A stretch of DNA of 64,000 nt from Acidimicrobiales bacterium (GCA_036262515.1 DATAIT010000079.1:1-64000); one strand, 5' to 3'. Numbered from the stretch's first letter, positions 1 through 64,000 are shown. Made by a program: numbers and translations. The notes: generated by a model not told the origin, from the sequence alone.

Positions 1-101
1 GCTTCTCCGCCAGCCCGGCGTCGCCGAACGCACCCAGCCCGGCACGGTGGACCTCCGTGCCGGGCTGGGTGCGTTCGGCGACGCCGGGCTGGCGGAGAAG
101 C
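1..101. repeat. 47-bp perfect inverted repeat at window edge
   Basis: Bases 1-47 are the exact reverse complement of bases 55-101, separated by 7 nt. The right arm is part of a coding frame, so a natural hairpin of this length and perfection is unlikely. The left arm is probably a fold-back copy made during library preparation or assembly at a contig end. Confidence 0.9.
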
Positions 102-403
102 TGGGCGGGCCGAACCTCGGCATCGACCCGGCGGCGGTGGAGCGCGAGCTCGGCAAACCGCTGTCCGAGGCTGTGCACGTGGCGGTCGTCGGCCGCCTGC
201 CGGGCACCGTCGAGTCCAACGCGCCGTCGACCAGCGACGACGGGGCCGTCTGGCCGGTCGCGCTCGGCGCCACGGCCAGCATCGCCGCCTCCTCGGAGGC
301 GTGGAACGTGGTGCGGCTCGCCTTCGCCGGTCTGGCCGTGGTGTCCGGCTTGACCCTGCTGGGGCTGCTTGTCCGGCGCAGCCGGCTCTTCTCGTGGATG
401 TGA
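47..403 (+). CDS. LppM/DUF3153-like membrane protein, 3' part only
   Basis: Only the C-terminal part of this gene is present. The frame opens at a GTG inside the fold-back at bases 1-101, so the true upstream coding sequence is missing and this start is not real. The segment PLSEAVHVAVVGRLPGTVES followed by a Trp-containing strand resembles the end of the LppM (DUF3153) domain of actinobacterial envelope proteins. A single membrane helix (about residues 90-110) and a short basic tail follow, so the domain should face outward with the C-terminus in the cytoplasm. The exact role is unknown. The family call rests on motif memory and is moderate. Confidence 0.6.
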   Translation: MDLRAGLGAFGDAGLAEKLGGPNLGIDPAAVERELGKPLSEAVHVAVVGRLPGTVESNAPSTSDDGAVWPVALGATASIAASSEAWNVVRLAFAGLAVVSGLTLLGLLVRRSRLFSWM

Positions 404-486
404 CCTTGGACCCTTAAGCCAGGATTCGCCACGCGCCACACTTGGTGGTGGGGCGGCCACGAGGGGCGCTCTGGGGGGTAAGGAGC

Positions 487-1548
487 ATGGCGCAGTCTCG
501 GGGATGGATCGGGCGCGCGCTGGTCGCCGCGGGCACGACCGCGGCGCTCCTCGTCGGCGGCCTCCCCGGCCAGGCCAGCTCGGCCCCCGACGCCGGGTCG
601 GGTCTCGATGCGGCGGCGGCGGCCAGCGCCGTCGGAACGGCCCACAGCCACCGGACCCACGGGCCCGACAGCGTCGACCTCGACCGCCACGGCGTGGCCG
701 CCGCGCCCTTCGCGGCCGACGCCGAGACACCGTGGTCGCCGGCCGACTACGACGGCGCCAGCTACCAGAGGGACCGGCCCGACCTGGCGGCGCTCGCCGG
801 CCTGCCCATGGTGCACGTCGTCTACGTCTACCCGCGGGAGAAGAGCAGCCGGCTGTCGGCGTTCGGCGCCATGTTCCAGGCCGACGCCCGTGACGCGTCC
901 CGCCTGCTGAAGGACCAGTACGGCCGGGGCATCCGCTTCGACGAGCGGCCGGACACCCGCACCGGCCGGCCGCCCGTCGTCGACATCACCTCGTTCCACA
1001 GCCGCTACCGCACGAGCGAGCTCAGCGGCACGAACCAGTTCGACGTGGTGGCCGGCGAGATCACCGGGGACGGCCGGTTCTCCAACCCCGACAAGAAGTA
1101 CGTCGTGTTCCTCGACGCGCCGTCGCAGTACTGCGGGCAGGGGCAGCTGGCCCACGACACCCAGCGCAGCGCGGCCAACGCCAACGAGCTGCGCACGGTC
1201 TCGATCGTCTACCGGCCCTACGACGCCAGCGACCCGACGACCGGCGGGTTCTGCAGGGGACGCACGATGCGCCACGAGCTGGGCCACAACCTGGGGGCCC
1301 TGCAGGCGGCCGCCCCGAACGCCTTCGACGGCGCGCACTGCGACGACAGCAACGAGGACACCATGTGCTACGTCTTCACCACCGCGCCCGACACGGGTGG
1401 AGCGACGTTCGACTACGGCAACGACGACTACTGGGACCCCGTTGCCGCCGGGGGCAGCGCCAAGCTTCCGTGGTGGACGGTCAACCTCAGCCGGTTCGTC
1501 TGCCCTCCCGGGGGCGACTGCACCAAGCCCAACATCGCCGAGTATTAG
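487..1548 (+). CDS. Secreted metzincin-like zinc metalloprotease
   Basis: The protein has 353 residues. I chose ATG 487 because AAGGAG lies just upstream (about 479-485) and because the frame then begins with a Sec signal (basic start, Leu/Ala core, cleavage near GQASSA). Zinc motif HELGHNLG is at residues 263-270 and a Met-turn-like MCY lies about 35 residues later, the layout of metzincin peptidases. The usual third ligand position (11th of the motif) is Gln273 rather than His or Asp. Several Cys residues suggest disulfides in the exported protein. It stands alone between a membrane-protein gene and radA and is followed by a strong hairpin. Substrate unknown. Confidence 0.72.
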   Translation: MAQSRGWIGRALVAAGTTAALLVGGLPGQASSAPDAGSGLDAAAAASAVGTAHSHRTHGPDSVDLDRHGVAAAPFAADAETPWSPADYDGASYQRDRPDLAALAGLPMVHVVYVYPREKSSRLSAFGAMFQADARDASRLLKDQYGRGIRFDERPDTRTGRPPVVDITSFHSRYRTSELSGTNQFDVVAGEITGDGRFSNPDKKYVVFLDAPSQYCGQGQLAHDTQRSAANANELRTVSIVYRPYDASDPTTGGFCRGRTMRHELGHNLGALQAAAPNAFDGAHCDDSNEDTMCYVFTTAPDTGGATFDYGNDDYWDPVAAGGSAKLPWWTVNLSRFVCPPGGDCTKPNIAEY

Positions 1549-1551
1549 CGG

Positions 1552-1571
1552 GGGGAGGGCAGGCCCTCCCC
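1552..1571 (+). terminator. Hairpin after the metalloprotease gene
   Basis: GGGGAGGGC pairs perfectly with GCCCTCCCC across 2 nt, starting 4 nt after the stop codon. There is no U-tract, as is usual in high-GC actinobacteria. Confidence 0.6.
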
Positions 1572-1656
1572 TCGGCCCACGAACCCGGCGGCGGGCGAGG
1601 GCGACCCCGGCCGGCGCCGGGTGACGGCCGTCGGGCCGGGTGTCGCACCGCCTCTC

Positions 1657-1662
1657 TAGCCT
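1657..1662 (+). promoter_or_regulatory. -10 hexamer for leaderless radA
   Basis: TAGCCT lies 6 nt before the radA ATG at 1669 with no Shine-Dalgarno between, so transcription probably begins at or next to the start codon. Confidence 0.45.
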
Positions 1663-1668
1663 CTGGGG

Positions 1669-3033
1669 ATGCCCAAGCTGCGGACCGTGCACCGCTGCCG
1701 CGAGTGCGGTGCCGGCGCGCCACGGTGGACGGGGCGGTGTCCTGGGTGCGGCGAGTGGAACACGCTGGTCGAGGAGGTCGACGACCAAGGCCTTCGCCGC
1801 ACCCCGGTCGCCGACCGGGCGACCGACCGACCGGTCCTGGTGGCGGACGTCGAGATGGGGGACTGGCACACCCGGCCGACGGGCATCGGTGAGCTGGACC
1901 GGGTGCTCGGTGGCGGCCTCGTGCCCGGGTCGGCCACGCTGGTCGGGGGCGAGCCGGGGATCGGCAAGTCCACCCTTCTCCTGCAGGCGGCGGCGGCGAT
2001 GGCGGCCGGCGGGGGCCGGTGCCTGCTGGTGTCGGCCGAGGAGTCGACGCAGCAGGTGCGTCTCCGGGCCGAGCGCCTCGACGCCCTCTCCGCGGGTCTG
2101 TGGATCGTGTCGCAGACGTCGCTCGCAGGCGTGGTGGCGGCGGTCGACGAGGTGACGCCCGACGTGCTGGTCGTCGACTCGATCCAGACGGTGTTCGATC
2201 CCGAGATCGCCTCGGCGCCCGGCTCGGTGGTCCAGGTGCGCGAATGCGCCCACCAACTGGTGGGGCTGGCCAAGCAGCGAGGCCTGGCCACGGTGCTGGT
2301 CGGCCACGTGACCAAGGACGGCGCTCTGGCCGGGCCTCGGGTGCTCGAGCACGTCGTCGACACCGTGCTGTCGTTCGAGGGCGAGCGCCACCATTCGCTG
2401 CGTCTCCTGCGGGCGACCAAGCACCGCTTCGGCCCCACCGGCGAGCTCGGCCTGTTCGAGATGGCGGGGGCGGGGGTCGTGGGCGTCCCCGACCCCGGTG
2501 CCCTGTTCGTGGGCGACCGCCGGCCCGGGGTGGCCGGCTCGATCGTGGTCCCCGCCATGGAGGGTCAGCGCCCCCTCCTCGTCGAAGTGCAGGCGCTGGT
2601 GACCCCGACGAACCTGCCGATGGCGCGGCGGTCCGCGCAGGGGCTCGACGGCGGGCGCGTCTCGCTGATCCTCGCCGTGCTGGCGGAGCGGGCCGGGCTC
2701 GGGCTGGGCAAGCACGACGTCTACGTCTCCACGGTCGGCGGCGTCCGCGTCCCGGAGCCGGCGGCCGACCTGGCCGTGGCCCTCGCGCTGGCGTCGGGCG
2801 CCACCGGCCGCGCCCTGCCCACCGATCTGGTGGCGTGTGGCGAGGTCGGCCTGGCCGGCGAGCTGCGCGGCGTCGCCCACGCCGGGCGGCGGCTGTCGGA
2901 GGCGTCGCGCCTGGGGTTCCGCCGGGCGCTCGTCGCCGCGTCAGCTCCCGACGCCCCGGACGGTCTCCAGGTCGTGCGCCTCTCCTCGCTGGCCGAGGCG
3001 ATGCAGCTCCTCGGCGTGTCCATCCAGAAGTAG
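1669..3033 (+). CDS. radA: DNA repair protein RadA
   Basis: RadA is a RecA-like ATPase that promotes branch migration of recombination intermediates in the cytoplasm. The 454-residue length is normal. An N-terminal zinc ribbon has Cys pairs at 10/13 and 24/27 (CREC and CPGC). Walker A GEPGIGKST is near residue 95, and the RadA-specific KNRFG motif appears as KHRFG near residue 250. The C-terminal third is the Lon-like domain, with LDGGRVSLILAVL and HDVYVSTVGG. The gene is followed after 10 nt by disA, a linkage common in Actinobacteria and Firmicutes and consistent with a shared role in sensing DNA lesions. The Asn-to-His change in the KNRFG motif is the only oddity. Confidence 0.96.
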   Translation: MPKLRTVHRCRECGAGAPRWTGRCPGCGEWNTLVEEVDDQGLRRTPVADRATDRPVLVADVEMGDWHTRPTGIGELDRVLGGGLVPGSATLVGGEPGIGKSTLLLQAAAAMAAGGGRCLLVSAEESTQQVRLRAERLDALSAGLWIVSQTSLAGVVAAVDEVTPDVLVVDSIQTVFDPEIASAPGSVVQVRECAHQLVGLAKQRGLATVLVGHVTKDGALAGPRVLEHVVDTVLSFEGERHHSLRLLRATKHRFGPTGELGLFEMAGAGVVGVPDPGALFVGDRRPGVAGSIVVPAMEGQRPLLVEVQALVTPTNLPMARRSAQGLDGGRVSLILAVLAERAGLGLGKHDVYVSTVGGVRVPEPAADLAVALALASGATGRALPTDLVACGEVGLAGELRGVAHAGRRLSEASRLGFRRALVAASAPDAPDGLQVVRLSSLAEAMQLLGVSIQK

Positions 3034-3036
3034 AAT
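3031..3036 (+). promoter_or_regulatory. -10 hexamer for leaderless disA
   Basis: TAGAAT overlaps the radA stop codon and lies 7 nt before GTG 3044. This is the main reason for choosing that start for disA. Confidence 0.5.
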
Positions 3037-3043
3037 CGAGGCC

Positions 3044-4117
3044 GTGCTCAGCCGGCGCAGTACGGCGATGACCGAGGCGCTGGGTGCCGTGGCCCCCGGC
3101 CGCCCCCTTCGAGAGGGCCTCGATCGCATCCTCCAGGCCAACATGGGCGCCCTCATCGTGGTGGGCGACGGGCCCGAGGTCCTGGCCATCTGCTCGGGCG
3201 GGTTCCTCCTCGACGCCGAGTTCAGCCCCCAGCGGCTGTCCGAGCTGGCCAAGATGGACGGCGCCATCATCCTCGCGTCGGATGCCAGCCGCATCGCCCG
3301 GGCCAACGTGCACCTGGTGCCGAACCCCAACGTGCCCACGTCGGAGACCGGGACCCGGCACCGCACGGCCGAACGGGTCGCCCGGTCCGTCGACGTGCCG
3401 GTGATCTCGGTGTCCGAGGACATGTCGATCATCGCCGTGTACCGCCACGACAACAAGCATCCGCTGGAGCCGGTCCCCCGCCTCGTCACCCGGGCCAATC
3501 AGGCCCTCCAGACGCTCGAGCGCTACAAGACCCGCCTCGATGCGGTGAGCGGCGCGCTCTCCGCCCTGGAGGTGGAAGACCTCGTCACCGTCCGCGACGT
3601 CGTCACCGTCCTCCAGCGGGCCGAGATGGTGGGCCGCATCGCCGAGGAGATCAACGGCTACATCGTCGAGCTCGGAACCGACGGCCGCCTGGTCCTGCTC
3701 CAGCTCGAGGAGCTGATGGGCGGCGTGGCCGACGACCGCCGGCTGGTGATCCAGGACTACTTCCAGGACCGTCTCCAGTGGAAGCTGGAGAAGGCCCTGG
3801 AGGCGCTGTCCAGCCTGACCACCGAGGATCTCCTCGACCTCAAGGCCGTGGTCGGCGTGCTGCACCTGCCCATCGACGCCACCGAGCTGGAGGCCGGCAT
3901 GCAGCCGCGCGGCTACCGGCTCCTGTCGAAGATCCCCCGCCTCCCCGACGTGATCATCGAGAACATCGTGACCCGCTTCGGCAGCCTCCAGAAGGTCCTG
4001 CGGGCCAGCATCGAGGAGCTCGACGACGTCGAGGGCGTCGGCGAGGTCCGGGCCCGGGCCATCAAGGAAGGCCTGGCCCGCCTGGCCGAGACGTCCATCC
4101 TCGACCGCTACGCATGA
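3044..4117 (+). CDS. disA: DNA integrity scanning diadenylate cyclase DisA
   Basis: DisA condenses two ATP into cyclic di-AMP and scans DNA for branched structures. The DAC domain fills about residues 15-150 with the catalytic DGA at 72-74 and GTRHR at 103-107. A helical linker follows, then a C-terminal helix-hairpin-helix DNA-binding domain (VEGVGEVRARAIKEGL). GTG 3044 gives 357 residues, close to mycobacterial DisA, and fits the TAGAAT box. ATG 3068, eight codons inside, is the alternative. No ribosome binding site supports either. Co-location with radA matches the DisA-RadA functional link known in Bacillus and mycobacteria. Confidence 0.95.
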   Translation: MLSRRSTAMTEALGAVAPGRPLREGLDRILQANMGALIVVGDGPEVLAICSGGFLLDAEFSPQRLSELAKMDGAIILASDASRIARANVHLVPNPNVPTSETGTRHRTAERVARSVDVPVISVSEDMSIIAVYRHDNKHPLEPVPRLVTRANQALQTLERYKTRLDAVSGALSALEVEDLVTVRDVVTVLQRAEMVGRIAEEINGYIVELGTDGRLVLLQLEELMGGVADDRRLVIQDYFQDRLQWKLEKALEALSSLTTEDLLDLKAVVGVLHLPIDATELEAGMQPRGYRLLSKIPRLPDVIIENIVTRFGSLQKVLRASIEELDDVEGVGEVRARAIKEGLARLAETSILDRYA

Positions 4118-4142
4118 CGGGTCGACGCCGCCGGGACCGCCT

Positions 4143-4790
4143 GTGGTGAGCCGCATCACGCTGCCCTCGGGGACGCCCGCTGAGCTGGCCCGGCCCTCGG
4201 CGGAGCCGTCCCGGGGGTTGGTGATCGCCCCCGACATCATGGGGCTTCGCCCCCTCTTCGACGACATGTGCGCGCGCCTGGCCCATGAGCACGGCTGGGC
4301 CGTCTGCGCGCCGGAGCCCTTCCCCGGGCGCGAGCACCTGCCGATGGACAAGCGCGAGATCGGGTCGAACGACGACGACCGGGTGCTCGGCGATCTGGTG
4401 GACGCCGCCGACCTGCTCGGGGTGGAGCCGGTGGCCGTCCTCGGGTTCTGCCAGGGCGGCATGTGGGCGTTCAAGGCCGCCGGCACGGGTCGGTTCGACA
4501 AGGCGGCCGCGTTCTACGGCCTGGTGCGGGTCCCGTGGGCCCGCCCCGGCCATGCCCAGCCGCTGGAGTGGCTCACCCGGCCGGGAGCGGCACCGGTGCT
4601 GGCAATCGCCGGCGGGCGGGACCAGCTGGTGCCCGCGGACCAGGTCGACGAGTTGCGGGCGGTGCCAGGCGTCGAGGTGGTCTTCTACCCCGATGCCGAA
4701 CACGGGTTCGCCCACGATCCGGCCCGCCCCAGCCACCGGGCCGACGACGCGGCCGACGCCTGGCGCCGGGTCTTGGCCTTCCTGGCCTGA
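4143..4790 (+). CDS. Dienelactone hydrolase family protein
   Basis: This is an alpha/beta hydrolase of 215 residues, the usual DLH size. The nucleophile elbow is GFCQGG (Cys near residue 103), the Cys form typical of dienelactone hydrolases. A late Asp (GGRDQLVP) and a His (DAEHGF) complete the triad. The family hydrolyses dienelactones and other small esters in aromatic catabolism, but no aromatic pathway genes are nearby, so the substrate is unknown. Two tandem GTG codons (4143, 4146) could both start it. It lies 25 nt after disA and may be cotranscribed. Confidence 0.85.
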   Translation: MVSRITLPSGTPAELARPSAEPSRGLVIAPDIMGLRPLFDDMCARLAHEHGWAVCAPEPFPGREHLPMDKREIGSNDDDRVLGDLVDAADLLGVEPVAVLGFCQGGMWAFKAAGTGRFDKAAAFYGLVRVPWARPGHAQPLEWLTRPGAAPVLAIAGGRDQLVPADQVDELRAVPGVEVVFYPDAEHGFAHDPARPSHRADDAADAWRRVLAFLA

Positions 4791-4923
4791 TCCCGTCCTG
4801 CTCGACGGGGCCGCTCCCCGCCGGGGCTCGTGGCGGTCCTGTACGAAGCGGTCGGCTTGTCCGCTCCGGGCAGATCCCGGTACCCTTGTGGTATCCCCCC
4901 CTCGTCTCCCCCTCAGGAGAGAT

Positions 4924-5412
4924 ATGCCTGAAACTGCGTTCGATGTCGGTGACAAGGTCGTCTATCCACACCACGGGGCGGCGGTGATCGAGAAGCGAGA
5001 GCAGAAGGAAGTCTTCGGTGAGACCAGGGAGTACCTGGTCCTCAAGCTGGCCTACGGCGACCTCACCCTCATGGTGCCGTGCGACAACACCGACGAGGTC
5101 GGCCTGCGCGAGGTCATCAACGACGAAGAGGTCGAGGAGGTGTTCGCCGTCCTTCGCAAGAAGGAGGCGCGCATGCCCACCAACTGGTCGCGCCGCTACA
5201 AGAACCACGTCGAGAAGCTGAAGTCGGGCGACATCTACCAGGTGGCCGAAGTCGTGCGGAACCTCTCGATCCGCGACAAGGACAAGGGGCTGTCGGCCGG
5301 CGAGAAGCGGATGCTCACCCGCGCCCGCCAGATCCTCGTGTCCGAGCTGACCTTCGCCATCGGCGTTTCCGAGGAAGAGGCCGAGCAGAAGCTCAACGAA
5401 GCGCTGCCGTAG
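4924..5412 (+). CDS. carD: CarD-like RNA polymerase-binding transcription factor
   Basis: CarD binds the RNA polymerase beta subunit and stabilises open promoter complexes. It is essential in mycobacteria. The 162-residue protein has the N-terminal Tudor-like RNAP-interaction domain (FDVGDKVVYPHHG) and a helical C-terminal DNA-binding domain with TNWSRRYK and the conserved RARQILVSEL. ATG 4924 is preceded by AGGAGAG at good spacing (about 4914-4920), so unlike many genes here it has a ribosome binding site. A TACCCT hexamer near 4880 may be its -10 box. The carD-PIN/TRAM-ispDF-rlmB order downstream is widely conserved in Actinobacteria. Confidence 0.95.
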   Translation: MPETAFDVGDKVVYPHHGAAVIEKREQKEVFGETREYLVLKLAYGDLTLMVPCDNTDEVGLREVINDEEVEEVFAVLRKKEARMPTNWSRRYKNHVEKLKSGDIYQVAEVVRNLSIRDKDKGLSAGEKRMLTRARQILVSELTFAIGVSEEEAEQKLNEALP

Positions 5413-5474
5413 ACCGGGCGTCCGATCAGGCGCACACGGTTCAGGCGCACCCCGGGCAGGCCGATACCTACTCG

Positions 5475-6590
5475 GTGTTCGTAGAGGTCGTCCGGCTCTT
5501 CATCGTGCTGCTGGCAACGGCGGCCGGCTTCGCCATGGGCAAGGGCCCGGAGGCGATGGACGCCGGAAACGGGGCCATTCTCGGGGCCACGCTCGGCGCG
5601 TGCATCGGCTACGTGTCCGGCGGTGTGCTCGGGCGGTTGCTCGACCAGGGCATCGGACTGGCCGAGCGGCGGTTCAACCGCACGCCGGCCCACCAGCTCC
5701 TGGCCGGCGGTGTCGGCGCCGTCGTGCTCGGCGGCCTGGCCGGCGTCGTCCTCCTTCCCGCCGCCTTCGTCTTCCCCCCCCAGCTGGGATGGTCGGCGGT
5801 GGGCCTGGTGGTGTGGGTGGGAGCGTTCCTCGGCTACCGGGTCGGCGCCCGGAAGAGCGACGAGCTGCTGGCCATGGCCGGGCTCTCGTCGCGCCCCCTG
5901 CTGCGGACGACGACCTATGGCTCCTCGGAGACGCCGGCTGTGCTGGTCGACGCGACCACGGTCTCCGACGGGCGCCTGCTGGCCCTGGTGCGGGCCGGCT
6001 TCCTCCGCGACGCCCTGCTGGTGCCGCGCTTCGTCGTCGACCAGCTCGAGGCCATCGCCGACAGCGAGGACGCGGTGCGCAGCCGCCGGGGCCGGCGCGG
6101 GCTGGAGATGCTCGAAGCGCTGCGGCTGCACCCCGACGTGACCCTGCACGTGCTCGAGGACGAGCTGCCCGACCAGGACGACGCCCACGGCAAGCTCGTG
6201 GCCCTCGCCCGTCGCTCCCAGAGCTCGCTGCTGACCCTGGACGAGACGCTCCAGCGGGCGGCCGAGCTCCAGGGCGTGCGCTGCCTGAGCCTGCGGCGCC
6301 TGGGCGAGGGGATGCGGCCCGTCTACCTGCCGGGCGAGGCGGCCCGCATCGCCATCGTCCGGGAGGGCAAGGAGGCGGGCCAGGGCGTCGGGTTCCTCGA
6401 CGACGGCACCATGGTCGTGGTGGGCGGCGCACGCGAGCTGATGGGCCAGGAGGTCGAGGTCCGGATCACCAGCAAGGTGGAGACCTCCGTGGGGCGGATG
6501 CTCTTCGCATCCGTCGCTTCGGAACCGGAGGTTCCTCAGCGAGTTGATGGTGCTGCGGACGACGGGCATGCCCGTCGTCCTTCGCCCTGA
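5475..6590 (+). CDS. PIN/TRAM domain membrane protein (YacL-like)
   Basis: The 371-residue protein has four predicted membrane helices in the first 130 residues, a PIN-type nuclease domain from about 150 (VLVDATTVSDGRL, with later acidic residues in ADSEDAVRSRRGRRG and LTLDETL), and a C-terminal TRAM domain (GVGFLDDGTMVVV). This is the YacL architecture, suggesting a membrane-tethered RNase, but its target is unknown. GTG 5475 starts a hydrophobic segment directly and no ribosome binding site is evident. ATG 5535 is an alternative. It follows carD by 62 nt. Confidence 0.85.
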   Translation: MFVEVVRLFIVLLATAAGFAMGKGPEAMDAGNGAILGATLGACIGYVSGGVLGRLLDQGIGLAERRFNRTPAHQLLAGGVGAVVLGGLAGVVLLPAAFVFPPQLGWSAVGLVVWVGAFLGYRVGARKSDELLAMAGLSSRPLLRTTTYGSSETPAVLVDATTVSDGRLLALVRAGFLRDALLVPRFVVDQLEAIADSEDAVRSRRGRRGLEMLEALRLHPDVTLHVLEDELPDQDDAHGKLVALARRSQSSLLTLDETLQRAAELQGVRCLSLRRLGEGMRPVYLPGEAARIAIVREGKEAGQGVGFLDDGTMVVVGGARELMGQEVEVRITSKVETSVGRMLFASVASEPEVPQRVDGAADDGHARRPSP

Positions 6591-6690
6591 CCTCTCGTTC
6601 GGGCCGCCAGCCATCGGGGCCGCCTTCGCCGGCGGGCGGTGGCCGGCGGCAACCCCGACCCGGCGGCTCGGCTCTGGGCGATGATGGGGG

Positions 6691-7791
6691 ATGGTGGTCT
6701 GGACGGTCGTCGTGGCGGCGGGGGCGGCGACGCGGTTCGGGGGCCCCAAGCAGTACGCCACGCTGGGCGGGCGGCGGGTGCTGGACTGGTCGCTCGACGT
6801 GGCCCGGGCGACCAGCGACGGGGTGGTGGTCGTGGTGCCGGCCGGCGAGACGGAGCGGCCGGAGGCGGCCGACGTGGTCGTGGCCGGGGCCGACACCCGC
6901 TCGGGCTCGGTCCGCAACGGGCTGGTCGCCGTCCCGGCCGACGCCGACGTGGTCGTGGTGCACGACGCGGCCCGGCCCCTGGCCGGGCCGGCGTTGTTCC
7001 GGGCCGCCATCGCGGCCGTACGCGCGGGGGCGCCCGGCGCCGTGTGCGCCGTCCCGGTCACCGACACGCTGAAGAGGGTGAGCGGTTCGACCGTCCTCAC
7101 CACCGTCGACCGGTCCGCCTTGTGGTCGGTGCAGACGCCCCAGGCCTTCTCTGCTGGCGCCCTGCGGGCCGCCCACGCCGGCGGCGGCGAGGCCACCGAC
7201 GACGCCGCCCTCCTGGAGGCGGCGGGATCGGAGGTCGTCGTGGTGCCGGGCGACGTCCGCAACCGGAAGCTGACCAGCCCCGAGGATCTCGTCGTGGCGG
7301 AGGCGCTCCTCGGCCGCCCGGCGCTCCGTGTGGGGCAGGGCTACGACCTGCACCGCTTCAGTGAGGACCTCGACCGGCCGCTCGTCCTCGGGGGCGTGGT
7401 CTTCGAGGGCGAGCGCGGCCTCGCCGGGCACAGCGACGCCGACGTCGTGGCCCACGCCATCGCCGATGCCGTGCTCGGTGCGGCTTGCCTGGGCGACCTC
7501 GGGCGCCACTTCCCCGACGACGACCCCGCCTGGGCTGGTGCCGACAGCATCGCCCTGCTGGCCGAGGTGGTGCGGCGGGCGGCGGCGACCGGGTGGCGAC
7601 CGGCCAACGCCGACTGCACGGTCGTCCTCGAGCGCCCGCGCCTGGCGCCCCGGCGCGACGAGATGCAGGCCTGCCTGGCCGCCGTCCTGGGTGCCCCGGT
7701 CAGCGTGAAGGCGGCCACGGCCGAGGGCCTCGGTTCGCTCGGCCGCGGCGAGGGGATCGCCTGCTCGGCCGTCGTCCTGGTGAGCCGGTGA
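6691..7791 (+). CDS. ispDF: Bifunctional IspD/IspF isoprenoid enzyme
   Basis: This is a fusion of two non-adjacent steps of the MEP isoprenoid pathway. Residues 1-210 are IspD, 2-C-methyl-D-erythritol 4-phosphate cytidylyltransferase (AAGAATRFGGPKQY nucleotide-binding start, VVHDAARP). Residues 211-366 are IspF, the 2,4-cyclodiphosphate synthase (GYDLHRF with the metal-binding DxH, GHSDADVVAHAIADA, and EGLGSLGRGEGIACSA). The fused form is usual in alpha- and epsilonproteobacteria and occurs in some actinobacteria. A GGGGG run precedes ATG 6691. The gene overlaps rlmB by 4 bp (GTGA). Confidence 0.95.
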   Translation: MVVWTVVVAAGAATRFGGPKQYATLGGRRVLDWSLDVARATSDGVVVVVPAGETERPEAADVVVAGADTRSGSVRNGLVAVPADADVVVVHDAARPLAGPALFRAAIAAVRAGAPGAVCAVPVTDTLKRVSGSTVLTTVDRSALWSVQTPQAFSAGALRAAHAGGGEATDDAALLEAAGSEVVVVPGDVRNRKLTSPEDLVVAEALLGRPALRVGQGYDLHRFSEDLDRPLVLGGVVFEGERGLAGHSDADVVAHAIADAVLGAACLGDLGRHFPDDDPAWAGADSIALLAEVVRRAAATGWRPANADCTVVLERPRLAPRRDEMQACLAAVLGAPVSVKAATAEGLGSLGRGEGIACSAVVLVSR

Positions 7792-8669
7792 CGCCGCCCC
7801 GGGGGCGGGGCCCGTCGTCGGCCGGCGGGCCGCCCCGCGGCCGGCGCCGGCCGGTGGCGGGCGCGCCCGTCCGGCGGCGATCGCCGTCCGCCGCGCCGGC
7901 CGGTCGCGCCGGGCGGTCGACGCAGCCCTCCGTCGGCGGCGAGCAGGTCGAGGGGCGTCACGCCGTCCGCGAGCTGCTGGCCGCAGGGCGCAGGCGCGTC
8001 CGGGAGCTGCTCGTCGCCGACGGGATGGACCCGTCGGCCGTGGTGGCCGAGATCCTCGACCTGGCTGCGGCGGCGCGCGTGCCCGTCCGGCGCGTCAGCC
8101 GGGGCCGGCTCGATGCGGCCGCCGCCACCGATGCCCCCCAGGGTGTGCTGGCGAGGGCGGAGCCCCTGCCCGAGGCCGACCTCGACGACCTGGCTCGCAC
8201 GGCGCAGGGGCGCAGCCCGTTCCTGCTCGCCCTCGACGGGGTGACCGACCCCCACAACCTGGGCGCCCTCCTGCGCACCGCGGAGTGCGCCGGCGTCACC
8301 GGCGTCGTGCTGCCGCGCCACCGCGCCGTGCACGTGACCCCCACCGTGGCCAAGGCGGCGGCCGGGGCCATCGAGCACCTGCCGCTCGCCGTGGTGCCCG
8401 GCCTGCCGGCGGCCCTCACCCGGCTGCGCCGGGCGGGCGTGTGGACGGTGGGTCTCGACCAGGACGCCGACCAGAGCGTGTACGACCTGGAGCTCGGCGC
8501 CGAGCCCGTGGCCCTGGTCCTCGGGGCCGAGGGGAGCGGGCTGTCCCGGCTGGCGCTCCAGCGCTGCGAGGTGGCCGTGCACATCCCCCAGCGGGGATCG
8601 CTCCCGTCGCTGAACGTGGCGGCGGCGGCGGCCGTGGCCTGTTTCGAGCTGGCCCGTCGACGGGGCTAG
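7788..8669 (+). CDS. rlmB: SpoU-family RNA 2'-O-methyltransferase (RlmB-like)
   Basis: A SAM-dependent methyltransferase of the SPOUT class, probably making Gm2251 in 23S rRNA. A basic, low-complexity 55-residue leader precedes the substrate-binding domain (GRHAVRELL). SpoU motifs are motif 1 DPHNLGALLRTAECAG, motif 2 VLGAEGSGLSR and motif 3 IPQRGSLPSLNVAAAAAVA, which form the knotted cofactor pocket. The GTG start at 7788 overlaps the ispDF stop (GTGA), implying translational coupling. The protein has 293 residues. RlmB versus another TrmH paralogue cannot be settled from sequence alone. Confidence 0.9.
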   Translation: MTPPRGRGPSSAGGPPRGRRRPVAGAPVRRRSPSAAPAGRAGRSTQPSVGGEQVEGRHAVRELLAAGRRRVRELLVADGMDPSAVVAEILDLAAAARVPVRRVSRGRLDAAAATDAPQGVLARAEPLPEADLDDLARTAQGRSPFLLALDGVTDPHNLGALLRTAECAGVTGVVLPRHRAVHVTPTVAKAAAGAIEHLPLAVVPGLPAALTRLRRAGVWTVGLDQDADQSVYDLELGAEPVALVLGAEGSGLSRLALQRCEVAVHIPQRGSLPSLNVAAAAAVACFELARRRG

Positions 8670-8758
8670 CAGACCCGGAGAACGGGGGGCGGGCGACCGA
8701 TTTGGTCGTCGGTCGCCGATTTCGCCGCGCCGGTTCACGCCTGGCGCCGGTCTGACCA

Positions 8759-8787
8759 TTGACACCCCGCAGGGCCCTAGTTACAAA
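8759..8787 (+). promoter_or_regulatory. Housekeeping promoter for the SigH-like gene
   Basis: TTGACA at 8759-8764 and TACAAA at 8782-8787 are separated by 17 nt, a good primary-sigma promoter about 75 nt before the ATG at 8867. The rest of 8670-8866 holds no gene that I can see. Confidence 0.55.
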
Positions 8788-8866
8788 TGACTAGCCCTAC
8801 CCGGCTGATCTGCCGCTCAAACCGCACGTTTCGGTCGTTCGACACACCACCGCAGGAGCTGGAGCA

Positions 8867-9517
8867 ATGCGCTGCGACACGCCAGCCATCGAAGCATCCG
8901 ACGCCGAGCTCGTCGAGCGGTACCACGCCGGCGACACCGACGCCCTGCTGGTCCTGCTCGAGCGCTACCGGCGCTTCGCCGCCGTGCGGGCCCGTACCTA
9001 CTTCATCGCCGGTGGGGACGCCGACGACATCGAGCAGGAGGGGATGATCGGCCTGTTCAAGGCGGCGCGGGACTTCCGGGGCGACCGGGAGGCGTCGTTC
9101 CGGGCCTTCGCCGAGCTGTGCATCACCCGCCAGGTCATCAGCGCCGTGAAGTCGGCCACGCGGCACAAGCACCGCCCCCTCAACCAGTACGTGTCGCTGT
9201 CCGGCGTGCGGGGCGGCGACGATGCCGCCGAGCGCTCGGTCGAGGACCTCCTCGACCCCCACGCGGTCACCGATCCGGCCGATGCGGTGGTCTCCAACGA
9301 GCGCATGGCCGCCATGCGCCGGTCGATCGACGAGACCCTTTCCGGGCTCGAGGTCGAGGTGCTGCGGCTGTACGTCGAGGGCAAGTCGTACCAGGAGATC
9401 AGCGCCCAGTTGGGGCGGCACGTGAAGTCGATCGACAACGCCCTCCAGCGGATCAAGCGCAAGCTCGAGGGCCACCTCAACGAGACGGCGGTGCCGGAGG
9501 ACCCGGTCCTGGTGTAG
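8867..9517 (+). CDS. RNA polymerase sigma factor, SigH-like sigma-70 family
   Basis: The 216-residue protein has sigma region 2 (DADDIEQEGMIGLFKAARDF, core binding and -10 recognition) and region 4 (SGLEVEVLRLYVEGKSYQEI, then SIDNALQRIKRKL, the -35 helix-turn-helix). The layout matches the sporulation/stationary-phase SigH group rather than the compact ECF type. It also has the region-2 extension seen in Bacillus SigH. GGAG precedes ATG 8867 by 5 nt and a clear TTGACA promoter lies upstream. The regulon is unknown. Close homologues occur in non-sporulating actinobacteria next to ispDF/rlmB. Confidence 0.88.
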   Translation: MRCDTPAIEASDAELVERYHAGDTDALLVLLERYRRFAAVRARTYFIAGGDADDIEQEGMIGLFKAARDFRGDREASFRAFAELCITRQVISAVKSATRHKHRPLNQYVSLSGVRGGDDAAERSVEDLLDPHAVTDPADAVVSNERMAAMRRSIDETLSGLEVEVLRLYVEGKSYQEISAQLGRHVKSIDNALQRIKRKLEGHLNETAVPEDPVLV

Positions 9518-9544
9518 CGCCGGTCCGGCCGAGGCCGCCGACGG

Positions 9545-9618
9545 AGCCCGAGGTGGGAATCGAACCCACGACCTGACGCTTACAAGGCGCCTGCTCTGGC
9601 CGTCTGAGCTACTCGGGC
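9545..9618 (-). tRNA. tRNA-Thr (anticodon UGU)
   Basis: On the minus strand a complete cloverleaf folds: 7-bp acceptor GCCCGAG/CTCGGGC, D-arm with GCTC/GAGC, anticodon stem GGCGC/GCGTC with loop CTTGTAA (anticodon TGT), and T-arm with TTCGATT. The CCA end is not encoded. It decodes ACA/ACG threonine codons. Confidence 0.93.
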
Positions 9619-9687
9619 GAGCGCCGGTGCAGCGTAGGGCCCGGAGGGTCCTTGAACTGGTGGGAGGAGGCTGGCAGGCTGCCGGGG

Positions 9688-9948
9688 ATGTCCCTCTCCG
9701 ACCGCGACCGCGCGATCCTCGACTTCGAACGAAAGTGGTGGACCTTGCCCGGACCGAAGGAGTCGGCGATCCGCGAGCATTTGGGCCTGTCGGCGACCCG
9801 CTACTACAAGGCCCTCGGCGAGCTCGTCGACTCGCCTGACGCCCTCGGCTACGACCCCCTCGTCGTGCGGCGGCTGCGTCTCCGCCGCGACCTGCGCAGG
9901 CGGGCGCGCTACGAGGGGCCGGCCAGCGGGCGTCCCCAGATCCGTTGA
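9688..9948 (+). CDS. DUF3263 family protein
   Basis: A small (86-residue) actinobacterial protein with the DUF3263 signature: LSDRDRAILDFERKWW, then AIREHLGLSATRYYKALGEL, which looks like a helix-turn-helix, and a basic tail. The family is almost confined to Actinobacteria and commonly precedes a LytR_C-domain gene, as here. Function unknown; DNA binding is an inference from the helical pattern. ATG 9688 follows a GGGG run. Its stop overlaps the next gene's TTG start (TTGA). Confidence 0.85.
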   Translation: MSLSDRDRAILDFERKWWTLPGPKESAIREHLGLSATRYYKALGELVDSPDALGYDPLVVRRLRLRRDLRRRARYEGPASGRPQIR

Positions 9949-10574
9949 GGAACTCCCGCCGCCCCGGCCAGCCCGACGACGGGTCCTTCTCGCGGTCGTC
10001 AGGCATGCAGCCCGGCCGCGGCGCGGCGCTGCTCGTGGTCGCCGTGCTGCTCGGCATCGTGCTCCTCAACGCGGCCGACGACGCCCCTCCCGACCGGGTG
10101 GCCGCCGGGACGAGCAAGGACGACGGCGAGTCGGAGGTGACCACGTCCACCGGCGTGACGACGACCGTCGTGATCCTGCCTGTGCGCGCGCCGGCCGACG
10201 TGAAGGTGATCTCGGCCAACGGCACGGACACCAAGGGGGTGGCCCGCAAGGCCACCGACCAGCTGAAGGCGGTCGGCTACAACGTGCTGTCGCCGACCGA
10301 CGCCCCCAAGACGGCGGCCAGCGCCGTGTACTTCGCCGGCGACTTCCAGCGGGAGGCAGAGGGCGTGGCCGCCAACCTCGGCCTCCCCCCGACGAGCGTG
10401 CAGCCCGTCCCCACCCCGGGGCCGCTCGCCGATCCCCGGGGCGCCGACGTCATCGTGGTCGTCGGTCCGGAGCTGGCCCAGACCCTGGCCCGCCCCACCA
10501 CCGCAAGCACCACGGCCGGCGCGACCACGACCACCACTGCGGCGCGGACGACCTCCAGCACCACCCGGCCCTGA
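9945..10574 (+). CDS. LytR_C-domain membrane protein
   Basis: The protein has a short N-terminal cytoplasmic part, one membrane helix (GAALLVVAVLLGIVLLNAA), a Thr-rich spacer, and an extracytoplasmic LytR C-terminal domain (about residues 80-170, VKVISANGTDTKGVARKATD), ending in a Thr/Ala-rich tail. LytR_C domains occur on cell-wall polymer ligases and as free-standing proteins with probable cell-wall roles. TTG 9945 overlaps the DUF3263 stop (TTGA). ATG 10005, just before the membrane helix, is an equally possible start. The pairing with DUF3263 is conserved in the phylum. Confidence 0.85.
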   Translation: MRNSRRPGQPDDGSFSRSSGMQPGRGAALLVVAVLLGIVLLNAADDAPPDRVAAGTSKDDGESEVTTSTGVTTTVVILPVRAPADVKVISANGTDTKGVARKATDQLKAVGYNVLSPTDAPKTAASAVYFAGDFQREAEGVAANLGLPPTSVQPVPTPGPLADPRGADVIVVVGPELAQTLARPTTASTTAGATTTTTAARTTSSTTRP

Positions 10575-10595
10575 CCGGCCGTCGCCGGCGGCCCC

Positions 10596-11432
10596 TCAGG
10601 CGATGCGGCGGGACGTGGACCACACGTCCACGTCCAGCGTGCCGGGTACCGGAACGCCCGACACTCCCGGCGGCGGTAGCAGCGTGACCGCGTAGCGGCC
10701 GGTCGTGCGGGCCGTGACGGTGTCGACCTCGTGGTCGTCGAGGTCGTAGTCCACCCGAGCCCTCGTGGCCAGGGTGCCCTCGAGGGCGAGCCGCCCGCCC
10801 GTGTCCGCCGCCGTCCGCCGCACGGGCAGCCGGTAGTCCGTGTCCACCCTGGCCAGCGACTTCCCCGCCGCCACGGCCAGTGCGACGAGGCGGCCGTGCC
10901 CGGCGAGGCGCGCGGTCGAGGGCCCCGCGTCGGCCAGCCGCACAGGCCCGTCGACCGCCCACCTGTCCCCGGGCGCCAACGGGCGGGCCGGCGGGGCGGC
11001 CGCCCCGGCCGGGAAGATCTCCGACACACCGAGGCCGCCGAGGACGTCGGCGGGGACGCCCTCGATCCGCTGGACCTCGCTCAGCTGGCCGGCCCGGCCG
11101 AAGCGGACCACGAAGGTGGCATCCGGCACGCCTTGCTCATGGAGCCGTACCTCCACCCGGGTGCCGTCGGGCCCCGACTCGAGCACGCGGTGGTGGGCGG
11201 TCAGCGCCGACGACGTCACCCGGCGCCGGGGCACCTCGTCGCCGATCGACGTGACGGTGACGGCGCGCACCGAGGTCCGGTACACGGCCACCGCCCCGAC
11301 GGCCGGCCGGTACGAGATGCGAACCGTCCCGGAACCACAGGCGGGCAGCAGGACGAGGGGGACCAACCCGGCGAGCGCCCTGCGCCCCCGACGACGGAGC
11401 GTCCACCAGCGGCACTGCCTGGACGCGCTCAC
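10596..11432 (-). CDS. Putative lipoprotein, function unknown
   Basis: GTG 11432 is my start because it places a signal peptide and lipobox-like LLPAC within the first 35 residues. Longer frames upstream add only Gly/Pro-rich sequence. The mature part (about 245 residues) is predicted beta-rich with an internal duplication feel (pairs of VEVRL/VVRF and DTDYRLP/RVDYDLDDHEVDTV), like DUF6263-type envelope lipoproteins, though I cannot confirm the family. It is convergent with the LytR_C gene (21 nt apart) and divergent from otsB. Confidence 0.6.
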   Translation of the reverse strand: MSASRQCRWWTLRRRGRRALAGLVPLVLLPACGSGTVRISYRPAVGAVAVYRTSVRAVTVTSIGDEVPRRRVTSSALTAHHRVLESGPDGTRVEVRLHEQGVPDATFVVRFGRAGQLSEVQRIEGVPADVLGGLGVSEIFPAGAAAPPARPLAPGDRWAVDGPVRLADAGPSTARLAGHGRLVALAVAAGKSLARVDTDYRLPVRRTAADTGGRLALEGTLATRARVDYDLDDHEVDTVTARTTGRYAVTLLPPPGVSGVPVPGTLDVDVWSTSRRIA

Positions 11433-11570
11433 CGCCGACCCGCGGCCACCGCACACCTGGGCTGCCCCATCACGGACCCACGATCCCACGAGCGGGCCGG
11501 GCCCCATCCCAGCGGTCCGGAAGGGACCGCCCGCCGTGCCCGGGCCCGGGCGACCCATACGGTCACGGGC

Positions 11571-11576
11571 TACGGT
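11571..11576 (+). promoter_or_regulatory. -10 hexamer for leaderless otsB
   Basis: TACGGT lies 8 nt before GTG 11585 with no ribosome binding site between. The rest of 11433-11570 shows nothing further. Confidence 0.4.
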
Positions 11577-11584
11577 CACCCGAG

Positions 11585-12391
11585 GTGGCGGACGACGGGC
11601 TGTTCGAACGATTCAGGAGCCACCCGCACGCGTCCGGCATCCTGTGCGACTTCGACGGGACCCTGGCACCCATCGTCGACGACCCGGACGCGTCGCGACC
11701 TCTTCCCGAGGCGGTCGACCTCCTGCACCGGCTGGCCGCCGTCTACCGCCGGGTCGCGGTCATCTCGGGCCGGCCGGCCGGCTTCCTGGCCGCCCACCTC
11801 GAACTGGCCGCCCACAGCCACGGCGGCGCAGCCGGCGACGGCCTGGTGGCCGTGGGCCTGTACGGCCTGGAGCGGGCGGAGGGCGACCGGGTGGACACCG
11901 ACCCGCGCGTCGAGGAATGGCTGCCGGTGATCGAGGAGGTGGCGGCCCTGGCCGACGCCGAGGCGCCGGAGGGTGTCTTCGTCGAGCGCAAGCGGCTCTC
12001 CCTCGCGCTCCACTACCGGACCGCTCCGTCGCACACCGACTGGGCGACCTCGTGGTCCGCCGCCCAGGCGGACCGCACAGGGCTGCTCCGCCACCCGGCC
12101 CGGATGTCGGAGGAGCTGCGCCCGCCCCTCCCGGTCGACAAGGGCACGGTCGTGGCCGGGCTGGCCGAAGACCTGGGCGCCGTGTGCTTCCTGGGTGACG
12201 ACGTCGGCGACGTCCCCGCCTTCGACAGCCTCGACGAGCTGGCTCGCACCCGCCCGATGGCGGCGGTCAAGGTGGCGGTGCGGAGCGAGGAGTCGCCGGA
12301 GGCCCTGCTCGACGCCGCCGATCTCGTCGTCGACGGTCCCGAGGGGGTCGTAGACCTGCTCAGGTGTCTGCTCGAGCCGCCGCCGTCGTGA
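11585..12391 (+). CDS. otsB: Trehalose-6-phosphate phosphatase
   Basis: A HAD-superfamily phosphatase that dephosphorylates trehalose 6-phosphate. Motif I DFDGTLAP (nucleophile and acid/base Asp, about residues 22-26), motif II Ser in AVISGRP, a Lys/Arg-rich cap region (VERKRLSLALHYR), motif III Lys in VDKGT and motif IV GDDVGD are all present. The length of 268 is normal. Its 3' end overlaps the convergent otsA 3' end by 32 bp, so both enzymes of the OtsAB trehalose pathway lie here on opposite strands. Confidence 0.94.
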   Translation: MADDGLFERFRSHPHASGILCDFDGTLAPIVDDPDASRPLPEAVDLLHRLAAVYRRVAVISGRPAGFLAAHLELAAHSHGGAAGDGLVAVGLYGLERAEGDRVDTDPRVEEWLPVIEEVAALADAEAPEGVFVERKRLSLALHYRTAPSHTDWATSWSAAQADRTGLLRHPARMSEELRPPLPVDKGTVVAGLAEDLGAVCFLGDDVGDVPAFDSLDELARTRPMAAVKVAVRSEESPEALLDAADLVVDGPEGVVDLLRCLLEPPPS

Positions 12392-13757
12392 CGAGGGCGA
12401 GCTGATCGTCCAGCCAGTCCTGGGGTGACCGCCGCCGGGCCGCCTTGCGGAGGATGGCGGCGCGCCCGGCCCGCTCGTCGGGCCCCATGGCCAGGGCCCG
12501 CGAGAGGGCGGCGGCGGTACCGGAGACGTCGAACGGGTTGACCGAGATGACACCGTGGGCGAGCACGTCCCACACGCCGGCCTCGGTGCTGAGGGCCAGC
12601 ACGCCGTCGCGCTCGTTGAGCACGGGGCCCTCCATGGCCACCAGGTTGAGCCCGTCGCGGATGGGGTTCACCAGGAGCACGTCGTAGCGGCGCAGCGCGG
12701 CCACCGATCGCGGGAACGAGTCGCTCGTGTCGAGCAGGACGGGCGTCCACGACGGGGTGCCCCAGGTGTTGTTGATGCGCTCGACCAGCGCTTCCATCTC
12801 GCTCCGGTAGGCGAGGTACTCGGGAAGGCCGTCGCGTGAGGGGTACACGCACGCCGCGAACACGACACGCTCGCGCCACTTCGGCTCGGCTTCCAAAAGC
12901 GCCTCGAAGGCGACGAAACCGCGCAGCAGGTTCTTCGAGAGCTCGATGCGGTCGACCCGCACGATGAGGCGGCAGTCGCCCACCCGTTCCTCGAGCCGGA
13001 CCAGCTCGGCCGTGGACTCCGGGGACGCGGCGATGGCGGCCAGCGCGTCGGTGTCGATGGCGGCGGGGGACACGTAGGTGGACGGTGTGACGCCCAGCGT
13101 TGCTCGCGCGCACGCCTCGAAGGCGGCCGACCACCGGGCCGCATGGAACCCGCTCGCGCCCTGGCTACACATGGCGGAGAGGAGCTCGGCGGCCACCGCG
13201 TCGGGGAGCACCCGCAGCGCGGACGGGTCGCAGAACGGCGTGTGCTGGAAGTACCCGGTGTGGAGGTCGGGGCGAAGCGCGGCCAGCACGTCGGCAACCA
13301 GCGGCAGCTGGTAGTCGTGCACGAGCACGGTGCCGCCCTCGGGAGCCTCCTCGGCGGCGGCCCGGGCGAAGGCGTGGTTCACCTCCCGGAACGCGGCCCA
13401 CGCCTCGTGCCAGCGCCGGTCGATCCGGGGCCGGCGGGGGAGGTCGTACAAGCCGTGACTGAGGAACCACAGGGTGCCGTTGGCGATGACGTCGTAGAAC
13501 TGCTGGTAGGCGGCGGGGTCGATGGCCATGGAGCGCAGCCGGAAGCCTTCGGCCTCCACCACGCCGACGGCCGCCGCCTGGCGATCGGCGTCGCTGATGG
13601 CCGCCGCGATCCACGTGGCGCCCGTGCCGGCCACGGCGGGCCCGAGGCTTGAGACGAGGCCGCCGGCGCCCCGCCGGGCGACCAGGGAACCGTCGGGCCC
13701 GGTGCTGAAGGACAACGGACCTCGGTTCGAGACGACGACCAGGTCGGGGTGGCCCAT
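12360..13757 (-). CDS. otsA: Trehalose-6-phosphate synthase (GT20)
   Basis: OtsA joins UDP-/GDP-glucose to glucose 6-phosphate. Conserved pieces are the N-terminal loop VVSNRGPLSF, a Gly-rich acceptor loop (GAGGLVSSL), HDYQLPLV, FQHTPF, the donor-site RVDRIELSKNLLRG and NPIRDGLNLVAMEG. The 465 residues fit a single-domain synthase without a fused phosphatase. ATG 13757 lies 20 nt from the divergent glycerate kinase start, so promoters must overlap. Trehalose would serve as compatible solute or stress protectant. Confidence 0.94.
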   Translation of the reverse strand: MGHPDLVVVSNRGPLSFSTGPDGSLVARRGAGGLVSSLGPAVAGTGATWIAAAISDADRQAAAVGVVEAEGFRLRSMAIDPAAYQQFYDVIANGTLWFLSHGLYDLPRRPRIDRRWHEAWAAFREVNHAFARAAAEEAPEGGTVLVHDYQLPLVADVLAALRPDLHTGYFQHTPFCDPSALRVLPDAVAAELLSAMCSQGASGFHAARWSAAFEACARATLGVTPSTYVSPAAIDTDALAAIAASPESTAELVRLEERVGDCRLIVRVDRIELSKNLLRGFVAFEALLEAEPKWRERVVFAACVYPSRDGLPEYLAYRSEMEALVERINNTWGTPSWTPVLLDTSDSFPRSVAALRRYDVLLVNPIRDGLNLVAMEGPVLNERDGVLALSTEAGVWDVLAHGVISVNPFDVSGTAAALSRALAMGPDERAGRAAILRKAARRRSPQDWLDDQLALVTTAAARADT

Positions 13758-13777
13758 GCCGGTGTCACGATACTTGT

Positions 13778-14794
13778 GTGCCCCACGCCGTCGCCGCCCC
13801 CGACAAGTTCCGTGGGACGGCGTCGGCGGCCGAGATCGCCACCGCCGTCGCCCGGGCCTCGCAGCGGTGCGGCTGGACGTGTGACCAGGCCCCCGTGGCC
13901 GACGGCGGCGAGGGGACGCTGGAGGCGGTGGGCGGCAACGTGCGGTCGGCGCGCGTCCGGGGACCGCTGGGCGAGACGGTCGAGGCGGAGTGGCGCCTGC
14001 TCGCCTCGCCGCCGGGCGGGGCGGCGGGCAGCGGGCCGACGGCGGTGGTGGAGATGGCCCGCGCCACCGGCCTCCACCTGCTGGGCGGGCCCGAGTGGAA
14101 CGACCCCATGCGGGCGTCGACGGAGGGCGTCGGCGACCTCATCCTCGCCGCCGTGGCGGCCAAGGCCCGGCGGGTCGTCGTCGCCGTGGGCGGGTCGGCG
14201 TCCACCGACGGCGGCCTCGGGTGCCTCCAGGCCCTGCACCCCCGCGGCCGGCTGGCCGGCGTCGACCTGGTGGTGGCGTGTGACGTCACCACCACCTTCG
14301 TCGACGCGGCCGAGGAGTTCGCGCCGCAGAAGGGGGCCTCACCGGCGCAGGTCGCGCTGCTCCGCCGCCGGCTCGAGCGGCTGGCCCAGGTGTACCTCGA
14401 CGAGTACGGCGTCGACGTCCGCTCCATTCCCGGGTCGGGAGCGGCAGGGGGGCTGGCCGGTGGCCTGGCCGCCCTGGGCGCGACCCTCCTCCCCGGCTTC
14501 GACCTGGTGGCCGACACGATCGAGCTGGCCGAGCGCATCGACGGCGCCGACCTGGTGGTGACGGGCGAGGGGTTTCTCGACGCCCACTCCTTCGCCGGCA
14601 AGGCCGTCGGTGGCGTCGTGGAGCTGGCCGAGGAAGCGGGCGTCCCGGTGCTGGTGGTGGTGGGGGAGGCGTTTGCCGACAGCCAGGTGCCGACCGTCTC
14701 GCTGGTCGACCGCTTCGGCCGCGAGCGCGCCTTCAACGAGACGCTGGCATGCGTCGAGGCGGCGGTGGTCGAGCACCTCGTGGCGTTACCCTGA
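13778..14794 (+). CDS. Glycerate kinase (GlxK/GarK family)
   Basis: Phosphorylates D-glycerate. The family signature is clear: APDKFRGTASAAE at the N-terminus, PVADGGEGTLEAV, VGGSASTDGGLG, GSGAAGGLAGGLAALG and VTGEGFLDAHSF. The 338 residues are slightly shorter than the usual 370-380. No glyoxylate pathway genes are adjacent. GTG 13778 is the first possible codon and no ribosome binding site is seen. It is divergent from otsA and followed by the AI-2E transporter gene. Confidence 0.92.
   Translation: MPHAVAAPDKFRGTASAAEIATAVARASQRCGWTCDQAPVADGGEGTLEAVGGNVRSARVRGPLGETVEAEWRLLASPPGGAAGSGPTAVVEMARATGLHLLGGPEWNDPMRASTEGVGDLILAAVAAKARRVVVAVGGSASTDGGLGCLQALHPRGRLAGVDLVVACDVTTTFVDAAEEFAPQKGASPAQVALLRRRLERLAQVYLDEYGVDVRSIPGSGAAGGLAGGLAALGATLLPGFDLVADTIELAERIDGADLVVTGEGFLDAHSFAGKAVGGVVELAEEAGVPVLVVVGEAFADSQVPTVSLVDRFGRERAFNETLACVEAAVVEHLVALP
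14787..14792 (+). promoter_or_regulatory. -10 hexamer for leaderless AI-2E transporter gene
   Basis: TACCCT overlaps the end of the glycerate kinase gene and lies 6 nt before GTG 14799. Confidence 0.4.
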
Positions 14795-14798
14795 GGGG

Positions 14799-16022
14799 GT
14801 GACCGAGCGCGTCCGACGGGCGGGCCAGGTGTGCTGGGCGGCCGTGGGGGTGGCGACGCTCCTGGCTGTGGTGGGCCTGGTGCTGTGGACCGTGCGGGTC
14901 ATCTTCCCGCCCCTCGTGCTGGCGGGCGCCATCGTGTTCCTGCTCAACCCCGTCGTCACGGGGCTCCAGCGCCGCGGCGTGCCCCGAGCAGCCGGCGCCG
15001 GCATCTCGTACCTCGGGGTGATCGGCGTGCTCGTGCTGGCCGGCGCGCTGATCTACCCGATCGCCGCCGACCAGGCTCGGGAGCTGGGCGACGACTGGCC
15101 GGAGATCAAGGCCAAGGCCGAGGGCTGGATCGACGACGCGGCCGAGACGTCCGAAGGGACGTTCTTCGAGTTCACCCGCCAGGACCTCGAGGACGCGTTC
15201 AACAGCGACAACACCACCTTCCGCCAGCAGCTCGACCAGGCGCGCGACGTCGGCTTCAAGATCTTCCACGTCCTGCTCATCCTGTTGCTGGCGCCGATCA
15301 TCGCCTTCTACCTCCTGGTCGACGCGCCGCACGTTCGGGAGGTGATGGAGTCCCTCGTGCCGGTAGGCGTCAAGGACGAGGTGAACCACGTGGCCCACCG
15401 CCTCAACCGGGCCATCGGCGGGTTCTTCCGCGGCCAGCTCGTGGTCGCCATCATCGTCGGCGTCATGTGCTCCGTGGGACTCCTCATCATCGGCCTGCGG
15501 TTCTGGTTCCTGGTCGGGATGATCGCCGGGTTCTTCAACATCGTCCCCCTGATCGGCCCGTGGGTCGGCGGGGTCCCGGGCATCGTCATCGCTCTCACCA
15601 CCGGGACGCCCCTCCAGGCGGTGGGGGTGATCATCGTGATGGTGGTGGCGCAGCAGGTCGACAACCACTTCATCACCCCCCAGGTGATGCAGCGGGTGGT
15701 GCATCTGCACCCGGCGGCGGTGATCCTGGCCCTCCTGGCCGGGGGGTCGCTCGGCGGGTTCTTCGGCCTGCTCCTCGCCGTGCCCGTGGCCGCCGTCCTC
15801 AAGATCGTGTGCGGCCACGTGTGGCACGTCCACATCCTCGACGAACCCCTCGTCCGGGCGGAGTCCCACGAGAGCGACGCGGAGGGCGACGGCGCGGTGG
15901 ACGACGTCGGGCGACCGGGCCGCCGGGCCGCCGGCGCCTCCGCCCCGCGGGGGCGCCAGGACAGGGCCGGGGGAGACGACTCCGAGCGGGCGCCGCAGGT
16001 CTCCGGTCCTCGCAGTCCCTGA
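14799..16022 (+). CDS. AI-2E family transporter (PF01594)
   Basis: An integral membrane protein of 407 residues with about eight helices: a helix pair at the N-terminus, a central cytoplasmic/amphipathic stretch (about 105-155), then the conserved block LILLLAPIIAFYLLVDAP, FFRGQLVVAIIVG, FFNIVPLIGPWVGGVPG and DNHFITPQVMQRVVHLHP. The family includes TqsA and Na+/H+ antiporters, so the AI-2 label is only a family name. The hydrophilic acidic/Arg-rich tail after residue 360 is low complexity. It starts 4 nt after the glycerate kinase stop. Confidence 0.88.
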   Translation: MTERVRRAGQVCWAAVGVATLLAVVGLVLWTVRVIFPPLVLAGAIVFLLNPVVTGLQRRGVPRAAGAGISYLGVIGVLVLAGALIYPIAADQARELGDDWPEIKAKAEGWIDDAAETSEGTFFEFTRQDLEDAFNSDNTTFRQQLDQARDVGFKIFHVLLILLLAPIIAFYLLVDAPHVREVMESLVPVGVKDEVNHVAHRLNRAIGGFFRGQLVVAIIVGVMCSVGLLIIGLRFWFLVGMIAGFFNIVPLIGPWVGGVPGIVIALTTGTPLQAVGVIIVMVVAQQVDNHFITPQVMQRVVHLHPAAVILALLAGGSLGGFFGLLLAVPVAAVLKIVCGHVWHVHILDEPLVRAESHESDAEGDGAVDDVGRPGRRAAGASAPRGRQDRAGGDDSERAPQVSGPRSP

Positions 16023-16077
16023 GGTCGTGCCGTTCCCGTCCCTGCGAACCGCCGGCCGGGAGAATGGTTTGCGAACG

Positions 16078-16097
16078 TGGTGGCCCAGGGGCCACCA
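16078..16097 (+). terminator. Hairpin between the transporter gene and the SAM riboswitch
   Basis: TGGTGGCCC pairs perfectly with GGGCCACCA across 2 nt. It may end transcripts from the AI-2E gene or sit at the start of the riboswitch leader. Confidence 0.4.
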
Positions 16098-16103
16098 TGG
16101 AGC

Positions 16104-16197
16104 CCGTCATCCAGAGCGGTCGAGGGACCGGGCCCTGCGACACCGCGGCAACCAGCGGGCTTCGGCCCATCAGGTGCCACTGCCCGGAACGATGAGG
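16104..16197 (+). promoter_or_regulatory. SAM-I-like (S-box) riboswitch
   Basis: The stretch contains the hallmark S-box pieces in order: TCATCCAGAGCGG, GAGGGACCGGGCCC, GCGGCAACC, CAGGTGCCA and a closing GATGA that pairs with the opening TCATC. AGAGxGGxxGAGGGA, GGCAACC and GGTGCCA are the core S-adenosylmethionine-binding elements. The closing strand runs directly into AGGAGG, so control may be at translation. It sits before the threonine-synthase-like gene. Confidence 0.85.
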
Positions 16198-16209
16198 AGG
16201 AACCCCAGC

Positions 16210-16266
16210 GTGGCAGCTCGTGCCCCAGGAAATCTTTGCGATGCTCGAACACCACTCCACCGGTAG
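16210..16266 (+). CDS. Possible 18-codon leader ORF in the SAM riboswitch mRNA
   Basis: GTG 16210 follows a strong AGGAGG by 9 nt and opens an 18-codon frame that stops at 16264-16266 and overlaps the start of the threonine-synthase-like gene in another frame. The best Shine-Dalgarno of the leader thus serves this small frame, not the enzyme. It may couple translation or be fortuitous. Confidence 0.3.
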   Translation: MAARAPGNLCDARTPLHR

Positions 16267-17569
16267 TCCGGCAGGGCGCCCCGCCAGCGTGGACATCGCG
16301 AAGGGTTCCTTCCGAAGCACGACGAGTGGCCCGTTCGTCACCGGTCTCACCTGCCGCGAGTGTGGCCGCGCCTACCCGGCCGAGGCCCTGCACGTGTGCG
16401 AGTACTGCTTCGGGCCGCTCGAGGTCAGCTACGACTACGAGGCCATCGCCGCCAACGTCAGCCGCGACCGCATCGCCGCCGGTCCCACCAGCATGTGGCG
16501 CTACGCCGACCTCCTCCCCGCCGAGTCCAGCCATCCGGTGAGCCTGGGCGCCGGGTTCACACCGCTCGTGCGGGCCGACCGCCTGGCCGCCGAGCTGGGG
16601 CTCGGGGAGCTGTGGGTGAAGAACGACACGCTCAACCCCACGGGGTCGTTCAAGGACCGGGTGGTGTCGGTCGCGCTGACCAAGGCCCGCGAGCTCGGGT
16701 TCAAGGTGGCGGCGTGCGCCTCCACCGGCAACCTGGCCAACTCCGTGGCCGCCCACGCCGCCCGCGCCGGCATGGAGTCGATCGTCTTCATACCGCACGA
16801 CCTCGAAGAGGCCAAGGTCGTCACCACCGCCATCTACGGCGGCCGGCTGGTGGCCGTCGAGGGCAACTACGACGACGTCAACCGCCTCTGCGCCGAGTTG
16901 GCCGGCGAGCACCCCACCTGGGCCTTCGTCAACGTCAACATCCGCACCTACTACGCCGAGGGCTCCAAGACCCTCGCCTTCGAGGTGGCCGAGCAGCTCG
17001 GGTGGTCGGCGCCCGACCACGTCGTGGTGCCGATCGCCTCCGGCAGCCAGCTGGTCAAGGTGCACAAGGGGTTCAACGAGCTGCACAAGGTGGGGCTGAT
17101 CGACGAGGAGCCGCACGTGCGGGTGTCGGGGGCGCAGGCGGCGGGTTGCTCGCCGGTGGCCACCGCCTTCACGGAGAAGAGCGACCTCATCCGCCCGCAG
17201 AAGCCGAGGACCATCGCCAAGTCGTTGGCCATCGGGAACCCGGCCGACGGCTGGTACGCGCTCGACGTGATCCGCTCCACCGGCGGCGGTGTGGGCTCGG
17301 TGACCGACGACGAGATCGTGGAGGGCATCCGGCTGCTGGCCCGGACCGAGGGGATCTTCGCCGAGACGGCGGGCGGCGTCACGATCGCCACGCTGGCCAA
17401 GCTGGCCTCGTCCGGCGTGGTGCGGCCCGACGAGCGGGTCGTGGCCTACGTCACCGGGCTCGGCCTCAAGACGATCGACGCCGTCAGCCCCCACGTCGGG
17501 CCGACCGTTACGATTCGGCCGAGCATGGAGGCGTTTGCGGCCTTCATGGAGACGGAGAGCGGGCGATGA
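16241..17569 (+). CDS. thrC: Threonine synthase-like PLP enzyme
   Basis: A fold-type II PLP enzyme that by homology converts O-phosphohomoserine to threonine. After about 30 residues comes a zinc ribbon (CREC near residue 36, CEYC near 53), then substrate/PLP motifs: the Schiff-base Lys in PTGSFKDR, the phosphate-binding STGNLANSVA, and GGVTIATLAKL. The length is about 442 residues. ATG 16241 has AGGA 10 nt upstream; GTG 16220 is an alternative. The SAM riboswitch leader and the overlapping sulfur-carrier gene (ATGA) are unusual for a plain threonine synthase and point to sulfur or methionine metabolism. The same thrC-MoaD adjacency near groEL is, from memory, conserved in Streptomyces. Confidence 0.88.
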   Translation: MLEHHSTGSPAGRPASVDIAKGSFRSTTSGPFVTGLTCRECGRAYPAEALHVCEYCFGPLEVSYDYEAIAANVSRDRIAAGPTSMWRYADLLPAESSHPVSLGAGFTPLVRADRLAAELGLGELWVKNDTLNPTGSFKDRVVSVALTKARELGFKVAACASTGNLANSVAAHAARAGMESIVFIPHDLEEAKVVTTAIYGGRLVAVEGNYDDVNRLCAELAGEHPTWAFVNVNIRTYYAEGSKTLAFEVAEQLGWSAPDHVVVPIASGSQLVKVHKGFNELHKVGLIDEEPHVRVSGAQAAGCSPVATAFTEKSDLIRPQKPRTIAKSLAIGNPADGWYALDVIRSTGGGVGSVTDDEIVEGIRLLARTEGIFAETAGGVTIATLAKLASSGVVRPDERVVAYVTGLGLKTIDAVSPHVGPTVTIRPSMEAFAAFMETESGR

Positions 17570-17844
17570 GCGTCACCGTACGGATCCCCACGCAGCTGCG
17601 CACCCTCACCGGCGGCGCCGGCGACGTGAGCCTCGACGGCGCCACGGTGGGCGAGCTGCTCAGCGCCCTCGACGCCGCCCACCCGGGCTTCGGCGAACGC
17701 CTCTTCGACGACGACAAGAAGCTGCGCCGCTTCGTCAACGTGTTCGTGGCGGACGAGGACGTCAGGTTCCTCCAGGGCCTCGACACGCCCGTTTCCCCAG
17801 GTCAGACGGTATCCATCGTGCCGGCGGTGGCCGGCGGCATCTGA
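17566..17844 (+). CDS. CysO/MoaD/ThiS-type sulfur carrier protein
   Basis: A 92-residue beta-grasp protein closely resembling mycobacterial CysO in its pattern (VTVRIPTQLRTLTGG, RFVNVFVADEDVRFLQGLDT, VSIVPAVAGG). The C-terminus reads Gly-Gly-Ile, so one residue would have to be trimmed to expose the diglycine that is activated to a thiocarboxylate. Extended tails removed by a JAMM peptidase are known for such carriers. It overlaps the threonine-synthase-like gene by 4 bp (ATGA), so the two are translated together and the carrier probably feeds sulfur to that enzyme. No activating E1-like enzyme or peptidase is in the window. Confidence 0.85.
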   Translation: MSVTVRIPTQLRTLTGGAGDVSLDGATVGELLSALDAAHPGFGERLFDDDKKLRRFVNVFVADEDVRFLQGLDTPVSPGQTVSIVPAVAGGI

Positions 17845-17898
17845 ACGAGCGGCGCCCGCCATGCTCAACTGGGGGGGCCACTGTGCCGATAGCCGAGC

Positions 17899-18369
17899 AT
17901 GGCCGAGGTGCTGATCGTCGACGACGACGACGACATCCGGGCGATCCTGGCGTTCACGCTGGAGGACGCCGGGTTCGACGTCCGTGAGGCCGCGGACGGG
18001 AACCAGGCCGTGGCCGCCCTCGAGGCCCGGGCGCCGGACTGCCTCGTGCTCGACGTGATGATGCCGGGCTTCGACGGTTTCGGCGTACTGCGCACCCGCC
18101 GCCAGTCGAACCTGGCACCCGACGCCCGCGTGATCCTGCTCACGGCCAGGACGGCCGAGCGCGACTTCGTGCGGGGATGGGAGCTCGGCGCCGACGAGTA
18201 CCTCACCAAGCCCTTTGATCCCGACGAGCTCGTGGTCACCGTGCGCAAGCTGCTGAAGAGCTCGGCATCGCAGCTCACCGAGCGCCGCGAGTCCGAGTTG
18301 AAGAAGGCGGAGCTGCTCGAGCGCCTGGAGTCGGCCTTCAACAGGCCCGGCGTCAGCCCCCTCTCCTAG
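17899..18369 (+). CDS. Response regulator, receiver domain with helical tail
   Basis: The first 120 residues are a CheY-like receiver: acidic pocket VDDDDD near the N-terminus, phospho-acceptor Asp in CLVLDVMMPG (about residue 52), Thr in ILLTAR and Lys in LTKPFDPDEL. No DNA-binding output domain follows, only a charged 35-residue helix (ERRESELKKAELLERLESAF) that may form a coiled coil. It therefore probably acts by protein contact. No histidine kinase is adjacent. It lies between the sulfur-carrier gene and groEL. Confidence 0.88.
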   Translation: MAEVLIVDDDDDIRAILAFTLEDAGFDVREAADGNQAVAALEARAPDCLVLDVMMPGFDGFGVLRTRRQSNLAPDARVILLTARTAERDFVRGWELGADEYLTKPFDPDELVVTVRKLLKSSASQLTERRESELKKAELLERLESAFNRPGVSPLS

Positions 18370-18445
18370 CTCGGCTCCCGGGGTCTGCAGGCCGCTCGGG
18401 CGCCGCCGGAACCGGTCCGCCGGAGCTCGGGAAGTCCCCCTCCCG

Positions 18446-18472
18446 TTGGCACTCGCTTGCGTTGAGTGCCAG
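18446..18472 (+). promoter_or_regulatory. CIRCE element 1 (HrcA operator)
   Basis: TTGGCACTC and GAGTGCCAG flank a 9-nt spacer, with 8 of 9 arm positions pairing. This is the HrcA-binding CIRCE layout, about 80 nt before groEL. Confidence 0.75.
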
Positions 18473-18484
18473 CCCGTCGTAGCA

Positions 18485-20186
<1,702 letters not shown>

Positions 20187-20214
20187 GCCGTCCCCACGCC
20201 ACAGAAACGCAGCG

Positions 20215-20243
20215 AACGGCCCTGGTCCCCGACCAGGGCCGTT
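20215..20243 (+). terminator. groEL terminator hairpin
   Basis: A perfect 13-bp stem (AACGGCCCTGGTC with GACCAGGGCCGTT) and a 3-nt loop starts 28 nt after the groEL stop. Confidence 0.75.
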
Positions 20244-20357
20244 CCGCGGCACGCCTCGCGCCGACACCCGGACCCGGCGCCTCTGTCCCTCCGCCGCCGC
20301 CCCCCGCTGGCGCCCGCTCCGCCCCCCGGCCGCCGCCAGCTGGCGCCGACACCCGGA

Positions 20358-20402
20358 AGATGCGCTGAAAACATCCGGATTCCGGATGAAATCAGCGCAT
20401 CT
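20358..20402. repeat. 45-nt compound palindrome at the groEL/DUF559 junction
   Basis: Outer arms AGATGCGCTGA/TCAGCGCATCT (11 bp) enclose a symmetric AAA/AAA internal loop and inner arms CATCCGGA/TCCGGATG (8 bp) around a single T. It overlaps the stop codon of the minus-strand gene. It could act as a terminator in both directions. The 20244-20357 stretch before it holds only GC-rich sequence with a repeated GCGCCGACACCCGGA. Confidence 0.7.
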
Positions 20403-21390
20403 ACCCGGCGGCGGCGACTGCCACGTGGTGCGACACCACCTGGCAGACCCAGTCCGGGCTCCGCGTGAGATCCGCACACACGAATCGGACGACCCGCCAG
20501 CCCCGCAGGCCGGCCTCGATGTCGCGCCGACGGTCGCGCTCGAAGTCCTCGACCTGCGTATGCCAGCGCCGCCCGTCGACTTCCACGATGAGGCGAGCCT
20601 GCGGGTAGGCGGCGTCGACCCGGCCGTCGAGGGAGAGGGCAGGAAGGGGATGCTGCCGCTCGGGCGGAGGTAGCCCACCGGCGTGCAGGACCCTGAAGAG
20701 GAGCGCCTCGAGCTCGCTGGCGGGAGGCACGTGACCCGGGCCGAGGCCATCGATGATCGACGCGAGCACCCCCGTCCCTGTTCGCTTCGCCCGGCGACCC
20801 GCCGCGACCTGTTCGCCGAACGGGCCGAGTCACAGCCGGCCGTCGGTCAACAGGTGGTGGATCACCGACGCCAATTGCGGAGCTCCAGTCACGCCGGCCA
20901 GGTCGACGAGTGTCCGCTCGATCGTCGTCACGGGGAGGTGGTCCATCCGTCGCACCGCCGTGGGGGGCAGTGCGCTCTGGTGAACCCGCCAGCGCCCGCC
21001 GCGCCCGCGATGGCGTGGCACCGTGATCTCCGGCGCACCGGGTCGCATCCCGGCGAAGCCATGGAGCACCGCCGCCGCCCGGTGGGAGATCACCGACTCG
21101 GGGCCGAGGTCGAGGTGCGCAACCATCAGGCGTCGATGCCAGGTGTGCACACCCCCAACCAGGCCGTAGACGCCTGGCGCCTCCGCCGTCCAGGTGGCGC
21201 TGGCCAGTCGACGTTGGATCAGGGACCCGGTGGCGCCGACCGCCAGGGCCTGTTGGCGGGCGAACACGCCGTGCTGGCCACTGGCCAGCCGGGCGATGGC
21301 TGCATCCACGTTCCGTGCCGTCACGCGCCGCATCCTTGCGCCCGCCTGTGACACCGTCGGAGCCTCACCCTTTCGCCGGGGCCCGGCCAC
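20401..21390 (-). pseudogene. AbiEi-like/DUF559 protein gene interrupted by an in-frame stop
   Basis: Two open stretches lie in the same minus-strand frame, 20830-21390 (186 codons) and 20401-20769, separated by a single TGA (20830-20832 on the plus strand as TCA). Read through, they make one protein: an N-terminal winged-helix AbiEi-antitoxin-like domain (GVFARQQALAVGATGSLIQRR) and a C-terminal DUF559 domain of the Vsr-endonuclease fold (IVEVDGRRWH, then RDIEAGLRGWRVVRF). The intervening residues still fit the family (TGTGVLASII). So this is a nonsense-interrupted gene, a sequencing error, or two separately expressed parts. Such orphan AbiEi/DUF559 proteins are frequent in actinobacteria and their function is unclear. 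Confidence 0.75.
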
Positions 21391-21445
21391 CTGACGCTTG
21401 CCGTCGGAGAGGTGCTGGATGCATCGGCGTCCCGATGCATCTGCC

Positions 21446-23338
21446 TCAGGAGCTGCGCCGGAGCCGGCGCCGGGTGCGGGCGCTGTCGTCAGGCGGATGG
21501 GGGGCGGGGCCGCCGGTGGTGGCGGCCGCCGCGGCGGCGGCCCCGCCGAGGCGGCGGGTGGTGCCCGGGCCGGCGACGAGAGTGGCGGCGAGGCCGCTCG
21601 CCACGCCCATGAGGAGGAGCCAGGCGAGCACGCCGAGCGTCACCTTCGACGCTGGGGCGGGCACCGAGGCCGCCGCAGCGGTACTCGAGTGGTCGCTCAC
21701 CACGGCCCCGGCGCCTGCTGCGACCCCGTCGGCGGCTCTCCCGGTGGCATCGGCCGGGAGCTCCGGCGCCCCCGGGAGCCCCTGGACCGGACCGCCATCG
21801 GTGGGCGGCGGCGGGGGAGCGCTCGCCGCCTCGCCCATGCGGACGGTGAAGAGGGTGGAGCGGAGGCTGAAGGCATGGTCGAACTCGATGCCGCTCACCG
21901 TGCGGGCCGTGCCCGCCCCTTCGACGGTGACCTGGACGACGCGGCCGGACGGGCCGGTCTGCGTCCGCACGGCGGTGACCCTCCCCCGGAAACCGACCCT
22001 GGCGGCGACGTCGCGCAGCGAGACCGTGACCGTCCAGGGCGCAGGGTCGCTGGTGGTGTACGCGGCAGCCCGGAGGTAGGGGTAGCCGGCGCTCGGGGTG
22101 CCGAAGCCCTCCTCGGTGGTCGCCGAGAAGCCACCCCCGTTGGCCGAGTACACGGCCGAGACCAGCGACCTGCGGTAGGTCAGCACCTGGCCGCGACTGG
22201 CCGCCACCGCCTTGTCCATCGCCGCGTACTCGGCTTGGGCGCCGAGGTACACCTGGCACTGCTGGGTATCGCACAGCTCGCCGCCGCCGGCGACGGCCCG
22301 GAGGGCGTACGTGCGGGCGGCGATGGCTTGGGCCCGCAGCGATGCCGCCGGCCAGGAGGGGTTGCGGACCTCGCCCATGCCGCGCAGGTACTGCTCCACG
22401 TCGACGTGGTTGACGAGCCGCAACGGGCCGCCGCCCACCGCCTGGAGGACCCCCCGGTACCGCGCGCCGCGCTCGGCCACCTCGATTGTGCCGCCGCCGT
22501 TCGGGACGGCCCACAGGGACCGGCCCGACGCCGCCCGCCCCGGAACCGTCGCCGGCGGGGCCGTGGTGGCCGCGGGTGCAGTCGTGGTGGTCAGCAGCGG
22601 GACGGTCGGAACGGGGAGGAGGGGGAGCGACGGAAGGGGGAGCAAGGGCTTGCCGGGAGCGGGCAGCAGGCCGAGCCCGGGCGCGGTGGTCGTGGTGGTG
22701 GGAGCCGTCGCAGGCGGCTCCTGCGCCGCCGCCTGCACTGACGCCGACCCTCCGCCCGCCGCCGCCAACGACGCTGCGCCGGACCCTCCGCCCGCCGCCG
22801 CGCCCTGCACTGACCCCGACCCTCCGCCCGCCGCCGCTCCACCGGCCGCCGCCGCTCCACCGGACGCCGCCGCCAACGATCCCGGGCCGCCGGACGTCCC
22901 TGCCGCGGGAGCGGCGGCCAGGCCTCCGGCGGCCACCTCGACGACGAACTGGCGGCCGTCCCAGCGCAGGCGGGCCTGGCCGCCCGGCACGATGCGGAGC
23001 GGGAAGCCGGCCGACTGGCCGCCCTCCCGCGCATCGCGCACCTCGCCTCCGCTCGGGAAGCGCACGGTGGCACTGTTGGCCGGCGCCGTGAGCACCGACA
23101 CCCGGACCTCGCCGCCGGCCCGGCCGATCGTCGCCCCGGGATAGAACTGGCTCAGGATCTGGTTCGTGCTGGAGCCGGCCTTGCCCATGGCGAGGGCGCC
23201 GTCCTGGGCCATCCCCACCCCGTGGCCGTGCCCGCGACCGTCGATGACGAGCACCGGGACGGCAGCGGCGGCGACCGGCGCGGCCCGCACCAGGCCGACC
23301 AGCACGACGATGACGAGGGCCCGGCGCACGGCCGGCAT
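21446..23338 (-). CDS. Secreted SpoIID/LytB-domain protein
   Basis: SpoIID/LytB proteins are lytic transglycosylases or their activators acting on peptidoglycan. ATG 23338 begins a signal peptide (RALVIVVLVGLVRAAPVAAA) and has GGGAG just upstream. The mature N-terminus carries GRGHGHGVGMAQDGALAMG and ILSQFYPG, the conserved SpoIID block. A 100-residue Ala/Gly/Ser then Pro/Thr linker follows (imperfect tandem repeats), and the catalytic-like domain with VDVEQYLRGMGEV, AQAIAARTYAL and SANGGGFSATTEEGFG. A membrane helix and an Ala-rich tail end the 630-residue protein, so it may be membrane-anchored at the C-terminus. It is divergent from the lipoprotein gene at 23411. Confidence 0.85.
   Translation of the reverse strand: MPAVRRALVIVVLVGLVRAAPVAAAAVPVLVIDGRGHGHGVGMAQDGALAMGKAGSSTNQILSQFYPGATIGRAGGEVRVSVLTAPANSATVRFPSGGEVRDAREGGQSAGFPLRIVPGGQARLRWDGRQFVVEVAAGGLAAAPAAGTSGGPGSLAAASGGAAAAGGAAAGGGSGSVQGAAAGGGSGAASLAAAGGGSASVQAAAQEPPATAPTTTTTAPGLGLLPAPGKPLLPLPSLPLLPVPTVPLLTTTTAPAATTAPPATVPGRAASGRSLWAVPNGGGTIEVAERGARYRGVLQAVGGGPLRLVNHVDVEQYLRGMGEVRNPSWPAASLRAQAIAARTYALRAVAGGGELCDTQQCQVYLGAQAEYAAMDKAVAASRGQVLTYRRSLVSAVYSANGGGFSATTEEGFGTPSAGYPYLRAAAYTTSDPAPWTVTVSLRDVAARVGFRGRVTAVRTQTGPSGRVVQVTVEGAGTARTVSGIEFDHAFSLRSTLFTVRMGEAASAPPPPPTDGGPVQGLPGAPELPADATGRAADGVAAGAGAVVSDHSSTAAAASVPAPASKVTLGVLAWLLLMGVASGLAATLVAGPGTTRRLGGAAAAAAATTGGPAPHPPDDSARTRRRLRRSS
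22735..22880. repeat. Imperfect tandem repeats in the SpoIID linker
   Basis: A unit around GACCCTCCGCCCGCCGCCGC recurs three times, followed by shorter CGCCGCTCCACCGG repeats. In the minus-strand protein it encodes Ala/Gly/Ser stretches. Slippage-prone low complexity, not CRISPR. Confidence 0.7.
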
Positions 23339-23398
23339 TCTCCCGCGGCGGTTCCTTGCCCGGAAATCGCGCGAGGAACCGAGCGCCCGGGCCGCAGG

Positions 23399-23404
23399 TA
23401 CCCT
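23399..23404 (+). promoter_or_regulatory. -10 hexamer for leaderless lipoprotein gene
   Basis: TACCCT lies 6 nt before GTG 23411, within the 72-nt gap shared with the divergent SpoIID gene. Confidence 0.4.
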
Positions 23405-23410
23405 GGAGAC

Positions 23411-24067
23411 GTGGCACCTGGCCGCCGGCTCCGGCGCGTTGCGAACACGGTGGTGGCCGTCCTGGCCGCCTCGATCGCCCTCGCGGCCTGCGGCGCGCCG
23501 AAGTACCACTACGTGAAGAGCACGAGCAATCGCACCTTCATGCGCGTGCCGTCCGAGTGGAAGCTGTACGACGAGGACGAGCTGCTGGCCGCCAGCGACG
23601 ATTCCGCCGAATCGAAGGAGCAGTTCAAGAAGCTCACATGGTCGGTTGCCTTCGACGCGTCCCCCAAGCCGTCGCTCGACCACATTCTCAGCCAGACCAG
23701 CCACCCCAGCGGCCTGGTGCAGGTGCGCACCCTCCTGCCCGAGCAGCGCGACTCGTTCAAGCTGGCAGACCTACGGTCGCTGCTACTGCCGTTCGACCCC
23801 CTCTCGGAGGACGCCCAGACCCAGGGCGACGTGGAGGTGCTGGACCTGAAGGACGTGCGGCGCGACGGTGGGCTGCACGGCAGCGAGCTCCTCCTCAACC
23901 TCAAGTCGGCGGACGGCAAGCTGTTGAAGTGGCGCCAGATCGCGCTGATCGACGCGGCCGTGAGCAAGGTGCACGTCCTGGCCATCAGCTGTGACGACGC
24001 GTGCTACTCCGCCAACGAGGGCGTGATCGACACCGTCGTCGACTCGTGGAAAGTGAAGGAACGTTGA
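23411..24067 (+). CDS. Lipoprotein of unknown function
   Basis: The 218-residue protein starts with a basic segment, a hydrophobic core and lipobox LAAC (Cys near residue 25), so it should be lipid-anchored outside the membrane. The rest (KYHYVKSTSNRTFMRVPSEW, then alternating strands and helices) resembles the general PsbP/LpqN-type fold of small envelope lipoproteins, but I do not recognise the family. Two Cys (SCDDAC) near the C-terminus may form a disulfide. Its stop overlaps the TTG start of the FtsH-like gene (TTGA), so the two are one operon. Confidence 0.7.
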   Translation: MAPGRRLRRVANTVVAVLAASIALAACGAPKYHYVKSTSNRTFMRVPSEWKLYDEDELLAASDDSAESKEQFKKLTWSVAFDASPKPSLDHILSQTSHPSGLVQVRTLLPEQRDSFKLADLRSLLLPFDPLSEDAQTQGDVEVLDLKDVRRDGGLHGSELLLNLKSADGKLLKWRQIALIDAAVSKVHVLAISCDDACYSANEGVIDTVVDSWKVKER

Positions 24068-26757
24068 CCTCACACACAGACAACGCGAGCAGCGGGCTGG
24101 CCTGGCCGGACCACGACTCCGGTCCGGTCCCGCCTCCTTCCGACGAGGCCCGCAGGCGGGACGAGCGGGAGACCCGCAAGCCGCTGGGCACCTGGGACCG
24201 GGTGAAGTTCCTCGTCCTCATCGGCGGCGTGTGGCTCGTCCTGGTCTGGGCGGCCATGGCCGACGACCCCAACCTGCCGTTCGGCGACGCCGTGCGCACC
24301 CACGTCCGGTCGAACGCCTGGCTCCTCGTGCTGTTCGGGTTGGAGGTCCTCCGCCAGCTCCATTACCTGATCAGCGAGCGGTCGGTCGGGTACCACCGGT
24401 GGTGGACCAACCGCTTCGCGGCTGCCGAGCGCCGCACCGGGAAGATGAACGACTGGACGCGCTACCGCATGGGTCGCGCCTTCAAGTTCCTCCTCGTGCT
24501 CGTGCTGGCCGCGGTCGTGCTCGGCAAGGCGTACGACGTCTCACCCGTGCAGGGCCTGTTCCGCCTGCCCACGGCGATCTGGGGCGCCATGCCGATGATC
24601 GTCCAGGTCATGTTCTTCATGTTCCTGGCCGTGATCCAGTTCGTCGCCATCTTCTGGTTCCTCTCACGCGGCGGCGTGGAGACGTACTTCCCCGAGGACA
24701 TCAAGACCCGCTTCAGCGACGTGTGGGGCCAGGACCCGGTGGTCGAGCGGGTCAAGGAGAACATGCTGTTCCTCGAGAACCCGGAGTCGATCGAGGAGAA
24801 GGGCGGCTACGTCCCCGGCGGCATCCTGTTGTGGGGTCCTCCGGGCACCGGCAAGACGCTGATGGCCGAGGCGGTGGCGGGCGAGACCGGCAAGCCGTAC
24901 GTGTTCGTGGATCCGGGCGCCTTCACCAACATGTTCATGGGCGTCGGCATCCTCAAGGTGAAGTCGCTGTTCCGCAAGCTGCGCAAGCTGGCCGTGCGCT
25001 ACGGCGGCGTGATCGCCTTCTTCGACGAGGCCGACTCCCTCGGCAACCGCGGCGCAGGCGTGTCCGCCGGCTTCCGCTCGCCGGCCGAGGCCCACCAGTG
25101 GGAGCGGCTCACGTCCTGCAACGGGCTGAACTACACGTCGCCCGCCACCGCCTCGATGGTCGTGCGGGCCGGCATGGCCTCGGGCCTGGCCGCCGACGAG
25201 CATCCCGGGCTGGTGTCCCGCTTCGTCATGGGCGCCGGCATGGGCGGCGGCGGAATGGGGACGCTCCAGGCCCTGCTGTCGGAACTGTCGGGCCTGAAGA
25301 AGCCGCGGGGCTTCGTGAACCGGGTCGTGCGCCGCAGCCTCGGCCTGCGGCCCAAGCCGCCGCCCAAGTACCGGCTGATGATCATGATGGCCACCAACAT
25401 GCCGCAGGCTCTCGACGAGGCCCTCCTGCGGCCCGGACGCGTCGACCGCATCTACAAGGTCGGGTATCCGTCGAAGGAGGGGCGCAAGCGAACCTACGAG
25501 GGGTACTTCGCCAAGGTGGCCCACGAGCTCACCGACGCCGACCTCGAGAAGCTGTCGGTCATGACCCCCTACGCCACGGGCGCCAAGATCAAGGACATGG
25601 TGAACGAGTCGCTCATCGTCGCCATCCGCGACGGGCGCAGCAGCATCACGTGGGGCGACGTCATGCGGGCCAAGCAGCTGAAAGACCTCGGGCCGCCTGA
25701 GGACGTGGAGTACATCGAGCGCGAGCGCCATGCCGTGGCCGTGCACGAGGCCTGCCATGCCGTCGCCGCCGTGAAGGTTCGCCGCCACCTCACCATCGAC
25801 ATCGCCACCATCGAGAAGGGCGGCACCTACCTCGGCATGGTCGCGTCCATCCCGCCGGAGGACCAGTTCACGCGGTGGCGCTCGGAGTACGAGGCCGACA
25901 TCATCGTGAGCCTGGCGTCTCTCGCCGGTGAGCGCATCTTCTTCGGCGGCGACAACTCCTCGGGCGTGTCGGGGGACCTCGACAGCGCCACCCGGGTGGC
26001 CACCATGATGGAGGGCTACTGGGGGATGGGGTCCACGGTCGCGTCCCACGGCGTCACCCACGAGGTCGGCATCGGCGGCGGCGGCCGGCCCGGTTCCGGC
26101 GAGGGCAAGGACGGCAAGGACCGCGAGAAGGAGCTGCTCGAGAGCGGCCTGGGCCAGCGCATCGAAGAGAAGCTGGCCGATCTGCTCCACCGGGCCGAGC
26201 GGCTGCTCAGGGAGAACCGCCAGCTGGTACTGGCCGTTGCCCACGCCCTCGAGTCGAACAGGACGCTCACCGGCGAGGACGTCGTCGCCATCGTGGAGGG
26301 GCGGCAGGGCCCGCTGCTCGACGGGCGGCCCTACCACACGCCCGAGTTCCTGGAGCTGGCCGAGCAGTACCACAACGCCGCGGTGTCGGCCCACCAGGGC
26401 CACGGCGACGTGCTGCTGCCGTTGCCGCGCTGGTCGGCCAACGGCTCGAACGGCAGCGGGTCCAACGGCCACAACGGCCATCACGCCTTCCAGCCGCCGC
26501 CCGCGCGGACCGCCGTCGACGCCGAGGCCGAGGAGGTGCGCGTCCCCGACGCACCGGTCGACGAGGCCCACGCAGCGGAGAGCACGGCCGACGACGGTGC
26601 GCCGGCCGGTGACGGACCGGTCGCCGGTGAGGGCGGTCCGGTCGAGACTGTCGCGACCGGCGATGCTGATCCGGCCGAGGCGGCGTCCGACGGGGCGGAC
26701 GACGCCGCTCCTGCGCCCGAGCCCCCCCGGCGCCGGCCGCGCCGGCCCCGTGACTGA
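24064..26757 (+). CDS. FtsH-like membrane AAA+ metalloprotease with HEACH motif
   Basis: The 897-residue protein has a charged N-terminus, about four membrane helices before residue 210, and a AAA+ domain with Walker A GPPGTGKT near 260, Walker B FFDEAD near 321 and ALLRPGRVDR. About 115 residues separate Walker B from sensor 1 (MATN), roughly double the FtsH norm, with a Gly-rich inserted segment. The zinc site is HEACH at 561-565 instead of HEAGH, with the third-ligand Asp in SGDLDSATRV. A 130-residue Ala/Pro/acidic tail follows. It is a divergent FtsH relative, probably a membrane protein quality-control protease. The stop overlaps the start of the haem gene chdC by 8 bp, and the operon begins with a lipoprotein gene. 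Confidence 0.85.
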   Translation: MTSHTDNASSGLAWPDHDSGPVPPPSDEARRRDERETRKPLGTWDRVKFLVLIGGVWLVLVWAAMADDPNLPFGDAVRTHVRSNAWLLVLFGLEVLRQLHYLISERSVGYHRWWTNRFAAAERRTGKMNDWTRYRMGRAFKFLLVLVLAAVVLGKAYDVSPVQGLFRLPTAIWGAMPMIVQVMFFMFLAVIQFVAIFWFLSRGGVETYFPEDIKTRFSDVWGQDPVVERVKENMLFLENPESIEEKGGYVPGGILLWGPPGTGKTLMAEAVAGETGKPYVFVDPGAFTNMFMGVGILKVKSLFRKLRKLAVRYGGVIAFFDEADSLGNRGAGVSAGFRSPAEAHQWERLTSCNGLNYTSPATASMVVRAGMASGLAADEHPGLVSRFVMGAGMGGGGMGTLQALLSELSGLKKPRGFVNRVVRRSLGLRPKPPPKYRLMIMMATNMPQALDEALLRPGRVDRIYKVGYPSKEGRKRTYEGYFAKVAHELTDADLEKLSVMTPYATGAKIKDMVNESLIVAIRDGRSSITWGDVMRAKQLKDLGPPEDVEYIERERHAVAVHEACHAVAAVKVRRHLTIDIATIEKGGTYLGMVASIPPEDQFTRWRSEYEADIIVSLASLAGERIFFGGDNSSGVSGDLDSATRVATMMEGYWGMGSTVASHGVTHEVGIGGGGRPGSGEGKDGKDREKELLESGLGQRIEEKLADLLHRAERLLRENRQLVLAVAHALESNRTLTGEDVVAIVEGRQGPLLDGRPYHTPEFLELAEQYHNAAVSAHQGHGDVLLPLPRWSANGSNGSGSNGHNGHHAFQPPPARTAVDAEAEEVRVPDAPVDEAHAAESTADDGAPAGDGPVAGEGGPVETVATGDADPAEAASDGADDAAPAPEPPRRRPRRPRD

Positions 26758-27448
26758 GCACGGTCGTCCCGAGGCGGTCACCCCGTCGACGGGGTGGGGC
26801 GTCCTCCACCTCTTCTGCAAGGCCGGCCCCTCGGTCGACGCCGAGGCGGTGGTCAGCGCGGTCAAGGCGGCAGCCGGCGACGAGCACCAGGTCGTCTCGT
26901 TCGCCGTCCTCGGGCACAAGGCCGACATCGGCTTCCTGGCCATCGGCCCCGACCTGTGGCGGCTGCGCGCCTTCCAGACGGCGCTCACCACCGCCGGCCT
27001 GGTGGTGGCCGATTCCTACGTGTCGCTCACCGAGGTGTCGGAGTACACGAAGGGAATGCCGCCGGAGCTGCTGACCTCGCGGTTGTACCCGCAGTTGCCG
27101 CCCGCCGGCATGCCGGCCATCTGCTTCTACCCGATGTCGAAGCGCAGGGACCCCGGGCAGAACTGGTTCACGCTGCCGTACGAGGACCGCCAACGCCTCA
27201 TGTTCGAGCACGGCACGTCGGGGCGCGCCTTCAAGGGCCGCGTGCTGCAGCTGGTCACCGGTTCCACCGGCGTCGACGACTACGAATGGGGCGTGACCCT
27301 CTTCGCCGTCCGGCCCGACGACCTCAAGGAGGTCGTCCACACCATGCGGTTCGACGAAGCCTCCGCCGTGTACGCCGACTTCGGCCCGTTCACGACCGGC
27401 CTCGTGGCGGACATCGAGGTCGTGCTGCGCCAGGCCGGCCTGTCGTAG
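26750..27448 (+). CDS. chdC: Coproheme decarboxylase ChdC (HemQ)
   Basis: Member of the chlorite-dismutase-like superfamily that decarboxylates coproheme to haem b in the Gram-positive coproporphyrin-dependent route. The 232-residue protein carries FYPMSKRRDPGQNWFTLP and the proximal-His segment MFEHGTSGRAFKGRVLQLVTG, typical of actinobacterial ChdC, then DDYEWGVTLFA and MRFDEASAVYADFGPF. GTG 26750 overlaps the stop of the FtsH-like gene. Other haem genes are not in the window. Confidence 0.93.
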   Translation: MTEHGRPEAVTPSTGWGVLHLFCKAGPSVDAEAVVSAVKAAAGDEHQVVSFAVLGHKADIGFLAIGPDLWRLRAFQTALTTAGLVVADSYVSLTEVSEYTKGMPPELLTSRLYPQLPPAGMPAICFYPMSKRRDPGQNWFTLPYEDRQRLMFEHGTSGRAFKGRVLQLVTGSTGVDDYEWGVTLFAVRPDDLKEVVHTMRFDEASAVYADFGPFTTGLVADIEVVLRQAGLS

Positions 27449-27560
27449 CCACGCGCTCCGGGCGCAGGGCGAGCCGCGGCGACCGATCCCCTGTCAACCA
27501 GGCTGCCGGAAGAGGGTCTAGAGGCCCTAGAAAGCGGGCCACGACCGTTCTATAGGTTCG

Positions 27561-27614
27561 TAGGATAGGTCGTCCGACCTACGTGGTGGCCGTCGGAAGG
27601 GACGGCCGGAGACT
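27561..27614 (+). promoter_or_regulatory. Promoter-like and palindromic leader of the SpaA-type gene
   Basis: TAGGAT (27561-27566) is an actinobacterial -10-like hexamer. It is followed directly by the palindrome TAGGTCG-TC-CGACCTA (27566-27581) and by a hairpin GGCCGTC/GACGGCC (about 27589-27608). These could be an operator and a 5' UTR stem. The upstream stretch from 27449 also contains TCTAG-AGGCC-CTAGA. Confidence 0.35.
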
Positions 27615-27625
27615 GGGGGGTTTCT

Positions 27626-29563
27626 ATGCAGGTTCGCCGGGCGCGGTTCAGTGCAAAGCGTGCCGTCGCTCTCACGATGCTGATCGTGGGAGCCGCCCTT
27701 CCGCTGGCGTTCACTCTCCCGAGTGATGCGCTGTCCCCGGGCACTTTTGTCGGGAATGACGGGAACCTCACGAAGGAGGGATCGACGACCGACTGGTGCA
27801 ACAAGACGGTCGCCGAGCTGGCCGCCCAGGCGCCGCCGAACACCAACGTGTGCCCGGCCGGGGCGAAAGCCCCGAACCTCGTCGTGCAGCTTGACAAGGA
27901 GTCCGGGTCGTCCACCGACGACGCCTTCAGCAACGGGACGAAGGACGACGACGATCCGCCCACGGTGGGTACGGGTGGCGTGCCGCCGAACAAGGACGAC
28001 CTGGTGCGCTTCTACGTGGCCAACGAGAAGGTCGCCGGCAAGGACTTCCTCTACCTCGGCTACGAGCGCATCGCCCCGAACGCGGCCTCTGCGCACGAGG
28101 CCTTCGAGTTCAACCAGAACAAGTGCGCCTACGGCGGTGACCCACTCACGGTCACGTCCGACTCGGTGTGCAGCGCCAACGGGGTCACGCCCGCCCGCAA
28201 GGCTGGCGACGCGCTCTTCTACTACGACTTCGAGGGTGGATCCGACGCGCCGGTGATCTCGGTGTCGCGCTGGATCACGGCCGGCTCCGGCGACCTGTGC
28301 GAGGTCCCGAGCAACAAGAAGCCCCCGTGCTGGGACAAGAAGGTCGCTCTCGACGCGAGCAAGGCAGAAGCGCTCACGAACAGCACGGCCGTACTGGACC
28401 CGCTCAACCCGGGTGCGCCCCGCACGATGCAGCCGAACGAGTTCGGCGAGGCGGCCATCAACCTGACCGACTCCAACCTGATCCCGACGGACAGCTGCCT
28501 CGGCTTCGGGAGCGCCTACGTCGCCAGCCGCTCCTCGGGCAACTCGTCGCAGTCGACCCGCAAGGACTTCATCGCACCGGCGCTGGTGAACATCAACAAC
28601 TGCCAGCCGGCGACGATTTCCATCAAGAAGGTCGACCAGAGCGGCGCCAACCTCGGTGGTGCCACCATCGGCCTGTACAACGACGAGGCCACCGCCGCCC
28701 TCGGCCACGGCGTCTGGGAGCCCACCAGCACCCTGGCGACCGTGTCGGTGCCTGGTGGGAACACCGACACCACGGTGACCAACCCGTGCGTCACCACGGC
28801 CGCCGACTCCACCTGCAACTGGACGGTGACCGGCACGGGGACCAGCCACTTCCTTATCCGGGAGACGGCTGCCCCGGCGGGCTACAACCTGAACACGACG
28901 GCCGTGCACGTCGACGTGACGTTCTCCTCGTCGGTCCAGAACCTGGTCCAGGCCGACATGGTCAACATCCCGGCGAATCGTGATCTGGTCGTCAAGAAGA
29001 TCGACGACGACGATCCGGCCAATCCCGTGTCGGGCGTGGTGTTCAAGGTGGTCGAGGACGTCAGCCCGGCCAGCGACTTCGGTGCGGCCGAGCGGACGGC
29101 ATACGCCTCGGCGACGGTGAAGACCTGCACCACGGGGGCGAACGGCCTGTGCACCGTCACCGACCTCGAACCGGCCAAGTTCTACTGGGTCGTGGAAGCG
29201 TCCCGCCCCGCCGGGTACGGCGACGACACCGGTGCGTCCAGCTGCACCGTCTCCACCGGGCCCGACGTGGTGAAGCGGTGCCGCCGGATCGAGGTGCCCA
29301 TCGGCACCGGCTCCGTGGGACCGGTCGGAGCGACGTTCACCAACCCGCGCCTGTTCAAGGTCGTCACCATCGTCTGTCGCAAGACCGACGGCAAGCTGTA
29401 CGGGTCCGAGGCCGCCTACGACGGCGCCGCCCTCACGGGCACGAACAACACGGCCACGTCGTCGACCGCCGAGGCCGCCATCTGTGCGATGACCGGATCG
29501 GCCGTGCATGACAACGTCACCTACGGGGAGCACTCACCGAACAAGGTGAACATCCCCCGCTAG
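27626..29563 (+). CDS. Secreted surface protein with SpaA/prealbumin-like domains
   Basis: A 645-residue exported protein. ATG 27626 has GGGGGG just upstream and starts a signal peptide (about residues 1-36). The first 330 residues are a Cys-containing domain I do not recognise. From about 330 come two SpaA/Cna-B-type beta-sandwich domains: ATISIKKVDQSGANLGGATI...LIRETAAPAGYNL, and LVVKKIDDDDPANPVSGVVF...WVVEASRPAGYGD. Such domains often carry Lys-Asn isopeptide bonds and build adhesins or pilins. There is no LPxTG sorting signal or C-terminal membrane helix, so anchoring is unclear. It is convergent with the c-di-GMP-riboswitch peptidase. Confidence 0.8.
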   Translation: MQVRRARFSAKRAVALTMLIVGAALPLAFTLPSDALSPGTFVGNDGNLTKEGSTTDWCNKTVAELAAQAPPNTNVCPAGAKAPNLVVQLDKESGSSTDDAFSNGTKDDDDPPTVGTGGVPPNKDDLVRFYVANEKVAGKDFLYLGYERIAPNAASAHEAFEFNQNKCAYGGDPLTVTSDSVCSANGVTPARKAGDALFYYDFEGGSDAPVISVSRWITAGSGDLCEVPSNKKPPCWDKKVALDASKAEALTNSTAVLDPLNPGAPRTMQPNEFGEAAINLTDSNLIPTDSCLGFGSAYVASRSSGNSSQSTRKDFIAPALVNINNCQPATISIKKVDQSGANLGGATIGLYNDEATAALGHGVWEPTSTLATVSVPGGNTDTTVTNPCVTTAADSTCNWTVTGTGTSHFLIRETAAPAGYNLNTTAVHVDVTFSSSVQNLVQADMVNIPANRDLVVKKIDDDDPANPVSGVVFKVVEDVSPASDFGAAERTAYASATVKTCTTGANGLCTVTDLEPAKFYWVVEASRPAGYGDDTGASSCTVSTGPDVVKRCRRIEVPIGTGSVGPVGATFTNPRLFKVVTIVCRKTDGKLYGSEAAYDGAALTGTNNTATSSTAEAAICAMTGSAVHDNVTYGEHSPNKVNIPR

Positions 29564-29581
29564 GCAGGAGCGAGCGCAACA

Positions 29582-29619
29582 GCGACAGGAGCCGGTCTGC
29601 GAGGGCCGGCTCCTGTCGC
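29582..29619. terminator. Bidirectional hairpin between surface protein and peptidase
   Basis: A perfect 14-bp stem GCGACAGGAGCCGG/CCGGCTCCTGTCGC with a 10-nt loop sits between the two convergent stop codons (29563 and 29629), so it can serve both. Confidence 0.75.
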
Positions 29620-29628
29620 GCCCGCTTC

Positions 29629-30945
29629 TCAGGCGACGGAGAAGCTCACGGACTGCGTCGCAGTGGCCCCCGACCCGTCAGTGGCGACCACCCTGGCGGT
29701 GAAGGTCCCCTTCCCCACCCGGCGACCGGCGTCGGTCAACCGGTCCCACGCCACGCTGGCCGTCCCGGCCGGCTCGCTCACGCCCGCCAGCAGCGTCCGC
29801 ACGGTGGCGCCCTTGGCGTTCAGCACCGTGACGGTCACCCTTGCCGGCCCGGATGCGGACCACGACACCACACCCGAGCTGCGGACCGGGCTCGGGTTCA
29901 CGGCCATACCGGAGACGGCCATGGCGGATGGCGCTGGCTCCGGTGCCGTCCCGGCCGGCGCAGTGGTAAAGGTGTCGTGCAGGAAGCGGCGGAGGCCCGG
30001 GACGGATGCGGCGGGCAGGATGGCGTTGTTCTCCTGGGAGGCGGCGCGGGCGGTCGCCGACCCGAAGAGCTGGCGGTAGTCCTCGGCGATCATCTCCCTC
30101 GGGGACCACGCGTGCGAGGTGTTCAAGCGGGCGTCGCCGGTGAGGTCGCGGGCCTCGAGGTACGAGGCGAAGGTGGGGTCCTGCTGGGTGATGTAGGCGT
30201 GGTACAGGCTCCATGCGTGCCCGTACTCATGGGCCAGCTTCGAGTCGCCGCTGTCGAGCCACGAGAGGTACGACGCGTACACGTCGGCGCCGTAGAGCTC
30301 GTAGCGCCCGTCCGACCCGATGCTCGCGCTTGTTGTCGCCGTGTCACCGCCTGAGCCGAGGTCGAAGTGGATCTTCACGGCCGGCGCCTCGGGCCCCACG
30401 AGCCCGAGCATCACGCGGTCGTAGACTTCGCGAGCCGTCACCACGTCGTCGTAGCTCTCCACGCGCATGCCGTTGGGCGCGGCGTACTGCGAGATGGGGT
30501 TGCCGAGCGTCGTGGACCGGACGATGGGCCGCCACCCGAAGTCGGCGGTGGCCGCGCCGGACAGGTCAACTGCGCGGTCGGGCCGGAGCGACCCGGTCGT
30601 GCTCGGCACCCAGTCGGTGCGGATGGCCCGCCACGCCGAGTCCTCCAACGAGACGACGTAGCTCGCGGCGTCGAGGCCTCCGAAGCTGTAGCGCCCGGAC
30701 CCGTCGGCAACCGTCGTGCCGTAGTACACGGTCTGCGTGCCGTCGAAGAGGTAGAACTGCTGGTTTGGGATCCTCGGCTCCCCGGAGTCGAGGACGCCGT
30801 TGCGGTTCAGATCCTGGAACGCGGTCCCCGAGATGGTGCCGGTGCCCGCTTCAGCGGCCGAGACGCCGAACCCCGCCCCGATGATCGCAAGGGCCGCGGC
30901 GACAGCCATTCTGGCCTTCGCCTTCGACGATCGGAGAACGGGCAC
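29629..30945 (-). CDS. Secreted HExxH metallopeptidase with SdrD-B and FlgD-Ig domains
   Basis: The protein has 438 residues from GTG 30945, chosen because GGGAG lies 6 nt upstream (GTG 30957 has none). After a signal peptide comes an SdrD B-like domain (ISGTAFQDLNRNGVLDSGEP, GSGRYSFGGL). The middle is a peptidase-like domain with zinc motif HEYGH (239-243) and a downstream REMIAEDYRQLFG whose Glu residues resemble the third-ligand ExxAE block of lethal-factor/PPEP-like gluzincins. The C-terminus is a FlgD-type Ig domain (VRTLLAGVSEPAGTASVAWD). All parts suggest a cell-surface or matrix protease. The c-di-GMP riboswitch in its leader links it to the motile/sessile switch. Substrate unknown; the neighbouring SpaA-type protein is a candidate. 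Confidence 0.78.
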   Translation of the reverse strand: MPVLRSSKAKARMAVAAALAIIGAGFGVSAAEAGTGTISGTAFQDLNRNGVLDSGEPRIPNQQFYLFDGTQTVYYGTTVADGSGRYSFGGLDAASYVVSLEDSAWRAIRTDWVPSTTGSLRPDRAVDLSGAATADFGWRPIVRSTTLGNPISQYAAPNGMRVESYDDVVTAREVYDRVMLGLVGPEAPAVKIHFDLGSGGDTATTSASIGSDGRYELYGADVYASYLSWLDSGDSKLAHEYGHAWSLYHAYITQQDPTFASYLEARDLTGDARLNTSHAWSPREMIAEDYRQLFGSATARAASQENNAILPAASVPGLRRFLHDTFTTAPAGTAPEPAPSAMAVSGMAVNPSPVRSSGVVSWSASGPARVTVTVLNAKGATVRTLLAGVSEPAGTASVAWDRLTDAGRRVGKGTFTARVVATDGSGATATQSVSFSVA

Positions 30946-31009
30946 GATGGCTCCCACTTGTCGTTGTCTCCCCGCAGATCGGCTGAGCGGCCTTCGGCGC
31001 GCTCACCGG

Positions 31010-31082
31010 TGTTCGGCAGCTCGGCTACCCGCTCGGGCCCGTGGCTTTGCGTCCCCACCTCTCGGTGGGTTTGCTCTTTCGC
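31010..31082 (-). promoter_or_regulatory. Cyclic di-GMP-I (GEMM-I) riboswitch
   Basis: Read on the minus strand: AGAGCAAACC, then CACC-GAGA-GGTG (a stem closed by a GNRA tetraloop), GGGACGCAAAGCCACGGGCC, and a second stem around GCGGGTAGCCGAGCTGCCG. GCAAACC and GGACGCAAAGCCACGGGCC are the conserved ligand-binding core and tetraloop/receptor of the class I element. It ends about 65 nt before the peptidase start at 30945. The rest of 30946-31240 is leader and promoter region without a gene. Confidence 0.9.
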
Positions 31083-31240
31083 AGTTGCGTTCGTTCACTG
31101 ACGTGGTCGGCAGTGCCGGAATCCGACTTGAAGGATCCCGAGACAACGGGGCGTTCGCACCGTTTCGCCCGGCCCTCGACGCTGCGAGGGCGGAGCTCGG
31201 GGACTTCTGCGGCGCCGCGTGCAGCCGCCGCCGCGTGCAG

Positions 31241-31988
<748 letters not shown>

Positions 31989-31999
<11 letters not shown>

Positions 32000-34097
32000 C
32001 GGCCACCCCGAGGTACGCCCCGATGACGCGCTCGTCGGCCCGCACGGCCGCCGGCGGGCCGTCGGCGATCTTCTGGCCGAAGTCCAGGACGGCCACACGG
32101 TCGCACACGTTCATCACGAGACCCATGTCGTGCTCGATGAGCATCACCGTGAGGCCCGACTCGCGGATCTGGCGGATGAGCCCGATCAGCGACCGCTTCT
32201 CGGTGGGGTTCATGCCGGCGGCCGGCTCGTCGAGCAGGAGGATGCTGGGCCCGGTGGCGATGGCCCTGGCGATCTCCAGGCGGCGCTGGTCGCCATAGGA
32301 GAGGTTGCGGGCGGCATCTCCCGCCCGGCCGCGGATGCCCACGTAGGCGAGGAGGCGCTCTGCCTCCCGCCGGCCGTCGCGCTCCTCGCGCCGGTGGCGC
32401 GGGAGGCCGAGCACCGCTCCCGGGACGCTCGTGGCGTGGCGGGCGTCCACACCGACGAGCACGTTCTCCAGGGCGCTCAGTTCGGGGAACAGCCGGATGT
32501 TCTGGAACGTCCGGGCGATCCCGGCCTCGGTGATGAGGTGCGGCTTGCGTCCGACGATCGAGCGGCCGTTCAGGACGATGTCGCCCGACGTGGGGTGGAA
32601 CACGCCCGTGATGCAGTTGAACAGGGTCGTCTTGCCGGCCCCGTTGGGCCCGATGATGCCGAAGATCTGGCCCCGGTCGACGGCCAGCGAGACCTCCGAG
32701 AGGGCCACCACTCCGCCGAAGCGCATGGTGAGGTCGCGCAGGTCGAGGACCACGTCGTCGGCGGCCACCGCGTCGGCGGCCACGGCGGCGGGCAGCTCGA
32801 CTGCGCCGGGTGCTCCCTCGGCAGGGTCGGGAGCAGTCGCCGGGCTCGGACCGGCCGCCGGGTCAGCGCCCCCCACCGCGGCGCCGGCCGCCGGGTCCGA
32901 GACGACCACCGCCGGACCGGCCCCCGGCTCGGCGCCGGCCACCGGCGCGCCGGCCTGGCCGGACCCGCCGACGGCGACCGCCTCGGGAATGGTGGCCAGT
33001 GCCTGGTCGGGTGCCGCCTCCGCCAGCTCCGCCGCCCTCCGCCGGCTCGGGAGCAGGCCCTGCGGCCGGAACACCATCATGGCCACGAGTGCCGCCCCGA
33101 ACAGCAGCACCCGGTACTCGGTGATGGTGCGCACGTCGCCTCCCGTGAGGGTGTTCAGGCGGTCGGTGAGCCACTCGCCGGCGGCCGCGTCGCGCAGGTA
33201 CTCGGGCAAGGCGCCGATGGCGAAGGCCCCGGCGATCACACCGGGGATCGACCCCATGCCGCCCAGCACGACGGCGGCGAGGATGATGACGGAGAAGAAG
33301 AACGGGAAGTTGTCGGGGTTGATGAAGCCGACCTTGCTCGCGAAGATCCACCCGGCCAGTCCCCCGATCGACGAACCCATGGCGAAGGCCCACAGCTTCA
33401 TGGTGAACGTGTGCACGCCCATCGCCTCAGCTGCGTCCTCGTCCTCCCGGATGGCCGACCACGCTCTGCCCACGCGCGAATGGGCGAGCCGGACGACGAT
33501 CACGACGGCGAGTCCCACGGCGGCGAGGGTGAGGTAGTAGTAGGGGAGCGGCAGCAGCTCGAACCTCGCCGGTCCGAGCTTGCCGGGGTGGGCGATGCCG
33601 GTGATGCCCCGTGCCTCACCCAGCGACCCGCTGTTCTGCGCCACGATGCGGACGATCTCGCCGAAGCCGAGCGTCACGATGGCGAGGTAGTCACCACGGA
33701 GTCGAAGTGTCGGTGCGCCGAGGACGACACCCGCCACCATGGCGAAGAGGATGGCGAACGGCAGTGCCTCCCACGCCGTCCAGCCGTGGGTCCGGGTGAG
33801 CACGGCGGTGGTGTACGCGCCGACGGCGAAGAAGGCGACGTAGCCGAGGTCGAGCAGGCCGGCCGAACCCACCACGATGTTGAGCCCCAGCACCAGCAGG
33901 ACGTACACGCCGACGGGGTAGAACAGCACCGCCTGGGAGTACCTCGACAGGTACGGCGGCCAGGCGACAGCGACGCCGACCAGGACGGCGGACACGAGCA
34001 GCTTCACCCACAGCGGCTGGCGGGCCCACAGGCGCGCCATCGGGTCGACCAGCGCGATGCGGCGGCGGATCTCGACGGCCCGTGCCCGCACGTGCAT
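31989..34097 (-). CDS. livMG: Fused LivM permease-LivG ATPase
   Basis: A 702-residue fusion. Residues 30-340 are the LivM permease with about ten membrane helices (LNIVVGSAGLLDLGYVAFFA, GDYLAIVTLGFGEIVRI, the EAA-like loop SRVGRAWSAIREDEDAAEAMG). Then comes an Ala/Pro/Gly-rich linker of about 100 residues (VAGAEPGAGPAVVV and similar), and residues 450-702 are the LivG ATPase (Walker A GPNGAGKTTLF, signature LSYGDQRRLE, Walker B LLLDEPAAGMNP). ATG 34097 shares one base with the livH stop (TGATG). The fused arrangement fixes permease-ATPase stoichiometry and occurs in other actinobacteria. Confidence 0.93.
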
Positions 34098-35053
34098 CAC
34101 GCCCTGGCCCGCCCGAGCGACTCGCCGAGCAGCCCCGTCGGACGGAACATCAGCACCACGACGAGCACGGTGAAGGCGAACACGTCGGTCCACTCGCCGC
34201 CCAGCACGGTGGCGCCCCACTTCTCGAGCAGCCCGAGGAGGATCCCGCCGAGGAGGGCGCCGCGGATGTTCCCGATACCGCCGAGCACGGCGGCCGTGAA
34301 CGCCTTGATGCCCGGCAGGAATCCGATGTCGTAGCGGGCCGATTCGAAGAACACGCCGTACAGCGTGCCCGCGGCCCCGGCCAGGACACCGCCGAGGAAG
34401 AACGTGAGCGTGACCACCCGGTCGATGTCGACGCCCATCAGCGCGGCGGTCTCGGCGTCCTGGGCGGTGGCCCGGATGCCGCGGCCGAGCCGGGACCGGG
34501 CGACGAAGCGCTCGAGGGCGAGCGCGAGCACGACGGCGGCGACGATGACGAGCACCTTGTCGGTGCGCACCGCCGCATCCTGGAACGTGAACAGCGTCCG
34601 CTTCTCCAGCACCCGTGGAAAACCCAGGAACTCCCGCCCATAGCGGGCCGCGAACAGCTCTTGGAGGAACAGCGACACGCCGATGGCGGTGATGAGGGCA
34701 GCGAGGCGCGGTGCCCCCCGCCGCCGCAAGGGTCGGTACGCCACCCGTTCGATGGCCACCGCCACCACGCCCGAGGCCAGCATGGCCACGACCATCACGG
34801 CGCCGAGGGTGAGGGCGAGGGCGAGGCCGGTCCTCGGTTCGTCCACCACGTCGATCCCCAGGCCGTCCATGGCGAAGAGGCTGGCGAAGATCCCGATCAT
34901 GAAGATCTCGGAGTGGGCGAAGTTGATCAGCCGGAGGACGCCGTACACGAGCGTGTACCCGAGGGCGATCAGCGCGTAGATCGCACCCGCGGTCAGCCCG
35001 TCGATCGTCTGCGGCCAGAACTGGTCGCGCAGGCACGTGAAGCAGTGCTCGAT
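34097..35053 (-). CDS. livH: Branched-chain amino acid ABC permease LivH, probable AUC start
   Basis: The inner-membrane permease half that pairs with LivM. Conserved LivH stretches include GLTAGAIYALIALGYTLVYG, VLRLINFAHSEIFM, GRGIRATAQDAETAALMGVD and GIGNIRGALLGG. The nearest ATG/GTG/TTG is GTG 34948, but that would cut off the conserved first membrane helix. The frame extends 35 codons further to ATC 35053, which is preceded 5 nt upstream by GAGGAG, while an in-frame TGA lies just beyond. AUC is therefore the likely initiation codon. The gene follows livK after a 12-bp hairpin. Confidence 0.88.
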   Translation of the reverse strand: MEHCFTCLRDQFWPQTIDGLTAGAIYALIALGYTLVYGVLRLINFAHSEIFMIGIFASLFAMDGLGIDVVDEPRTGLALALTLGAVMVVAMLASGVVAVAIERVAYRPLRRRGAPRLAALITAIGVSLFLQELFAARYGREFLGFPRVLEKRTLFTFQDAAVRTDKVLVIVAAVVLALALERFVARSRLGRGIRATAQDAETAALMGVDIDRVVTLTFFLGGVLAGAAGTLYGVFFESARYDIGFLPGIKAFTAAVLGGIGNIRGALLGGILLGLLEKWGATVLGGEWTDVFAFTVLVVVLMFRPTGLLGESLGRARA

Positions 35054-35066
35054 GGTGGCTCCTCAT

Positions 35067-35098
35067 GGGAGGGAGGCGCCCGTGGACGCCTCCCTCCC
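35067..35098 (-). terminator. Intra-operon hairpin between livK and livH
   Basis: A perfect 12-bp stem (GGGAGGGAGGCG/CGCCTCCCTCCC on the plus strand) with an 8-nt loop lies in the 68-nt livK-livH gap. It probably attenuates transcription or stabilises the livK mRNA, giving more binding protein than permease. Confidence 0.65.
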
Positions 35099-35121
35099 CG
35101 CCCGGTCCTGGCGGGACTCGC

Positions 35122-36324
35122 CTAGCTGCTGGTCAGCTCGGACGTCTTGCCGAGCTCGGTGATCTTCCCGCCCTTGACCTCGTAGACAAACACGTCGCCC
35201 GCCTTCACGTTGCCGTTGTCCTCGAACTGGATGGTCTTCGAGATGCCGTCGAAGCTGTCGAGGCCCTCGACGTACGCGAGCAACTTGGCTCGCGTGTCGT
35301 TGCCCTCGTTGACACCCTGGATGAGGATGTTGGCGGCGTCGTAGCCCTCGCTCGAGTAGGTGCCCGGCTCCTTGTTCACGACCTGCTTGTACTTCTTGGC
35401 GAACGCCCCCGGCGCACCGGCGATGTCGGGCGTGGCCAGCCGGCAGGGGCAGGTGAGCAGGGCGCCCTCGCCACCGGCGGCACCGGACGAGACCACGAAG
35501 CCGGGGTCGAGCGAGCCGTCGCCGCTGATGAACGTGGCGTCGACGTCGGCATCGGCCAGTTGCTTCTTGAACCGGCCCGCCTCGTTGTAGTAGCCGCCGT
35601 AGAAGACCATGTCGACCTTGGCGGCCTTCACCTTGTTCACCGCTACCGAGTAGTCCTGCGACTTCGGGTCGATGGCGTCGGTGGTGGACGTGTCGATGCC
35701 GGCCTCGGTGAGGAGCTTCACGACGCCCTCCCACAGGCCCTTGCCGTAGTCGGTGTTGTCGTGGACGAGGGCGATCTTCTTGGGCTTGAGCTTCGACGTC
35801 ACGTAGTCGGCGATGCCCTGGGCCTGGACGCCGTCGTCGGGGATCACGCGGTGGAACGACTTGGTCGGGATGTCCGTGGGCAGCGTGACGTTGGTGGCCG
35901 ACGCGCTGATCATCACGAGTCCGGCCTTGTCGAGGTCCGGGAGGACGGCACGGGTCTCACCAGAGAACGTGGGACCGACCACGGCGATGATCGACTCGTC
36001 CGGGATGTACTTGTCCTTCTGGCCCGGGGCCTGGGCCGGGTCGCCCTGGGTGTCGAACTCCTTGATGGCGAACTTGACGTCGCCGCCCTTCTCGTTGGCC
36101 TCCTGGACGGCGACGGTCATGCCGTCCCGGATGTTGATGCCCAGGTTGGCGTTGGGCCCGGTGAGCGGGCCGACGAAGGCGAGGTTCACCGTCTTGGTGG
36201 CGGCGCCTCCGCCGGTGGTATCGGTGGAATCGGCCTTGTCGTCGGAGTCGTCGCCGCACGCGGCGAGCACCATCGTGGCGGCCAGCAGTACCACGACAGC
36301 TCTCATGAAACCCTTGCGGGGCAT
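35122..36324 (-). CDS. livK: LIV-type amino acid substrate-binding lipoprotein
   Basis: The extracytoplasmic receptor of the importer, 400 residues. The start ATG 36324 has a textbook AGGAGG 8 nt upstream. Signal peptide with lipobox LAAC (Cys near residue 18), then an Asp/Ser/Thr linker, then a type I periplasmic-binding fold (VNLAFVGPLTGPNANLGI, VVGPTFSGETRAVLPDLDKA, FYGGYYNEAGRFKKQLADAD, GYDAANILIQGV). CPC near residue 310 is uncommon. It is the first and probably most expressed gene of the operon. The ligand may be branched-chain or another amino acid. Confidence 0.93.
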   Translation of the reverse strand: MPRKGFMRAVVVLLAATMVLAACGDDSDDKADSTDTTGGGAATKTVNLAFVGPLTGPNANLGINIRDGMTVAVQEANEKGGDVKFAIKEFDTQGDPAQAPGQKDKYIPDESIIAVVGPTFSGETRAVLPDLDKAGLVMISASATNVTLPTDIPTKSFHRVIPDDGVQAQGIADYVTSKLKPKKIALVHDNTDYGKGLWEGVVKLLTEAGIDTSTTDAIDPKSQDYSVAVNKVKAAKVDMVFYGGYYNEAGRFKKQLADADVDATFISGDGSLDPGFVVSSGAAGGEGALLTCPCRLATPDIAGAPGAFAKKYKQVVNKEPGTYSSEGYDAANILIQGVNEGNDTRAKLLAYVEGLDSFDGISKTIQFEDNGNVKAGDVFVYEVKGGKITELGKTSELTSS

Positions 36325-36396
36325 CTTTTTCGCCTCCTGTGGCGCACGATCGTGCGCTCCCGCATCGAGCATACGCACGAGTGGCAGGATGGTCGG

Positions 36397-37299
36397 GTGA
36401 TCCTCGGTCCCCCAGCAGCCGATCTTCGTCCCATTCGTCCCCGAGCGCCGCGTTCGTCACCTGTCGGGGTCGGCCGCGCGCCCCGGCCGGCGTCGCTGGG
36501 CCGGCTCCGGGCCCGGCTGGAGGAGCTGGCGCCGGTGGTCGTGGCCTTCAGCGGCGGGGCCGACTCCGCGTTCCTGGCATGGGTCGCCAACGACGCCCTG
36601 GGCGATCGGGCCCGAGCGGTCACCGCCGTCTCGCCGTCGCTCGCGACCGAGGAGGAGGCGGACTGCCGGGCGCTGGCGAAGGAATGGGGACTGCGTTGGA
36701 CGGCGGTCGCCACGGATGAGCTGGCCGATCCCTCGTACACCGTGAACGACGGGCGCCGGTGCTACTGGTGCAAGACCGCGCTGGTCGACGCCCTGGCCCC
36801 GTTCACCGCTGCCGGTGCCAGGGTGGTGCTCGGGGTCAACGTCGACGACCTGGGCGACCACCGGCCCGGCCAGCAGGCGGCGGCCGAGCGCGGGGCGTCT
36901 TTCCCTCTCGTCGACGCCGGGTTCACCAAGGCCGACGTGCGGGCCGCGTCCCGGAGGCTCGGGCTGCGCACGTGGGACAAGCCGGCTGCCGCGTGCCTCG
37001 CGTCGCGGGTGCCGTACGGCACGCCGGTCACCATCGGCGTGCTGTCGACGGTGGCCTGCGCCGAGTCGGCCCTGCGGGCGCTCGGCTTCGGCCAGCTCCG
37101 CGTCCGCCATTACGGCGAGCTGGCGCGCATCGAGGTCGAGCAGGCCGATCTCGGGCGCGTGTTCGACGAGCGTGATGCGGTGGTCGCGGCCGTCCGGGGC
37201 GCCGGTTACCGCTACGTCACCGTCGACCTCGAGGGCTTCCGCTCGGGGAACCTCAACGGGGCGCTCGACCACGCCGGCGCTGCCGCAGGTCGTCGATGA
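36397..37299 (+). CDS. larE: LarE-like sulfur-inserting PP-loop enzyme
   Basis: LarE adenylates and thiolates the pyridinium carboxylates of the nickel-pincer nucleotide cofactor. The 300-residue protein carries the PP-loop SGGADS at 52-57 and CLASRVPYG with Cys200 matching the sulfur-donor position. The C122-W/Y-C125 pair (RCYWCK) with Cys200 fits the catalytic [4Fe-4S] LarE type, which can transfer sulfur repeatedly, rather than the self-sacrificing single-Cys type. GTG 36397 has AGGAT nearby. No larA, larB or larC is in the window, so the product may differ. It overlaps the NIL gene by 4 bp (ATGA). Confidence 0.88.
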   Translation: MILGPPAADLRPIRPRAPRSSPVGVGRAPRPASLGRLRARLEELAPVVVAFSGGADSAFLAWVANDALGDRARAVTAVSPSLATEEEADCRALAKEWGLRWTAVATDELADPSYTVNDGRRCYWCKTALVDALAPFTAAGARVVLGVNVDDLGDHRPGQQAAAERGASFPLVDAGFTKADVRAASRRLGLRTWDKPAAACLASRVPYGTPVTIGVLSTVACAESALRALGFGQLRVRHYGELARIEVEQADLGRVFDERDAVVAAVRGAGYRYVTVDLEGFRSGNLNGALDHAGAAAGRR

Positions 37300-37535
37300 G
37301 CACGGCTCGTGTGCGGCTCACGTTCCCCGAGCACCTCATCACCCAGCCCGTGCTGGCCCGGATGATGCGCCGGTTCGACGTGGAGCCGAACATCCGGCGG
37401 GCCAACGTCGAGGAGAAGGTCGGGTGGATCATGTGCGAGCTGGCCGGCGACCGCGAGCTGATCGAATCCGCCATCACGTGGCTTCGGGACGAGGGCGTCG
37501 AGGTCGACCGCCTGAGTGATGTCGTCGAAGGCTGA
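37296..37535 (+). CDS. NIL domain protein
   Basis: A 79-residue stand-alone NIL domain (RVRLTFPEHLITQPVLARMM, DVEPNIRRANV, GWIMCELAGD), the ferredoxin-like fold found at the end of MetN and in proteins of methanogen/bacterial homocysteine synthesis. It is translationally coupled to larE (ATGA) and overlaps the next gene by 20 bp. The coupling to a sulfur transferase suggests binding of a sulfur-containing metabolite or cofactor, but this is inference. Confidence 0.85.
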   Translation: MSTARVRLTFPEHLITQPVLARMMRRFDVEPNIRRANVEEKVGWIMCELAGDRELIESAITWLRDEGVEVDRLSDVVEG

Positions 37536-38037
37536 GCCCACCGGCGGGTGGGCGGCCACCACGGACGACCCCGCCGTGGCGGCGAGGGCGCAGGCGCTGG
37601 CCCAGGCCATCGACGCGGTGCTTCCCGCATGGGTCGAGCGCTCGGTCGCCCGCCTGCTGGTGGCCCATGCGCGCGACGCCGACCCCGCCACGATGGCCGA
37701 AGCCCGCGCCGCCGGCCAGGCGGCCCGGGCCGAGCTGGGCCCGCGCCTGCACGCCCTCCTGGAGGCCGACGTCGACGCCCAGCGCGGCAACCCGCTGGCC
37801 CTGCTGCGCCAGGCCGTCGCCTACCCGACAGCCGTGCTGCGGCGCGCCGGCGTCCCACCCGTGGTGCGCGACGACTTCGCCGAGACCCATTTCCCCGACG
37901 ACGTGTACGACCTGGCCCCGGCGTCGTTCGCCGACGTCGACCCCTCGCTCCACGAGCCGGGCCTCGAGTGGGGCGCGGCCAAGGCCTGGGCCCACAAGCA
38001 GCGCCACGCCCGTCGCGCCCACGGCTCGAGCTCGTGA
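37516..38037 (+). CDS. Conserved hypothetical protein in the larE cluster
   Basis: A 173-residue soluble, mostly helical protein, Ala- and Arg-rich, without signal peptide, membrane helix or Cys. A helical first half (AVLPAWVERSVARLLVAHARDADP, then a long Ala-rich helix) precedes a conserved-looking segment ADVDAQRGNPLALLRQAVAYP, DDFAETHFPDDVYDLAPASF and an Arg-rich tail. I do not recognise the family. It sits between the NIL gene and a receiver-like gene, overlapping both, so it belongs to the larE operon. GTG 37516 or ATG 37519 may start it. Confidence 0.65.
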   Translation: MMSSKAEPTGGWAATTDDPAVAARAQALAQAIDAVLPAWVERSVARLLVAHARDADPATMAEARAAGQAARAELGPRLHALLEADVDAQRGNPLALLRQAVAYPTAVLRRAGVPPVVRDDFAETHFPDDVYDLAPASFADVDPSLHEPGLEWGAAKAWAHKQRHARRAHGSSS

Positions 38038-38339
38038 CGCGCATCGCCGCCTACGTGCCCGACCTCATGGACCGGTCCAAGGTCGCCGCCGCCGGAGGAG
38101 ACGACGTGACGTTCGTGGGGTCGCCCGGCGAGCTGGCCGCCGCCGCCGCCGAGGTCGTCGTGGTCGACCTGTCCCGCCCGGGCGTGCTCGAGGCGCTGCC
38201 GGACCTCGGTGGCGCACGGACGATCGGCTTCGCCAGTCACGTCGATCGCGAGCTGGCGGCGGCGGCCACGGTCGCCGGATGCGGCGAGGTGCTGCCGCGC
38301 TCTCGCTTCTTCTCCTCGCTGCCCGACCTGCTGGCCTGA
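38034..38339 (+). CDS. Small receiver-like protein, degenerate
   Basis: A 101-residue alpha/beta protein with the strand/helix order of a CheY receiver (IAAYVPDLMDRSKVAAAG, VVVVDLSRPGVLEAL, TIGFASHVD, VLPRSRFFSSL). One Asp in VVVDLSRPG is at the place of the phospho-acceptor, but the N-terminal acidic pair and the conserved Lys are missing, so phosphorylation is unlikely. It could be a pseudo-receiver. GTG 38034 overlaps the preceding stop (GTGA). It is the last gene of the larE operon. Confidence 0.6.
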   Translation: MTRIAAYVPDLMDRSKVAAAGGDDVTFVGSPGELAAAAAEVVVVDLSRPGVLEALPDLGGARTIGFASHVDRELAAAATVAGCGEVLPRSRFFSSLPDLLA

Positions 38340-38360
38340 CGCCGCCTGCACGCTCGACGC

Positions 38361-38558
38361 TCAGTCGCGCGGCTCAGGGGGCCGCCGCCGCTCGACGGTC
38401 CAGCCGCCGTCGGCGATCTTGCGGGGTTCGAAGAACAGGCAGCCCTCGGGGCAGGCGAAGGGGTCGAGCTCGGAGACGTCGAGGCGGCAACGCTGGAGCT
38501 TCTCCTGCAACGACGTGGTGCGCTCGACGTAGTGCCGGCAGTCCGTGCGCACGCCCAT
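38361..38558 (-). CDS. Small Cys-containing conserved hypothetical protein
   Basis: The 65-residue protein from ATG 38558 has three or four Cys in a pattern suited to metal or disulfide binding (TDCRHYVERT, RCRLDVSELDPFACPEGCLFFEPR). I do not know the family. Convergent with the larE operon and divergent from the disulfide-reductase-like gene, whose start is only 20 nt away. A 14-bp palindrome overlaps the start codon. Confidence 0.6.
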   Translation of the reverse strand: MGVRTDCRHYVERTTSLQEKLQRCRLDVSELDPFACPEGCLFFEPRKIADGGWTVERRRPPEPRD

Positions 38559-38568
38559 ACCCGTATGG
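38555..38568. promoter_or_regulatory. Palindrome in the divergent Cys-peptide/reductase promoter
   Basis: CCATAC-CC-GTATGG is a perfect 14-bp palindrome in the 19-nt gap between two divergent starts. It contains TATGGT (38564-38569), 8 nt before ATG 38578, a probable leaderless -10. A regulator bound here would control both genes. Confidence 0.4.
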
Positions 38569-38577
38569 TACGGCTCC

Positions 38578-39927
38578 ATGGCCGAGCGGCTCGTGGTGGT
38601 GGGCGGCGACGCAGGCGGGATGGCGGCCGCCACCCAGGCCCGCCGCAGGCGGCCCGAGATGGAGATCGTGGCCCTCGAGCAGGGCCGTTGGACCAGCTAT
38701 TCGGCCTGCGGGATCCCCTTCCTCGTCGGCGGCGACGTGGCCGGTATCGACGACCTGGTGGCGCGCGACCCGCAGAGCTTTCGCGACCGCTTCACCATCG
38801 ACGTGCGGACGTGTCACGAGGTCACGGCCATCGACCTCGACGCCCGCAAGGTCGAAGTGCGCGACCACGGCCACGGCCGCACGTTCAGCCTCGGCTTCGA
38901 TCTGCTCCACCTCGGCACCGGCGCCGTGCCCCTTCGACCCGACCTGCCCGGGATCGGCGGCGCCCAGGTCCACGGGGTCCAGAACCTCGAGGACGCCGCC
39001 CGTCTCCTCGACCGCCTCGACCGGCACGAGGTGCGCGACGTGGTGGTCGTCGGGGCCGGGTACATCGGCCTCGAGATGGCCGAGGCGTTCGTGCGTCGTG
39101 GCTGCGCCAGCGTCACGGTCGTGGAACGGGGCCCCGAGGTGATGGGCACGCTCGACCCCGACATGGGGGCCATCGTCGGCGCTGCCATGCGCAGGTTCGG
39201 CATCGACGTGCGCACGGGGGTGGCCGTCGAAGCCTTCGAACCGGGCACGGTGCAGACCTCGGCGGGCGACCTGGCCGCCGACCTGGTCGTGCTGGGCCTG
39301 GGCGTGGTGCCCAATTCCCGCCTCGCCTCCGATGCCGGGATCGCCACCGGGGCCAAGGGAGCAGTCGTCGTGAACAGCCGCCAGCGCACGTCGGCCGAGG
39401 GGGTGTGGGCGGCCGGGGACTGCTGCCTCTCCCACCACCTCGTCTCCCGCCAGCCCGTCCACCTCCCGCTCGGGACCGTGGCCAACAAGCAGGGGCGGGT
39501 CGCCGGCATCAACATCGGCGGCGGCTACGCCACCTTCCCCGGCGTCGTCGGCACCGCCGTGACCAGGATCTGCTCGACGGAGGTGGCCCGCACCGGGCTG
39601 TCGGAGAAGGAGGCGGCGGCGGCCGGGCTGGAGTGCGAAGCGGTCCGCATCACCAGCACCACCCGGGCCGGGTATTTTCCCGGAGCGGGCGAGATCACGG
39701 TGAAGATGCTCGCCGAGCGGCGCAGCGGGCGGCTCCTCGGGGCCCAGCTGGTCGGCCAGGAGGGGGCGGCCAAACGCATCGACGCGGTGGCCACCGCCCT
39801 CACTGCGGGGATGACCGTGGCCGAGGTCGTCGACCTCGATCTCTCCTACGCGCCGCCGTTCTCGCCGGTGTGGGACCCGGTGCTGATCGCGGCCCGGCAG
39901 GCGGCCAAGGCGGTGGACGACCGCTAG
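38578..39927 (+). CDS. CoA-disulfide reductase-like flavoprotein
   Basis: A 449-residue FAD/NAD(P)H oxidoreductase of the Cdr/Nox group. FAD-binding VVVGGDAGGMAAA opens the protein. Cys42 in SYSACGIPF is the single redox-active Cys of this group, the NADH-binding GAGYIGLEMAEAF is near residue 155, and the second FAD motif is VWAAGDC. Family members reduce CoA disulfide, polysulfide or oxygen, and the substrate cannot be told here. Its neighbours (LarE, NIL, Cys-peptide) fit thiol or sulfur redox chemistry. Confidence 0.88.
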   Translation: MAERLVVVGGDAGGMAAATQARRRRPEMEIVALEQGRWTSYSACGIPFLVGGDVAGIDDLVARDPQSFRDRFTIDVRTCHEVTAIDLDARKVEVRDHGHGRTFSLGFDLLHLGTGAVPLRPDLPGIGGAQVHGVQNLEDAARLLDRLDRHEVRDVVVVGAGYIGLEMAEAFVRRGCASVTVVERGPEVMGTLDPDMGAIVGAAMRRFGIDVRTGVAVEAFEPGTVQTSAGDLAADLVVLGLGVVPNSRLASDAGIATGAKGAVVVNSRQRTSAEGVWAAGDCCLSHHLVSRQPVHLPLGTVANKQGRVAGINIGGGYATFPGVVGTAVTRICSTEVARTGLSEKEAAAAGLECEAVRITSTTRAGYFPGAGEITVKMLAERRSGRLLGAQLVGQEGAAKRIDAVATALTAGMTVAEVVDLDLSYAPPFSPVWDPVLIAARQAAKAVDDR

Positions 39928-40043
39928 CGCCGGCGCGAGCCGCAGGGCATTCACGAGGACGTTTAGGTCATATTTGCGCGAGTATCCGGAAACGGGGCAC
40001 AAACAGGCTCTCGCAATGCTGGCGGCACTCGGGAGGGGAGCGG

Positions 40044-41656
<1,613 letters not shown>

Positions 41657-41765
41657 GCGGGCGGCGCTGCTGGAGGAAGGCGGGCCCCGGGGGCCGGCCT
41701 TCTGCCGCGCGTACGCCGACGCCGCCGACCGGTGGCTGGCCGGGCTGCTGGATGCCGAACCGGGG

Positions 41766-43931
41766 ATGGCGCTGGTTGCGGTGGGGGGCTATGGCCGGCG
41801 GGAGCTGTGCCCCGGGAGCGACCTCGACGTGGTGCTCGTGTACGGCCGCACCCGCGTCCCTGTCCAGCAGGTGGCGGAGCGCATCTGGTACCCGATCTGG
41901 GACGCTGGCATCGGGCTCGACCACAGCGTCCGCACCGTCAAGGAGGCGCTCGGCGTGGCCGCCGACGATCTCAAGGCCGCCCTCGGACTCCTCGACGCAC
42001 GCCTCGTCTCCGGAGATGCCGAGCTCGCGGCCGAGCTGGTCGACAAGGCGCGGCGCCAGTGGGTGAAGGCAGCCGGCCGCTCGTTGCCGGCCCTCGCCGA
42101 GTCGGTCGCCCGCCGCCACGAGCGGTTCGGCGAGGTGGCCTTCCTCCTCGAGCCCGAGCTGAAGGAGGGGCGCGGAGGCCTCCGCGATGTCCACGCCCTG
42201 CGGGCCGCCGCGCTGGCCACGCCGGTGGTGGATGCGCGAGCACCCGCACTCGACGCCGCCCACGACGTCCTGCTCTCCGTGCGCGTCGAGCTCCACCGGC
42301 GCGTCGGAAAGACGCTCGACCGCCTGCTGTTGCAGGAGCAGGACGCCGTGGCCGCCGCCCTCGGGCATCCCGACGCCGACGCGCTGATGGCCTCCGTGTC
42401 GGCCGCCGCGAGGACCATCGCGTGGACGGGGGACGACGCGTGGCGCCGGGTGGCGTCGGCGCGGGCCGGGCCCCGTGGGCGCCTCCCCGGGGGCGACCGT
42501 CCCCTCGGGCCGGGGCTGGTCCTGCGCGACGGCGAGGTCGCTCTCGCCGCCGACGCCGATCCACGGAACGACCCCACGCTCGCGCTTCGAGGCGCGGCGG
42601 CCGCCGTCCAGGCCGGCACGTGGCTCTCGCGCGCCGCGCTGGACCGCCTCGCCGCCGAGACGGCCCCCATGCCCGATCCGTGGCCGCCGACCGCCCGGTC
42701 GGCCCTGCTCGGCATCCTCGGCTCGGGCCACGACGCCATCCCCGCCCTCGAGGCGCTCGACCAGCGGGGCTTGCTGGTGCGGGCCCTGCCGGAGTGGGAC
42801 GCGGTGCGCGGGAAGCCGCAGCGCAACGCCTACCACCGCTTCACCGTCGACCGGCACCTGCTGGAGACGGCGGCCAACGCGGCCGCCCTCACGCGCACGG
42901 TGGCGCGTCCCGACCTCCTGCTCCTCGGGGCTCTTCTGCACGACATCGGCAAGGGGTTCCCCGGTGATCACACCGACAGGGGCGTGGCCGTGGTCCGGCG
43001 GCTCGGGCCCCGCCTCGGGCTGCCGCCCGACGACGTGGCCGTCCTGCTCGACATGGTGCGCCACCACCTCCTGCTCCCTGACGTCGCCACCCGGCGGGAT
43101 CTCGACGACCCGGCGACGGTCGAGGCGGTGGCGGCCGCGGTGGCGGACCGGGACCGCCTCGAGCTCCTCGCCGCCCTCACCGAGGCCGACAGCCTGGCCA
43201 CGGGGCCGGCCGCGTGGGGGCCGTGGAAGGCGGGGCTCGTCGCCGACCTCGTCGCCCGCACGGCCAGCCGGCTGGCCGGCCTCCACCCTTCCGCGGGGGC
43301 GCCGATGCCCACCGCCGCCCACCGGGTCCTGATGAGCGGCCGCCGGCCCGTCGTGGAGGTGGCGGGCGACGAAGTGACGATCGTGGCCCCCGACCGGCCG
43401 GGGCTGTTCTGCCGCATGGCGGGCACGCTCGCCGTCCACGGTCTCGACGTGCGGTCGGCGGCCGCCGCTTCCGAGGACGGCATGGCGGTCGAGGTCTTCG
43501 AGGTCGAACCGGCTTTCGGTTCGCCGCCGGTGTGGGAGACGGTGCAGGCCGACGTCGAGCGGGCCATCGCCGGGCGCCTGTCCCTCGAGGCCCGCCTGGC
43601 CGAGCGGGCCCGCGCCTATGCCGGCCGCCGCCGTGCGGCCACGGCCCGGCCGGCCGAGCCCCGCGTGCTCTTCGACGACGACGCATCGGCGACGGCCACC
43701 GTCGTTGAGGTGCGCGCGCCCGACGGCATCGGCGTCCTCTATCGCATCACCCGGGCCCTCGCCGACTGCGACCTGGACGTGCGTACCGCCAAGGTCTCCA
43801 CCCTGGGCCACGAGGTCGTCGACGCCTTCTACGTCACCGACTCGTCGGGAGCCAAGCTCGTCGACGACGAATACCGTCGTGAGGTGGAGCGGGCCATTCT
43901 CGCCGAGTTGCGCCGGGTCCAGCCGTCCTAG
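41766..43931 (+). CDS. glnD: P-II nucleotidylyltransferase GlnD, start uncertain
   Basis: Modifies and demodifies P-II according to nitrogen state. Nucleotidyltransferase motif GGYGRRELCPGSDLDVVLVY is at the very beginning. LKEGRGGLRDVHALR follows, an HD hydrolase domain (LLHDIGKGFPGDHTDRG) is in the middle, and two ACT domains end the 721 residues. ATG 41766 is the first usual start, but family-like residues (FCRAYADAADRWLAGLLDAE) are encoded in frame back to about 41640 with no ATG/GTG/TTG, only CTG at 41667/41670. A non-standard start is therefore likely. It follows glnK directly. Confidence 0.92.
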   Translation: MALVAVGGYGRRELCPGSDLDVVLVYGRTRVPVQQVAERIWYPIWDAGIGLDHSVRTVKEALGVAADDLKAALGLLDARLVSGDAELAAELVDKARRQWVKAAGRSLPALAESVARRHERFGEVAFLLEPELKEGRGGLRDVHALRAAALATPVVDARAPALDAAHDVLLSVRVELHRRVGKTLDRLLLQEQDAVAAALGHPDADALMASVSAAARTIAWTGDDAWRRVASARAGPRGRLPGGDRPLGPGLVLRDGEVALAADADPRNDPTLALRGAAAAVQAGTWLSRAALDRLAAETAPMPDPWPPTARSALLGILGSGHDAIPALEALDQRGLLVRALPEWDAVRGKPQRNAYHRFTVDRHLLETAANAAALTRTVARPDLLLLGALLHDIGKGFPGDHTDRGVAVVRRLGPRLGLPPDDVAVLLDMVRHHLLLPDVATRRDLDDPATVEAVAAAVADRDRLELLAALTEADSLATGPAAWGPWKAGLVADLVARTASRLAGLHPSAGAPMPTAAHRVLMSGRRPVVEVAGDEVTIVAPDRPGLFCRMAGTLAVHGLDVRSAAAASEDGMAVEVFEVEPAFGSPPVWETVQADVERAIAGRLSLEARLAERARAYAGRRRAATARPAEPRVLFDDDASATATVVEVRAPDGIGVLYRITRALADCDLDVRTAKVSTLGHEVVDAFYVTDSSGAKLVDDEYRREVERAILAELRRVQPS

Positions 43932-43995
43932 GACGCAGCAGGGCGGCGCCCGACGCCGGCGGCGGCAGAACCGCCGGGCGGGCGCAGGTGGCCAC

Positions 43996-44001
43996 TACGC
44001 T
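43996..44001 (+). promoter_or_regulatory. -10 hexamer for leaderless zinc-ribbon gene
   Basis: TACGCT lies 6 nt before GTG 44008. Confidence 0.4.
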
Positions 44002-44007
44002 GCCGGC

Positions 44008-44226
44008 GTGCCGTCCGCCCGCTACCGGTGCGCTGCGTGCGGCAACCTCACCCGCTTCGACGTGACCCTCACCCGGCGCACGAGGCGCTTCCATCACTAC
44101 ACGGTGGGTGGCGACCTCTCCGTGGAGGACGAGGAGTTGCTGTCCGAGACGCTGGAGGAGGTGTCGTGCCGCTGGTGCGGCACGGCCAAGGCGGTGGAGG
44201 AGTTGGCCGAGGGCGAAGCGGGCTGA
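44008..44226 (+). CDS. Small zinc-ribbon protein
   Basis: A 72-residue protein with two Cys pairs, CAACGN near the start and CRWCG near the end (about 45 residues apart), the layout of a rubredoxin-like zinc ribbon. A basic middle (TRRTRRFHHYTVGGD) could contact nucleic acid. Between glnD and an NYN RNase-like gene, with which it is nearly contiguous (8 nt), so a role in RNA metabolism is possible but unproven. Confidence 0.7.
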   Translation: MPSARYRCAACGNLTRFDVTLTRRTRRFHHYTVGGDLSVEDEELLSETLEEVSCRWCGTAKAVEELAEGEAG

Positions 44227-44234
44227 GTCCGGCG

Positions 44235-45806
44235 ATGGCCGACGCAGAATCGGGTGCCGGTTCGCCGTCGGTGGGTGATCGCATGCTGCGCCCGACGCTG
44301 CAGCTTGCCTTCGACGTCGCCCGCGTCGGAGCCAGGTCGTCGCCTCCCGTCGATGCGCCGCGGGTTGTGCGGCCTTTCCTCCATTTCACCGGGCGCCTGC
44401 CCGACGCCGCCTTGACCGCCGTCCGCCGCGCCCTCGACGAGGACGCCGGGTTCCGTGCCCGCGTGGCCGGCTTGGCCGACGAGGAGGAGCTCGGCCGGCC
44501 GGGGTGGCTGTTCGTCGTGCGGCCCGACGGGTGGGAGGGCGAGCTGGCCGTGCTCGTGGACGACGCCACGGCTGCCGCCCGAGCCGAGCAGGAGGAGCGC
44601 GAGGAGCGCAGCGCGCGGCGGCGACTGGCCCACGCCGAGCACGCCGCCGAACGGGCGGAGGCGGCCGCCGCCCGGGCCCGGGCCGAGCTCACCGGCACCG
44701 TCGCCGAGCTGGCCACCGAGCGCCGCGCCCGGCGGGCCGCCCAGGACGACGCCGAGCGCCTGGGCCGGCGGGTGACATCGCTGGAGGGCGAGCGGGACAG
44801 CGCCCGTCGTCGGGCCGCCGAGGCGTCGGCCGAGGTCGAGCGGGTGCGGCTCGAGCTCGAGGCCGTCCAGGGAGAGGTGGCGCAGCTTCGGGTGTTGCTG
44901 TCGGCAGCCCGGGCCGAGGCAAGGGCCGCCGCCGAGTCGACGGCGGCCGGCACGTCCGCGGAAGCCACGGCGGCGGGGGAGTCGGAGGGAGCGGCCGGGG
45001 TCGGGGCGTCGGCGCGCGCCGGGACTGGGGGAGGCGCGGCCGGGACGTCGCCGGGCGCCGCGGCGCGCGCCGGGACTGGGGGAGGCGCGGCCGGGACGGC
45101 GGCCGACCCGGCCGGAGGGATTGGCGCAGCCGGGGCCCGTGCCGGCGGAGCGGACCTCGACGCCGTGGCGGAGGCGGTCGCCGTTGCCGCGTCGGCGGCG
45201 TCGATGCTGGGTCGCGCCCTGGCCGACGCCTCGACCGCGCTCGCCGGCTCGCCGCCCGTCCGGGGCCCGGATACCGGTCGGGTCGAGGACACGGGACCCT
45301 CCGACACGGTCCCCGGGGCCTCAGGGAAGCCGCCGCCCCCGCCGGCCCGCCGGCGCCCGGCCCCTCTGCCGCCGGCCGTGTTCGACGACACGGCGGAGGC
45401 GGCCGCCCACCTCGTCCGCATCCCCGGCGCACTCGTGCTGGTCGACGGGTACAACGCGGCCAAGGCGCTGTGGCCGGACGTGGCGCCGCTCGAGCTGCGG
45501 GAGCGGCTCGTCGATGCGCTGCGCGAGCTGGTCGCCCGCACCGGCGCCGCCGTCCACGTGGTGTTCGACGGTGCCGACCTCGGGGTGCCCTCGTTCCGGC
45601 CCGTCGCCAGCCGCGGCGTGCGCGTCAGCTTCTCGCCGGCCGATGTGGAAGCCGACGACGTCATCCTCGACCTGGTCGACACCGAACCGCCGAGTCGCCA
45701 CGTCGTCGTGGCGTCGAGCGACCGCAGGGTCCAGGACGGCGCGCGCCGCCGGGGTGCCAACGTGATCTCGAGCGCCCAACTGGCCGCCGTCCTCGGCCGG
45801 TCCTGA
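44235..45806 (+). CDS. NYN (YacP-like) domain protein with coiled coil
   Basis: The 523-residue protein has an N-terminal domain of about 110 residues, a long Ala/Arg/Glu-rich coiled coil (about 110-235), an Ala/Gly low-complexity linker, and a C-terminal NYN domain (about 390-523) with VLVDGYNAAKALWP, VVFDGADLGVPSF, DVEADDVILDLVD and VVVASSDRRVQDGARRRGANV. The Asp residues form the PIN-like metal site of YacP/Rae1-type ribonucleases that act on RNA, in Bacillus on the ribosome. A 38-bp direct repeat lies in the linker. Confidence 0.85.
   Translation: MADAESGAGSPSVGDRMLRPTLQLAFDVARVGARSSPPVDAPRVVRPFLHFTGRLPDAALTAVRRALDEDAGFRARVAGLADEEELGRPGWLFVVRPDGWEGELAVLVDDATAAARAEQEEREERSARRRLAHAEHAAERAEAAAARARAELTGTVAELATERRARRAAQDDAERLGRRVTSLEGERDSARRRAAEASAEVERVRLELEAVQGEVAQLRVLLSAARAEARAAAESTAAGTSAEATAAGESEGAAGVGASARAGTGGGAAGTSPGAAARAGTGGGAAGTAADPAGGIGAAGARAGGADLDAVAEAVAVAASAASMLGRALADASTALAGSPPVRGPDTGRVEDTGPSDTVPGASGKPPPPPARRRPAPLPPAVFDDTAEAAAHLVRIPGALVLVDGYNAAKALWPDVAPLELRERLVDALRELVARTGAAVHVVFDGADLGVPSFRPVASRGVRVSFSPADVEADDVILDLVDTEPPSRHVVVASSDRRVQDGARRRGANVISSAQLAAVLGRS
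45010..45098. repeat. 38-bp direct repeat in the NYN gene linker
   Basis: The 38-nt unit starting CGGCGCGCGCCGGGACTGGG at 45010 recurs exactly at 45061 (period 51 nt). It duplicates an Ala/Gly-rich linker peptide in frame. Confidence 0.85.
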
Positions 45807-45830
45807 CCTCCTTCCGGAGCCGCGCCTCCC

Positions 45831-45880
45831 GTTCTGGCAGCGGAAATCGACCGCCAGCGGTCGATTTCGGCTGCCAGAAC
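45831..45880. repeat. 50-nt near-perfect palindrome
   Basis: Arms 45831-45853 and 45858-45880 are 23 bp with one mismatch around a CCAG loop. It lies 25 nt after the NYN gene and 46 nt before the next start, so it may terminate transcription. It is far longer than needed for a terminator. Confidence 0.8.
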
Positions 45881-45925
45881 ACCGGGACGCGGGTGGCTGT
45901 CACAGGCGCTGGCCATCCTTGTGGC

Positions 45926-46126
45926 ATGACCGCATCGCTCTCCATCAGTTGTGACGACTGCGTCGCCCGCCACACCGACGCGTGCGGCGACTGCGTCGTC
46001 ACCTTCATCTGCGACCGGGACCCGGACGACGCCGTGATCATCGACGTCGAGGAGGAGCGGGCCGTGCGGCTCCTGGCCCAGGCCGGCTTGGTGCCTGCGC
46101 TACGCCACGAGAAGCGCACGGGGTGA
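45926..46126 (+). CDS. Small Cys-rich protein
   Basis: A 66-residue protein with five Cys in the first 30 residues (SCDDCVARHTDACGDCVVTF) and an acidic middle (DRDPDDAVIIDVEEERAV). The spacing suits a metal site. Family not recognised. It lies between the NYN gene and sepH, and no ribosome binding site is obvious before ATG 45926. Confidence 0.6.
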   Translation: MTASLSISCDDCVARHTDACGDCVVTFICDRDPDDAVIIDVEEERAVRLLAQAGLVPALRHEKRTG

Positions 46127-46168
46127 CGATGGCGCGGGAGGGTCCACGGTGCGGAGCGGGTCGGGTGG

Positions 46169-46174
46169 TACGTT
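46169..46174 (+). promoter_or_regulatory. -10 hexamer for nearly leaderless sepH
   Basis: TACGTT lies 9 nt before GTG 46184. Confidence 0.35.
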
Positions 46175-46183
46175 CCGCAGAGC

Positions 46184-48601
46184 GTGAAGAAGCTCCACCT
46201 GATCGGCTTCACACCCGGCGATGACGGGCTGATCCTCACTGCCCGCAAAGGGTCCAAGACCGGCGGTTTCGTTGTCCCGCTCGACGACTCCCTTCTCGCG
46301 TCGATCGACCAGGTCAGGCGGAGGCGCGCCGGCGAGGAGCCCGACGACAGCGCCGGCGAGCCCCGTGACGGAGGCGAGCGGGTTTCCGCACGATCGCGTC
46401 CGCCAAGCTCGCTCAGCCCTCGCGAGATCCAGTCGCGGCTGCGCTCCGGCAGCACCATCGCCGAGGTGGCGATGCATGCGGGCGTGGACGAGGAATGGGT
46501 CCTCCGGTTCGCGGCGCCCATCCTCGCCGAGCAGGCGCAGGTCGTGGAGAGCGCGCAGCGGCTTACGCTGGTGAAGCAGCGGCGGGGCCCCTCCGCCGAG
46601 CCGCTGGCCGAGTCCGTGCAGTGGAACCTCGGCGATCGGGGCGTGTGGTTCTCGGACGACGTGTTCGCCGACTGCTGGAGCGCGTTCAACCTGCACGGTC
46701 CCCGGTGGGCCGTGCGCTTCGCGTACACGTCGCGCAAGCGTCGTCAGGTCGCCGAGTGGGAGGTCGACCTGCGCCAGCGCACCCTGGTGGCGCGCAACCG
46801 GTTGGCCACCGAGCTCGGCCACGTGGAGGAGGGCCGCCGGCGTCCGGTCCACGAGCCGCCCGACACTGGCGCCCTCGAGCCGGCGCCCGCGTCGCGAGGG
46901 CGGGACTCGACGACCGCGCCGACCGCGCAGATGCCGAAGCGATCGGCGGCGACGAAGCCTACGAAGGCGACCGTGGCCAGGCCGGCGCCCGCCGCCCCGA
47001 CACCTCGGGCGGGCGGCGCGCCGGGCAAGGCGGCGGGTGCAGCTGCCTCCGGGCCGCCCGCCGGCCGGGCAACCCCGAGGGGCGGCGCAGCGGGCAAGGC
47101 GGCTGCTGCTGCCGGCATGCCCGCTGGCAGGGCCGCCGGGAAGGGCGGCCGAGGGAAAGGGGCCGCTCCGGCAGGCCGCGCCGTCGGCAAGGGGGGTGCA
47201 CCCAGCGCGATGTCTGCTGCGGCACCCGCCGGCCGGGCGTCCGGGAAGGGCGGCGCACCGGGGACGCCCAAGGGCGGCGCGGCGGGCAGGCTGAAGGGCG
47301 GCGCACCGAGCAAGGCAACGAGTCAGGCGCCGGGCACGCCGAAGGGCGGCCCGCCCGGCAAGGCAACGAGCCGGGTGGCGAGCAAGGCCGCATGGGCGGG
47401 AAAGGCGGCGCCCGCCAAACGGGCCACCCCTGCGGCCGCCAGCACCGCAGGGCGCGAGTCGTCGTCTCGCAAGGCCCGTCCCGCCAAGAAGGCGCATGCG
47501 GACACCCCAGGAGCGGGGGGCACGGGTCACCGGCTCGCCGCGCCGGAGGCAGCGACGTTTTCCGACAGGCCGAGCCACCTGGCCCGTCCACCGTCGCCCA
47601 TGAAGGCGGCGAATCGGGCCACGAGCTACCCGAGCCAGCGACTCACCTCCACGTACGCTCGGCGCGGCGGCCCAGTGCCGGGAGCCGTCGACGCTCCGCC
47701 TCCACCGCGCCCAACGGCGGGCGACGAGCCCGTTACGAGCACGACAACCGGGAACCCACGCTTCGACCCGAGCCCGGAGCCCCCTCGCCCGTCGAGGCCG
47801 GGTGCCCGGACGGCGCCGTCGTCGGCACCGCCGGCAGGTGTCGGCCGGGTCGCCGCGCCGCGGCAAGCGCCGGACATCGGCGGCGAGGCGCCGCAGGTCC
47901 GCTCGGCCGGCGCACGTTCGCCGGGATCGCCTGGGGGTCCGCCGACGCGGGTGATCGTCTCAGGCCCAACCGCTGCGGAGGCCACCGCACCTCCGCCCCC
48001 CGCCGATCGTCGGCCGAGCGCCGTCGACGCGTCTGCGCGGCGTGCGGTCGCTTCCGACGACGTCGCCGCGACCGCGATCGCCGCCTCTCCCGGCGGGTCG
48101 GCCGCGCCAGGCGCGTTCTCGGACCAGACCGACGCCGGCGTTTCCCGCCCACCGAATCCCCAGGCCGCTCCGCCGCTGCGTGCACAGAACGTGCAGCGGT
48201 CACCGGCCGGCCGCCCGCGAGCGGCCGCCGGACGGGCCGCTGGGGACGACAACCTCTCGGCCCGTACCGCGGCCGCCGCGGCCGCCGTCGCCGCCGTCGA
48301 GGTGTCGCCGGTCGACGCCCGGCCGTGGTCGACGCCGGCGGTGACGACCCGGGCGCGGGTGGCGACGCCGCAGGCATCGCCACCGGCACCTTCTGCGCTC
48401 GACGATGGGGGCGACGACGAGGGTCCCGCCGTGGTGATCCTGTCCCCGGCTGCGGCGGCCGCACGCCGGACCGGAGGCGGGCCCGACGACGCCGAACGGC
48501 AGGCCCGCCTGGCCTCGGCCCGGCGCCTGCGGTCCGCGCTCGAGGCGCCACCCGCGGGCGGGGCCCGTCCCTCTGGCCCGGTGAGTGGCCACCGGACCTG
48601 A
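46184..48601 (+). CDS. sepH: Septation protein SepH with long basic tail
   Basis: SepH (DUF3071) binds FtsZ and promotes Z-ring assembly in actinobacteria. The N-terminal domain (MKKLHLIGFTPGDDGLILTA) and the helix-turn-helix-like region (SLSPREIQSRLRSGSTIAEV, HAGVDEEWVLRFAAPILAEQ) match. After residue 230 comes an unusually long low-complexity tail of about 570 residues: first a Lys/Ala/Gly/Pro block of histone H1-like repeats (GKGGAPGTPKGGAAG style, 250-430), then a Pro/Ala/Ser region. SepH is normally about 300-400 residues, so the total of 805 is long. GTG 46184 is the only start that keeps the conserved N-terminus. Confidence 0.85.
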   Translation: MKKLHLIGFTPGDDGLILTARKGSKTGGFVVPLDDSLLASIDQVRRRRAGEEPDDSAGEPRDGGERVSARSRPPSSLSPREIQSRLRSGSTIAEVAMHAGVDEEWVLRFAAPILAEQAQVVESAQRLTLVKQRRGPSAEPLAESVQWNLGDRGVWFSDDVFADCWSAFNLHGPRWAVRFAYTSRKRRQVAEWEVDLRQRTLVARNRLATELGHVEEGRRRPVHEPPDTGALEPAPASRGRDSTTAPTAQMPKRSAATKPTKATVARPAPAAPTPRAGGAPGKAAGAAASGPPAGRATPRGGAAGKAAAAAGMPAGRAAGKGGRGKGAAPAGRAVGKGGAPSAMSAAAPAGRASGKGGAPGTPKGGAAGRLKGGAPSKATSQAPGTPKGGPPGKATSRVASKAAWAGKAAPAKRATPAAASTAGRESSSRKARPAKKAHADTPGAGGTGHRLAAPEAATFSDRPSHLARPPSPMKAANRATSYPSQRLTSTYARRGGPVPGAVDAPPPPRPTAGDEPVTSTTTGNPRFDPSPEPPRPSRPGARTAPSSAPPAGVGRVAAPRQAPDIGGEAPQVRSAGARSPGSPGGPPTRVIVSGPTAAEATAPPPPADRRPSAVDASARRAVASDDVAATAIAASPGGSAAPGAFSDQTDAGVSRPPNPQAAPPLRAQNVQRSPAGRPRAAAGRAAGDDNLSARTAAAAAAVAAVEVSPVDARPWSTPAVTTRARVATPQASPPAPSALDDGGDDEGPAVVILSPAAAAARRTGGGPDDAERQARLASARRLRSALEAPPAGGARPSGPVSGHRT

Positions 48602-48861
48602 TCCGGCCACGGGCTGCCCGCAGGCTCCAGCCTCCGGCGCTGATCCGCCGCCTTCCCCCGCTCCCGGCCGCCCTCCGACGCCCGCCGACGGGCCGCGGCC
48701 AGCCAAGCCCCCACCCCCCTCCCGGCCGCCCTCCGGCCGCCCTCCGGGCGCCCGCCACCCGCCATCGCCACCCCGTCACCCCACCCCCCCACCCGTTCGC
48801 CGGCCCCCGAACCACACGGCCGGCGGCTGTCCGGACCGGCCGCACCTGCGAGCATGTGGCG
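48602..48861. other. Low-complexity C-rich spacer before queG
   Basis: This stretch carries repeats of CGGCCGCCCTC and long C-runs (CCCCACCCCCC). I see no gene, promoter or stable regulatory element in it. Confidence 0.5.
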
Positions 48862-49956
48862 ATGGCTCCCGAACTGTCGACGCTGGCCGACGAGGCGTGT
48901 GCGGCCGGCCTCGAGGCGGGGCTCGACGCCGTGGGGGTGGCCGCGGCCGAGCCGTTCGCGGACACCCGCCGCCACCTCGAGGAGCGCAAGGCCGCCGGCC
49001 TCCACGGCGGCATGCACTTCACCTACGGCGACCCGGCCCGCTCGACCGATCCCGACCGGGCGCTGGCCGGTGCCCGGGCCATCGTCGTGGGTGCGCGCTC
49101 GTACCGGCGGGCCGCCCCAGACCGGGCAGGCCACGACCCGGGCGGCGGGCCGGCGGGTGTGGTGGCCCGCTACTCGTGGGACGACGCCTACGTGCCGTTG
49201 CGCGCCGCCCTCGGCGAGACGGCCCGCCGGCTCCAGGCCGACGGGTGGCGGGCCCGGGTGCTTGCCGACGACAACGCCCTGGTCGACCGGGAAGCGGCCC
49301 ACCGAGCCGGCCTGGGCTGGTACGGCAAGAACACCAACCTCCTCCTGCCGGGCCGGGGGTCATGGTTCGTTCTCGGATCGGTGGTGACCGACGCCCCCCT
49401 CCCGCCCGCCCCCGCTCCGGTGGAGGACGGGTGCGCGTCGTGCACCCGGTGCCTGCCGGCGTGTCCCACCGGCGCGCTGGTCGCCCCGGGGCTGCTCGAC
49501 GCCCGTCGCTGCCTGGCCTGGCTGCTCCAGGCGGACGGCGACTTTCCGGTCGAGTACCGAGAGGCGCTCGGCGGGCGGATCTACGGGTGTGACGAGTGCC
49601 AGGAGGTCTGCCCGCCCAACCGCGCCGCCACCCGCCGCCACCCGCCGCCACCGGCCCAGCCCGACGCCGAACCGAGCGTGCCGCTCGTCCAGCTGCTCGA
49701 GGCGTCCGACGACGAGCTCCTGGCCCGGTACGGCCGCTGGTACATCCCCCGCCGTCAGCCCCGGTACCTGCGCCGCAACGCCCTCGTGGCGCTGGGCAAC
49801 GTGGGCGACGGCGGCGATCCGGCCACGGTGGCCGTCCTGCGACGGGCGCTGGCGGGGGAGGACCGCATGCTGCGCGAGCACGCCGCCTGGGCGGCTGTCC
49901 GCCTGGGGCGAACGGACCTCGTGCCCGCACCGTCGGCTCGCGCCGTGCCGGTGTGA
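48862..49956 (+). CDS. queG: tRNA epoxyqueuosine(34) reductase QueG
   Basis: The last step of queuosine synthesis, reducing epoxyqueuosine in the tRNA wobble position with cobalamin and two [4Fe-4S] clusters. The 364-residue protein has the cobalamin-binding N-domain (LGWYGKNTNLLLPGRGSW), ferredoxin Cys motifs CASCTRCLPACPTGA and CDECQEVCP, and C-terminal HEAT-like repeats (NALVALGNVGDGGDPATVAV). GTG 48856 is an alternative start. It overlaps the glycosyltransferase gene by 4 bp (GTGA). Confidence 0.94.
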   Translation: MAPELSTLADEACAAGLEAGLDAVGVAAAEPFADTRRHLEERKAAGLHGGMHFTYGDPARSTDPDRALAGARAIVVGARSYRRAAPDRAGHDPGGGPAGVVARYSWDDAYVPLRAALGETARRLQADGWRARVLADDNALVDREAAHRAGLGWYGKNTNLLLPGRGSWFVLGSVVTDAPLPPAPAPVEDGCASCTRCLPACPTGALVAPGLLDARRCLAWLLQADGDFPVEYREALGGRIYGCDECQEVCPPNRAATRRHPPPPAQPDAEPSVPLVQLLEASDDELLARYGRWYIPRRQPRYLRRNALVALGNVGDGGDPATVAVLRRALAGEDRMLREHAAWAAVRLGRTDLVPAPSARAVPV

Positions 49957-51080
49957 CGGCGCTCCTCGTCACCAACGACTTCCCGCCCAAGGTCGGCGGC
50001 ATCCAGTCGTACCTGTGGGAGCTGTGGCGGCGGCTGCCGCCCGAGCAGGCCACAGTGCTGACCACGAGATACCCGGGCGCCCCCGCCTTCGACGCCGGGC
50101 AGGCGTTCCGGGTGGAGCGAGCCGGCCCCGTGCTGCTGCCCACGCCGGTGTTGCGGCGACGAATACGGACGCTGGCCGCCGACGTGGGCGCGCTGGTGGT
50201 GGTGCTCGATCCCGCCCTCCCGGTGGGCATGGTGGGCCCGTTCCTCGACATCCCGTATGCGGTCGTGCTCCACGGCGCCGAGGTCACCGTGCCCGGGCGC
50301 CTGCCCGGTACCCGAGCCGCCCTGGGCCGCGTCCTGCGAGGCGCCGTCCATGTCGTGGCCGCCGGCGGGTACCCGGCCGCCGAGGCCGGGCGAGCGGTTG
50401 GCGCCGGCGCCATGCCGCCGGTGACCGTCGTGCCGCCCGGCGTCGACGGGGAGAGGTTCCGGCCGCTCACGCCGGAATCGGCGGGCAGGGCGCGGGCCGA
50501 CCTCGGCCTCCCGCAGGACGCCGAACTGGTCGTGGGCGTCAGCCGGCTCGTGCCCCGCAAGGGCATGGACACCCTCGTGCGCGCCGCAGCGCTGCTGGCG
50601 CCGGGTCACCCGGACCTGGTGGTGGCGGTGGCCGGGAAGGGGCGGGACCTCGACCGGCTGCGCCGCCTGGCCGTCGACCTCGGCGCGCCCGTGCGGTTCC
50701 TCGGCCGGGTGCCGGACGAGCTGCTCCCGGCGCTCTACGGCTGTGCCGACGTGTTCGCCGCCCCCTGCCGGTCACGCTGGCGCGGGCTCGAGCAGGAGGG
50801 TTTCGGCATCGTGTTCCTCGAGGCCGCGGCCTGCGGTGTGCCCCAGGTCGCCGGCGACAGCGGGGGGGCGGCCGAGGCCGTCGCCGACGGTCGCACCGGC
50901 GTCGTCGTCCGGCGTCCCTCCGAGGCCTCCGAGGTCGCAGCAGCCATCGCCGGACTGCTCGACGACCCGGCCCGGCGCCGGACCATGGGCCAGGCGGCGC
51001 GCCGGCGGGCGTTGGAGCACTTCTCGTACGACAGCCTGGCGGCGACCCTCTCCGACGTCCTGACGGGCCTCGGGCGATGA
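49953..51080 (+). CDS. GT4 glycosyltransferase (PimB-like)
   Basis: A 375-residue GT-B fold transferase. The acceptor loop NDFPPKVGGIQSYLWEL opens the protein, the donor-site core VVGVSRLVPRKGMDTLV follows, and the EX7E motif is in EQEGFGIVFLEAAACG. The closest pattern is PimB/mannosyltransferases that use GDP-mannose to build phosphatidylinositol mannosides. GTG 49953 overlaps queG (GTGA) and the stop overlaps the next start (ATGA). Precise substrate not determinable. Confidence 0.9.
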   Translation: MTALLVTNDFPPKVGGIQSYLWELWRRLPPEQATVLTTRYPGAPAFDAGQAFRVERAGPVLLPTPVLRRRIRTLAADVGALVVVLDPALPVGMVGPFLDIPYAVVLHGAEVTVPGRLPGTRAALGRVLRGAVHVVAAGGYPAAEAGRAVGAGAMPPVTVVPPGVDGERFRPLTPESAGRARADLGLPQDAELVVGVSRLVPRKGMDTLVRAAALLAPGHPDLVVAVAGKGRDLDRLRRLAVDLGAPVRFLGRVPDELLPALYGCADVFAAPCRSRWRGLEQEGFGIVFLEAAACGVPQVAGDSGGAAEAVADGRTGVVVRRPSEASEVAAAIAGLLDDPARRRTMGQAARRRALEHFSYDSLAATLSDVLTGLGR

Positions 51081-51661
51081 CGGGCGCGTCCGAACGTCCG
51101 GCGCGCCCGCCGGCGCCGGCTCGGTCCGCCGCCGGGCGTCCGGGCGACGCCATCGTCAGGGCGTCGTGGATCGGGACGGGACTGTTCGCGATCACCGCGG
51201 TGGTGGCGTCGGCGGTCCCGGAGACCGACGCCGCCGCCCTCGTCGTGGCCCTGGTCCTGTTCGTCGGCGGAACGGTCGCCTTCGCCGCCGCCCTCGTGCG
51301 GGCCGCCGGCCGGAGCCGCCACGAGGAGCTCACCATGTCGGGCGTCTTCTTCCTCGACGGGGCCCCCAAGGCCACGCGCCGCCAACTGCTCGGCGCCCTG
51401 GCCGCCGAGGTCGTGGTCGCCTTCGCCACCGCAGGGATCCGGCCCAACTCCAGCCTCGCCTTCGGGATCCTTGCCCCCGTGTGGGGGCAGGGGCTGGCCG
51501 GGCTCTGGGGCGCCTGGCACGGCGCCTTCCCGCCCCGGGCGCCTCGGGCCCCTCGCGCCCCTCGGACCGTCGCCCGTCCGAGCGGGGGTCACGGCGACGG
51601 CCGCCCGCCGCCGCCCCCGGTGACGGGCGCGGGGTCGACTGCCGAAGCGCCACCGGCGTGA
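51077..51661 (+). CDS. Integral membrane protein, unknown function
   Basis: The 194-residue protein begins with a basic Pro/Arg segment, then two membrane helices (IGTGLFAITAVVASAVPE, AALVVALVLFVGGTVAFAAAL), a short soluble loop (SRHEELTMSGVFFLDGAPKA), two more hydrophobic segments (LLGALAAEVVVAFATAG, LAFGILAPVWGQGLAGLWGA) and a Pro/Arg tail. It is coupled to the glycosyltransferase gene (ATGA), so it may act in envelope glycoconjugate work. A 16-bp tandem duplication crosses its stop codon. Confidence 0.75.
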   Translation: MTGASERPARPPAPARSAAGRPGDAIVRASWIGTGLFAITAVVASAVPETDAAALVVALVLFVGGTVAFAAALVRAAGRSRHEELTMSGVFFLDGAPKATRRQLLGALAAEVVVAFATAGIRPNSSLAFGILAPVWGQGLAGLWGAWHGAFPPRAPRAPRAPRTVARPSGGHGDGRPPPPPVTGAGSTAEAPPA

Positions 51662-51679
51662 CGGGCCACCGGCGTGACG
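51649..51679. repeat. 16-bp tandem duplication over a stop codon
   Basis: GCCACCGGCGTGACG occurs at 51649-51663 and 51665-51679 (period 16 nt). The first copy contains the TGA stop of the membrane-protein gene, so the duplication may have relocated or preserved the stop. Confidence 0.75.
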
Positions 51680-51737
51680 CCGCCCGCCGGCAAGGTACGA
51701 TCCACACACCCTTGGACACCGGATCACCGGAGGTGGC

Positions 51738-52853
51738 GTGGCCGCACTCAGCCAGGACGTCATCCGCTCGCTCGCTTCGTTCAAGGGGGGTGACCATCCG
51801 GTCGTGTCCGTCTACCTCGACGTCGACGGACGCCGTTTCGTCCGACCTCGCGACTACGAGCTGCACCTCGAGGCACTGCTGCGCCGTGCCGCCGAACAGG
51901 CCAACGGGAACGCGCCCGCCGAGGACCTGCGCCGCATCGAGGCCCACGTCAAGGCAGGGCTCGACCGCCACCGCACGCGCGGCGTCGCCCTCTTCTCGTG
52001 CCTGCCCGGTGGGCTGTGGAACGTGGTGGAGCTGCCCGTGGCGGTGCGCAACCAGGTCGTGGTCAACGCCACCCCGCACATCCGTCAGCTGGAGGGCGTG
52101 CTCGACAACAACGAGCGCTTCGGCGTGCTGCTGGCCGACCGCCAGCGGGCCCGGATGTTCGTGTTCGACCTGGGCGAGCTGGTCGACAAGAGCGAGCTGT
52201 TCGACGCGCTGCCCCGCCACGAGGACGACCGGGGCGACTGGGACAAGGACCACGTGCGCGACCACACCGCCGAGGCCGCCCATCACCACCTGAAGCGGGC
52301 GGCCGACGTGGCCTTCGCCGCCTTCCAGCAGCAGGAGTTCGCCCACCTCATCGTCGGCGCTCCGGACGAGATCGCCAACGAGGTGGAGCGCCTCCTGCAC
52401 TCGTACCTCAAGGACCGGCTGGCGGCGCGCATCAACGTCCCGGTGCAGGCGAGCGACGCCGCCATCTGCGAAGCCGCCCTCGAGGTCGGGGCGCAGGTGG
52501 AGCGGGCCAGGCACGCCCGCCTGGTGCGGCGGTTGCGCGACGCGGTGGGCTCGGGCAGCGGAGGCGTGGCCGGACTGGCACCGGTGCTGAGCGCCCTCGT
52601 CGAGCGCCGGGTCGACACCCTCCTCGTGTCCGACGGGTACGAGGCCCCGGGTTGGCGCTGCCACTCGTGCGGCTACGTCGCCGTGCGGGGGCCGGCCTGC
52701 CCGGTGTGCCCGTCCTCGACGATGGCCAAGGTCGACGACGTCGTGGAGGAGGCGGTGGAGGACGCGCTGGCCCAGTCGTGCGGGGTGGAGGTCGTGGTGG
52801 GCGACGCCGACCTCGACGTCCTGGGGCGCGTCGGCGCCCTGCTGCGCTTCTGA
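51738..52853 (+). CDS. Bacterial eRF1/Vms1-like (baeRF) protein
   Basis: The 371-residue protein resembles bacterial relatives of archaeo-eukaryotic release factor 1 and Vms1: an N-terminal strand-rich domain (VVSVYLDVDGRRFVRPRDYE), the RNase-H-like middle domain (NERFGVLLADRQRARMFVFDLGEL, then HHHLKRAADVAFAAFQQQEFAHLIVG) and a C-terminal domain with a zinc ribbon (CHSCGYVAVRGPACPVC). The GGQ peptide-release loop is not seen. Such proteins are thought to act on stalled ribosomes or peptidyl-tRNA. GTG 51738 has a good GGAGG. A TACGAT box is at 51696-51701. Confidence 0.8.
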   Translation: MAALSQDVIRSLASFKGGDHPVVSVYLDVDGRRFVRPRDYELHLEALLRRAAEQANGNAPAEDLRRIEAHVKAGLDRHRTRGVALFSCLPGGLWNVVELPVAVRNQVVVNATPHIRQLEGVLDNNERFGVLLADRQRARMFVFDLGELVDKSELFDALPRHEDDRGDWDKDHVRDHTAEAAHHHLKRAADVAFAAFQQQEFAHLIVGAPDEIANEVERLLHSYLKDRLAARINVPVQASDAAICEAALEVGAQVERARHARLVRRLRDAVGSGSGGVAGLAPVLSALVERRVDTLLVSDGYEAPGWRCHSCGYVAVRGPACPVCPSSTMAKVDDVVEEAVEDALAQSCGVEVVVGDADLDVLGRVGALLRF

Positions 52854-53797
52854 CCGCTCCCATCCGCCGCATCGGCATCGACCTGGGCGGCACCAAGTGC
52901 CTCGGCTTGGCGGTCGACGAGGCCGGCGTCCCCGTGGCGGAGCACCGGCTGGCGACGCCGAGGGGCGCCCCCGCCGTGCTGGACGTGCTCACCGAGACGG
53001 TGGCAGCCCTAGGCCCGGCTTCGGCGATCGGCGTCGGTGTGCCCGGCCTGGTGGATGTGGCGGGCGTGCTCCGCTTCGCCCCCAACCTTCCCGGCGTGGT
53101 CGACCTCGACGTCCGCGCCGCGCTGCTCGCCCGCTTCCCCGAAGCGGCGGTGCGCGTCGACAACGACGCCACCTGCGCCGGATGGGCCGAGGCCTGCGTC
53201 GGCGCCGCCCGTGGTGCCACCGACGCCGTGCTCGTCACTTTGGGCACGGGGATCGGCGGCGGGGTCATCGCCAACGGGCGCCTGGTCCGGGGTGCCCACG
53301 GCTTCGCCGGCGAGATCGGGCACATGGTGGTCGATCCGCACGGCCCCCCGTGCCCCTGCGGCAAACGCGGGTGCTGGGAGCGCTTCGCGTCCGGGAGCGG
53401 CCTCGGTGCGCTGGCCCGCCAGGCGGCGGCCGCCTCACCGGGGGGACGGATGGCCGATCTGGCGGGTGGCGACACCGAGGCGGTGCGGGGCGAGCACGCC
53501 ACCGCCGCTGCGGCCGAAGGGGACGACGTGGCCCGCACCGTGCTGGCCGAGTTCGGGCGATGGGTCGCCCTCGGCCTGGCCAACCTGGCCAACATCTTCG
53601 ACGCCGAGATCTTCGTGCTGGGCGGCGGCCTCGTCCGGGCGGGCGAGATACTCCTGGCGCCGGTGCGCGAGGCGTTCGCCGGCCTGGTGCTGGCCGGCGC
53701 CCACCGGCCGGCCATCGCCATCGTCCCCGCCGTCCTCGGGGAGCGGGCCGGTGCCATCGGTGCCGCCCTCCTCGCCGGCGACGAAGTCGTGGCCTGA
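52850..53797 (+). CDS. ROK-family sugar kinase (glucokinase-like), probable CTG start
   Basis: A 315-residue ROK kinase: the ATP phosphate loop [24 protein letters not shown], the catalytic Asp in [23 protein letters not shown], the substrate His in AGEIGHMVV, and the zinc site [10 protein letters not shown]. It probably phosphorylates glucose or a related hexose. The phosphate loop begins only a few codons after the preceding gene and there is no in-frame ATG/GTG/TTG there. CTG 52850 overlaps the baeRF stop as CTGA, the same geometry as the ATGA, GTGA and TTGA overlaps nearby, so CTG is the probable start. Confidence 0.92.
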
Positions 53798-53907
53798 CCC
53801 ATGCTGGGACTGGTCAGCCGGTCGGTACCGTGCCTGCCCCGTCCCGCGAACCGTTCGGACGAGGACCCGGCCGGCAGTGGCCGCGCCGGCAGGGGCGCAG
53901 TCGGCCG

Positions 53908-54636
53908 GTGAAGGTCGGGCTGACGCTCCCGCAGTTCCGCCACGAGTCCGCGTCGGCCATGGAGACGGCTGCGCTGGTCGAGGCGTCGGGCCTCGACGGC
54001 GTGTTCGCCTTCGACCACCTGTGGCCGCTGGGCCGCCCCGACCGGCCCGCGCTGCACGGGCTGACTCTGGCCGGCGCCCTGCTGGCGGCGACCTCCCGGA
54101 TAGCCGTCGGGACGCTGGTGGCCCGGGTGGGGCTCCTGCCCGATGCCGTGCTGGCCAACCAACTGGCCACGCTGGCGCGGATGGGAGGCGGACGCCTCAT
54201 CGCCGGGCTCGGCGTGGGGGACCGGATGAGCCGGCCCGAGAACCTCGCCGCCGGTGCGCCGTTTCGTCCCAGGGAGGAACGGCTGGCGTCGCTCGTCGCC
54301 GTCTGCCGCCGGCTGCGCGCCCGTGGTGTCACCACCTGGGTCGGCGGGAACGGCGCCGCCATCCGGTCCATCGCTCGAGCCGAGGCCGACGCCGTGAACC
54401 TCTGGGGCGTCGCCCCCGAGGAGGTCGCCGCCCTGGCTGCAGTCGACGGCGGAGGGGCCTCGCTCACCTGGGCCGGGCAGGTCGACATGGCGGCCATGGA
54501 CACCTCGGCGGTCGCCGGGCTGCTTCACCAGCTGGACGCGTCCGGGGTGGCGTGGGCCATCGCGGCGCCGGTGCAGGCGGCGTGGCCGGACGCGGTGGAA
54601 AGGGTCGCGGCCGCTGCGAGCTCCCTCGTAGACTGA
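53908..54636 (+). CDS. Luciferase-like (LLM) F420/FMN-dependent oxidoreductase
   Basis: The 242-residue protein is a bacterial-luciferase-fold TIM barrel: [20 protein letters not shown] at the N-terminus, [14 protein letters not shown], a conserved [11 protein letters not shown] and [13 protein letters not shown], and [22 protein letters not shown]. These are the flavin/F420-pocket segments of actinobacterial LLM-class enzymes, slightly short for the family. The substrate is unknown. GTG 53908 is preceded by AGGGG. 53798-53907 has no gene. Confidence 0.87.
54629..54634 (+). promoter_or_regulatory. -10 hexamer for leaderless aminotransferase gene
   Basis: TAGACT overlaps the end of the LLM gene and lies 7 nt before GTG 54642. 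Confidence 0.45.
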
Positions 54637-54641
54637 CGGCC

Positions 54642-55814
54642 GTGGAGTTCCGGCGCATCAACGGGCTGCCGCCCTACGTGTTCACCGTCATCAACGAGCT
54701 GAAGGTCGACGCGCGCCGGGCCGGCGCCGACGTCATCGACCTCGGCTTCGGCAATCCCGACATCCCCTCACCCGACGTGGCGGTCGACAAGCTGGTCGAG
54801 GCGGCCCGGAACTCCAGGAACCACCGCTACTCGGCGTCCAAGGGCATTCCGAAGCTCCGCATGGCGGTGTCCGACCTCTACCTGCGCAAGTACGGGGTGG
54901 AGCTCGACCCCGACCGAGAGGTCGTCACGACCATCGGGGCCAAGGAGGGCCTGTCCCACCTGATGTGGGTCCTTCTCGGTCCGGGTGACTCGGCCTTCGT
55001 GCCGTCGCCCAGCTACCCCATCCACATCTACGCGGCGCTGTTCGCCGGCGCCGAGGTCCAGCAGATCAGGGTCGGCCCCGACCAGGACTTCTTCGCCAAC
55101 CTGCTGGAAGCGTGGGAGAACCAGTGGCCCAAGCCCCGCGTGATCGTCCTCTCCTTCCCGCACAATCCCACCACCGCCTGCGTCGACCTGGCGTGGATGA
55201 CGCGCATCGTCGCCTTCGCCAAGGAGCACGACGTCGTGCTCGTCCACGACTTCGCTTACTCCGACACGGCGTTCGACGGCTACGTGCCTCCGTCGATCCT
55301 CCAGGTGCCGGGGGCCAAGGACGTGGCCGTCGAGCTCTACACGCTCACCAAGTCCTTCTCCATGGCCGGGTGGCGGGTCGGGTTCCTGGTCGGCAACGCC
55401 GCCGTCGTGCAGGCCCTCACCAAGCTGAAGAGCTACCTCGACTACGGCACGTTCCAGCCCATCCAGATCGCGGCCACCGTCACCATGAACGAGGCTCCCG
55501 ACTATCCGAAGCTGGTCAACGACATCTACCAGAGCCGGCGCGACGCTCTGTGCGACGGTCTCGACCGTGTCGGCTGGGCCCTCGAGAAGCCCATGGGCAC
55601 CATGTTCGTGTGGGCCCCGATCCCCGAGCAGTACCGCGCCATGGGCAGCCTGGAGTTCGCCAAGCTGCTCGTGCGGGACGGCAACGTGGCCACCTCGCCC
55701 GGAGTCGGCTTCGGGCCGGGGGGCGAGGGGTACGTGCGCTTCGCCCTGATCGAGAACGAGAAGCGCATCTCCCAGGCCGTCCGCAACATCAAACGGGGCC
55801 TCCCCGACCTGTGA
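54642..55814 (+). CDS. Class I/II aminotransferase (AlaC-like)
   Basis: A PLP fold-type I enzyme of 390 residues. [11 protein letters not shown] near the start, [31 protein letters not shown], the [11 protein letters not shown] Asn loop, [11 protein letters not shown] and the Schiff-base Lys in [17 protein letters not shown] are all present. The sequence looks like AlaC/YfdZ-type alanine:2-oxoglutarate aminotransferases, where the ACT-domain neighbour downstream would fit amino-acid-sensitive control, but LL-DAP aminotransferase-like activity cannot be ruled out. Confidence 0.9.
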
Positions 55815-55906
55815 CGTCCGGTCGGGCGGCGCCGCAGGCACCACCTGGACTATGACGGTTTCCTGCACTGTCGCCCGTCTGAAACAGGCCGTTCACGTCG
55901 ACCACC

Positions 55907-55912
55907 TACGGT
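55907..55912 (+). promoter_or_regulatory. -10 hexamer for leaderless ACT-domain gene
   Basis: TACGGT lies 7 nt before ATG 55920. Confidence 0.4.
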
Positions 55913-55919
55913 GGGCGCG

Positions 55920-56600
55920 ATGACGACGTACGCCGTGCGGGTCTGGTTGCCGGACCGACCAGGTGCCCTGGGCGCCGTGGCCAGCCGCATCGGCGCCGTG
56001 CGGGGCGACCTGGTCGGCATCGAGATCCTCGAGCGCGGTGGCGGGCGGGCCATCGACGAGCTGCTCGTCCAGCTGCCAGGCGACGACCTCCTCCCCCTGC
56101 TGGTGGCCGAGATCAGCCAGGTCGACGGTGTCGACGTGGAGGACGTGCGGCTGGCGGCGGAGTCGGTCCACAACCCGCGTCTCGGCGGGCTGGAGGCGGC
56201 GGCCGTCCTGGTCGAGCAGTACGCCCTCGACGGCCTGTTCACGGCCCTGTGCGCCCATGCCCGCCACACCTTCGACGCCGACTGGTCCGTGCTCCTCGAC
56301 CTCGACGGCCCCGGGCTGCTGGCCAGCGCCGGCGAGGCCCCGCCCGCCACCTGGCTCGGCGCATTCCTCCACGGCAGCCGCACGTCCGCCGCCGTGGTGG
56401 GCGCCGATGCAGGTCCCGACGACGTGGCGTGGGCCGAGCTCCCCACCGCCGACCTGGCCCTCGTGCTCGGCCGGCAGGGCCGCCCGTTCCGGGCCCAGGA
56501 GCGCCGCCAGCTCCTCGCCCTGGCCCGCATCGCCGACTCCCGCCGCATCGAGCTGGTCGCCCGCCAGGCCCTGGCCACCCAGCCCGGCGCCGCCCGGTGA
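55920..56600 (+). CDS. ACT-domain protein with GAF-like C-terminal part
   Basis: The first 70 residues are an ACT domain (YAVRVWLPDRPGALGAVASRI, RGDLVGIEILERGGG), the amino-acid-binding regulatory fold. Residues 80-226 form a second alpha/beta domain (LVEQYALDGLFTALCAHARHTF, DWSVLLDLDGPGLLA) that resembles a GAF-type sensor. No catalytic domain is attached, so it is a regulator or binding protein. It follows the aminotransferase gene and is convergent with the pyruvate kinase gene. Confidence 0.72.
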   Translation: MTTYAVRVWLPDRPGALGAVASRIGAVRGDLVGIEILERGGGRAIDELLVQLPGDDLLPLLVAEISQVDGVDVEDVRLAAESVHNPRLGGLEAAAVLVEQYALDGLFTALCAHARHTFDADWSVLLDLDGPGLLASAGEAPPATWLGAFLHGSRTSAAVVGADAGPDDVAWAELPTADLALVLGRQGRPFRAQERRQLLALARIADSRRIELVARQALATQPGAAR

Positions 56601-56643
56601 GCCATCCGTAGGCACGCCCTGCCGGTGAGGGCGGGCGGGCCTT

Positions 56644-58101
56644 CTACCGCACCCGCACGAGCCGGAGGGTGTCGGTGACCGGTTCGGGCTCGGTGGGCGA
56701 TCCGACCAGCACCGCCACCAGGTCGCCGCTGTCCACCACGCCCGACTCGACGGCCGCCTTCACCGCGAACCACACGATGTCGTCGGTGGTGTCGTGCCAG
56801 TCGGCCAGCACGGGCGTGATGCCCCACGCCATCGACAGCTGGCGGGCGGCCCGCACCGACGGCGTGGCGGCCAACACCGGCACGGTGGGCCGGAACCGGG
56901 AGATGGCACGGGCCGTGGCGCCGTTGCTGGTACAGGCGATGACGGCCGCCACGTCGGCGTCGGCCGCCGCCCGCCACGCCGCCGCCGAGATGGCGGCGGT
57001 GATGCGCACGGACACCGGCGCCCCGTGGGCCTCGGCCGCCTGGGCCCGCCCGAGGGACCGGCCCCAGCCCTCGTAGTCGAAGTCCCGCTCGGCCCGCAGG
57101 GCCACACGCGACATGGTGCGCACCGCGTTCACCGGATCGTGGCCCACGGCCGTCTCACCCGACAGCATCAGCGCGCTGGTGCCGTCGAACACGGCGTTGG
57201 CCACGTCGCTCACCTCCGCCCGGGTCGGCGTGGGCGCCCGAACCATCGATTCGAGCATCTGGGTGGCGGTGATCACCGGCCGGCCGTAGGCCACGCCCGA
57301 CCGGATGATGCGCTTCTGGTAGTGGGGCACGTCCTCGAGGGCGCAGCGGATCCCGAGGTCGCCCCGCGCCACCATGACGGCGTCGGCGGTGGCGATGATC
57401 TCGTCCAGGCTGTCGACCGCCTCCTGGGTCTCGATCTTGGCCACCAGCATCGGCGCCGGCCCGGGCGGGAGGGCGGCGCGCGCCCGCTCGATGTCTGCCG
57501 CCGAGCGCACGAACGAGATGGCCACCGCGTCGACGCCGGCGCCGGCCAGGGCCACCAGCAGGCGCAGATCCTGGGGCGTCGGCGACGACAGCGTGAGGCG
57601 CCCGGCAGGCAGCGCGACGCCGGGGCGGCCCTGGGCCCATCCGCCGATGACCACCTGGGTGCGGGCCCGCCGGTCGTCGACCTCGTCCACGTCGACGACC
57701 CGCAGCTGGATCCCGCCGTCGCCCAGGACCACGTGGTCGCCCTCGGACACCTCCTGGAGGACCGTCTCGTGATCCACCGGGATGAGCGACGCCGTGCTGC
57801 GGTCGCCGGCGGTGGCCGGGACGAGGTCGACCAGCGAGCCCTCGGCCAGCAGGACGCCGCCGTCGGGAAAGGGGGCCGCCCGCACCTTGGGACCGGGCAG
57901 GTCGGCCAGCACGCCCACGTGGACGCCGATGGACTCGGCCACCGCCCGCACGGTGGCGACCCGTTCAAGCGTTTCCTCGAGCGTGCCGTGCGCCAGCGAC
58001 AGGCGGGCCATGTCCATGCCGGCCAGCACCATGGCCCGCAGGACGTCGGGCGTCTCCGAGGCGGGGCCCACGGTCGCGATGATCTTCGTTCGGCGCAGCA
58101 T
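56644..58101 (-). CDS. pyk: Pyruvate kinase, K+-independent-type signature
   Basis: Converts phosphoenolpyruvate and ADP to pyruvate and ATP. Motifs: TKIIATVGPAS, AKIETQEAVDSLDEII, MVARGDLGI, ITATQMLESM, AVFDGTSALMLSGETAVG. The 485 residues are normal. The K+-site loop usually reading RxNxSHG is R33-L-S-L-A-H-G39, so the Asn and Ser ligands are replaced. Asp67-Leu68 and Lys72 (DLPGPKVR) correspond to Leu113/Lys117 of the K+-independent pyruvate kinases, where Lys substitutes for the cation. Leaderless -10 TAACCT lies 7 nt before ATG 58101. Confidence 0.93.
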   Translation of the reverse strand: MLRRTKIIATVGPASETPDVLRAMVLAGMDMARLSLAHGTLEETLERVATVRAVAESIGVHVGVLADLPGPKVRAAPFPDGGVLLAEGSLVDLVPATAGDRSTASLIPVDHETVLQEVSEGDHVVLGDGGIQLRVVDVDEVDDRRARTQVVIGGWAQGRPGVALPAGRLTLSSPTPQDLRLLVALAGAGVDAVAISFVRSAADIERARAALPPGPAPMLVAKIETQEAVDSLDEIIATADAVMVARGDLGIRCALEDVPHYQKRIIRSGVAYGRPVITATQMLESMVRAPTPTRAEVSDVANAVFDGTSALMLSGETAVGHDPVNAVRTMSRVALRAERDFDYEGWGRSLGRAQAAEAHGAPVSVRITAAISAAAWRAAADADVAAVIACTSNGATARAISRFRPTVPVLAATPSVRAARQLSMAWGITPVLADWHDTTDDIVWFAVKAAVESGVVDSGDLVAVLVGSPTEPEPVTDTLRLVRVR

Positions 58102-58108
58102 CGACGAG

Positions 58109-58114
58109 AGGTTA
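58109..58114 (-). promoter_or_regulatory. -10 hexamer for leaderless pyk
   Basis: TAACCT on the minus strand lies 7 nt before the pyk ATG, in the 57-nt gap after the FtsH-like gene. Confidence 0.45.
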
Positions 58115-58158
58115 GGGACTGGTCCGGCGCGTCGGTCGGTGGCGGGGGCGGCGGGTGG

Positions 58159-59766
58159 TCAGCCGGCGTTGATCTGGCGCACCTCGGCCAGGGCGGCGGG
58201 AGCGGGCGCCCGGCCGGCCAGGTGGACCAGCTCCGCCGCGCTCAGGGTCTCCCGCTCGGCCAGGGCGTCGGCGATGGCGAACAGCGACAAGCGGTTGTCG
58301 TCGAGGATCACCTGGGCGGCGTGCTCCGCCCGGGCCAGGAGCTGGCGCACCTCGGCGCCGCCGGCGCTGCCCTCGAAGTACTGCGTGGGGTCGTCCTTCT
58401 TGCCGCCGGCCAGCTCGTAGCGACCGGTCATGGCCAGGCGCTCCACCATGCGCCGGGCGAGGAGGGCGGCGTGCTCCAGGTCGTCCTCGGCACGGGTGCT
58501 GGGCTCGCCGAAGGCGTTGACCTCGGCCGCCCGACCGCCCAGGAGGACGATGAGCTGGGCGATCAGCTCCCGCTTGGTGACGATGCCCCCCTCGTCGGCG
58601 GGCGACCACACCGACTTGTCGAACGCGCCGGTGCGGCCGACGATCGAGACCCGCGCCGGCGTGCGCATGCCTCGCACCAGGATCGACAGGAGGGCGTGGC
58701 CGGCTTCGTGGACGGCCGCCAGCTCCTTCTCGGCGTCGTCCATCAGACGCGAGTTGCGGGTGCCGGTGTGGATCCGGGCCACCGCCTCGTCGACGTCCTC
58801 GGGGGAGATGCGGGGATGGTGGCGCCGGGCGGCCAGCAACGACGCCTCGTTGACGATGTTGGCCAGCTCGGCGGGGGAGAGCCCGGCGCTGCTCGAGGCC
58901 ACCTCGGCCCAGTCCACCCGTCCCGAGAACGGCCGCCTGGCCGCATGGAGCCGGAGTATCTGCTCGCGGCCCTTCACGTCCGGGCGGCCGATCTGGATGC
59001 GGCGATCGAAGCGCCCCGGGCGCAGGAGGGCGGGGTCGATCAGCTCCGGGCGGTTGGTGGCGGCGAGGAGGAGCACGCCCGACGACCCGACGAAGCCGTC
59101 GAGCTCCACCAGCAGCTGGTTGAGGGTGTGGTCGAACTCGCGGGCGCCGCCGCCGTCGGCATCGCGCTTGCGGCCCACGGCGTCGAGCTCGTCGATGAAC
59201 ACGATGGACGGGGCGTTCTTCTTGGCCTCGATGAACAGCTCGCGCACGCGCGCCGCACCGACGCCGACGAACTTCTCGACGAAGCTCGACGCCGACGCGA
59301 AGTAGAACGGCCGGCCCGTCTCGCCGGCCAGGGCCCGGGCCAGCAGCGTCTTGCCGCACCCGGGCAGCCCGTGCAGGAGGATGCCCCGGGGCAGCTCGGC
59401 GCCCAGGGCCCGGAACCTCTCGGGGTCCGACAGGTACTCGGTGACCTCCCGGAGCTCGGCGATGGCGTCGTCGAGCCCGGCCACGTCCTTGAACGTCACC
59501 TTCGGATGATCGGCGGCCAGCTCGGGACGGCCCGGCTTGGGGGGGCGGCGGCTGGCGGTCCCGTCGCCCGGGTGGGCGGCCATCCCGTCGTCGTCATCAT
59601 CGTCGTCGTCCCGCAGGTCGGCCCGCTGCAGGTGGGTGCCCGGCGTGAGCCCGTCCTGCTTGCGGTTGACGGCCGTCATCCGCAGCGCCACCACGGTCAC
59701 GGTCACGATGGCGAGGACCGGAAAGATGAACTCCGGGCGGGTCAAGATCTGGTTCAGGTCGTTCAT
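58159..59766 (-). CDS. ftsH: FtsH-like AAA+ zinc protease with one membrane helix
   Basis: A 535-residue member of the FtsH family: one N-terminal membrane helix ([18 protein letters not shown]) instead of two, no periplasmic domain, and a run of eight Asp before the linker. AAA+ motifs are Walker A GLPGCGKT (about 133-140), Walker [13 protein letters not shown], sensor [20 protein letters not shown], pore-loop [10 protein letters not shown], and zinc site HEAGH at 353-357. The catalytic residues are intact, so it is probably an active membrane-anchored protease, distinct from the larger FtsH-like protein at 24064. It is upstream of pyk on the same strand. Confidence 0.88.
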
Positions 59767-59936
59767 GCCCGGGTCTGAGCTCCCACCTGGTTGTCAGCGA
59801 GCAGCCGGAACACTAGCCCCTCTGTCCACATCCCGCCTTTTTCGTGCCGCGGGCGCCTCGCGGTCCCAGCTCGGGACCCCGATCCTGAAAACTTCGCGAT
59901 TCGCCCGTGACCAGCGGGTTCGCGGAGCCCCCACCG

Positions 59937-59966
59937 TTGACACAGATGGAATTACAGTGCTGTAAT
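59937..59966 (+). promoter_or_regulatory. nrdJ promoter with overlapping palindrome
   Basis: TTGACA (59937-59942) and TGTAAT (59961-59966), spaced 18 nt, form a promoter. The -10 box is part of a perfect palindrome ATTACAG-TG-CTGTAAT at 59951-59966, so a repressor binding there would block it. This is AT-rich compared with the window. The remaining 59767-59936 holds no gene. Confidence 0.5.
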
Positions 59967-59969
59967 AGC

Positions 59970-59983
59970 CACCGCATCTCGTG
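59970..59983 (+). promoter_or_regulatory. NrdR-like box 1
   Basis: CACCGCATCTCGTG keeps the CAC and GTG ends and central AT of the NrdR box. It lies exactly 31 bp upstream of box 2, three helical turns, the usual NrdR spacing. Confidence 0.5.
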
Positions 59984-60000
59984 GCCCCGCCGCCAGCACC

Positions 60001-60014
60001 CACTACATGTTGTG
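60001..60014 (+). promoter_or_regulatory. NrdR-like box 2
   Basis: CACTACATGTTGTG agrees well with the NrdR consensus of repressors that sense dATP/ATP and control ribonucleotide reductase genes. It lies 80 nt before the nrdJ start. Confidence 0.65.
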
Positions 60015-60094
60015 TCTGGGTCAAGATGGCGGGAGCCGGCCCGATCGACGTCCCCACGGGCGAGATCCACCGACGAACTGAGGAGGCTACCCGC

Positions 60095-62857
60095 ATGGCC
60101 ATGGCCCAGGAACGCATGGGAATCGGCATCCGCCGGCACTTCACCACCGAAGGGACCCACCCGTACGACGAGGTGACGTGGGAGAGGCGGGATGCCCGGA
60201 TCACCAACTTCCTGGACGGCTCCGTGGCCTTCGAGCAGCTGGGCGTCGAGGTGCCCTCCACCTGGAGCGTCAACGCCACCAACATCCTGGCCCAGAAGTA
60301 CTTCCGCGGGAACCCCAACACGCCGGAGCGTGAGACGTCGTTGCGACAGGTGGTCGACCGCGTGGCCGACACGGTCACCGGCTGGGGCGTGAAGGACGGC
60401 TACTTCGTCGACGACGACGAGGCCGAGGCGTTCAACGCCGAGCTCAAGCACCTGATCGTCCACCAGAAGGCGGCCTTCAACTCCCCGGTGTGGTTCAACA
60501 TCGGCGTGCGGGGCCGCCCGGCCCAGGCGTCGGCCTGCTTCATCCTCTCCGTCGACGACACCATGGACGACATCCTCAACTGGTACGTCGAGGAGGGGAC
60601 GATCTTCAAGGGGGGCTCCGGGGCGGGCGTCAACCTGTCCCGCATCCGCTCGTCGAAGGAGCGCCTGGGCGGAGGCGGCACGGCCTCGGGCCCGGTGAGC
60701 TTCATGCGGGGTGCCGACGCGTCGGCCGGCACCATCAAGAGCGGCGGCGTCACTCGCCGCGCCGCCAAGATGGTGATCCTCGACGCCGACCATCCCGACA
60801 TCGAGGAGTTCATCTGGTGCAAGGCCATCGAGGAGCGCAAGGCCCGCGCCCTTCGTGACGCCGGCTTCGACATGGACCTCGACGGGCGCGACAGCCACTC
60901 CATCCAGTATCAGAACGCCAACAACTCGGTGCGGGTCACCGACGAGTTCATGCAGGCGGTGGTCGACGACGACCGCTGGGACCTCACCTCACGAACCACC
61001 GGCGAGGTGGTGCAGTCGGTGCGGGCCCGCGACCTCATGCGCCAGATCGCCCAGGCCACGTGGGAGTGCGCCGACCCGGGCATGCAGTTCGACACCACCA
61101 TCAACCGCTGGCACACGGCCGCCAACACCGGGCGGATCAACGGCAGCAACCCGTGCAGTGAGTACATGCACCTCGACAATTCGGCGTGCAACCTGGCCAG
61201 CCTCAACCTGCTGCGCTTCCTCGACGCCGACGGCACGTTCGACGTGGCCGGCTTCCGCGCCGCCACGGCCGTGCTCTTCACCGCCCAGGAGATCCTGGTG
61301 GGCAACGCCGACTACCCCACCAAGAAGATCGGTGACACATCCCGCCGCTTCCGCCAGCTGGGCATCGGCTACGCCAACCTGGGCGCCCTGCTCATGGCCG
61401 AGGGCATGGCCTACGACTCCGACGACGGCCGTGCGTGGGCTGCCGCCATCACCGCCCTGCTCACCGGTGGCGCCTACGCCACATCGGCCCGCATCGCGGC
61501 CCGCATGGGGCCGTTCGCCGGGTACCACGAGAACTCGGAGCACATGCTGCGGGTCCTGGGCATGCATCGCGACGAGGTCGCCAAGATCGACGAGGAGCGG
61601 GTGCCCCCCGAGCTGCTCTCGGCTGCCCAGGAGGAGTGGGACGAGGCCGTCGAGCTCGGTGCGGCCTTCGGCGTGCGCAACTCGCAGGCCTCCGTTCTGG
61701 CACCCACCGGCACCATCGGCCTCCTGATGGACTGCGACACCACCGGCATCGAGCCCGACCTCGGGCTGGTGAAGTCGAAGAAGCTGGTGGGCGGCGGCAC
61801 GATGCAGATCGTCAACCAGACGGTGCCCCGTGCGCTGCGCCGGCTCGGCTACGCCGACGCCCAGGTCGCCGACATCATCGCCTACATCGACGAGCACAAG
61901 TCGGTGCTCGGCGCTCCGCACCTGTCGGCCGACCATCTGGCCGTCTTCGCCTGCTCGATGGGCGACAACACCATCCACCATTCCGGTCACGTGCGGATGA
62001 TGGCCGCCGTCCAGCCCTTCATCTCGGGCGCCATCTCCAAGACGGTCAACCTGCCGTCCACGGCCACGGTGGAGGAGCTCGAGCAGCTGCACATCGACGC
62101 CTGGAGGATGGGCATAAAGGCACTGGCCGTCTACCGGGACAACTGCAAGGTGGCCCAGCCGTTGTCGAGCGTGAAGAAGGACACCCCCAAGTCCGAGGCC
62201 CAGGCCCACGACCAGGAGCTGGCCGAGAAGGTCGCCGAGCTGGAGAAGGCGCTCGACCGCCAGACGGTGGTCGTCAAGCAGCCGATCCGCGAGCGGCTGC
62301 CCCGGCGCCGGCGGTCCTACACCTTCGCCTTCCGGGTGGCCGACTGCGAGGGCTACGTCACGGTGGGGGAGTACGACGACGGGCGGCCCGGCGAGGTGTT
62401 CATGAAGGTGTCGAAGCAGGGGTCGACGCTGGCCGGCGTGATGGACGCCTTCTCCATCTCGGTGTCTCTCGGTCTTCAGCACGGCGTGCCGCTGAGGACC
62501 TACGTCCAGAAGTACACCAACATGCGCTTCGAGCCGGCCGGCATGACCGACGACGCCGACCTGCGCATCGCCTCGTCACTGGTGGACTACATCTTCCGCC
62601 GGCTGGCGGTCGACTACCTGCCGTACGACGAGCGGGCCGAGCTCGGCATCCTCACCACCGACGAGCGCATCCAGCCCACGCTGCCCGGCGTGGAGGAGAC
62701 GTCGGTGCGCGACGAGCCCGTCGTCGACCCGCCTCGGGTGTCGCCGCCGCCCGCCCACAGCGACGCGCCGTTCTGCATGACATGCGGCGTGCAGATGGTG
62801 CGGGCCGGCAGTTGCCACGCCTGCCCCTCCTGCGGCAGCACCAGCGGCTGCTCGTAA
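60095..62857 (+). CDS. nrdJ: Adenosylcobalamin-dependent class II ribonucleotide reductase
   Basis: NrdJ reduces ribonucleotides to deoxyribonucleotides with B12. The start ATG 60095 has AGGAGG 8 nt upstream, giving 920 residues. GTG 59981 is upstream but is not supported. Substrate and active-site parts: FNSPVWFNIG, ASACFILSVDD (first catalytic Cys), GGSGAGVNLS, NPCSEYMHLDNSACNLAS (radical Cys), APTGTIGLLMDCDTTGIEPD, and the C-terminal Cys pairs CMTCG and CPSCG that pass reducing equivalents. No intein is visible. Regulation by NrdR is inferred from two boxes. Confidence 0.97.
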   Translation: MAMAQERMGIGIRRHFTTEGTHPYDEVTWERRDARITNFLDGSVAFEQLGVEVPSTWSVNATNILAQKYFRGNPNTPERETSLRQVVDRVADTVTGWGVKDGYFVDDDEAEAFNAELKHLIVHQKAAFNSPVWFNIGVRGRPAQASACFILSVDDTMDDILNWYVEEGTIFKGGSGAGVNLSRIRSSKERLGGGGTASGPVSFMRGADASAGTIKSGGVTRRAAKMVILDADHPDIEEFIWCKAIEERKARALRDAGFDMDLDGRDSHSIQYQNANNSVRVTDEFMQAVVDDDRWDLTSRTTGEVVQSVRARDLMRQIAQATWECADPGMQFDTTINRWHTAANTGRINGSNPCSEYMHLDNSACNLASLNLLRFLDADGTFDVAGFRAATAVLFTAQEILVGNADYPTKKIGDTSRRFRQLGIGYANLGALLMAEGMAYDSDDGRAWAAAITALLTGGAYATSARIAARMGPFAGYHENSEHMLRVLGMHRDEVAKIDEERVPPELLSAAQEEWDEAVELGAAFGVRNSQASVLAPTGTIGLLMDCDTTGIEPDLGLVKSKKLVGGGTMQIVNQTVPRALRRLGYADAQVADIIAYIDEHKSVLGAPHLSADHLAVFACSMGDNTIHHSGHVRMMAAVQPFISGAISKTVNLPSTATVEELEQLHIDAWRMGIKALAVYRDNCKVAQPLSSVKKDTPKSEAQAHDQELAEKVAELEKALDRQTVVVKQPIRERLPRRRRSYTFAFRVADCEGYVTVGEYDDGRPGEVFMKVSKQGSTLAGVMDAFSISVSLGLQHGVPLRTYVQKYTNMRFEPAGMTDDADLRIASSLVDYIFRRLAVDYLPYDERAELGILTTDERIQPTLPGVEETSVRDEPVVDPPRVSPPPAHSDAPFCMTCGVQMVRAGSCHACPSCGSTSGCS

Positions 62858-62887
62858 TAGGTCGGCGAACACGCCCCGCTCCCGCCT

Positions 62888-62912
62888 CCGGGCCGGGTTC
62901 CGCCCGGCCCGG
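62888..62912 (+). terminator. nrdJ terminator hairpin
   Basis: CCGGGCCGGG and CCCGGCCCGG form a perfect 10-bp stem with loop TTCCG, 30 nt after the nrdJ stop. The rest of 62913-63094 has no gene. Confidence 0.7.
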
Positions 62913-63082
62913 GTTCCGTTCGGCCCGGCGGAGTCCGGGCCGATGACCGCATGGCGGTGAGCAGCGAACGTCGGGCGCCTCGACGTCCGCTGCGCATCGT
63001 CGGGGTTCCGGGCGGTGCCGCACGTGGCGGCGACGCCGGAGGAGACCGTCGTCCATCGGGCGGCCCCTCTTCGGGGGGCCGG

Positions 63083-63088
63083 TAGCGT
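63083..63088 (+). promoter_or_regulatory. -10 hexamer for leaderless deacetylase gene
   Basis: TAGCGT lies 6 nt before GTG 63095. Confidence 0.45.
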
Positions 63089-63094
63089 TCCCCG

Positions 63095-63814
63095 GTGACC
63101 GACGAGCGTCCCGTCGAACGCATCCTGGTCGTCGTCGCCCATCCCGATGACGTCGACTTCGGGGCGGCCGGAAGCGTGGCCACGTGGACCGGACAAGGCA
63201 TCACCGTCTCGTACTGCGTGGTCACCGACGGCGATGCCGGGGGCTTCGATCGCGCCGTACCCCGCCGGGAGATGGCGGCGATGCGGCATGCCGAGCAGGA
63301 GGCGTCGGCGAGACGCGTCGGCGTCACCGACGTCCGCTACCTCGGCTATCCCGACGGCCGTCTGGTGACGACCCTGGAGCTCCGGCGGGACATCAGCCGC
63401 GTCATCCGCCAGGTTCGCCCGCAGCGGGTGGTGACGCAGTCGCCGGTGCGCAACCTGGCGCGCATCTTCGCCAGCCACCCGGACCACCTGGCCGCAGGTG
63501 AGGCCACCGTGAGCGCGGTGTACCCGGATTCCCGCAACCCGTTCGCGTTTCCCGAGCTCTTGGAGGAAGGCCACGAGCCGTGGACCGTCGACGAGATCTG
63601 GCTCATGGCCAGCACCGCGGCCGATGTGTACGTGGACATCACCGACACGTACGCCCGCAAGGTCGAGGCGCTTCTGTGCCATGTCAGCCAACTGCCCGAC
63701 CCGGAGTCGACGACGGCTCGGATCCACGCCTGGGCCGCAGCAGTGGCGTCCGATGCCGGGCTCGAGGACGGCCGGCTGGCCGAGGCCTTCCAGCGGGTGG
63801 TCACGTCGCTCTGA
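63095..63814 (+). CDS. LmbE/PIG-L family zinc deacetylase
   Basis: The 239-residue protein has the family signature VVVAHPDDVDFGAAG (His, Asp, Asp zinc ligands near residue 17) and the second zinc His in ASHPDHLAAGE. LmbE/PIG-L members remove acetyl groups from GlcNAc-inositol (mycothiol pathway, MshB), GlcNAc-PI or mycothiol conjugates (Mca). The VVTDGDAGGFDR loop is typical of actinobacterial forms. MshB or another substrate cannot be separated from sequence, and no other mycothiol gene is nearby. Confidence 0.9.
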   Translation: MTDERPVERILVVVAHPDDVDFGAAGSVATWTGQGITVSYCVVTDGDAGGFDRAVPRREMAAMRHAEQEASARRVGVTDVRYLGYPDGRLVTTLELRRDISRVIRQVRPQRVVTQSPVRNLARIFASHPDHLAAGEATVSAVYPDSRNPFAFPELLEEGHEPWTVDEIWLMASTAADVYVDITDTYARKVEALLCHVSQLPDPESTTARIHAWAAAVASDAGLEDGRLAEAFQRVVTSL

Positions 63815-63846
63815 CGCCGGTGCACGTGCGGCGCGCACGATCCCGG

Positions 63847-64000
63847 CTACCACCCGCGCGGGCGCAACCGGCCTCCGCTCCGCCGGCTGCCGGCTCGCTG
63901 TTGCGCCCGGCGCCCGACCCGATTCATCGTTGCATCCGTGAAGAGGGGCCAGGCTCGGTCGAGGAGCGGTTGGGGGTCGGCGTGGGAGCCGCAGAACCAG
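63847..64000 (-). CDS. Possible C-terminus of a gene running off the window
   Basis: A minus-strand frame open from the window end stops with TAG at 63847. It encodes about 50 residues (SHADPQPLLDRAWPLFTDATM..., then a very basic tail QQRAGSRRSGGRLRPRGW) with plausible codon use. No family is recognised and it is not confirmed. The complementary strand also stays open, so this could be a chance frame. Confidence 0.3.
   Translation of the reverse strand, partial: WFCGSHADPQPLLDRAWPLFTDATMNRVGRRAQQRAGSRRSGGRLRPRGW

Follow-up and report, generated by a model that had tools for sequence, protein, structure and literature searches.

In Clostridioides difficile, the mRNA of the Pro-Pro endopeptidase PPEP-1 carries a class-I riboswitch and is repressed by c-di-GMP, while the adhesins that it targets are under a class-II riboswitch and are activated by c-di-GMP, and cutting by the peptidase releases them (PMC6366702). 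For the two PPEPs with known substrates, the substrates are encoded beside the peptidase (PMC12828418). We analysed a 64,000-nucleotide stretch of DNA from an Acidimicrobiales bacterium, hereafter the window, which holds a comparable locus. As with PPEP-1/CD2831 of C. difficile and PPEP-2 of Paenibacillus alvei, a gene for a secreted zinc-peptidase-like protein adjoins a surface- or adhesin-type gene, and as in C. difficile a riboswitch of the c-di-GMP-I class stands in front of the peptidase gene (PMC6366702, PMC12828418). In contrast to the PPEP systems, the peptidase has no sequence match to them, only a weak fold signal to family M34, and extra SdrD_B and FlgD_ig modules; the partner has neither an LPXTG anchor nor a class-II riboswitch, the two genes are convergent, and the riboswitch pocket contains an A at position 20.

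The convergent gene pair and its recurrence

The genome that holds the window (G000) is a draft of 3.41 Mb in 129 contigs and is 97.8% complete. A sequence-only reading of the DNA had described a secreted SdrD_B/HEYGH/FlgD-Ig protein that shares its terminator with a single convergent gene. The signal peptide and both module matches bear out the first part, and one perfect hairpin does lie between the two genes (Table 1). Upstream of the SpaA gene, an FtsH-like AAA/M41 protein is followed by a chlorite-dismutase-family protein (24001-27448, + strand).

Table 1. Features of the locus, in window coordinates
Feature	Position	Strand	Basis
Secreted SpaA-repeat protein, 645 aa, type A partner	27626..29563	+	ORF, signal peptide, PF17802 E 6.3e-20
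N-terminal domain of partner, ~240 aa, common to L044, L045 and L046 partners (37-45% identity)	27908..28615	+	
Two SpaA (PF17802) repeats, 28613-28936 and 28985-29251	28613..29251	+	prealbumin fold
Bidirectional terminator-like hairpin shared by both genes, 14-bp perfect stem, 10-nt loop	29582..29619	.	arms 100% complementary
Secreted HEYGH metallopeptidase-like protein, 442 aa	29629..30957	-	ORF, signal peptide, profile matches
FlgD_ig domain, residues 368-428	29674..29856	-	E 6.3e-9
Unclassified peptidase domain, residues 150-345	29923..30510	-	alignment, AF2 model, family searches
Glu288, in E-x-x-A-[ED]-D-Y	30094..30096	-	invariant in 9/9 core loci
HEYGH zinc motif, residues 243-247	30217..30231	-	invariant in 9/9 core loci
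SdrD_B domain, residues 44-106	30640..30828	-	E 1.2e-9
GGGGAG, likely ribosome-binding site, 10 nt before GTG start	30968..30973	-	
GEMM-I (c-di-GMP-I class) aptamer	31011..31083	-	cmscan RF03167, 61.7 bits
Aptamer position equivalent to Vc2 G20, here A	31075..31075	-	pocket numbering

Relatives were sought in 298 genomes of the order and in a collection of 84,980 species. Homologues of the peptidase were found in 3/298 genomes, the window's own included, and at seven loci in the collection. An Acidimicrobiia MAG of the same order (G115), whose locus is the same stretch as L050, was counted once (L010/L050), and the distant homologues G881 and G713 (HEYGHH), which lack a SpaA neighbour, were left out of the count. 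The core set thus comprises nine non-redundant loci: the window, L034 (genome G066), L010/L050, L044, L045, L046, L047, L048 and L049. A convergent SpaA-type gene lies directly downstream of the peptidase gene in the window and at L034, L044, L045, L046, L047 and L048, that is at 7/9 core loci, so the pair does co-occur in relatives. These seven loci span two phyla, Actinomycetota and Myxococcota. The gaps between the convergent genes measure 3-97 bp, and at five of the seven a perfect hairpin of 10-14 bp lies within the gap. That a conserved gene pair is convergent and not co-directional is unusual in itself.

The partners are of two types that have no full-length similarity to each other, type A (window, L044, L045 and L046; 28-35% identity) and type B (L034, L047 and L048; 42-47% identity). 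The SpaA match of the L048 partner is below the Pfam cut-off, yet the protein shares 42-44% identity with the partners at L034 and L047. In the peptidase tree, a branch with support 96/100 separates the loci with type A partners from those with type B partners. The pair, its recurrence, this correspondence of peptidase subfamilies with partner types, and a signal sequence on each window protein can be read directly from the sequences. Paraconexibacter carries both a type A and a type B pair (L046 and L047). The lipobox on each member of the Anaeromyxobacter pair indicates that the two probably share a compartment.

At E <= 1e-4, the partner is the sole PF17802 gene in the complete genome of Paraconexibacter and in the L045 genome, and three such genes were found in the window genome. 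Since PF17802 genes are this scarce, adjacency of the SpaA gene by chance was rejected. Obligate pairing was rejected as well, since the N-terminal domain of the partner is mostly without a peptidase neighbour: the type A domain occurs in 12/283 genomes of the order, counting that of the window, and tblastn detected no peptidase domain near its other loci within the flanks examined. Therefore the pairing is asymmetric, and the peptidase accompanies the partner far more than the partner accompanies the peptidase. Two peptidase relatives have no SpaA partner beside them, G115/L050 and L049; the latter (L049:7848-9593) comes from Bacillota and is fused to SLH domains. A histidine kinase and a LuxR-type response regulator are encoded directly upstream of the Frankiaceae peptidase gene (L044:5357-7437), and a HisKA_3 kinase also lies near the L046 pair, so a different input into the same cassette is possible.

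Partner protein and peptidase family

Like sortase-anchored SpaA/CnaB pilins and adhesins, the window partner has tandem prealbumin-like SpaA repeats after a signal peptide. Unlike them, it has no LPXTG motif and no C-terminal transmembrane segment (TM), and the five sortase genes of its genome are all on contigs other than the window's. An LPXTG-like motif and a C-terminal TM are absent from 7/7 partners (the C-terminal part of L044 was read separately), in contrast to four other SpaA proteins of G000 and G066, which have LPRTG and a TM. The earlier description of the convergent product as pilin/adhesin-like is therefore a fold-level label only. The absent anchors also speak against release of an adhesin by clipping near a wall anchor, on the C. 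difficile model, and are still compatible with processing of a secreted or matrix protein. The partner gives a partial NF033902 match below cut-off, its C-terminal region contains Cys, Pro-Pro sites exist in it, and its predicted structure (pLDDT 50) is too poor for interpretation.

The partner is probably the target of the peptidase, and we infer that it is the substrate whose cutting would change adhesion or matrix properties. It is possible, if rather less than probable, that the SpaA protein is instead a scaffold, anchor or inhibitor, that the two proteins are inherited together as components of a secreted matrix, and that the enzyme acts elsewhere, for example on the LPRTG-anchored SpaA proteins. 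The partners' lack of the LPRTG and TM seen in those four proteins is consistent with this, as is the presence of prealbumin-like or Ig-like modules on both members of the pair. One anchored SpaA protein (L051:5751-7769, in contig C36 of the window genome) has several Pro-Pro sites shortly before its LPRTG motif and is a possible alternative target. However, known PPEP substrates neighbour their enzyme (PMC12828418), which argues for the partner as substrate. The match between subfamily and partner type fits an enzyme-substrate pair equally well and does not tell the two readings apart.

In the peptidase, HEYGH, Glu288, Asp293, Tyr294 and further positions are common to the nine core loci in the alignment. 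The first His and Glu288 are 45 residues apart, and such a spacing suits gluzincins. Glu288 is a candidate third zinc ligand, and HEYGH with this downstream Glu would make an active gluzincin-type peptidase.

Searches for the family of this domain returned little. The window domain had no Pfam match even at E up to 10 and no sequence-family match in Pfam, NCBIfam or PDB, a profile search of PDB sequences found nothing, and its relatives gave only scattered weak zincin matches in Pfam. A phmmer search of PDB with the whole protein yielded nothing beyond weak matches to SdrD and FlgD modules and some chance matches. In the AF2 model of the domain (8 sequences, mean pLDDT 77, pTM 0.74), HEYGH lies on a long helix, and Glu288 on another one further along the chain. 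Foldseek with this model gave no significant match to a known peptidase (E above 0.1 for M34). M34 structures were the sole recurring peptidase group, at non-significant E values of 0.3-4.6 and probabilities up to 0.28, and one phage protein annotated as M34 was matched at E 0.05 and probability 0.69. Metallopeptidase family M34, which includes the PPEPs, shares with the window peptidase an HExxH motif followed by Glu about 45 residues on; the window peptidase differs in having no sequence match to the family model or to a solved member. The likeness of the predicted fold to M34 is suggestive only, a lead and not membership, and the best reading is that the peptidase family is uncatalogued and M34-like only by weak fold matches.

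The GEMM-I element and its pocket

The proposal of a GEMM-I element in the leader of the secreted protein proved correct. RF03167, the c-di-GMP-I-GGC model, matched with 61.7 bits where its gathering threshold is 59 (whole-window E 3.9e-12, local E 2.8e-14), and the aptamer ends 53 nt before the GTG start codon of the peptidase gene. The element reads GACGCA where the model consensus is GACGCG, and so lacks G at the counterpart of Vc2 position 47, which we take to be what "GGC" in the model name refers to. In the MFE fold of the leader P2 forms, as does a stem within the expression platform, but neither a terminator nor a switch at the ribosome-binding site stands out, and we assign the element no direction (ON or OFF).

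No GEMM-I was found at the other loci of the pair, and no Rfam riboswitch, class-II or other, was found before the SpaA gene even at E up to 1. The riboswitch is thus not part of the conserved module and was seen in this genome alone among those examined. From the sequence-only reading there remain the aptamer, the HExxH protein and the recurring pair; opposite control of peptidase and adhesin, release at an anchor and the riboswitch as a part of the module were not supported.

The window genome has seven GEMM-I elements in total, the window's included. The other six precede a type IV pilin in a pilus cluster (L037 in contig C25, 5056-5148, directly before the pilin gene), three secreted CAP/SCP-like proteins (L038, L039 and L006, in C24, C123 and C60), a beta-helix protein and a short ORF. 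The pairing of GEMM-I with CAP/SCP-like genes seems to recur in other genomes of the order (L058, L062, L063), and G007:C51:60786-62475 contains three tandem GEMM-I/type IV pilin units (L069, L071, L072) with a spacing of ~830 bp. Elsewhere in the window, a SAM (S-box) riboswitch was detected at 16104-16198 (+ strand, 57.3 bits).

In the numbering of the Vc2 pocket listed in PMC7288161, the window element has A18, G19, A20, G21, C22, C46 and A47, with C92. Position 19 varies among GEMM-I elements and position 20 is otherwise invariant: the G20 of the c-di-GMP pocket is present in the 20 other elements compared, six of the window genome and 14 further from the order, and is replaced by A here. 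A strict-pattern scan of the 298 genomes found A20 once and G20 seventeen times, two of the latter being in the window genome and one (L056) seeming to be a coincidental hit within coding sequence.

A20, A47 and C92 form the combination of the GEMM-Ib (cGAMP) riboswitches of Geobacter, and cGAMP is bound by a class-I riboswitch in which G20 has been mutated to A (PMC7288161, PMC6274999). These facts speak for a GEMM-I of shifted ligand specificity, which would respond to 3',3'-cGAMP or would not tell the ligands apart and would leave the peptidase outside the c-di-GMP regulon; we consider this reading improbable. Hypr GGDEF enzymes have Ser or Thr where the canonical GGDEF has Asp (PMC9140294), but the canonical Asp was found in 21/21 readable GGDEF domains of the window genome, a count in which the C36 domain was too degenerate to read and the frame-split C50 domain was taken as readable. 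No SMODS cyclase was found in this genome either, and so no source of cGAMP, whether a Hypr GGDEF or a CD-NTase. Unlike in Geobacter, the A20 element is a single copy beside six canonical G20 elements, and its single occurrence in 298 genomes gives no sign of a maintained class. The C50 domain (G000:C50:5086-5560; L031, L032) is broken across two frames and represents a pseudogene or an assembly error.

It is unlikely, too, that the element is a decaying or weak GEMM-I, in which A20 lowers affinity with little effect, or that A20 is a sequence error of the draft genome. A20 was seen in no other element and is a one-base departure in a 129-contig assembly, and relatives retain the cassette without any GEMM-I, but the rest of the aptamer is well kept, with a score above gathering and a P2 stem with GNRA loop, and the element is properly placed before the ribosome-binding site. 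The ligand is most likely still c-di-GMP, perhaps bound more weakly through A20. The many canonical GGDEF proteins and the six other G20 GEMM-I elements, most of them before pilin, CAP or other secreted genes, favour c-di-GMP regulation.

Meaning of the locus

We assign a probability of about 0.5 to the reading of the locus as an enzyme-substrate cassette with dinucleotide-dependent peptidase synthesis. In such a cassette, a secreted zinc metallopeptidase from an undescribed family would process the secreted SpaA-repeat protein. The cyclic dinucleotide level would probably set the amount of peptidase made, the partner being under no known riboswitch, and one copy of a PPEP-like cassette would have been captured by a GEMM-I switch in this genome. 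Against this reading stand the absence of any significant match, by sequence or by fold, to a known peptidase, the often unpaired partner domain, the two peptidase relatives without a SpaA partner, the partners without an anchor, the confinement of the riboswitch to this genome among those examined and the non-canonical base in its pocket.

A more far-reaching reading, in which a new SpaA-dedicated peptidase family is passed on with its partners as a convergent cassette across phyla and is here under a GEMM-I shifted to cGAMP or to relaxed specificity, seems very doubtful to us. If the pocket were shifted, the peptidase would receive an input different from the rest of the cell's c-di-GMP regulon. 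A natural A20 GEMM-I among otherwise canonical elements offers a clean test case for whether a single base can redirect a gene to a different second messenger.

None of the parts is of a new kind. What appears new is their combination, the uncatalogued family of peptidases together with its conserved convergent partner, and the private A20, and no prior description of them was found in the open-licence papers searched. If the pair works as proposed, most members of this uncatalogued family would come with a candidate substrate at hand, and attach/process systems resembling the PPEP-adhesin pairs would have a second origin, in Actinomycetota and Myxococcota.
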